This document shows, one piece after another, positions 1-21,624 of a stretch of DNA of 21,624 bases (within the stretch, counting starts at the first letter, position 1; each line of letters starts with the position of its first letter). The translations under genes were made by a program, and so were the position numbers. The notes under the pieces are model-generated. The model made no database searches. It saw only the letters and a list, made by a program, of their open reading frames with translations, and was not told where the DNA came from. The DNA comes from a virus: positions 1 through 21,624 of the IMG/VR virus record IMGVR_UViG_3300025141_000906. One strand, given 5' to 3'.

Positions 1-1173
1 AACCCTGGAAATCTAAACGTAGACGGAACGACAACAACTGTTGACTCAACAACCGTGGCTGTTGGCGACTCTATGATATTGCTCGCTAAAGATCAGGGTA
101 CTAGCGCAGACGCAGTAGACTTTGGTCTTTACGGCAAATACGGAGTCGGTGGCACTGCTAAGTACGCAGGTATCTTCCGAGACTTAAGTGCGACTGGCGA
201 CCCGTGGACATTCTTTGACGGGTTGGAAGCTGAACCTGGAACAACAGTCAACACGAGCGGAACAGGATACGACCTAGCAGACATTAGTGCCGGGGGTATA
301 ACTGCTGCCGATGGATTTACGGGCGACCTCACAGGTAACGTCACAGGTAACGTAAGCGGTACAGCAGCGACAGTAACGGGTGCAACACAAAGTGCTATTA
401 CAGCAGTAGGAACTCTTGGGTCTGTCGATATTGATGGCGGTGCTATTGACGGAGTAACACTAGGAACAAATTCAGCCGTAACTCAGGCTGTTATTGACAA
501 TATCAACATCAACGGCACAACTATAGGTCACACTTCAGACACAGACTTGCTTACTCTTACGAGTGCAAACCTAGCCGTGGCGGGTGACATAGAGGTAAGC
601 GGTAGCCATAGCCTAGAAGTAGCCACCATAGATTACACAGACGGTGACTTGGCTATGACAATAGCCGACGGTGGTGGAGTTACGTTCGCACAGGACGCAA
701 CTTTAACTTCTCACAAATATCTGAACCTGCCTGAAAACTCAAGCATCAAATTCACAGACCAAATAGGTGTGGATAACAGCATCGACAACGATGATGGGCA
801 GGGAATTATATTCACCTTTAGGACAGGTGCTACTGTGACTCCGTTCAGCCCTGTTTATATAGATGGCAACAACGAAGTTCAGGAGTGCGACGCTGATGCA
901 ATAGCAACCATGCCTTGCATTGGGGTATCTATGAATACTTCTAACGTAACTGCTGATAATGACATTGAAGTAATGATGCTTGGTCTAATAAGGCACGACT
1001 CCTTTTCAGACTTTGGTGCAGCGGGCGCACCTGTTTATGTGTCAACCACAGCAGGGGCGTTGACAACCACCGCTCCGTCAGGCACAGATGATGTTGTGCA
1101 GATTGTCGGTCACTCCATTGCTGAAGACCTAATCTTCGTGCAACCCTGCCTAACAACGATTGAACATGCTTAA
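1..1173 (+). CDS. Tail-fibre-type structural protein, 5' end outside the window
   Basis: The reading frame is open from base 1, so this is the C-terminal part of a longer protein; the ATG at 73 and GTG at 55 are internal. The first residues (GNLNVDGTTTTVDSTT) match a motif common in tail-fibre and appendage proteins of marine phages. A Gly/Thr/Asn-rich stretch around residues 88-110 of the part from base 55 (TGDLTGNVTGNVSGTAATV) resembles the short beta repeats of trimeric fibres. The C-terminal third is compact and less repetitive. The role is inferred to be a receptor-binding or fibre subunit on the virion. It overlaps the next gene by one base (TAATG), which suggests translational coupling through the whole tail block. 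The exact tail position is not determinable. Confidence 0.75.
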   Translation, partial: NPGNLNVDGTTTTVDSTTVAVGDSMILLAKDQGTSADAVDFGLYGKYGVGGTAKYAGIFRDLSATGDPWTFFDGLEAEPGTTVNTSGTGYDLADISAGGITAADGFTGDLTGNVTGNVSGTAATVTGATQSAITAVGTLGSVDIDGGAIDGVTLGTNSAVTQAVIDNININGTTIGHTSDTDLLTLTSANLAVAGDIEVSGSHSLEVATIDYTDGDLAMTIADGGGVTFAQDATLTSHKYLNLPENSSIKFTDQIGVDNSIDNDDGQGIIFTFRTGATVTPFSPVYIDGNNEVQECDADAIATMPCIGVSMNTSNVTADNDIEVMMLGLIRHDSFSDFGAAGAPVYVSTTAGALTTTAPSGTDDVVQIVGHSIAEDLIFVQPCLTTIEHA

Positions 1174-1832
1174 TGGCTAACAACGTACTAAAAGTAAACG
1201 GCATAGCTATCGCCAGTATCGCCAAGATTAACGGGCAAAACGATACTGACTTAGCCAAGTTGAACGGCGAAGAGTTCACTGGTGTTACAGACGCTCACAC
1301 GCTCATAAGTTCGCAGACAGCTTCTTCCAGTTCGTCACTGTCGTTCACCTCTGGCATCGACTCAACCTATGATGTGTACGAGTGGCACTTTGTAAATCTG
1401 CACCCGCAAACCGATAGTGTTTATCCAAAGTTCATAGTAAGCACAGACGGTGGCTCAAGTTACGGAGTTGCTACAACGACAACGTATTTTAGGGCACTAC
1501 ACGGAGAAGATGACAGTCCTGCCGCACTTGCTTATATAACTGGTTACGATGCAGCGCAATCGGCTGACCCGATGATAATGGGAGAAGATGTAGGAGCCGA
1601 CAATGACCAATCTCTTTCTGGCATGATGACCCTCTACGCGCCATCAAGCACAACCTATGTGAAGCACTTCACCTTTGACACTCAAAATTCAAACGGTGGA
1701 GACGAATCTTCCCGCCAGTTCATTGCTGGCTACGTAAATACAACATCTGCGGTTGATGCGATACAGTTTTCATTTTCTAGCGGCAACATAGACGCAGGTG
1801 AAATCCAAATGTACGGGGTGGCAACTTCGTAA
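1173..1832 (+). CDS. Virion-type protein, first of three tandem paralogues
   Basis: This 219-residue protein has an N-terminal extension of about 45 residues (LNGEEF region) not present in the next two genes. It then shares with them the block QTASSSSSLSFTSGIDSTYD, the central APSSTTYVKHF and the C-terminal SGNIDAGxIxMYGV. The Ser/Thr-rich, all-beta-looking composition with no charged helices fits a fibre-tip or decoration domain. I recognise it as a type that follows tail-fibre genes in uncultured marine phages, but I know no assigned function. The start ATG overlaps the previous stop (TAATG). The extra N-terminal segment could be an attachment or trimerisation piece, which is inference only. 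Confidence 0.75.
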   Translation: MANNVLKVNGIAIASIAKINGQNDTDLAKLNGEEFTGVTDAHTLISSQTASSSSSLSFTSGIDSTYDVYEWHFVNLHPQTDSVYPKFIVSTDGGSSYGVATTTTYFRALHGEDDSPAALAYITGYDAAQSADPMIMGEDVGADNDQSLSGMMTLYAPSSTTYVKHFTFDTQNSNGGDESSRQFIAGYVNTTSAVDAIQFSFSSGNIDAGEIQMYGVATS

Positions 1833-2371
1833 TGGCTAAGACACTCATCGCAACACAAACCGCCTCATCATCTTCGTCGCTATCGTTTACGTCAGGGATT
1901 GACTCGACCTATGACGTATACGAGTTCGTGTTTACGAACATGCACCCAGCAACTAATAATGTGAACTTTACCTTTCAAGTAAACGCAAGTGGCGGTAGCG
2001 GGTTCAACGAGACAATCACATCGTCTGCTTTTCGTGCATATCTAAAAGAGGACGGGACGGGCGGTGCGCTCGGTTACGATAGTGGCTCAGACCAAGCACA
2101 AGGAACGGCTTACCAAAGAATACTGTCAACCGGAACAGGGTCAGACGATGACCAATGTGTATCTGGTAAGTTGAAGTTATTCGCACCTTCGTCAACGACT
2201 TATGTGAAGCATTTTATATCTGAAGGAAACGGAACTGACCACGGCGATTGGTCGGTTACGATGAAAACTTCTGGATATATCAACACCACCTCTGCCATCG
2301 ACGAAATAGACTTCAAGTTTGACAGCGGAAATATTGACGCTGGCACAATCAAGATGTTTGGGGTGTCCTGA
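1832..2371 (+). CDS. Virion-type protein, second tandem paralogue
   Basis: This 179-residue protein aligns over its whole length with its two neighbours. It has the QTASSSSSLSFTSGIDSTYD block near residue 8, a conserved HPATNN turn near residue 40, a DDDQCVSG segment, APSSTTYVKHF and the terminal SGNIDAGTIKMFGV. It starts at an ATG overlapping the previous stop (TAATGG) and lacks the N-terminal extension of the first copy. Although the protein blocks are identical, most codons differ from the other copies, so the duplication is old or has been kept divergent. The likely role is a structural tail or fibre-associated component. Function is inferred from position. Confidence 0.75.
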   Translation: MAKTLIATQTASSSSSLSFTSGIDSTYDVYEFVFTNMHPATNNVNFTFQVNASGGSGFNETITSSAFRAYLKEDGTGGALGYDSGSDQAQGTAYQRILSTGTGSDDDQCVSGKLKLFAPSSTTYVKHFISEGNGTDHGDWSVTMKTSGYINTTSAIDEIDFKFDSGNIDAGTIKMFGVS

Positions 2372-2919
2372 TGGCGTTGACTTACCTTTCCACCCAGACA
2401 GCTTCGAGTAGTTCAAGCCTGAGTTTCACCAGCGGTATCGACAGCACGTATGACGCTTACGAGTTCCACTATGTCAATATGCACCCTGCAACTAATGACG
2501 TAAGGTTTCAATTTCAAGTAGAAACTGGAACCGACTCAGACTACGACCACCCAATGACAACTACTTTTTTTCAGGCGTATCACGATGAAGCTGATTCAAC
2601 CACGTTTTTAGGGTATTCCACTGGTAATGACCAAGCGACCTCTGGTGATGGTAACGGTGTTTTTTCTAGGCTTGCCAAAGAAATAGGTAATGATAATGAC
2701 CAAAGCGTTTCTGGAATTTTGACGCTGTATGCACCATCTAGCACAACATACGTGAAACACTTCACTAATACTTCTAATACCGCTCAAAGTAGTGACTACG
2801 CAATGGCAGTACATACGGCTGGATATATCAATATTACGGCTGCTATTACAAGAGTTAAATTTGAAATGTCCAGCGGAAACATCGACGCAGGTAAGATTCA
2901 TATGTACGGGGTAAGCTAA
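2371..2919 (+). CDS. Virion-type protein, third tandem paralogue
   Basis: This is the 182-residue third copy of the family, with the same QTASSSSSLSFTSGIDSTYD block, HPATND turn, NDNDQSVSG, APSSTTYVKHF and terminal SSGNIDAGKIHMYGVS. In the serine-rich block this copy uses AGT/AGC for several serines where copies one and two use TCN codons. The start overlaps the previous stop as TGATGG. The mid-region between the conserved blocks is the most variable part, with different lengths and charges in the three copies, as expected if it carries surface or receptor contacts. A structural role is inferred from context; no enzyme motif is visible. Confidence 0.75.
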   Translation: MALTYLSTQTASSSSSLSFTSGIDSTYDAYEFHYVNMHPATNDVRFQFQVETGTDSDYDHPMTTTFFQAYHDEADSTTFLGYSTGNDQATSGDGNGVFSRLAKEIGNDNDQSVSGILTLYAPSSTTYVKHFTNTSNTAQSSDYAMAVHTAGYINITAAITRVKFEMSSGNIDAGKIHMYGVS

Positions 2920-3242
2920 TGCCAACACTCAATCAATGGAAAACTCAATACGAGAACGACAACCCAACGCTCACCAAGATGGTGGATGGGGAGTCGGTTA
3001 CGCTCACACCGGACGAGTACGAGAAAACGATAAACGAGTGGGCGCAGAACTCCTTCAACCAGCAGCAAGAGAACGATGTGCAGAAGAACGGTGGAGTGTC
3101 TGCTAACTACGCTCAGTTCCGCAGAGAAGCCTACGGGTCTATCGGCGACCAACTCGACATGCAGTACTACGATTCTGTAAACGGTGCGACAACCTGGCTA
3201 GACCACGTTGCAGCGGTGAAAGCTAAGTATCCAAAGCCATAG
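2919..3242 (+). CDS. Tail-fibre assembly chaperone-like or tail-associated protein
   Basis: This 107-residue, largely helical and hydrophilic protein ends in the pattern RREAYGSIGDQLDMQYYDSV...AAVKAKYPKP. A very similar C-terminal signature (R-x-x-AYxxIGDQLDM...W..HV.AVKxxxPKP) occurs in small proteins directly after tail-fibre genes in many phages, where they are usually thought of as fibre chaperones or tail accessory proteins. The position directly after the fibre paralogues fits that. The start overlaps the preceding stop by one base (TAATG). The function is inferred from signature and position, not from a catalytic motif. Confidence 0.6.
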   Translation: MPTLNQWKTQYENDNPTLTKMVDGESVTLTPDEYEKTINEWAQNSFNQQQENDVQKNGGVSANYAQFRREAYGSIGDQLDMQYYDSVNGATTWLDHVAAVKAKYPKP

Positions 3243-3250
3243 GAGGCAGT

Positions 3251-3421
3251 ATGGAAATTCGAGTAACAGAAGAGGACCTGCGTAATCTCGTCAGGTCACA
3301 GGCAGTACAGTTAGCCGACAAGGACGCAACGATTGCTGCGTTGAGTCGCACTGTTACCGAGATGGAAATTGCTCAGGCTTGGGAAGAAGAGCCTGAGAAG
3401 GCTAAGAAAAAAAGCAAGTAG
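3251..3421 (+). CDS. Small coiled-coil protein
   Basis: This 56-residue ORF has a perfect Shine-Dalgarno AGGAGG at 3241-3246, five bases before the ATG. The sequence begins MEIRVTEEDLRNLVRSQAVQ and continues as one charged amphipathic helix, ending in a lysine cluster (KAKKKSK). Heptad-like spacing of L/V/I residues suggests a short coiled coil. It lies between the chaperone-like gene and the basic-protein cluster. I do not recognise a family. It could be a virion accessory or scaffold peptide. Confidence 0.65.
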   Translation: MEIRVTEEDLRNLVRSQAVQLADKDATIAALSRTVTEMEIAQAWEEEPEKAKKKSK

Positions 3422-3439
3422 TTCTTACAGGAGAATACG

Positions 3440-3547
3440 ATGCCTAAAGTAGGAAGCAAGAAATATCCTTACACCAAAGCTGGTATGAAAGCTGCCTCTG
3501 CTGCTCGTAAGCGACGCAAGACCAGCAAGAAACCTAAGCGGAAGTAA
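3440..3547 (+). CDS. Very small basic protein
   Basis: This 35-residue protein starts MPKVGSKKYPYTKAGMKAAS and ends in a run of Lys/Arg. An AGGAG ribosome-binding site at 3429-3433 precedes the ATG. Short proteins with the MPxVGxKKxPYTxxGxxxA opening are common between tail and accessory genes of marine phages, and are of unknown role. The strong positive charge suggests nucleic-acid binding or virion packaging, which is inference. The stop overlaps the next start (TAATG). Confidence 0.65.
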   Translation: MPKVGSKKYPYTKAGMKAASAARKRRKTSKKPKRK

Positions 3548-3831
3548 TGGCTGCGAAGAAAGACCCTAGACTAAAACGTGCTGGTGTCTCCGGGTACAAC
3601 AAGCCTAAGCGCACACCTAGCCATCCGAAGAAGTCACACGTAGTTGTGGCAAGGTCTGGTGGCAAGGTAAAGACGATTCGCTTTGGGCAGCAAGGCGTGT
3701 CCGGTGCTGGAAAAAGCCCTAAGACTGCCAAGCAAAAAGCTAGGCGCAAATCTTTTAAAGCCCGACATGCTAGCAATATTGCCAAGGGCAAGATGTCTGC
3801 TGCTTATTGGGCTGACAAGGTAAAGTGGTGA
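3547..3831 (+). CDS. Conserved small basic phage protein (DUF5872-type from memory)
   Basis: This 94-residue, lysine/arginine-rich protein has the recognisable order DPRLKRAGVSGYNKPKRTP, HPKKSHVVVA, KVKTIRFGQQG, then KARRKSFKARHASNIAKGK and the C-terminal MSAAYWADKVKW. I recognise this whole pattern as a conserved phage family usually left as a domain of unknown function; the DUF5872 label is from memory. The mixture of KTIRFG strand and KARRKSFKARHA helix with a terminal tryptophan suggests a compact nucleic-acid-binding fold. The ATG overlaps the preceding stop by one base. The next 49 bases are untranslated. Confidence 0.8.
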   Translation: MAAKKDPRLKRAGVSGYNKPKRTPSHPKKSHVVVARSGGKVKTIRFGQQGVSGAGKSPKTAKQKARRKSFKARHASNIAKGKMSAAYWADKVKW

Positions 3832-3880
3832 TCTTAGGAAAAACTAGCAGGGACAAGTGGTGTTATCATAAGTGGACACT

Positions 3881-4036
3881 ATGGAAGCACTATTTCGGAA
3901 AGCGTGTGTTAGGTGCAAGCATGAATGGTTTCCGCGTTCTACGAAGGAGCCGGTAAGATGCCCTGCTTGCAAGTCCCCTTACTGGAACAAGTCAAGGCGA
4001 AGGAAGTCAAATGACAGTCAATCCAGAGACACCTGA
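3881..4036 (+). CDS. Small zinc-ribbon protein
   Basis: This 51-residue ORF has two cysteine pairs, C9-V-R-C12 and C27-P-A-C30, separated by a short HEWFPRSTKEPVR linker. SPYWN and an RRRK basic tail follow. CxxCxHEWxPR...CPxCKSxYWN is a familiar architecture of small phage and archaeal zinc ribbons that probably bind nucleic acid. The ATG at 3881 is the first after an in-frame stop at 3869, and a GTG at 3872 is a possible alternative. No good Shine-Dalgarno is visible. Its 3' end overlaps the next gene by 26 bases in another frame. Confidence 0.65.
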   Translation: MEALFRKACVRCKHEWFPRSTKEPVRCPACKSPYWNKSRRRKSNDSQSRDT

Positions 4037-4385
4037 TACAGAAGAAGTAGTTGAAAAGACTGCTGCTCCTGCCAAGAAGAAGCCTGCCAAAAAGCGCAAG
4101 CCAGCGGCAAAGAAGAAAGCAACTCCTCGTAAGAAGGCTGCCAAGCCTGCTGAGATAGTGTCGTCCCCTGAAGACGTTGCTGCTGAATTCAAAGAAAACA
4201 TTGATGAAGCAAAAGAAAGATTCATTGATGCTACGGTCGAACCAGCTAAAGAAGTTGTCAATACGTGGGCTGCAATAGCAGATTTCGCCGCTGACTACGC
4301 AGTGAATACTAAAGACGGTCTGCGTGGCTGGTGGGACGGTTTTATTGCCAACGAAAAGAAAACTGACAAGAAGGACAACGAGTAA
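4011..4385 (+). CDS. Histone H1-like lysine/alanine-rich protein
   Basis: This 124-residue protein has three parts. First comes an acidic start (TVNPETPDTEEVVEK). Residues about 18-46 form an AKKKPAKKRKPAAKKK-type Lys/Ala/Pro tract like the C-terminal tail of histone H1 and bacterial H1-like proteins. A helical C-terminal region (DVAAEFKENIDEAKERFIDA) follows, with a Trp-rich GLRGWWDGF segment. The H1-like tract binds DNA non-specifically in known homologues, so a DNA-condensing or virion-internal role is plausible. GAAGGAAG lies five to six bases before the ATG. The stop overlaps the next ATG (TAATG). Confidence 0.7.
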   Translation: MTVNPETPDTEEVVEKTAAPAKKKPAKKRKPAAKKKATPRKKAAKPAEIVSSPEDVAAEFKENIDEAKERFIDATVEPAKEVVNTWAAIADFAADYAVNTKDGLRGWWDGFIANEKKTDKKDNE

Positions 4386-4549
4386 TGCACCCGTTAGGCT
4401 GGTTGCTCAAGTATTTCTTGGTCGCTCTTCTCGGTGCAGTTACTGCTGATAAAGCGATGGGCATGGTCTTCGAAATGGGGGAACCCTGGAAGGGGCTGTT
4501 TTTTCGTGGCGGTAGGGACAGTGATCGGGACGATGGGGATGATGCGTAA
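4385..4549 (+). CDS. Small single-pass membrane protein with acidic tail
   Basis: This 54-residue ORF starts MHPLGWLLKYFLVALLGAVT, giving one predicted membrane segment at about residues 6-22. The C-terminus is hydrophilic and highly acidic (DSDRDDGDDA). Its ATG overlaps the stop of the H1-like gene. It is one of two mini-membrane proteins directly upstream of the TatC homologue. It could be a holin-like peptide or a translocase accessory subunit. Nothing in the sequence decides between these. Confidence 0.5.
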   Translation: MHPLGWLLKYFLVALLGAVTADKAMGMVFEMGEPWKGLFFRGGRDSDRDDGDDA

Positions 4550-4646
4550 CGTAACAATGTCTATTCGTGGATACCGCCGAAAGGTCTTCGGTCGTGTAAA
4601 CAAGTTGGCTGCGCTCCGTAAGTTCAGTAGCCGAAAGGAACTTTAA
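4539..4646 (+). CDS. Very small basic protein, start uncertain
   Basis: This reading frame overlaps the end of the previous gene and encodes about 35 residues dominated by Arg/Lys (SIRGYRRKVFGRVNKLAALR, then a short KFSSRKEL tail). Several in-frame ATGs exist (4533, 4539, 4542, 4557). I chose 4539 because a GGGA at 4527-4530 sits eight bases upstream. The product is probably an amphipathic cationic helix. It is followed after one base by the next gene and carries an embedded GAAAGGAA that serves as that gene's ribosome-binding site. No family is recognised. Confidence 0.45.
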   Translation: MMRNVTMSIRGYRRKVFGRVNKLAALRKFSSRKEL

Positions 4647-4647
4647 T

Positions 4648-4791
4648 ATGTTTGGTGATCCGATGATTATGGTCGGCGCAGGAATCATGTTGGCAATCAT
4701 TGCCATAGCGTTCCTGTTCAGACTGTACAAACGATTCGAGGCTCGAGCCGTAGCCAACGCAGAGAAGAAGTCTTCTAAAAAGACTGCGTAA
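4648..4791 (+). CDS. Single-pass membrane mini-protein with TatA-like topology
   Basis: This 47-residue protein has a six-residue N-terminus, one hydrophobic segment at about residues 7-24 (IMVGAGIMLAIIAIAFLF), a basic/aromatic stretch RLYKRFEARAVANAEKK and a KKSSKKTA tail. Short N-out, one membrane helix, amphipathic helix and charged tail is the TatA/B layout, and the gene lies three bases before tatC. However, the conserved TatA FGP-x-KLP hinge and the polar residue near position 8 are absent, so a TatA role is only a hypothesis. AAAGGAA at 4635-4641 is a good ribosome-binding site. Alternatives are a holin-like or generic membrane peptide. Confidence 0.55.
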   Translation: MFGDPMIMVGAGIMLAIIAIAFLFRLYKRFEARAVANAEKKSSKKTA

Positions 4792-4794
4792 TCT

Positions 4795-5670
4795 ATGTCA
4801 GCCTCGTGGTATAACCGAGGTTACAGTGTCGGTCAGAGATGGCGGTGGACGCTTTTACTAGCGACTGCCGCTTTCTTTATTGGTGCACTTTCAACCTTTT
4901 ACTGGCACAACGAAGTCTTTGGTTTTCTTCTCGCCCCAGCCGAAGCGAAACTTTCTCCATTTGACGGGAAGCCTATTGTTACTGCACCGACAGCCATGTT
5001 CGGAGCGACGTTAGGGCTTGCTGTATTTGGCGGTAAGTTAGCTGCGTTCCCGATTATCTTTGTAGGAGCACTCAGCCTTCTCAAGCCACTGTCCCCGTAT
5101 AACTGGTGGCGACGGTTCATAGCCATCAACGCTGTTGTAGGGCTGGCTCTGTTCACTCTTGGTGACATCTTTGTTTACTACGTGATGATGCCGGTGAGCA
5201 TGAGGTTCTTACTGTCGTTCGGTGCAGATATTGTTGAGCCGGTAATCACGCTCAACGCTTACATGGACTTGTTGTTCGCCTTGTTCCGGTGGATCGGCAT
5301 TGTGTTCATGCTTCCACTGTTTATGAACATGCTTGCGAGGATAGGCTGGCTGTCATACGAGCGAGCCAAGGGTTTCTACAGAGTTGGCTTTCTGTTGACA
5401 GCGTTTTTCTCTGCGCTCATATCACCAGGTTTAGATCCGACGCTGACTATTATGGTTGCCGTCCCGATGTACGCCTTGTACCTGATTGGGCTTGGAACTG
5501 TCTGGGCAACTGATACGGATGCCGGTAACTACTTGTGGCTGAAATCAGCAGACCGCCAGTGCAGGAAACTTTGGCGTGGATGGTTGTGGTTATGGCGTAG
5601 ACCTGACGCTGCTGCTGACTGGCTTATCCAAAAAGTATCCGAACTAATAGATAGATTCCGTAATAGATAG
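4795..5670 (+). CDS. tatC: Divergent TatC-family protein translocase subunit
   Basis: This 291-residue polytopic membrane protein follows the TatC plan: a helix at about 18-36; a periplasmic-type loop with L46-A47-P48 at the same position as the conserved Pro48 of E. coli TatC; then TAPTAMFGATLG and a long second helix. Later come DIFVYYVMMPVSMRFL, YMDLLFALFRWIGIVFMLPL, ISPGLDP and VAVPMYALYLIG, which correspond in order to E. coli [33 protein letters not shown], LTPPD and LAIPMYCLFEIG. The N-terminal Glu15, Glu103 and intramembrane Glu170 of E. coli are not conserved (Met172 replaces the last). A Trp/Arg-rich C-terminal extension (KLWRGWLWLWRRP) is extra. In bacteria TatC recognises twin-arginine signals and exports folded proteins. 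Whether this protein is active, or modifies the host machinery, is unknown. Confidence 0.8.
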   Translation: MSASWYNRGYSVGQRWRWTLLLATAAFFIGALSTFYWHNEVFGFLLAPAEAKLSPFDGKPIVTAPTAMFGATLGLAVFGGKLAAFPIIFVGALSLLKPLSPYNWWRRFIAINAVVGLALFTLGDIFVYYVMMPVSMRFLLSFGADIVEPVITLNAYMDLLFALFRWIGIVFMLPLFMNMLARIGWLSYERAKGFYRVGFLLTAFFSALISPGLDPTLTIMVAVPMYALYLIGLGTVWATDTDAGNYLWLKSADRQCRKLWRGWLWLWRRPDAAADWLIQKVSELIDRFRNR

Positions 5671-5679
5671 AATCGATTC

Positions 5680-6099
5680 TCACCACGAGATAACTATTTC
5701 AGTACGTTCTTGACCTCGTGGCACTCTCCATTTTTGAAGAATTATTGTGTCCACTTGATTGTCGTCAGTCCATATATCCGCTTCAGAGAGAGCGTCCTCG
5801 GTGTGTGACAGCAGGTTCTTTAGGTCAGGCTTCTCCGTGTGATCTCCGACGCTCTCAGCCTTCTTCTTAGACACATTCTTCTGCCATGGTAGATAGAAGT
5901 TGTAGTCTGCACGCACTGGCTTACCAGCAGGTATCGGTACGTCTACCTGTTGTTCACGGCTTGCCAGAAAAGCTGCTGTCTTTACATTGTCTTTCCAATG
6001 TTTGACCGCTGGAATGTTGTACATCCCCCGACCACCTGCTTTGATACGCGGGCGTTGGGTTGCTGGCTTGCCGTGAATAGTGATCTCAAGCCTAGGCAT
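5680..6099 (-). CDS. rusA: RusA-type Holliday junction resolvase
   Basis: From the ATG at 6099 the protein is 139 residues, a normal RusA length. It opens with LEITIHGKPATQRPR, the beta strand and basic loop typical of RusA. The active-site region reads EKPDLKNLLSHTEDALSEAD followed by IWTDDNQVD. Asp92, Asp102 and the Asp112/113 pair correspond to the acidic metal-binding region. The usual K-P-D-x-D-N has Lys94 in place of the second Asp. RusA cleaves four-way junctions during phage recombination and packaging. A GTG at 6147 is an alternative start, but residues before 6099 overlap another small gene. The ATG overlaps that gene's stop by eight bases. It is the last gene of the leftward operon, converging on tatC. 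Confidence 0.8.
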   Translation of the reverse strand: MPRLEITIHGKPATQRPRIKAGGRGMYNIPAVKHWKDNVKTAAFLASREQQVDVPIPAGKPVRADYNFYLPWQKNVSKKKAESVGDHTEKPDLKNLLSHTEDALSEADIWTDDNQVDTIILQKWRVPRGQERTEIVISW

Positions 6100-6226
6100 T
6101 GTGGCAACTACACTCACAATCCTCCAGATATCGTTTACTTGCATCACCGTGTCTACCAGCGTGCATGATTACGTAACCCTCACAGTAAACGTGTTGTTGT
6201 TTGCCACACACCGCTGATCTAGCCAT
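6092..6226 (-). CDS. 44-residue cysteine-rich protein
   Basis: This is a short frame of 45 codons between the VTT protein and rusA. It begins MARSAVCGKQQHVYCEGYV and ends in DCECSCHNA. A GGAG nine bases before the ATG overlaps the stop region of the upstream gene, and the stop overlaps the rusA ATG, so it fits the operon tightly. Five cysteines and several histidines suggest metal binding. It resembles in size and cysteine density the 44-residue protein at 6700-6834. The function is unknown. Confidence 0.55.
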   Translation of the reverse strand: MARSAVCGKQQHVYCEGYVIMHAGRHGDASKRYLEDCECSCHNA

Positions 6227-6231
6227 AACTC

Positions 6232-6681
6232 TTAACTCCATATTTGCGACAAACCGTGATAACAACTCAAGCCGACCCAGGTGAACTTGATGGTCTTACC
6301 GACAAACACTATCAGCACAAACCTTCGTACCGGATACCTGATGCTTCCAGCAGCAACGCCCATTACATCGAACACTGGGTTCGGTATTACGCTGGCTGTA
6401 AATATCACCAGCCCTGCGTAGCGACTCATCAGGCTGTGGATCTTCGGGTAGAACCTGCTGCGCTCCAGCAAGCCCTTACCGCCTACACCAGCAGCGTATC
6501 CGGTCAACTCCCCTACTGCCTCTGCCGACCCTGCGACCACTCCGACTATTAGCGGGTTCAGTCCGACGGCTGGCGTTGCTGCGACACATACCGCTGCCAA
6601 TGCGCCAACGGGGATGAACATCAAAGCTGAACCTAGAAAGGCAGCGATCCATATTCCTGTGTATCCGGCAGTCTCTATCAC
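6232..6681 (-). CDS. VTT/DedA-like (SNARE-associated) membrane protein
   Basis: This 149-residue hydrophobic protein has the order GSALMFIPVGALA (residues 18-30), GVVAGSAEAVGELTGYAAG (47-65), FTASVIPNPVFDVMGVAAGS (94-113) and a C-terminal VGKTIKF helix. This is the layout of VTT-domain proteins (DedA, TVP38/TMEM64-like), in particular the branch with an IPNPxFDxxGxAAG signature. Bacterial members act in membrane lipid handling or flipping. The start is a GTG at 6681, because no ATG exists between it and the in-frame stop of the preceding gene at 6700-6702. The Shine-Dalgarno is poor. It would be an auxiliary membrane gene for a phage. The family assignment is by motif recognition. Confidence 0.7.
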   Translation of the reverse strand: MIETAGYTGIWIAAFLGSALMFIPVGALAAVCVAATPAVGLNPLIVGVVAGSAEAVGELTGYAAGVGGKGLLERSRFYPKIHSLMSRYAGLVIFTASVIPNPVFDVMGVAAGSIRYPVRRFVLIVFVGKTIKFTWVGLSCYHGLSQIWS

Positions 6682-6699
6682 TCTACATTCGGTGCTGGG

Positions 6700-6834
6700 T
6701 TAGTCATAGCCGTGATACTGCTCATGGCTACCTTGCATTGTTGTGCAGTAGTTACACAGCCCTTCAAGGCTGCCTCGCTTGCAATCGCACACGCATGGGC
6801 ATCGGTCTTCTGGTGTTAGTTGGTAGTTAGTCAT
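6700..6834 (-). CDS. 44-residue cysteine-rich protein
   Basis: This 45-codon frame starts MTNYQLTPEDRCPCVCDCKR and continues GSLEGLCNYCTTMQGSHEQY. Cysteines fall as C12-P-C14-V-C16-D-C18 and C27-x-x-C30, a likely metal site. AGAGG lies just before the ATG with short spacing. It ends in the same frame as the VTT gene, separated by one stop codon. It heads the short 6834-5680 segment of the leftward operon. No family is recognised. Confidence 0.55.
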   Translation of the reverse strand: MTNYQLTPEDRCPCVCDCKRGSLEGLCNYCTTMQGSHEQYHGYD

Positions 6835-6868
6835 AAACCTCTATCACTTACTCATACACAAATACAAA

Positions 6869-6882
6869 TTTGGCATTCCAAA
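6869..6882. promoter_or_regulatory. Inverted repeat TTTGGCATTCCAAA
   Basis: TTTGG and CCAAA flank a four-base spacer within the 122-bp gap between two leftward genes (6835-6956). A second version occurs at 6911-6928. Both share TTTGGCAT and TTCCAAA, which suggests a repeated protein-binding site or weak hairpins. No clear promoter is seen in the gap. Confidence 0.35.
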
Positions 6883-6910
6883 AAGCACTTTCCAAAATTG
6901 TCCCCAGAAC

Positions 6911-6928
6911 TTTGGCATGTATTCCAAA
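6911..6928. promoter_or_regulatory. Inverted repeat TTTGGCATGTATTCCAAA
   Basis: This is the second copy of the TTTGG...CCAAA motif, with an eight-base spacer and the same inner CAT/TT bases, 42 bp from the first copy. It is possibly an operator pair controlling the 6834-5680 genes. Confidence 0.35.
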
Positions 6929-6956
6929 TCAACTGAGATTTTGAATTTGCCTAATC

Positions 6957-7361
6957 CTAGGCAGAGTTTTCTACGGCTTGCGCTATCTGCCATTCTCGTG
7001 TTCCTTCGATTGCTCGTAACTCGGCAACCTTGGCGAAGTGTCGCTCGAGGTCAGCCTCAGTAACCTCGCCTTCCCGCTTTACGTGTGAGGGTCGCTTACC
7101 AACTGGTATATCTTGTGCTGCTGAAGCATGTAAATACCTCATGGCTGTGTCGAACCTGTTGATACCTTGTTCCTTCACGGTGTCTTCAAAGTGTTCCAGC
7201 CACTCTATTGGGTAATCGGGATACTGTTCAGCCCACTGCTGCAACTGGTCGTAATCCTTGTTGAACAGTGAGCCATCAGCATTCAGCCGTATACCGACAC
7301 GCTTTAGGCTTGCAAGAGTTTCTTTTGCGAGTGAGTTATTGACGGCTTCTGTTCCTACCAC
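6957..7361 (-). CDS. Hypothetical helical early protein
   Basis: This 134-residue protein starts with GTG at 7361, overlapping the stop of the preceding gene by seven bases. GGAG lies eight bases upstream. It is mostly helical and charged, with an aromatic-rich centre (WAEQYPDYPIEWLEHFEDTV) and a basic segment VGKRPSHVKREG. I recognise no family. Its tight coupling to the putative ssDNA-binding protein suggests a replication or recombination partner, which is inference. Confidence 0.65.
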   Translation of the reverse strand: MVGTEAVNNSLAKETLASLKRVGIRLNADGSLFNKDYDQLQQWAEQYPDYPIEWLEHFEDTVKEQGINRFDTAMRYLHASAAQDIPVGKRPSHVKREGEVTEADLERHFAKVAELRAIEGTREWQIAQAVENSA

Positions 7362-8071
7362 GGCACAGACTCCGCTTCTCCAAAGCCATCCTCGTTGGCA
7401 GGTTGCTCGTTGGCTACGTCTGCTAGGTGTGCTTGGGCTTGTTCATCGACCTCTGTAGCAGGGTTTTCCCACTCGGTTTCCTCGATTGTGAACGGCGTTT
7501 CCCCGTTACGTAGGATGTTCCAGTTGAAGGCGAATGCGTCAATGGCTTCCTCGGTTGTCTCGAAGCCCATCTTTTCAATCATCTTCGGCGCGTTCACGGT
7601 GTCGCCACTGGTCAAGATTTCTTGCAGCAGGTTGAGTGCCTGAGACTTCTTGATCTTTGCGTCCGTGTCTAGCACAGGCGTTGATAATGCTGTCGATGGT
7701 GCGTCACTCCACTGCTCACGAGGGTCACCTGCTGGCGGTGGTGGCGCGGACTGCTGGGCAATCGGTTGCTCACCTTCGGCAGTTTTGTAGATGCCTGTAA
7801 TGTCTCGGTAAAGAGAACCAGGTTTCGCGCTCGGGCTTGTCTTTGGCTTACTTGACAGATTGAACCGTGCAACTGCGCCCTGTGGTGGTCGTCTGTCGTT
7901 AGTGCCGACCTTCATAAAGTCGTTAGGCAGACTCCAGAAACCATCGATTTCCGTGAAGCTGATTTGGTTCTCGTTGTACTGCGAGTAACCGCTTACGGTA
8001 AGCACGACAGGCTCGTAGTATTGCTTGCCATCTGGCTTCGGATCGCCTGATGGTGTTAGTCCTTGAATCAT
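7355..8071 (-). CDS. Possible single-stranded-DNA-binding or replication accessory protein
   Basis: The protein has 238 residues. The N-terminal 95 residues look beta-rich (PVVLTVSGYSQYNENQISF, then GAVARFNLSSKPK and GSLYRDITGIYK). A Pro/Ala/Gln linker follows (about 103-118), then a helical middle and a long acidic C-terminal tail ending DGFGEAESVPW. Beta domain, flexible linker and acidic tail with a terminal aromatic is the general SSB plan, but no OB-fold motif can be confirmed by eye. The start overlaps the upstream stop (TAATG), with GAAGGAAG as ribosome-binding site. It could be a wholly different DNA-metabolism protein. Confidence 0.6.
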   Translation of the reverse strand: MIQGLTPSGDPKPDGKQYYEPVVLTVSGYSQYNENQISFTEIDGFWSLPNDFMKVGTNDRRPPQGAVARFNLSSKPKTSPSAKPGSLYRDITGIYKTAEGEQPIAQQSAPPPPAGDPREQWSDAPSTALSTPVLDTDAKIKKSQALNLLQEILTSGDTVNAPKMIEKMGFETTEEAIDAFAFNWNILRNGETPFTIEETEWENPATEVDEQAQAHLADVANEQPANEDGFGEAESVPW

Positions 8072-8265
8072 TAGTCTTCCTTCTCTTTACTTGCCAGTTC
8101 ACGCAGCCACGAGTTCACAGCCATGCTGCCTTCACCGACTGCTAATAAATACTTTGCTATGTTGGTACTCTCAACCCCGTTATTGAAATACACAATAACT
8201 TCCATATCACCCATGTCTATCAACTGGTTGACGTTGACCATGTTGATCACAGCCATTGTTGTCAT
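8071..8265 (-). CDS. Small hypothetical protein
   Basis: This 64-residue protein overlaps the upstream gene by four bases (ATGA) and its own stop overlaps the next ATG. An N-terminal Met/Val/Asn-rich strand region (MAVINMVNVNQLIDMGDMEV) precedes IVYFNNGVES and a helix with SWLRELASKEKED. A good ribosome-binding site for the next gene lies inside its 3' end. No family is recognised. The gene order suggests a small partner of the DNA-metabolism proteins. Confidence 0.6.
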   Translation of the reverse strand: MTTMAVINMVNVNQLIDMGDMEVIVYFNNGVESTNIAKYLLAVGEGSMAVNSWLRELASKEKED

Positions 8266-8675
8266 AGTGCTATTTCTTTCATCTTGTTTAGGTCTACTTT
8301 GATTTCCGGTTTCTGTGGAATCAGTGCAGATTCGAGTTTCTCTCGCACGTCATCGCCCATCTTCCAGAGCGGTAACGCCTTACGCCCGTCCACTTTGGCT
8401 TTCACCACTTTGGTTTCTTCGTGTTCGGGTATCACACATTCACTAACCAGTTCTGGGTGAGTCTCACCAAACGCAGCAACGAATTTGTTGGGGTCGTACT
8501 GTCGCTTGGTGGGAATCTTGACGGTGTGCTTTGGAGTAGTAAGTAACTCCTGATTGTTGTGTTGCATGTATGACCAGATCACTGCGAGCACTCGGTCGCG
8601 CTCGTCAAGGACGGTCTTCAATGCGTCTTGCAGGTTGTAATACTGCTCGACAGCTTCAATAATCTGCTTGTCCAT
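8262..8675 (-). CDS. Hypothetical early protein
   Basis: I chose the ATG at 8675 because the shared leader GATTGGA lies at the usual distance before it; a TTG at 8687 is the alternative. The 137-residue product has an N-terminal coiled-coil-like helix (IIEAVEQYYNLQDALKTVLD), then a basic beta region (TPKHTVKIPTKRQYDPNKF) and a Lys-rich C-terminus. The helix-then-strand layout is reminiscent of phage proteins such as siphovirus Gp157, but I cannot assign it. It overlaps the downstream gene by four bases. Confidence 0.6.
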   Translation of the reverse strand: MDKQIIEAVEQYYNLQDALKTVLDERDRVLAVIWSYMQHNNQELLTTPKHTVKIPTKRQYDPNKFVAAFGETHPELVSECVIPEHEETKVVKAKVDGRKALPLWKMGDDVREKLESALIPQKPEIKVDLNKMKEIAL

Positions 8676-8692
8676 GTTTCTGTCCAATCCTT

Positions 8693-9091
8693 CTAACTTG
8701 TATACGGGGTGTCAAACAATGTTGCTTGTTCTTCGGGTATCTCAGGCTTGCTGAAACAGTAGCAAGTAGTGCAGTGAGCCTTCTTCTTGCGTGCTTCCCA
8801 GCGTCGACCGATCAGTCTGTAAACAGCTTCGCCAGTAGAAGACTTTTCGGTTGTTATATCCCACTCGTCCCTGAGTTCATCGATACGAGAAGCAACCCTG
8901 CGTGCACCTGAGATACTCTCGAGTCGCTTGCGTGTCTTCCCCATCGGCGCAAACTTGCTGAGTTCTTCCAGAATTAGCACAGCCTGTCGACTGAACCGTT
9001 TGTAGTCTGTCGGTGTAACCCAGCCTTGCCCACCAATGCGTTCGATACGAGCAGTAATCTCGTCTTCTGATAGTTTCTTGAAGTTCTCCAT
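8693..9091 (-). CDS. Winged-helix DNA-binding-like protein
   Basis: The start at 9091 is fixed by the leader GATTGGAGACAAGTG immediately before the ATG, and by a TGATG overlap with the upstream stop. The 132-residue protein has a central segment ISGARRVASRIDELRDEWDI followed by a variable wing and GEAVYRLIGRR. This matches the helix-turn-helix pattern (ARRIxELRxxGxDIxT...YRL) of small phage winged-helix proteins of the HTH_39 type. A short Cys motif CTTCYC follows at about residue 109. It is likely to be a DNA-binding regulator or replication accessory. Only the fold-level call is supported. Confidence 0.65.
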   Translation of the reverse strand: MENFKKLSEDEITARIERIGGQGWVTPTDYKRFSRQAVLILEELSKFAPMGKTRKRLESISGARRVASRIDELRDEWDITTEKSSTGEAVYRLIGRRWEARKKKAHCTTCYCFSKPEIPEEQATLFDTPYTS

Positions 9092-9453
9092 CACTTGTCT
9101 CCAATCGGCACGATTCTGGAAGTTGATCTCCAGCCACATTGAATGCAGAAATGTGGGTCTAATGCGTCACGTTCTATTACAAGGTGAACTGGGAATGACG
9201 CAGTGCACTTCGGGCATTCGGTCAGCTTTGTTGGGTCTTGCACCGGAACAGCTATCGTAGGCATTTCTCGTTTAGGGTTCACAGTTTCTTCCCTGTACTT
9301 ATTGCTTTCGTACCAGTCGACCCTGCACTGCTTGCATTCCACGTATTCCTTAGTTGCGTTGTAGCCTTTCCCTTTGCGTTTTCTAACGTAGACATTATCT
9401 GGTGTTAGCGGATGATTACGCTTACAGGTCTTCACTCCTGCTGTCGTTACCAT
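9091..9453 (-). CDS. Double zinc-motif protein (HNH-adjacent type)
   Basis: The ATG at 9453 follows the shared leader GATTGGAGAAGCGGA. The 120-residue protein has two zinc modules. Near the N-terminus is C-K-R-N-H-PLTPDNVYVRK...YVECKQC, a pattern common in phage HNH-like and zinc-finger proteins. The second is ECPKC...FCIQCGW, a classic zinc ribbon. A full HNH catalytic motif is not evident, so nuclease activity is not claimed. The stop overlaps the next ATG by one base. It is probably a nucleic-acid-binding protein of the early operon. Confidence 0.65.
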   Translation of the reverse strand: MVTTAGVKTCKRNHPLTPDNVYVRKRKGKGYNATKEYVECKQCRVDWYESNKYREETVNPKREMPTIAVPVQDPTKLTECPKCTASFPVHLVIERDALDPHFCIQCGWRSTSRIVPIGDK

Positions 9454-9664
9454 TCCGCTTCTCCAATCTGATAAGTCGTTTCTCGTAACTGTCCAGCAGT
9501 CGTTGAGCCATGTAACCCGGAGTGCGCGCCACAGCATGTTCTGAGGCAAGCCACTTATCGACTGCGTTCTTACTTACACCTACTGCTGTTGCAAAGCGTG
9601 CACGGGATAACCCTGATCGCTCGAGCAACTCGCGTGCGAATTCTCTGTAATCTTTAGTTGTCAT
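9422..9664 (-). CDS. Small helix-turn-helix protein
   Basis: This is an 80-residue protein from the ATG at 9664, overlapping the preceding stop (TAATG) with GGTGGAG upstream. Residues about 10-45 read LLERSGLSRARFATAVGVSK followed by NAVDKWLAS, a typical Cro/XRE-like helix-turn-helix (LSxxxFAxxxGVSxxxVxKW). The C-terminus is basic and helical. It could be an early regulator, and is the best candidate in the window for binding the GTAC operators. Its 3' end overlaps the next gene by 32 bases in another frame. Confidence 0.7.
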   Translation of the reverse strand: MTTKDYREFARELLERSGLSRARFATAVGVSKNAVDKWLASEHAVARTPGYMAQRLLDSYEKRLIRLEKRNGNDSRSEDL

Positions 9665-9882
9665 TAGAACTCCACCTCGGTGATGTCGATCCAGTAATCC
9701 TTTTGGTTCGGGGTTTCCAAGCACACCTCGATGCCAGTACACGATTGGGCGTTACTGGTTTCTATACGTGTCACTTTGAAATCACCTCTCAGTTCACCGT
9801 CATGCGTGTGAACATAAGCAAGTTCACCCACTTGTACTCGGCAACCTGGGTCTAGTTCTACTGCGTGCAAACTCGTAGACAT
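9664..9882 (-). CDS. Small beta-rich first gene of the leftward operon
   Basis: This 72-residue protein starts at the ATG at 9882, with the shared leader GATTGGAGGACACA directly before it. It is the first gene after promoter P1. The sequence is strand-rich (RVQVGELAYVHTHDGELRGD, FKVTRIETSN, IEVCLETPNQKDYWIDITEV) and looks like a small beta barrel. No catalytic motif or known family is recognised. Confidence 0.65.
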   Translation of the reverse strand: MSTSLHAVELDPGCRVQVGELAYVHTHDGELRGDFKVTRIETSNAQSCTGIEVCLETPNQKDYWIDITEVEF

Positions 9883-9888
9883 TGTGTC

Positions 9889-9896
9889 CTCCAATC
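9889..9896 (-). promoter_or_regulatory. Shared leader GATTGGAG for the 9882 gene
   Basis: GATTGGAGGACACA precedes the ATG at 9882 and selects it over an in-frame TTG at 9894. The GGAGG part is a Shine-Dalgarno. The GATT before it recurs in other leftward genes and is not part of the anti-Shine-Dalgarno complement. Confidence 0.6.
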
Positions 9897-9918
9897 TTGT
9901 TTGCTTCTCGTGTTACTT

Positions 9919-9948
9919 ATTTTCGTGTACCTGTACGTTGGCTGTCAA
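9919..9948 (-). promoter_or_regulatory. Leftward promoter P1
   Basis: Read leftward: -35 TTGACA (9948-9943), an 18-bp spacer and -10 GAAAAT (9924-9919). The spacer contains CGTACAGGTAC, two GTAC half-sites two bases apart. Expected transcription starts about 30 bases before the ATG at 9882. The same design occurs at 14150-14179 and 15709-15738. Confidence 0.6.
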
Positions 9949-10002
9949 GCGTACAATGACAAAATTTTTTGCTTTCCCACTGACAACTTGGTACATTTTC
10001 TA

Positions 10003-10104
10003 GTGCTAATCAATGTCTGCTCTGAGTATTTCGTAACCCCTCATCGGGATGTGGACAAACAGGGCAGCACCTATTTGATTAGCACCACAACCGGCGAGGG
10101 GTTA
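10003..10104. other. Two interleaved inverted repeats with pseudoknot topology
   Basis: Arm A GTGCTAATCAA (10003-10013) is the exact reverse complement of A' TTGATTAGCAC (10075-10085). Arm B TAACCCCTC (10034-10042) is the exact reverse complement of B' GAGGGGTTA (10096-10104). The order A-B-A'-B' is that of an H-type pseudoknot in RNA, or alternative cruciforms in DNA. It lies upstream of P1 relative to leftward transcription. Confidence 0.55.
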
Positions 10105-10223
10105 TTTATTTAACCAGCCACCTCGAGCACATAGCCAGATAGTGAGAGAGTCTAGGGAATCAACCGGACGTTGGCACTGAGCCTATAGAAGCGCGCCCCT
10201 GCGCTATACAAATCGTGCCGACA

Positions 10224-10271
10224 CTTTTTCTCTTTCTTTCTTTTACTTGGTTTTCTTTCTTTCTCTTTTTC
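10224..10271. repeat. Perfect 21-base homopyrimidine mirror repeat
   Basis: The T/C-only stretch at 10224-10244 reads identically backwards as 10251-10271, around the centre ACTTGG. Homopurine-homopyrimidine mirror repeats are the class of sequence that can form intramolecular triplex (H-DNA). It lies about 40 bases after the stop of the leftward gene at 10310. Confidence 0.75.
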
Positions 10272-10309
10272 TAATAAAAGAACTACACCGACACAGTAAC
10301 GATTACGGG

Positions 10310-10501
10310 TTAGCCTGTGTGTACGTGGTCAACACCAGCGGTACAGTCGCACGCGTTAGCTGTCATCTTGTCTAAGACTTCAGTGAGTTCGTTTAGACAC
10401 GCCTGTGTGCCGTTGGCAACACCGTTATCCATGTGTGGAAGGTCGCGCTGCCACTGATCAGCCAAGTCTCGGAGCGGTTGCAGGTTATCTTTACTAGTCA
10501 T
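10310..10501 (-). CDS. Small hypothetical protein, last gene of the second leftward operon
   Basis: This 63-residue mostly helical protein (LQPLRDLADQWQRDLPHMDN, LNELTEVLDKMTANA) ends in a short C-D-C...H-V-H segment that might bind metal. AGGAAG lies before the ATG, which overlaps the methyltransferase stop by eight bases. It is the last gene before the structured switch region. No family is recognised. Confidence 0.55.
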   Translation of the reverse strand: MTSKDNLQPLRDLADQWQRDLPHMDNGVANGTQACLNELTEVLDKMTANACDCTAGVDHVHTG

Positions 10502-11171
10502 TGTGGTTTCTTCCTATGTTTTCTCGAAGTATGTTTCCGATATGTTCTGAGTACGCAGGTGGAATTGCATTGCTTACATCGCCTGTATATCCCGATTTAC
10601 GGCTTGCACCACCACTAGATGGCAGCCACGGTGTTCCCTGTGCTTCTCGAAACTTTTGAGCAGACCTACCTTTACCAGACCACGGGTTGTAAACGTCCTT
10701 GTGGTGGTTGCATGTAGCTGGGGCAAAACCCAAATCAAAGTTCGCTTCAAAAATTCTGTGCTTGAGGATGTTCAGACCGAACATAGTTCCACATAGCAAC
10801 AGTGCAGCATCTAATGGTGCGCCTACTACGTTCTCGATGATGTACGGCATCCCTGATGCTTCCAACAATTCACGCGTTGGTTCTACAAGATCAGGATGAG
10901 TTTGGTAATGTGGCGACTGTCGCTCATGTTTACGATCCCGCCCCCAATTTCCAGGTTTTTTGGTGTAAATCTGGCATGGTGGTGATGCCCAGATTGCGTC
11001 GTATCCAGACAGGTCAGCTTCTAGTGCATTGCCCTGTATGAACGTGAACGGGTAGTTCGGTTGTGGGTTGATGTCGATTCCTACAACCTCGAACCCTGCT
11101 CTATGCAACCCCATTGATGCACCACCACCACCACAGTACAAGTCAAGAATTTTCACCTTGTTTAGCTCCAT
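10494..11171 (-). CDS. C5-cytosine DNA methyltransferase
   Basis: From the ATG at 11171 the protein has 225 residues. Motif I is ILDLYCGGGGASMGLHRAG (residues 8-26), motif II ends in GIDINP, the catalytic motif IV is SPPCQ with Cys66, and motif VI is IENVVG (Glu113). A late conserved block GNILR lies near the end. These are the ordered motifs of SAM-dependent cytosine-C5 methyltransferases. It is short compared with bacterial enzymes, mainly in the target-recognition region, as is usual for phage solitary versions. No restriction partner is nearby, so protection against host restriction or epigenetic control is likely. A TTG at 11186 is the alternative start. The specificity is unknown. Confidence 0.85.
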   Translation of the reverse strand: MELNKVKILDLYCGGGGASMGLHRAGFEVVGIDINPQPNYPFTFIQGNALEADLSGYDAIWASPPCQIYTKKPGNWGRDRKHERQSPHYQTHPDLVEPTRELLEASGMPYIIENVVGAPLDAALLLCGTMFGLNILKHRIFEANFDLGFAPATCNHHKDVYNPWSGKGRSAQKFREAQGTPWLPSSGGASRKSGYTGDVSNAIPPAYSEHIGNILRENIGRNHND

Positions 11172-11240
11172 TGTTACCCCAGCCAACGAACGGACACCAG
11201 AAGAAGTGTCGGTTAGGGTTCTGACATTTTCTGCACATGG

Positions 11241-11441
11241 TTAGAAGTTCTCCACTTGTTGGAACCTGTCAAGGTGTTGTCGCTTGCGTCGGATTTCTTG
11301 AAAGTTTGCTCCCGACTGTTCAGCGTCAACATCGAAGTCGGCGTGATCTTCGACGATCTGCATCGCCTCATCTTCTGTCGCTGCGTCAACCTCGTATAGC
11401 CGTGAAGCTGTCCAGATATCGCTTACAAAAAACTTTGGCAT
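11241..11441 (-). CDS. Small acidic hypothetical protein
   Basis: The ATG at 11441 is preceded by GATTGGAGAATTAGAT, so I prefer it over the in-frame TTG at 11459. The 66-residue product (MPKFFVSDIWTASRLYEVDA, EDEAMQIVEDHADFDVDA) looks like a small beta-alpha fold with a strand-strand-helix unit. It is the first gene after the tmRNA-like RNA, 32 bases downstream of its CCA end. No family is recognised. Confidence 0.6.
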   Translation of the reverse strand: MPKFFVSDIWTASRLYEVDAATEDEAMQIVEDHADFDVDAEQSGANFQEIRRKRQHLDRFQQVENF

Positions 11442-11449
11442 ATCTAATT

Positions 11450-11457
11450 CTCCAATC
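11450..11457 (-). promoter_or_regulatory. Shared leader GATTGGAG for the 11441 gene
   Basis: GATTGGAGAATTAGAT lies directly before the ATG at 11441, between the 3' end of the tmRNA-like RNA and the gene. It decides the start. Confidence 0.55.
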
Positions 11458-11473
11458 AAAACTTATTTCAAAA

Positions 11474-11613
11474 TGGTGGAGGCGAGGGGAATCGAACCCC
11501 TGTCCTGTTTCTCTACTCGGTCAACCCTGCCGTATTTGCTGTGGGCTTTTTAGCAGTTGAGACATTACATCTCAGGTTGATTGCTAGGGAACCAGTCGAA
11601 ACCATGCGCCCCC
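11474..11613 (-). ncRNA. ssrA: Miniature tmRNA-like RNA (tRNA-like domain of ssrA)
   Basis: Read leftward, the RNA begins GGGGGCGCATGGTTTCGACT and ends with GGAC, a T-arm GGGG-TTCGATT-CCCC and GCCTCCACCA. The 5' GGGGGCG pairs over seven positions with CGCCTCC before A-CCA, including a G3:U wobble, the identity pair for alanyl-tRNA synthetase. GGTTTCGAC and the GGAC before the T-arm are tmRNA hallmarks, and CCA is encoded. Eleven positions after the D-loop (CTGGTTCCCTA / TAGAGAAACAG) pair with two mismatches, as helix H2. Total length is only 140 nt against roughly 350 for a normal tmRNA, so pseudoknots 2-4 are absent. A frame GCA...TAG of eight codons (ANTAGLTE) exists, but it lacks the LAA-type end. 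It could be a reduced tmRNA or a decoy of the host rescue system. Confidence 0.8.
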
Positions 11614-11626
11614 ACTTAACCCCTAT

Positions 11627-11653
11627 GCCCCAGCGAGGCGAACCTGCTGGGGC
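11627..11653 (-). other. Covarying intergenic hairpin, copy 1
   Basis: GCCCCAGC and GCTGGGGC form eight pairs. A one-base bulge and three more pairs (AGG/CCT) close a CGAA loop, or TTCG on the leftward transcript. It differs from the copies at 13298 and 13597 by compensatory changes in both helices. AGGGGTTA and then the tmRNA-like RNA follow within 13 bases. No T-run follows on the transcribed strand, so it is not a standard terminator. Confidence 0.65.
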
Positions 11654-11711
11654 TGTTGGGGTATGTGGTTGTGGTTTAGTGCTCTCTTTTCATAAAAATC
11701 TTTCCAGGTTT

Positions 11712-11927
11712 TTAGCTGTACGCATCCCAACCGCAGTTGTCACACTCTTGTGCAATGTTCTTTAGCAGTTCACCTGCCATCGGCTGGTACTCGTGCATCA
11801 CTTCACCGGTATCAGGATGTTTAGTGATGATCTTTGCGCCAGTGGCGAATACTCCGAACCCGTCGGTCACGCCTCCGCATTGTCCGCATACGCCCTCGAA
11901 TATTTTTTCGTAGGTTGTTGCTGTCAT
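11712..11927 (-). CDS. Small zinc-ribbon protein
   Basis: This 71-residue protein has C14-G-Q-C17-GG near the start and C62-D-N-C65-GW near the end, a zinc ribbon with a long beta insert (VFATGAKIITKHPDTGEVMH). GTTGGAGGG, a variant of the shared leader, lies about nine bases before the ATG. It sits directly upstream of the hairpin and tmRNA-like RNA. Small zinc ribbons often bind nucleic acids, but the role here is unknown. Confidence 0.65.
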   Translation of the reverse strand: MTATTYEKIFEGVCGQCGGVTDGFGVFATGAKIITKHPDTGEVMHEYQPMAGELLKNIAQECDNCGWDAYS

Positions 11928-11967
11928 TTGTTTATCCCTCCAACTTTGGCAGTTTCGCCCTGTGTGG

Positions 11968-12252
11968 CTAGTTGTTTATTAGTTCGAGAACTTCGTTGAT
12001 ATCGTGAGTTAGCATTAAATCGGTTAGCGGATCGTCGTAGATAATTTCTCCATCTTCATCAAGTTTGTTTACTGCGAATCTCCAATCTGCATCTGGAGCA
12101 TTTAGCCATATTCGGAAATCCCGAAATTCAAAACTAGGTAATTCATCATTGTGGTAAGTGACATCTTCCCATTCGCTAGGTATTTCTAATCCGTCGGTGT
12201 GGTGTTTCCATTCTGCCCACCATTGGGTTGAATGTGTGAATTGATTAGTCAT
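11968..12252 (-). CDS. Hypothetical acidic, tryptophan-rich protein
   Basis: The 94-residue protein contains several tryptophans (QWWAEWKHHTDG, FRIWLNAPDADWRFAV) and an acidic C-terminal half (DEDGEIIYDDP). It starts at 12252, overlapping the previous stop by four bases. It resembles its neighbours in being small and acidic with strand-rich segments, typical of early host-takeover proteins. No family is recognised. Confidence 0.6.
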   Translation of the reverse strand: MTNQFTHSTQWWAEWKHHTDGLEIPSEWEDVTYHNDELPSFEFRDFRIWLNAPDADWRFAVNKLDEDGEIIYDDPLTDLMLTHDINEVLELINN

Positions 12253-12620
12253 TGGTGTTTAGCTCCATTGTTTTTCTCTCTGAGTATGGCAAGGTTGCGC
12301 CGTCGGTTTTCTGCGCGCCTCTCGGCTACGTTGTACGGTGCTTTGGTGGCATCGTCTGGGCTGACCCATGTCACGCCGTTCTCGGACTTCCATCCATCGT
12401 TTGGCGTGATAGCGTCGGGAGCCATGTGTCCGTCAAATCTAACGTCGAGGAAATTCGGTTCAGTCGCCTCGTTGAATGAGGGAACTACGACCTCTGATTC
12501 AGGATCGTTTGCAGACTCGAACCCCTCTAGAATTACCCACCCGTGCGCCTCGGTGTGAATGGCAACCTCGGTGTGCGGGTCTTCGTTCATTAGTGCTGTG
12601 ATTATCTCGTGTACTAGCAT
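12249..12620 (-). CDS. Hypothetical early protein
   Basis: The 123-residue protein has an N-terminal helix-strand part (MLVHEIITALMNEDPHTEVA, then GWVILEGFES), an acidic centre and a basic C-terminal helix (AERRAENRRRNLAILREKNN). GGACTAAAC precedes the ATG, only three bases after the upstream gene. The opening (helix, then HTEVAI strand) resembles small phage proteins that read as alpha/beta folds, but I cannot name a family. Confidence 0.6.
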   Translation of the reverse strand: MLVHEIITALMNEDPHTEVAIHTEAHGWVILEGFESANDPESEVVVPSFNEATEPNFLDVRFDGHMAPDAITPNDGWKSENGVTWVSPDDATKAPYNVAERRAENRRRNLAILREKNNGAKHQ

Positions 12621-12623
12621 TGT

Positions 12624-12887
12624 TTAGTCCTTGTGAAGTTCTTTCACCCAATGGCATTTGGTGCAGTAGTCGCCCATTGCCGTTCGTTCAAACTGTGGAG
12701 ATTCGCAAGCCGGTTCGGTTGTATTGGCATTGGCGGGATATCGCCGTTCACCATCTACATTTGTCCAGAGTAGGTAAGTGTCGCCAAAGTTCTCTATCGC
12801 TTCCTCTACTTCTTCTGGCGTGTTGATATCGAACACTTCGAATCCGTACTCTTGCCCGTTCCTGTCACATTCGGTAACTCGTAACAT
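12624..12887 (-). CDS. Small protein with C-terminal zinc-knuckle-like motif
   Basis: The 87-residue protein has a beta-alpha N-terminal part (VTECDRNGQEYGFEVFDINT, EEVEEAIENFGD). The C-terminal segment is C61ESPQFERTAMGDYC75TKC78HWVKELH, which could bind one metal ion with three Cys and a His. GGAGGACTAAAC immediately precedes the ATG. It lies three bases downstream of the preceding gene. The function is unknown. Confidence 0.6.
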   Translation of the reverse strand: MLRVTECDRNGQEYGFEVFDINTPEEVEEAIENFGDTYLLWTNVDGERRYPANANTTEPACESPQFERTAMGDYCTKCHWVKELHKD

Positions 12888-12890
12888 TGT

Positions 12891-13253
12891 TTAGTCCTCC
12901 CAGTAACCGTGGACATCCCTGTTCCACGTTTGATTAGTGATCGTGTCGTGGATTTTGTTTGCCATTACCTCTGGCGTGTTGGCTTGTATTGTTCCGAAAT
13001 CTGCGGTGCCTACAAATCCCCATTCGCCGTCTATCACCTCGACATCCATTCCCAGTTCTGTTCCATCAGCCGCGCCGATGAAGAAGAAATGTCCGTCATG
13101 TTGAATTGCGATCCCCATAATCCCACCGCCAGAATGCCACCAGTCAGCATCGAATTTGGTGTTCAGTCGTTCGATTAGTTCCAGACTGTATGGAGTAGCG
13201 GAACCGTCGTGATTGTCCCATTCGACTTCGTGAATGTTTTCCATGCTGTTCAT
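12891..13253 (-). CDS. Hypothetical acidic beta-rich protein
   Basis: The start at 13253 is set by the leader GATTGGAGAATCTA; a TTG at 13265 is the alternative. The 120-residue protein has a helix (SLELIERLNTKFDADWWHSG), then a strand-rich centre (GIAIQHDGHFFFIGAADGTE, DVEVIDGEWGFVGTADFGTI) and a C-terminal helix. Gly and aromatic residues are frequent. No motif points to an enzyme. It follows hairpin copy 2. Confidence 0.6.
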   Translation of the reverse strand: MNSMENIHEVEWDNHDGSATPYSLELIERLNTKFDADWWHSGGGIMGIAIQHDGHFFFIGAADGTELGMDVEVIDGEWGFVGTADFGTIQANTPEVMANKIHDTITNQTWNRDVHGYWED

Positions 13254-13259
13254 TAGATT

Positions 13260-13267
13260 CTCCAATC
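13260..13267 (-). promoter_or_regulatory. Shared leader GATTGGAG for the 13253 gene
   Basis: GATTGGAGAATCTA lies directly before the ATG at 13253 and downstream of the 13272-13325 direct repeat. It decides between the TTG and ATG starts. Confidence 0.55.
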
Positions 13268-13271
13268 TGCG

Positions 13272-13325
13272 GAATCGTTTCCGCTTTTAACCCCTAAGCC
13301 CCTGCTCGGCGAACCGGCAGGGGCG
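13272..13325 (-). repeat. 54-bp direct repeat, copy 1, containing hairpin copy 2
   Basis: This stretch appears identical to 13571-13624, 299 bp away. It contains a GAATCGTTTCCGC block, TTAACCCCT (AGGGGTTAA leftward) and the hairpin at 13298-13324 (GCCCCTGC / GCAGGGGC, T bulge, CGG/CCG, CGAA loop). It lies between two leftward genes. Confidence 0.75.
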
Positions 13326-13340
13326 TTTGGTTTATGTGCG

Positions 13341-13547
13341 TTAGTCAGGGTTGTTTGCGGTGCGCTCGGCAATTTCTTTCTGGCGTTTGCTCTCTGCTTT
13401 CACCAATTCGTCGCTTACCTTCTGCATGATCGCTCTTGCGTCTTCGCTAAGGGGTTGCAGCCCGCGCTCCGTGTAAATGTCGATGGCGTGGCTTAGTGCG
13501 CTGATGATCACATTGCCTTCGTGTGTTGTGAGTTTGACGTTTAGCAT
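13341..13547 (-). CDS. Small helical hypothetical protein
   Basis: The 68-residue protein is almost entirely helical (TTHEGNVIISALSHAIDIYT; EDARAIMQKVSDELVKAESK). The start MLNVKLTTHE has AAAGGAA upstream at long spacing. It is flanked on both sides by the two copies of the 54-bp repeat. No family is recognised. Confidence 0.6.
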   Translation of the reverse strand: MLNVKLTTHEGNVIISALSHAIDIYTERGLQPLSEDARAIMQKVSDELVKAESKRQKEIAERTANNPD

Positions 13548-13570
13548 TTTCAGTGGTTCCTTTTCTTCCC

Positions 13571-13624
13571 GAATCGTTTCCGCTTTTAACCCCTAAGCCC
13601 CTGCTCGGCGAACCGGCAGGGGCG
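13571..13624 (-). repeat. 54-bp direct repeat, copy 2, containing hairpin copy 3
   Basis: This is the second copy, with the hairpin at 13597-13623. The repeat brackets the gene at 13341-13547 and could support its loss or duplication by recombination. The hairpin has no T-run on the leftward strand. Confidence 0.75.
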
Positions 13625-13646
13625 ATTGGGGGAGTGTAGGCGTGGT

Positions 13647-13868
13647 TTATATGCAATCGTCACAATTCTCATCATCACAGGATCGAGCGTGTTCATCGGA
13701 ATCGATGTGCGCCTGTTCTAACGCTCCCTCCCGTAGAGTGTCGATTAGATTGTCTAGCATTGCGCCAGATCGGTAAGAAAGGTACGCAGGTTCGCCAGAA
13801 AATACTTCTTCGATGAGGTTGTCGCGTATATCAATAAGTTGATCTAGCATTTCAGTCTTTGTGATCAT
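13647..13868 (-). CDS. Small acidic protein with C-terminal cysteines
   Basis: The 73-residue protein is helical and acidic (MLDQLIDIRDNLIEEVFSGE, LDNLIDTLREGALEQA). It ends in CDDENCDDCI, a compact acidic Cys cluster. The start is two bases after the upstream stop. It is the second gene of the P2 operon. The function is unknown. Confidence 0.6.
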   Translation of the reverse strand: MITKTEMLDQLIDIRDNLIEEVFSGEPAYLSYRSGAMLDNLIDTLREGALEQAHIDSDEHARSCDDENCDDCI

Positions 13869-13870
13869 GA

Positions 13871-14101
13871 TTAGTCCAGCATTCCCATGTATTCGTAATC
13901 TTCCATCATTGCAGCCATGCCATCGATGTCATCACCTAACAGGTCACTTAGCATCGACATAGCGTCTGTGCGTAGCGACTGGCGAGCTTTACTGGCATCA
14001 CCACGGCAGATTTCACAATTGCCGTTCAAGACCTCGCGCCTGTTGATGTCTGGATCGCCAGCATCCCACGGTTCCGCGCAGTTTGTGCAGTAGATATCCA
14101 T
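13871..14101 (-). CDS. Zinc-ribbon protein, first gene of the P2 operon
   Basis: The 76-residue protein starts MDIYCTNCAEPWD and has a second pair in NGNCEICRG, giving a four-cysteine ribbon at residues about 5-33. An acidic Met-rich helix follows (DAMSMLSDLLGDDIDGMAAM). The IYCxNCxEPWD opening recurs in small early proteins of actinobacterial and marine phages. GGTTGGAGGACTAA, a variant of the shared leader, precedes the ATG. Promoter P2 lies about 49 bases upstream. Confidence 0.65.
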   Translation of the reverse strand: MDIYCTNCAEPWDAGDPDINRREVLNGNCEICRGDASKARQSLRTDAMSMLSDLLGDDIDGMAAMMEDYEYMGMLD

Positions 14102-14149
14102 TTAGTCCTCCAACCTGTCACTTCGTTCCGTATATATTTGTGTGCGTAC

Positions 14150-14179
14150 ATTATGGAGTACATGTACGCCAGGCGTCAA
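14150..14179 (-). promoter_or_regulatory. Leftward promoter P2
   Basis: Read leftward: -35 TTGACG (14179-14174), an 18-bp spacer and -10 CATAAT (14155-14150). The spacer holds GCGTACATGTACTC with the perfect palindrome GTACATGTAC. It drives the operon starting at 14101. Confidence 0.7.
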
Positions 14180-14315
14180 GGGTTTTGGGTACTTTGAAAG
14201 CATTTAAAAAACCAGGTTTTCTCAAATTCTGCTAGGATTTAGTGGTCGAGGCGTGGACAGTTCTCGAGTGGATATATGGCACGATGGCGAGTCCTAGAAG
14301 TAGTCCATCTTGGGC

Positions 14316-14342
14316 GATTCGACCCAGTTAGGTAATCGAATC
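14316..14342. other. Inverted repeat GATTCGA/TCGAATC
   Basis: Seven-base exact arms are separated by 13 bases, upstream of terS. It could be a hairpin in the rightward leader or a protein-binding site. It is not a tRNA: no acceptor or anticodon arms can be built around it. Confidence 0.4.
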
Positions 14343-14368
14343 TTGCGCCGGTACAAATGAAAGAAATC

Positions 14369-14394
14369 TTTTTCTTTTGTTAAGTTTTCTTTTT
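14369..14394. repeat. Pyrimidine-rich mirror repeat around TTAA
   Basis: TTTTTCTTTTG (14369-14379), the centre TTAA and GTTTTCTTTTT (14384-14394) form a perfect 11-base mirror repeat. It is the second mirror repeat in a switch region, after 10224-10271. Confidence 0.65.
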
Positions 14395-14432
14395 AACCGA
14401 CATTCAACAAGTCGTATCCGTAGCGCCAGCGA

Positions 14433-14939
14433 ATGGATACATGGCAACATGCAAACATGGTTACCAAACGCGAACTAAACTACCGCCAACGCGAGTTTGC
14501 AAAACAGTACGCCCGAACAGGTAACGCAACCGAAAGTTACCGACTAGCAGGTTACAAAGTAGGTACGCCGCGAACCGCTGAAGTTAACGGTCATAAGCTA
14601 CTAAGCAACACTGAGGTAACCAAGGCTGTAGACCAGTATCGAAGCGAACTAACGAAAGCTAGCAAAGTAGACCAAGCTTTCGTCATCTCAGGTTTACGAG
14701 AGATTGCCACTACTGGTGAACATGAAAGCAACCGCGTTCGCGCGTTCGAGTTACTCGGTAAACATCTTCGTATGTTCGTTGACGTATCAGAAGCTACCGT
14801 TCACCACGATGTACAGCCGTTACAAGAGTTCACGCTATCCCAATTAGCAGAACTACGCGCGAAAGCTCTCTCCGCGGATGCTGACACTGTCGACGCGGAA
14901 TATCGAGTATTGCCAGACGCAAAAACACCCACATCATGA
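14433..14939 (+). CDS. terS: Terminase small subunit
   Basis: This 168-residue protein has the Terminase_2-type N-terminal DNA-binding pattern LNYRQREFAKQYARTGNATE, SYRLAGYK and LLSNTEVTKAVDQYR. A helical middle follows (FVISGLREIATTGEHESNRV), with RAFELLGKHLRMF and a C-terminal tail. In this family the N-terminal helix-turn-helix binds the packaging site, and the protein oligomerises with the large subunit. The ATG at 14433 has no clear Shine-Dalgarno, and ATG 14457 is an alternative. It is separated from terL by a leftward gene and the repeat array, an unusual arrangement. Confidence 0.85.
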   Translation: MDTWQHANMVTKRELNYRQREFAKQYARTGNATESYRLAGYKVGTPRTAEVNGHKLLSNTEVTKAVDQYRSELTKASKVDQAFVISGLREIATTGEHESNRVRAFELLGKHLRMFVDVSEATVHHDVQPLQEFTLSQLAELRAKALSADADTVDAEYRVLPDAKTPTS

Positions 14940-14974
14940 GACATGGGCGCTTAAGTTTCGCTATTTAGTTTCGG

Positions 14975-15670
14975 TTAATCCTGTACGAATCCGGAAGTGT
15001 CTTTAATGGCGCTACCTTTGGCGTACAGCGCCACGACTACGCCAGACCGGTCTAAGTGCCGGGCGTCTGATTCATCTCCGATAATTACCGGATGACCGAG
15101 AAACTCCGCGGGAATCTGTTCAGCGGTTCGCCATACTGCCGCGACGTTTACGCCATAACCTAGCGCTTCGCGCGCGTCTGACTCGTTTTCTTCATTAAGT
15201 GAAAACGTGAGCTTGTAATTGCTCGGTAAATTCTGACGGTATCGAATCGGGATTTTTGTGTAGTCGTAAAAAGTTACGTTCGGGAAGTGTTCCATTAGGT
15301 TAGCGTGGCAACCGCAAGGTATTTTCTCCCATTTGATATCACTTGTACCGTTTAAGCGTACCGAGGCGTTAAGCGCTAGTTTGATCGCCTTACGCTCTAG
15401 GCTGGCGATGTCTCGGATTGTGTCAGCCATAAACGCGGCGCGATCATTAAAGAATCGTTTTGTTTTCTTAATCCTCGCGTTTTGGATGTAGTTCATTGCG
15501 CCACGCCCCGCGGTGTTTAGGCAAGCGCTCAAACATCCCGCTGACGCAAAAGCACACACGTTCACGCCCGATAGAGCGCCCGGAGCTAGGTATAAAATCC
15601 CGGTAAGCTCTCCGAGCTTTACGCTTTTAATGGTTTTTGGGTCATTGTTGACCGCCAATAATGTTGGCAT
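14975..15670 (-). CDS. GP88-family phage protein
   Basis: This 231-residue protein has the ordered signatures LYLAPGALSGVNVCAFASAGC (residues 26-46), then C50LNTAGRG, ARIKKTKRFFNDR, VRLNGTSDIKWE (104-115), FYDYTKIPIR (134-143), YKLTFSLNEEN (152-162), NVAAVW, IIGDESDARHLD and AKGSAIKDTSGFV. These match the phage family named after mycobacteriophage gene 88. Cys39, Cys46 and Cys50, with the invariant RLNGTSD and YDYTK blocks, look like an active or metal site. The biochemical function is, to my knowledge, not established. It is transcribed alone leftward from P3, inserted between terS and terL. GATTGGGGAATCTAA precedes the ATG. Confidence 0.85.
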   Translation of the reverse strand: MPTLLAVNNDPKTIKSVKLGELTGILYLAPGALSGVNVCAFASAGCLSACLNTAGRGAMNYIQNARIKKTKRFFNDRAAFMADTIRDIASLERKAIKLALNASVRLNGTSDIKWEKIPCGCHANLMEHFPNVTFYDYTKIPIRYRQNLPSNYKLTFSLNEENESDAREALGYGVNVAAVWRTAEQIPAEFLGHPVIIGDESDARHLDRSGVVVALYAKGSAIKDTSGFVQD

Positions 15671-15677
15671 TTAGATT

Positions 15678-15685
15678 CCCCAATC
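15678..15685 (-). promoter_or_regulatory. Leader GATTGGGG for the GP88 gene
   Basis: GATTGGGGAATCTAA lies directly before the ATG at 15670. It is a one-base variant of the leader shared by the early genes and follows promoter P3. Confidence 0.5.
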
Positions 15686-15708
15686 TTTGGCAATGTTGCC
15701 ATGTGGGA

Positions 15709-15738
15709 ATTATGGCGTACACGTACGCAAGATATCAA
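15709..15738 (-). promoter_or_regulatory. Leftward promoter P3
   Basis: Read leftward: -35 TTGATA (15738-15733), an 18-bp spacer and -10 CATAAT (15714-15709). The spacer holds GCGTAC-GT-GTACGC, a perfect inverted repeat. It drives the GP88 gene. Confidence 0.7.
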
Positions 15739-15889
15739 GCGCTAGAAGCTCAATTTGCGCTAGTTTTGAATAAATAGCCAGAGCAATCCTCGACCATAGA
15801 GCGCCCGCGGGAGAAAAAATTTGTCCAGGTGGTTTTGCGTTCTTGCGTGGCGTGTCTGGCTGGCTGGTGTGGCTGTATGTGGTGAGCGT

Positions 15890-16080
15890 GGCTGACTGGT
15901 TGGCTGACTGGCTGACTGGCTGACTGGCTGACTGGTTGGCTGACTGGCTGACTGGCTGACTGGCTGACTGGTTGGCTGACTGGTTGGCTGACTGGCTGAC
16001 TGGCTGACTGGCTGACTGGTTGGCTGACTGGTTGGCTGACTGGTTGGCTGACTGGCTGACTGGCTGGCTGGCTGGCTGGC
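15890..16080 (+). repeat. Tetranucleotide array of GGCT, GACT and GGTT
   Basis: The array contains eighteen GGCTGACT units, with seven single GGTT tetramers breaking them into blocks of 1-4-4-1-4-1-1-2 units, then four plain GGCT. All plus-strand frames meet TGA, so it is not coding rightward. It is perfect apart from the ordered GGTT insertions, which suggests recent slippage and unequal exchange. Confidence 0.85.
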
Positions 16081-16097
16081 GTGATGATGGATGGATG

Positions 16098-16133
16098 GAT
16101 GGTGACGATGGTGGCGATGGTGGCGATGGTGGA
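16098..16133 (+). repeat. Nine-base repeat GATGGTGGC, four copies
   Basis: Four tandem units (GATGGTGAC, GATGGTGGC twice, GATGGTGGA) follow a short GATG run, immediately after the large array. They continue the G/T-rich strand bias. Confidence 0.7.
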
Positions 16134-16235
16134 TGCCTGGTGGTGTGGGTCGATAACGGCTGTCCCTTACTTGTGTGTTGATGGGGGGTGTATGTCTTGT
16201 GATGTGTGGTGTTCTGTGTTGGTTAGAACCCGCAA

Positions 16236-16261
16236 AAAACCCCGACGCAATTTTCGGTTTT
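16236..16261. terminator. Possible bidirectional terminator
   Basis: CCGA (16242-16245) and TCGG (16254-16257) pair around an eight-base loop, flanked by A-runs and T-runs on both sides. The leftward reading has six T after the stem. The stem is short, so the call is weak. Confidence 0.3.
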
Positions 16262-16317
16262 CGTTAGTTATCTGGTAGTCTTTGTCTTGCCTCCTTGTGG
16301 CTACTGGTTTGAGCGTC

Positions 16318-16325
16318 CTCCAATC
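16318..16325 (-). promoter_or_regulatory. Orphan leader GATTGGAG without a start codon
   Basis: Read leftward, GATTGGAGGACGCT matches the early-gene leader, but CAA stands where ATG is expected. The frame beyond it stays open for about 48 codons, to a TAA near 16168. This could be a decayed gene start or chance. Confidence 0.35.
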
Positions 16326-16339
16326 CGCTCGCTGGTGTT

Positions 16340-16388
16340 GAGTCGTCCTGGTTGTCCATTCTAATTCGGCTAGGGCGGCTCTTTTTTT
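16340..16388 (+). terminator. Rho-independent-type terminator
   Basis: GAGTCGTCC (16340-16348) pairs with GGGCGGCTC (16373-16381) over nine positions, including two G:T wobbles, followed by seven T. The 24-base loop is long. It would stop rightward transcription from the array region before the zinc-knuckle and terL genes. Confidence 0.5.
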
Positions 16389-16415
16389 AACGTGATGTCG
16401 TAGACTGTGTGTGTT

Positions 16416-16550
16416 ATGGCGATACCATCTTGTGTTCTTTGTAGGCGGCGTTACGATTTGCTTTCTATTGATGTGTTAGAGGGTGGTTATGTTTGTGTGG
16501 ATTGTTTGGATGCTGTGATAGCGGCTCAATTTTTGGCATCGGAAGATTAA
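16416..16550 (+). CDS. Small zinc-knuckle protein upstream of terL
   Basis: This 44-residue frame reads MAIPSCVLCRRRYDLLSIDV, LEGGYVCVDC and a short hydrophobic helix ending ASED. Cysteines are paired as C6-x-x-C9 and C27-x-x-C30, a four-cysteine zinc site. There is no clear Shine-Dalgarno. It is the first gene after the terminator and 26 bases before terL, so it may be co-transcribed with packaging genes. Its function is unknown. Confidence 0.55.
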   Translation: MAIPSCVLCRRRYDLLSIDVLEGGYVCVDCLDAVIAAQFLASED

Positions 16551-16576
16551 GATTGTTGAACTGTTAGAATTTTTAG

Positions 16577-18100
16577 ATGACCACGGGAATTAAAGAGCCG
16601 ACATTTACGGCGCATGACATTGAGCGAGCGATGGTTCAGCGTTCGTTTTTGTTTTTTTTGGAGTTTGTGAAGCTTCTTGATCCACCGACTGCCACGAATC
16701 CTGGTGGGATTATCCAGTTGAAGATGTGGGATCACATCAAAGAGGCTGCTGTTTTACTGGCTGGCTCTGAAACTGAAGACGCAAAGAACTTGTTGTCGGT
16801 GTTAAAGAGTCGTCAGATTGGTTGGTCGTGGATTCTTGCGGCTTATGCTGTTTGGAAAGCCCAGTATCACGAAGGTGCGAATGTTCTTATCTTTTCGCAA
16901 GGGCAGCTTGAGTCCAGTGTTTTTCTTGGTAAATGCAAGACTGTCCACGAAAACCTGCCGTATCACCTGAAAATTCCTACTACCAGAGCAAATGATACTT
17001 TGATGTCCTTTGGCTCCATGAAATCCAAGATAACGGCGCTACCGTCCACAGAGAACGCTGGTCGTGGTGAAACTGCAACACTGGTTATTCAGGACGAGGC
17101 AGACTTCCACGAAAATCTTGAACTGAACTATGCGGCAATCAAGCCGACAATTGACCGTGGCGCACAACTTATCCAGGTTTCCACGATTAACAAGAAAACT
17201 GCTGGGTCACTTTTCAAAGAAATCTATCGAAACTCGCCTGATAACGGATTTCACAAGGTCTTTCATGGCTGGCGCGTCGTTCCAGACAGAGATGATGCGT
17301 GGCACAACAAGGTAATGAGAGAAGCCCCGCACTCTGAGGGTATGACTCCTGAACTCTACATGGAGCAAGAGCACCCGGAAACAGAGGAAGAGGCACTTCG
17401 TCCTACAAGAGCAATGGCTGCGTTCGATACAGACGCTCTGGAAGCCATGCAAAACGACCAGAAACAGCCTGTTGAAACAAGAAACGGGGTAGTCAATATC
17501 TACCAGAAGCCTGCTGTTGGAAAGCGGTATGCGGCTGGAACGGACACTTCACACGGAACAGGGGGAGATTATGCAACTACTGCTGTCATTGACGTGGAAA
17601 CTGGTTACGTGGTTGCCGATGTGGATTCTAAAACGCTTGCTCCCGAACATCTCGCTCAAGAATCTGTTCGCCTTTTGGAAGAATACGGAAATCCAATATG
17701 GGCAATCGAAGACAACGACTGGGGACAACTCACAATTGATAAAGCCCGTGACCTCAAATATCCACGTCTTTACGAAAGACGGAACCCCAACGGTCAGCCT
17801 TCAGGACGGGTGGGTTGGCATACGGATTCCAGATCGCGCCCGTTACTTTGGGGAGAACTTATCGAAGCTGTTAGGGAAAGGCTGATAACGATTCCGTCAC
17901 AAAACGGACAATCGCAGTTTTCTACCGTTATTCGTAATCCAGATAAAGACGGTCGTATCGAAGCAATGGTCGGAACACATGATGACTATCCGATGGCAGT
18001 TGGGTTAGCATGGCAGATGCGAAAAGAAGCGTACCGGCGTGATTCCAAGATAAAAGTCGTAACTCGCGCCGAACGACTAAGGCGACTGGGTAAACTTTAA
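16577..18100 (+). CDS. terL: Terminase large subunit
   Basis: This 507-residue protein has the ATPase and nuclease domains of phage packaging motors. A deviant Walker A with the K-S-R-Q-I-G-W-S pattern lies at 77-84, Walker B is TLVIQDEA (168-175, Asp173/Glu174), and the coupling motif is STINKKTAG (202-210). The RNase H-like nuclease has GTDTSHGTGGDY (Asp323), AIEDND (Glu378) and THDDYPMAVGLAW (Asp469/470). Length and motif order are normal. It cuts concatemers and pumps DNA into proheads with the small subunit and portal. No Shine-Dalgarno is visible before the ATG. The stop abuts the portal ATG directly. Confidence 0.92.
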   Translation: MTTGIKEPTFTAHDIERAMVQRSFLFFLEFVKLLDPPTATNPGGIIQLKMWDHIKEAAVLLAGSETEDAKNLLSVLKSRQIGWSWILAAYAVWKAQYHEGANVLIFSQGQLESSVFLGKCKTVHENLPYHLKIPTTRANDTLMSFGSMKSKITALPSTENAGRGETATLVIQDEADFHENLELNYAAIKPTIDRGAQLIQVSTINKKTAGSLFKEIYRNSPDNGFHKVFHGWRVVPDRDDAWHNKVMREAPHSEGMTPELYMEQEHPETEEEALRPTRAMAAFDTDALEAMQNDQKQPVETRNGVVNIYQKPAVGKRYAAGTDTSHGTGGDYATTAVIDVETGYVVADVDSKTLAPEHLAQESVRLLEEYGNPIWAIEDNDWGQLTIDKARDLKYPRLYERRNPNGQPSGRVGWHTDSRSRPLLWGELIEAVRERLITIPSQNGQSQFSTVIRNPDKDGRIEAMVGTHDDYPMAVGLAWQMRKEAYRRDSKIKVVTRAERLRRLGKL

Positions 18101-20089
18101 ATGGCAGCATCTAAGCGAGATCAAGCAAAAATCCAGAAAATCCTTGAAAGGGTCGACCGCAAGGAACAAGTTTTCCTGAAGCGTACCGAAATCATGGATG
18201 ACGAGTACGCTTGGGGCTGGAAGAATGTCCGCTTCAACCCGCCTGCCATCGAAGGAATCCCGCAAAAAGATGCTGTAACCACCAATTTTCCTAAAATTCT
18301 CGCCCGAAAAGTTTCCAATCTTGTAGGCTTTGCTGATCGAATTATTCGTGTAGAAGATGACGCGGATAATCAGGAGTTTCGTGACCAGAACAACGCCACT
18401 GAACGACTTGCAATCGGAATGTTGGAGAACTCAGATAAACGACTGCTGAACTCTGGCATGAAAGGTTCTGTTCAGGGAATGAACGGGTGGTTTGCCACTG
18501 TTCGTGGAGGATGGATCGCCTCTCGTGCGTTGCTTATCAAAGACTCTAAAGGCAACACAATCGAGGATATTGAGCCAATTGACCCCCGAAATATCGTTTT
18601 CGAAAAGGGCAAAGGCGAACCACTCTGGGCAGCTATCGTTACACAGCGTTCCAAACAAGATATTCGTGACGAATACCCGAATTTTATTTTTGATTCCGAA
18701 GACCCAGTACGAAACGTAGAAGACGATAACGATGAAAATGTGCGTGTCGTGGACTATTACTGGAAAGGAACCAAACGTGACGGTAAAGGCATGGAAGGCA
18801 AGTACCTGAATGCCGTTGTAATTAATAACCAGTTCGCTAAAAAACCGACAGACACTCACGCAGAAAAGTTCCCTGTCATTATTCGTTTGATTGGCAATAA
18901 CCCCGGCGTAATGAATTACACGCTCAAGGACGATATTGAGGGCGTTCGAGAGATTCCCGGTTTGGAAGACGTAGGTGACAGCGTGTTTGCCGCTCTCAAG
19001 CACACCAAGCCACAAGTAGATCGGCTTGCTTCCTACCGCATGGCTCTTACTGCCAAGGCTGTTCAGGGAACCATGAAGGTTTACAGCCGTGACGGAACCA
19101 AGGAACTTGACCAAGACCCGTTCGAGTCTGGTGCTGAACTCAATCTTTCACGAGACAACCAGGAAGATGTTGATCTCGTTCCAATCGCTCAACTTACAGC
19201 CGACACAGCGCAACTTGAAGCTGAACTTCGACTCGATGAAGCCAACGCTGGTTTGTCTGAACCGGCACTTGGTAGAACAAACTCCCCTGTTTCGGGTGCA
19301 GCACTCCAGATTCTCACTCAGGCAGACGCAGAAGTTGTTTCACCGTACATCAAAGCTGTTGAGTCACTCATGCTTGGTTGTCTTGAAGCGTTGCTTGCTC
19401 AATACGAAACAGGTAAATACAAGACGATTCACGTTCGCGGCAAGACTCACAACGATATTCCGTTCAACCGCCCGATTGCTCCAGATGACATCAAGAATCA
19501 CAACCGACTTAGCGTAGAACTTGTTCAGGTTCAACCACACGACGATGTTGCACTCTGGCAGGCAGCACAACTTGCTTCTACCCCAGACGCACAAGGCATG
19601 TCTCTTGTGTCCAAGCAGTACGCCGCAACAAAGATTGCTCGTGTTCAGGACTATGATCTCGAGAAAACACGCATGTTTGCTGCACAGGCAAGAATGTCCA
19701 GCCCTGCTGCAATGTGGTTGACGCAACTTGAAGCTGCACACAGAACTGGCGATCCGAACGTAGTTGCCTTTGTAGAGCAGGAACTACAGCGTGAATTGGA
19801 AAAACGTGAGATGGAAGATATCGCCATGCGAGCAGCGTTTATGCAGCAGTTCGCTCAAGACCCCACACAGGCAGCAGCAGGCGGTATGGGCGGTGGAATG
19901 CCACAAGGCGCACCTAACGGTGCTTCTGTTCAAGCAGACCCACTATCTGCTACAGTACCAATAGACTCAGCATTATTTGCTCAAGCCGGTCGACCAGGCG
20001 TGAGCCGAGAGCCTTCACCGGATGCGGGCTTCAACACAACAGCACCAAGGAATGGTGCAGAAGCAGCAGGCTTAGAGCCAAACGTATAG
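18101..20089 (+). CDS. Portal protein
   Basis: This 662-residue protein begins directly at the terL stop, the standard order terminase-portal. It has an N-terminal helix-rich region, a beta-rich wing (GWFATVRGGWIASRALLIKD, IEDIEPIDPRNIVFEKGKGE), and a long central helix and stem area (GLSEPALGRTNSPVSGAALQ, YIKAVESLMLGCLEALLAQY). A Gln/Ala/Met-rich helical crown follows (RELEKREMEDIAMRAAFMQQ), and then a Gly/Pro-rich tail (GGMGGGMPQGAPNG). Size and domain order fit podovirus/siphovirus-type portals that form the dodecameric DNA entry channel. The call rests on position and these features. Confidence 0.85.
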   Translation: MAASKRDQAKIQKILERVDRKEQVFLKRTEIMDDEYAWGWKNVRFNPPAIEGIPQKDAVTTNFPKILARKVSNLVGFADRIIRVEDDADNQEFRDQNNATERLAIGMLENSDKRLLNSGMKGSVQGMNGWFATVRGGWIASRALLIKDSKGNTIEDIEPIDPRNIVFEKGKGEPLWAAIVTQRSKQDIRDEYPNFIFDSEDPVRNVEDDNDENVRVVDYYWKGTKRDGKGMEGKYLNAVVINNQFAKKPTDTHAEKFPVIIRLIGNNPGVMNYTLKDDIEGVREIPGLEDVGDSVFAALKHTKPQVDRLASYRMALTAKAVQGTMKVYSRDGTKELDQDPFESGAELNLSRDNQEDVDLVPIAQLTADTAQLEAELRLDEANAGLSEPALGRTNSPVSGAALQILTQADAEVVSPYIKAVESLMLGCLEALLAQYETGKYKTIHVRGKTHNDIPFNRPIAPDDIKNHNRLSVELVQVQPHDDVALWQAAQLASTPDAQGMSLVSKQYAATKIARVQDYDLEKTRMFAAQARMSSPAAMWLTQLEAAHRTGDPNVVAFVEQELQRELEKREMEDIAMRAAFMQQFAQDPTQAAAGGMGGGMPQGAPNGASVQADPLSATVPIDSALFAQAGRPGVSREPSPDAGFNTTAPRNGAEAAGLEPNV

Positions 20090-20099
20090 AGATTTCACA

Positions 20100-20915
20100 A
20101 TGCGATCATTCATTATTTGGGTACAGGGTTCAGATGGCTCACGAAGGTGGGCAACTATTCAGGCTTCGAGTGCACAAGATGCGCGAAATCGCGTTGAATT
20201 GTCTGGGCTTAATTATATCCCTATCGCTGTTTACGACGATGTTGACATTGCTGAAAGTCATAATCCCGATGAATATGCAAACATAAATGCAGGGTCAGGC
20301 ACATCGTTTGGAACACTACCTATGCTGCCTGCGTTTGGCGGCGGTGGCGGTGGCGGTGGGTTTACTGGACCAGATGTTGAAGCAGACCCAGAAAAATATG
20401 AGTTCGGTCCTTCTTTTCTGCGTGCACTTAGAGGACGTGGAATCAATATCGGTCCCGGTGGTGGACTTCTTGGATCGCAAATACGTGAAGCCCAACAACC
20501 TCTGTTTTCTCGATTTTACGGATCAACAGTATTGAGCCCAGGTTCAGAATATGGAGTTGATGTTGGAAAAGACGAAAAATCGTTTGCAAATTTCATTGCT
20601 AATCAGCAAGGTCAAAATCTTCTTGGCAGAGGCGGTGCACAACAGGCGCGTAACTTGCTAAATAAAGCGATGGGTTTTACGAGTTTTGGTCAAGATGAAC
20701 TTCCATCTCTTCTTGCTGGTAGTTTTCTAAATCCTGCAACTACTGATCAGGGTGAGCAACTCGCAAATATTGCTCGTGAAGCAGGTCGTCAGCGTTTTGG
20801 TTCGCTTGCTCGGTTCTTGCCGTCATCATGGGACCTTACGCAAGATTACCTTTCACAAGAAGAGCCAGGTAGAGGCACGTTTGCAAACTTCTTGAACCGG
20901 AGAATCTTTGGGTAA
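20100..20915 (+). CDS. Hypothetical virion-associated protein with a polyglycine linker
   Basis: The 271-residue protein has an N-terminal beta-alpha domain (SFIIWVQGSDGSRRWATIQA then SSAQDARNRVELSGLNYIPI). This resembles small modules that feed a helix from an ASSAxDAR motif. A low-complexity hinge with eight consecutive glycines (FGGGGGGGGF) lies near residue 80. The rest is Gly/Leu/Phe-rich, with repeated short motifs (SFANFIANQQG, GTFANFLNRRIFG). It lies between the portal and another small virion-type gene, with a 10-base gap and no strong Shine-Dalgarno. It may be a capsid, scaffold or internal protein. No homologue is recognised. Confidence 0.65.
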   Translation: MRSFIIWVQGSDGSRRWATIQASSAQDARNRVELSGLNYIPIAVYDDVDIAESHNPDEYANINAGSGTSFGTLPMLPAFGGGGGGGGFTGPDVEADPEKYEFGPSFLRALRGRGINIGPGGGLLGSQIREAQQPLFSRFYGSTVLSPGSEYGVDVGKDEKSFANFIANQQGQNLLGRGGAQQARNLLNKAMGFTSFGQDELPSLLAGSFLNPATTDQGEQLANIAREAGRQRFGSLARFLPSSWDLTQDYLSQEEPGRGTFANFLNRRIFG

Positions 20916-21254
20916 ATGGTTCAGCCGTTAGACATTTTTGACATCCTCTCGGATACCAGAGAGGGTCGCCAGATTGGTTTTCAGAGCATTCTGGATAGGC
21001 TTTCACGCCAGCAACGATCACCTGTAACCCAGTTTAACCGTCCGTTTGTAAGTAACTTATTTCCGTCAATTGAGAACGAGTTCTTTGGAGCACTTGGAAG
21101 TAGGGTTGCTGAAGGGCAAGAGCCGATTACGTTTACTGATTTCTTGAATAACGACTTTGATTTACAGCGACGTATCAGGCGCACACCATCACAACAGATC
21201 GGCACTGGCACTTCTCGCTTGCGCTCACCAGCACGCTTCTTGTTTAACTTTTAA
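20916..21254 (+). CDS. Hypothetical virion-associated protein
   Basis: The 112-residue protein starts directly at the preceding stop (TAAATG). It reads MVQPLDIFDILSDTREGRQI and continues with SRQQRSPVTQFNRPFVSNLF, then FTDFLNNDFDLQRRIRRTPS and a C-terminal RLRSPARFLFNF. The aromatic FxDFLN and terminal RxxFxFNF/RIFG motifs echo the C-terminus of the gene before it (ANFLNRRIFG), which suggests that the two ends share an interaction partner. No family is recognised. Confidence 0.6.
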   Translation: MVQPLDIFDILSDTREGRQIGFQSILDRLSRQQRSPVTQFNRPFVSNLFPSIENEFFGALGSRVAEGQEPITFTDFLNNDFDLQRRIRRTPSQQIGTGTSRLRSPARFLFNF

Positions 21255-21263
21255 GGAGGCGAC

Positions 21264-21624
21264 ATGACACAACCTCCTTTTTCTGGCAACAACTTCCGTG
21301 ACCAGATAGACAGCGTTGCTCGTAATCTCACTGGTGGCGCGTTTCGACTTAAGCGGGATGACCCAGAAGCACCAAACAAATTCATGGACTTCGTTGCTCA
21401 ATCCGAGCAAGAGTTCATGCAGGTGCAACCACAAATGCAGGGCATCGTAAGCCCAACTGATCCACGAGGCACGTTGCAGCCCCGACCGCAAGCAGCACAG
21501 CCTACACAGGCTGTAGATGTTCAGCCCCCGGCTCCTCCCAGAAGCACGAATATCATAGGGCAGACAATAGGACGAGGTATTGGACCTGTTGCAAGTGAAG
21601 TAGGCAGAGGCACAGGAGCGTTCG
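21264..21624 (+). CDS. Virion-type protein, 3' end outside the window
   Basis: A strong AAGGAGG at 21253-21259 sits four bases before the ATG. At least 120 residues are encoded: a hydrophilic start (MTQPPFSGNNFRDQIDSVAR), a helical middle, then a Pro/Gln/Ala-rich linker (QPRPQAAQPTQAVDVQPPAP) and a Gly/Ile-rich segment IIGQTIGRGIGPVASEVGRG as the window ends. The last segment looks like an amphipathic or membrane-interacting helix. An internal virion or ejection protein would fit, but this is inference. The gene is truncated by the window edge. Confidence 0.6.
   Translation, partial: MTQPPFSGNNFRDQIDSVARNLTGGAFRLKRDDPEAPNKFMDFVAQSEQEFMQVQPQMQGIVSPTDPRGTLQPRPQAAQPTQAVDVQPPAPPRSTNIIGQTIGRGIGPVASEVGRGTGAF

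Follow-up and report, generated by a model that had tools for sequence, protein, structure and literature searches.

Bacteria rescue stuck ribosomes with tmRNA, an RNA usually about 350 nt long. Its standard form (RF00023) carries the canonical pseudoknots PK1-PK4 and a tag ending in LAA. Mycobacteriophage DS6A encodes a short tmRNA that is approximately the tRNA-like domain (TLD) alone and has no usual tag frame; among the phage examples named in the literature found, it is the only one that lacks a tag frame (PMC4131195, PMC11915505). A molecule resembling the DS6A RNA is a strong inhibitor of tmRNA whether or not it can be charged, according to the part of PMC4131195 that cites Mao et al. 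2009. Mitochondrial and plastid tmRNAs (RF02544) are reduced and apparently tagless, and those of mitochondria are mostly permuted (PMC11915505). The marine phage Melnitz encodes a two-piece tmRNA that is permuted, of the alphaproteobacterial type, described as complete and under glutamine riboswitch control (PMC9004378). Bacterial tmRNAs with a tag of two residues, Ala-Ala, also occur naturally, as in Fermentibacter (PMC11915505). No description of a 140-nt tmRNA of standard form was found in the literature searched, most subscription journals being outside its scope.

The window, that is, the whole stretch of 21,624 nt analysed here, is a linear 21.6-kb viral record from a marine virus of bacteria. 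A covariance-model search of the window with RF00023 gave a minus-strand match at 11613-11474 over model positions 1-374, with 66.6 bits (E=3.1e-24, or 5.1e-26 when the local stretch was searched instead of the whole window), which lies above the curated cut-off of 47 bits. The earlier note had placed a tmRNA-like RNA at exactly these coordinates, with an essentially complete TLD including a G3:U wobble, and had proposed this search; the end-to-end match bears out both the position and the domain. Several features of the tmRNA family are present, namely GGNUUCGAC, GGAC, the 5-bp T-arm and a seven-pair acceptor with G3:U70 and CCA, the last conserved in all copies described below. The distance from GGTTTCGAC to GGAC is 89 nt in the window copy. 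A short-tmRNA pattern had a single hit in the window and no hit in any of 100 shuffles. ARAGORN reported no tmRNA in the window, and RF02544 gave no separately listed match on the local stretch. The model for permuted two-piece tmRNA (RF04321) gave a match that is cut off and reaches 35.6 bits against a cut-off of 47, so the RNA is not assigned to that form. The 140-nt RNA is a tmRNA by descent and by domain, with no evident canonical pseudoknot chain, no degron and no more than candidate tag frames.

The RNA resembles standard tmRNA in the tail-to-head order of its domains, which includes H2 between the D-loop and GGAC, and differs from it in length, in the missing canonical PK1-PK4 and LAA tag, in a candidate stop that lies within H2, and in a GCA frame without an A at -4. 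Like the DS6A tmRNA, it is phage-encoded, short and without the usual tag frame. However, the description of DS6A sets it apart: an RNA of that type is a TLD with a minimal hairpin of about 65-85 nt, whereas the window RNA has 140 nt and keeps a conserved 60-nt body that has helices and a loop of its own. It shares reduction and apparent taglessness with the organellar tmRNAs, but it is viral, in one piece and in standard order. With the Melnitz tmRNA it has in common that a marine phage encodes it. The two-residue tags show that a very short tag is possible, although the candidate tags of the window RNA have no Ala-Ala end. Coordinates of the features are collected in Table 1.

Table 1. Features of the compact tmRNA locus in the window (RNA letters for transcribed elements), and locations of TLD-only RNAs in other records.
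Feature	Position	Strand	Evidence or remark
Compact tmRNA gene, 140 nt	11474..11613	-	RF00023, 66.6 bits; homologues L107, L124, L125, L128
Acceptor 5' strand GGGGGCG	11607..11613	-	Pairs with 11478-11484, 7/7, including G3:U70
D-loop signature GGTTTCGAC	11595..11603	-	RF00023 alignment; invariant across all copies
H2 helix, 5' strand	11585..11595	-	Changes on both sides in 4 pairs
Helix H2b, 5' strand UCAACC	11575..11580	-	Pairs with 11521-11526; changes on both sides in 2 pairs
Hairpin P3a	11559..11573	-	MFE folds of three copies; changes on both sides in 1 pair
Hairpin P3b, 20-nt loop	11527..11556	-	Changes on both sides in 1 pair; loop is the best-conserved part of the body
Invariant block ACAGCAAATACGG	11530..11542	-	Identical across all copies
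Candidate tag frame GCA..UAG, ANTAGLTE*	11513..11539	-	Stop kept in L125 (ANTVGMFK*); no A at -4
Alternative +1 frame CAA..UGA, QIRQG*	11521..11538	-	A at -4 present; QIR* in L125
Helix H2b, 3' strand GGUUGA	11521..11526	-	Covariation analysis
H2 helix, 3' strand, carrying UAG of the GCA frame	11505..11515	-	MFE folds and covariation
GGAC	11502..11505	-	RF00023 alignment; first G closes H2
T-arm	11485..11501	-	5/5 pairs; changes on both sides in 2 pairs
Acceptor 3' strand, discriminator A, encoded CCA	11474..11484	-	RF00023 alignment and acceptor pairing
GC-rich hairpin directly upstream of the RNA	11627..11653	-	-30.1 kcal/mol fold of 100-nt stretch
Upstream ORF, 71 aa	11712..11927	-	No family found
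Downstream ORF, 72 aa	11241..11459	-	No family found; likelier start ATG 11441, preceded by GGAG
TLD-only RNAs	L321-L432 (e.g. L336, L347, L359), L131, L138, L164, L269:1501-1581		IMG/VR scan

The window copy and the L107 and L125 copies, each folded on its own by minimum free energy (MFE), agree in the body. H2 is followed by an internal loop, then by H2b and by a three-way junction from which two hairpins branch. H2 joins the TLD to this body over 11 positions. In the alignment of the four distinct copies, 94.9% of the paired cells can pair, and 11 pairs carry pairing-preserving changes on both sides. That number was reached in none of 500 shuffles, a count that is not a probability, and the set holds only three clearly different sequence states; when the partner columns were slid by one to three positions, only zero or one such pair was left. 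The pairing shuffles, the pattern shuffles and the RF00023 score together rule out a chance origin of the RNA. The usual chain of pseudoknots, commonly four, is not evident in the approximately 90-nt body, which consists of H2b and the two hairpins; small pseudoknots, which the folding tools do not predict, are possible. The statement in the earlier note that the body is too short for the chain is therefore upheld, since no canonical chain fits. The loop of P3b is conserved at 17 of its 20 positions, compared with 57 of the 91 body positions, and it may be where the RNA contacts the ribosome or SmpB.

When 2.9 million viral contigs were scanned with patterns, four more copies of the RNA came to light. 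The copies in L107 and L124 are 140 nt long and share 93% and 92% identity with that of the window, while those in L125 and L128 have 138 nt, are identical to each other and match the window copy at about 80% across the alignable part. The four contigs form one phage group, whose members reach 88 kb and have many proteins in common. The window phage belongs to a separate group, with the contigs behind L194 and L208 among its nearest terminases, and the best matches of its terminase and of that of the 88-kb group fall in different PHROGs. When the ORFs of the window were compared with those of the 88-kb group, the matches shown were repeated tail-like proteins. An RNA that is 92-93% identical between phages with no other close similarity indicates a recent transfer of the RNA gene, and the comparison points to movement between unrelated phages with the size kept. 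Since an unrelated phage group keeps the same small RNA, this is very probably a functional gene of the virus rather than a broken copy.

Additional viral scans returned the same four contigs and one possible distant relative, L140. L264-L268 and L318-L320 proved to be false hits for the 140-nt family, and the hits of an initial loose pattern were mostly pairs of tRNAs. No named phage matched the RNA or the 662-aa presumed portal of the window, and the window terminase has only distant matches (below 60%) among named phages. About 85,000 bacterial and archaeal genomes were scanned with an exact pattern, which may miss relatives; of the 24 places that matched, none belongs to the compact family. 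Two of the 24 are short forms with a full acceptor: a 111-nt tmRNA of 70.2 bits in a Candidatus Uhrbacteria MAG (L171:1414-1524), and a 143-nt tmRNA of 118 bits in a Burkholderiaceae MAG (L174:2507-2649) that looks like an ordinary tmRNA with an internal deletion. At the remaining places the acceptor pairs poorly, and the hits look like longer tmRNAs whose internal TTCGAC satisfied the pattern.

These results bear on the idea that the RNA is a remnant, whether host ssrA sequence copied at an attachment site or a full tmRNA shortened by an artefactual deletion, which we consider very improbable. Many phages do carry the 3' end of ssrA, and the Gordonia and Mycobacterium phage matches examined adjoin integrase genes. 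In the window, however, the 5' half of the RNA is present as well, none of the ORFs tested was recognised as an integrase, and the 3' 27-mer of the RNA occurs only once; the attachment-site origin is thereby ruled out. The deletion artefact is ruled out by the conserved copies of 138-140 nt, with their conserved pairing, in unrelated phages. The earlier note had named homologues of a full, approximately 350-nt form as the outcome that would speak against a genuinely short RNA. The opposite was found: the homologues are equally short, at 140, 140 and 138 nt.

In the window, the RNA lies within a leftward gene cluster that includes a DNA methylase, RusA and weak RecE-like and HNH matches. Of the 'early operon' in the earlier note, the cluster is what the sequence shows, and early timing is a supposition of that note. 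The GC-rich hairpin upstream of the window RNA was not seen in the flanks of the other copies, as read by eye. The G047 record, which is the L125 contig, contains just one perfect TTGACA-17-TATAAT within 20 kb. It ends 7 nt upstream of the RNA, and the position of this sigma-70 promoter places the predicted start at the first base of the acceptor. TATAAT also lies shortly upstream of the RNA in L107 and L124, with a weak -35. No comparable promoter is present upstream of the window copy, whose 5' end would require RNase P. In the 88-kb group the neighbours are kept: a GroES-like protein and Hsp20 are encoded on one side of the RNA gene, and its other flank encodes a sigma-70 region 2 protein and an SNF2 helicase.

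The position of the window RNA between two ORFs of the cluster would suit a cis-acting tRNA-like element, at which RNase P and tRNA 3' processing would cut a polycistronic message, as in tRNA punctuation, and TLD-only copies between head-protease and capsid genes in other phages fit the same idea. A cis-acting element nevertheless leaves unexplained both the conserved body and loop and the dedicated G047 promoter, whose predicted start is base 1 of the RNA, and we regard it as a poor prospect.

Three frames follow the invariant block ACAGCAAATACGG. The earlier note took ANTAGLTE, in the GCA frame, as the only candidate tag, which is refuted by QIRQG* in the +1 frame. Its observation that no tag ends in LAA holds in both: no LAA or similar degradation tag was found, the candidate ends being ANTAGLTE/ANTVGMFK or QIRQG/QIR. 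Given the seven changed columns, an open GCA frame with the stop kept is expected by chance with a probability of 0.22, so the kept stop is not evidence for coding. A codon-level conservation test was not significant, and neither candidate frame is supported beyond chance. In L140, GCCCACAGCAAA lies in a similar hairpin and is followed by no stop in any frame.

The GCA frame could nonetheless make the RNA a fully functional minimal tmRNA. Translation would resume at GCA in the loop of P3b and read ANTAGLTE as a tag that proteases do not read, H2b and H2 would be melted along the way, and the stop at UAG inside H2 would free the ribosome. GCA AAU is a typical tag start and counts in favour of this reading, as do the same stop position across all copies, the location of the restart in the best-conserved part of the body and the GroES and Hsp20 neighbours in the 88-kb phages. 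PK1 of E. coli tmRNA can, moreover, be altered without loss of rescue (PMC2481249). However, the stop retention is within reach of chance, the residues of the tag are not conserved, just about 11 nt separate the stop from the T-arm, and L140 lacks a stop. The A four bases before the first tag codon is near-invariant and is needed in E. coli (PMC2481249), whereas the copies have C or U there; ANTAGLTE as a coding tag is unsupported, and a functional minimal tmRNA of this kind appears unlikely, if possible. Slightly less likely still is the full claim that the RNA is among the smallest one-piece trans-translation RNAs, with an entire rescue cycle in 140 nt, the stop in H2 and a tag unread by proteases. 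If true, charging, ribosome entry, resumption and stop would be packed together in an RNA that has moved among unrelated phages, and phage proteins made from broken mRNAs would be released yet not destroyed.

In the +1 frame, position -4 is an A and position -5 a pyrimidine, and a minimal tmRNA that starts at CAA would add QIRQG or QIR. The natural two-residue tags are a precedent for a tag as short as this (PMC11915505). But the length of this tag varies among the copies, its first codon is not alanine and L140 again has no stop, which leaves the +1 reading improbable.

Phages also carry RNAs that are shorter still. G016, a relative of the window phage with a terminase 68% identical, has an 81-nt RF00023 match without a comparable body. 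A TLD-only scan of IMG/VR gave at least 110 places with a good acceptor, representing at least 82 distinct and widespread RNAs; among the matches listed they are 70-84 nt long, nearly all 76-84. Position 3 is G opposite U70 in 82/82 distinct TLD-only RNAs among the matches listed, in a scan that fixed U70 and left position 3 free, where A would pair as well. Unannotated TLD-only tmRNAs lie in the tRNA clusters of the cultured Streptomyces phages LuckySocke (OR725497; L433:601-681) and pSt2308 (PV588686; L434:601-681), with 57.1 and 61.0 bits, above the family cut-off. A third, also unannotated, is a blast match only, in Streptomyces phage GiJojo (PP725410, 17025-17103).

The sequence is compatible with both functions that the earlier note offered, a minimal working tmRNA and a decoy. 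The reading that we tentatively favour over a minimal tmRNA with ANTAGLTE or with the +1 tag, although we stop short of calling it probable, is that the compact RNA is an alanylated competitor of host tmRNA, either tagless or with a short tag that lacks a degron. Comparison of the copies provides its foundation: the complete TLD, the body of H2, H2b and two hairpins, the kept length and the apparent transfer between unrelated phages. From the TLD we infer the steps beyond structure. Host AlaRS would charge the RNA with alanine, EF-Tu and host SmpB would carry it, and it would enter, instead of host tmRNA, the ribosomes that stall during infection. These steps are common to the competitor and the minimal-tmRNA readings. 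The phage records searched encode no SmpB (0 of 23 records with or near these RNAs, many of them fragments). Less certainly, an RNA that is tagless, or whose short tag lacks the LAA degron, would divert the stalled ribosomes from host tagging for destruction, and nascent phage proteins would be spared or host rescue blunted. The complete TLD with G3:U70, the conserved size and pairing in two unrelated phage groups, the perfect promoter that G047 has where the RNA begins, the missing degron and the missing A at -4 of the GCA frame all count in favour of a competitor. The TLD-only RNA of the window-phage relative, the widespread TLD-only forms and the inhibitory DS6A-like TLD count likewise. Against it stands the loop of P3b, which is conserved above the rest of the body and which a pure TLD decoy would not need. 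The GroES and Hsp20 neighbours in the 88-kb phages suggest an aid to proteostasis rather than sabotage, and this also counts against a competitor.

If the RNA works as a tmRNA, it would set a natural lower bound for trans-translation, with pseudoknots and the LAA degron being optional. If it is a competitor, phages would repeatedly have made RNAs that disarm or redirect the main ribosome-rescue route of the host. The compact and TLD-only forms, including the unannotated ones of Streptomyces phages, turn DS6A from a single reported oddity into a testable class.

Other genes of these phages were also recorded. Quinolinate synthase NadA is encoded beside GroES and Hsp20 in the 88-kb phages (L312:10-1218 (+), on the L107 contig), and these phages also encode ribonucleotide reductase. 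The window encodes a TatC protein translocase (4795-5670 (+), E=3e-32), of which G016 has a relative, and a VTT-domain membrane protein (6232-6681 (-)) that is 58% identical to its G016 counterpart. Three tandem related proteins of 219, 179 and 182 aa lie at 1173-2919 (+) of the window; such proteins are repeated in the 88-kb phages too and may be a sign of a shared host. In the tailed phage of L157, where the capsid was identified, a TLD-only RNA lies between the genes for the head maturation protease and the major capsid protein, and the gene layout around that of L134 is the same. Compact phage tmRNAs of a second kind, 117-127 nt long, were seen in L126, L137, L151 and L152 (also L122 and L130); several of these have no obvious tag and share, by eye, a motif like GAAAAnGCCC..GAAGAC..UGAAA inside H2. 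The 340-kb huge phage IMGVR_UViG_3300014202_001521 carries both a full 359-nt tmRNA (L015/L296) and a compact one of 139 nt (L273).
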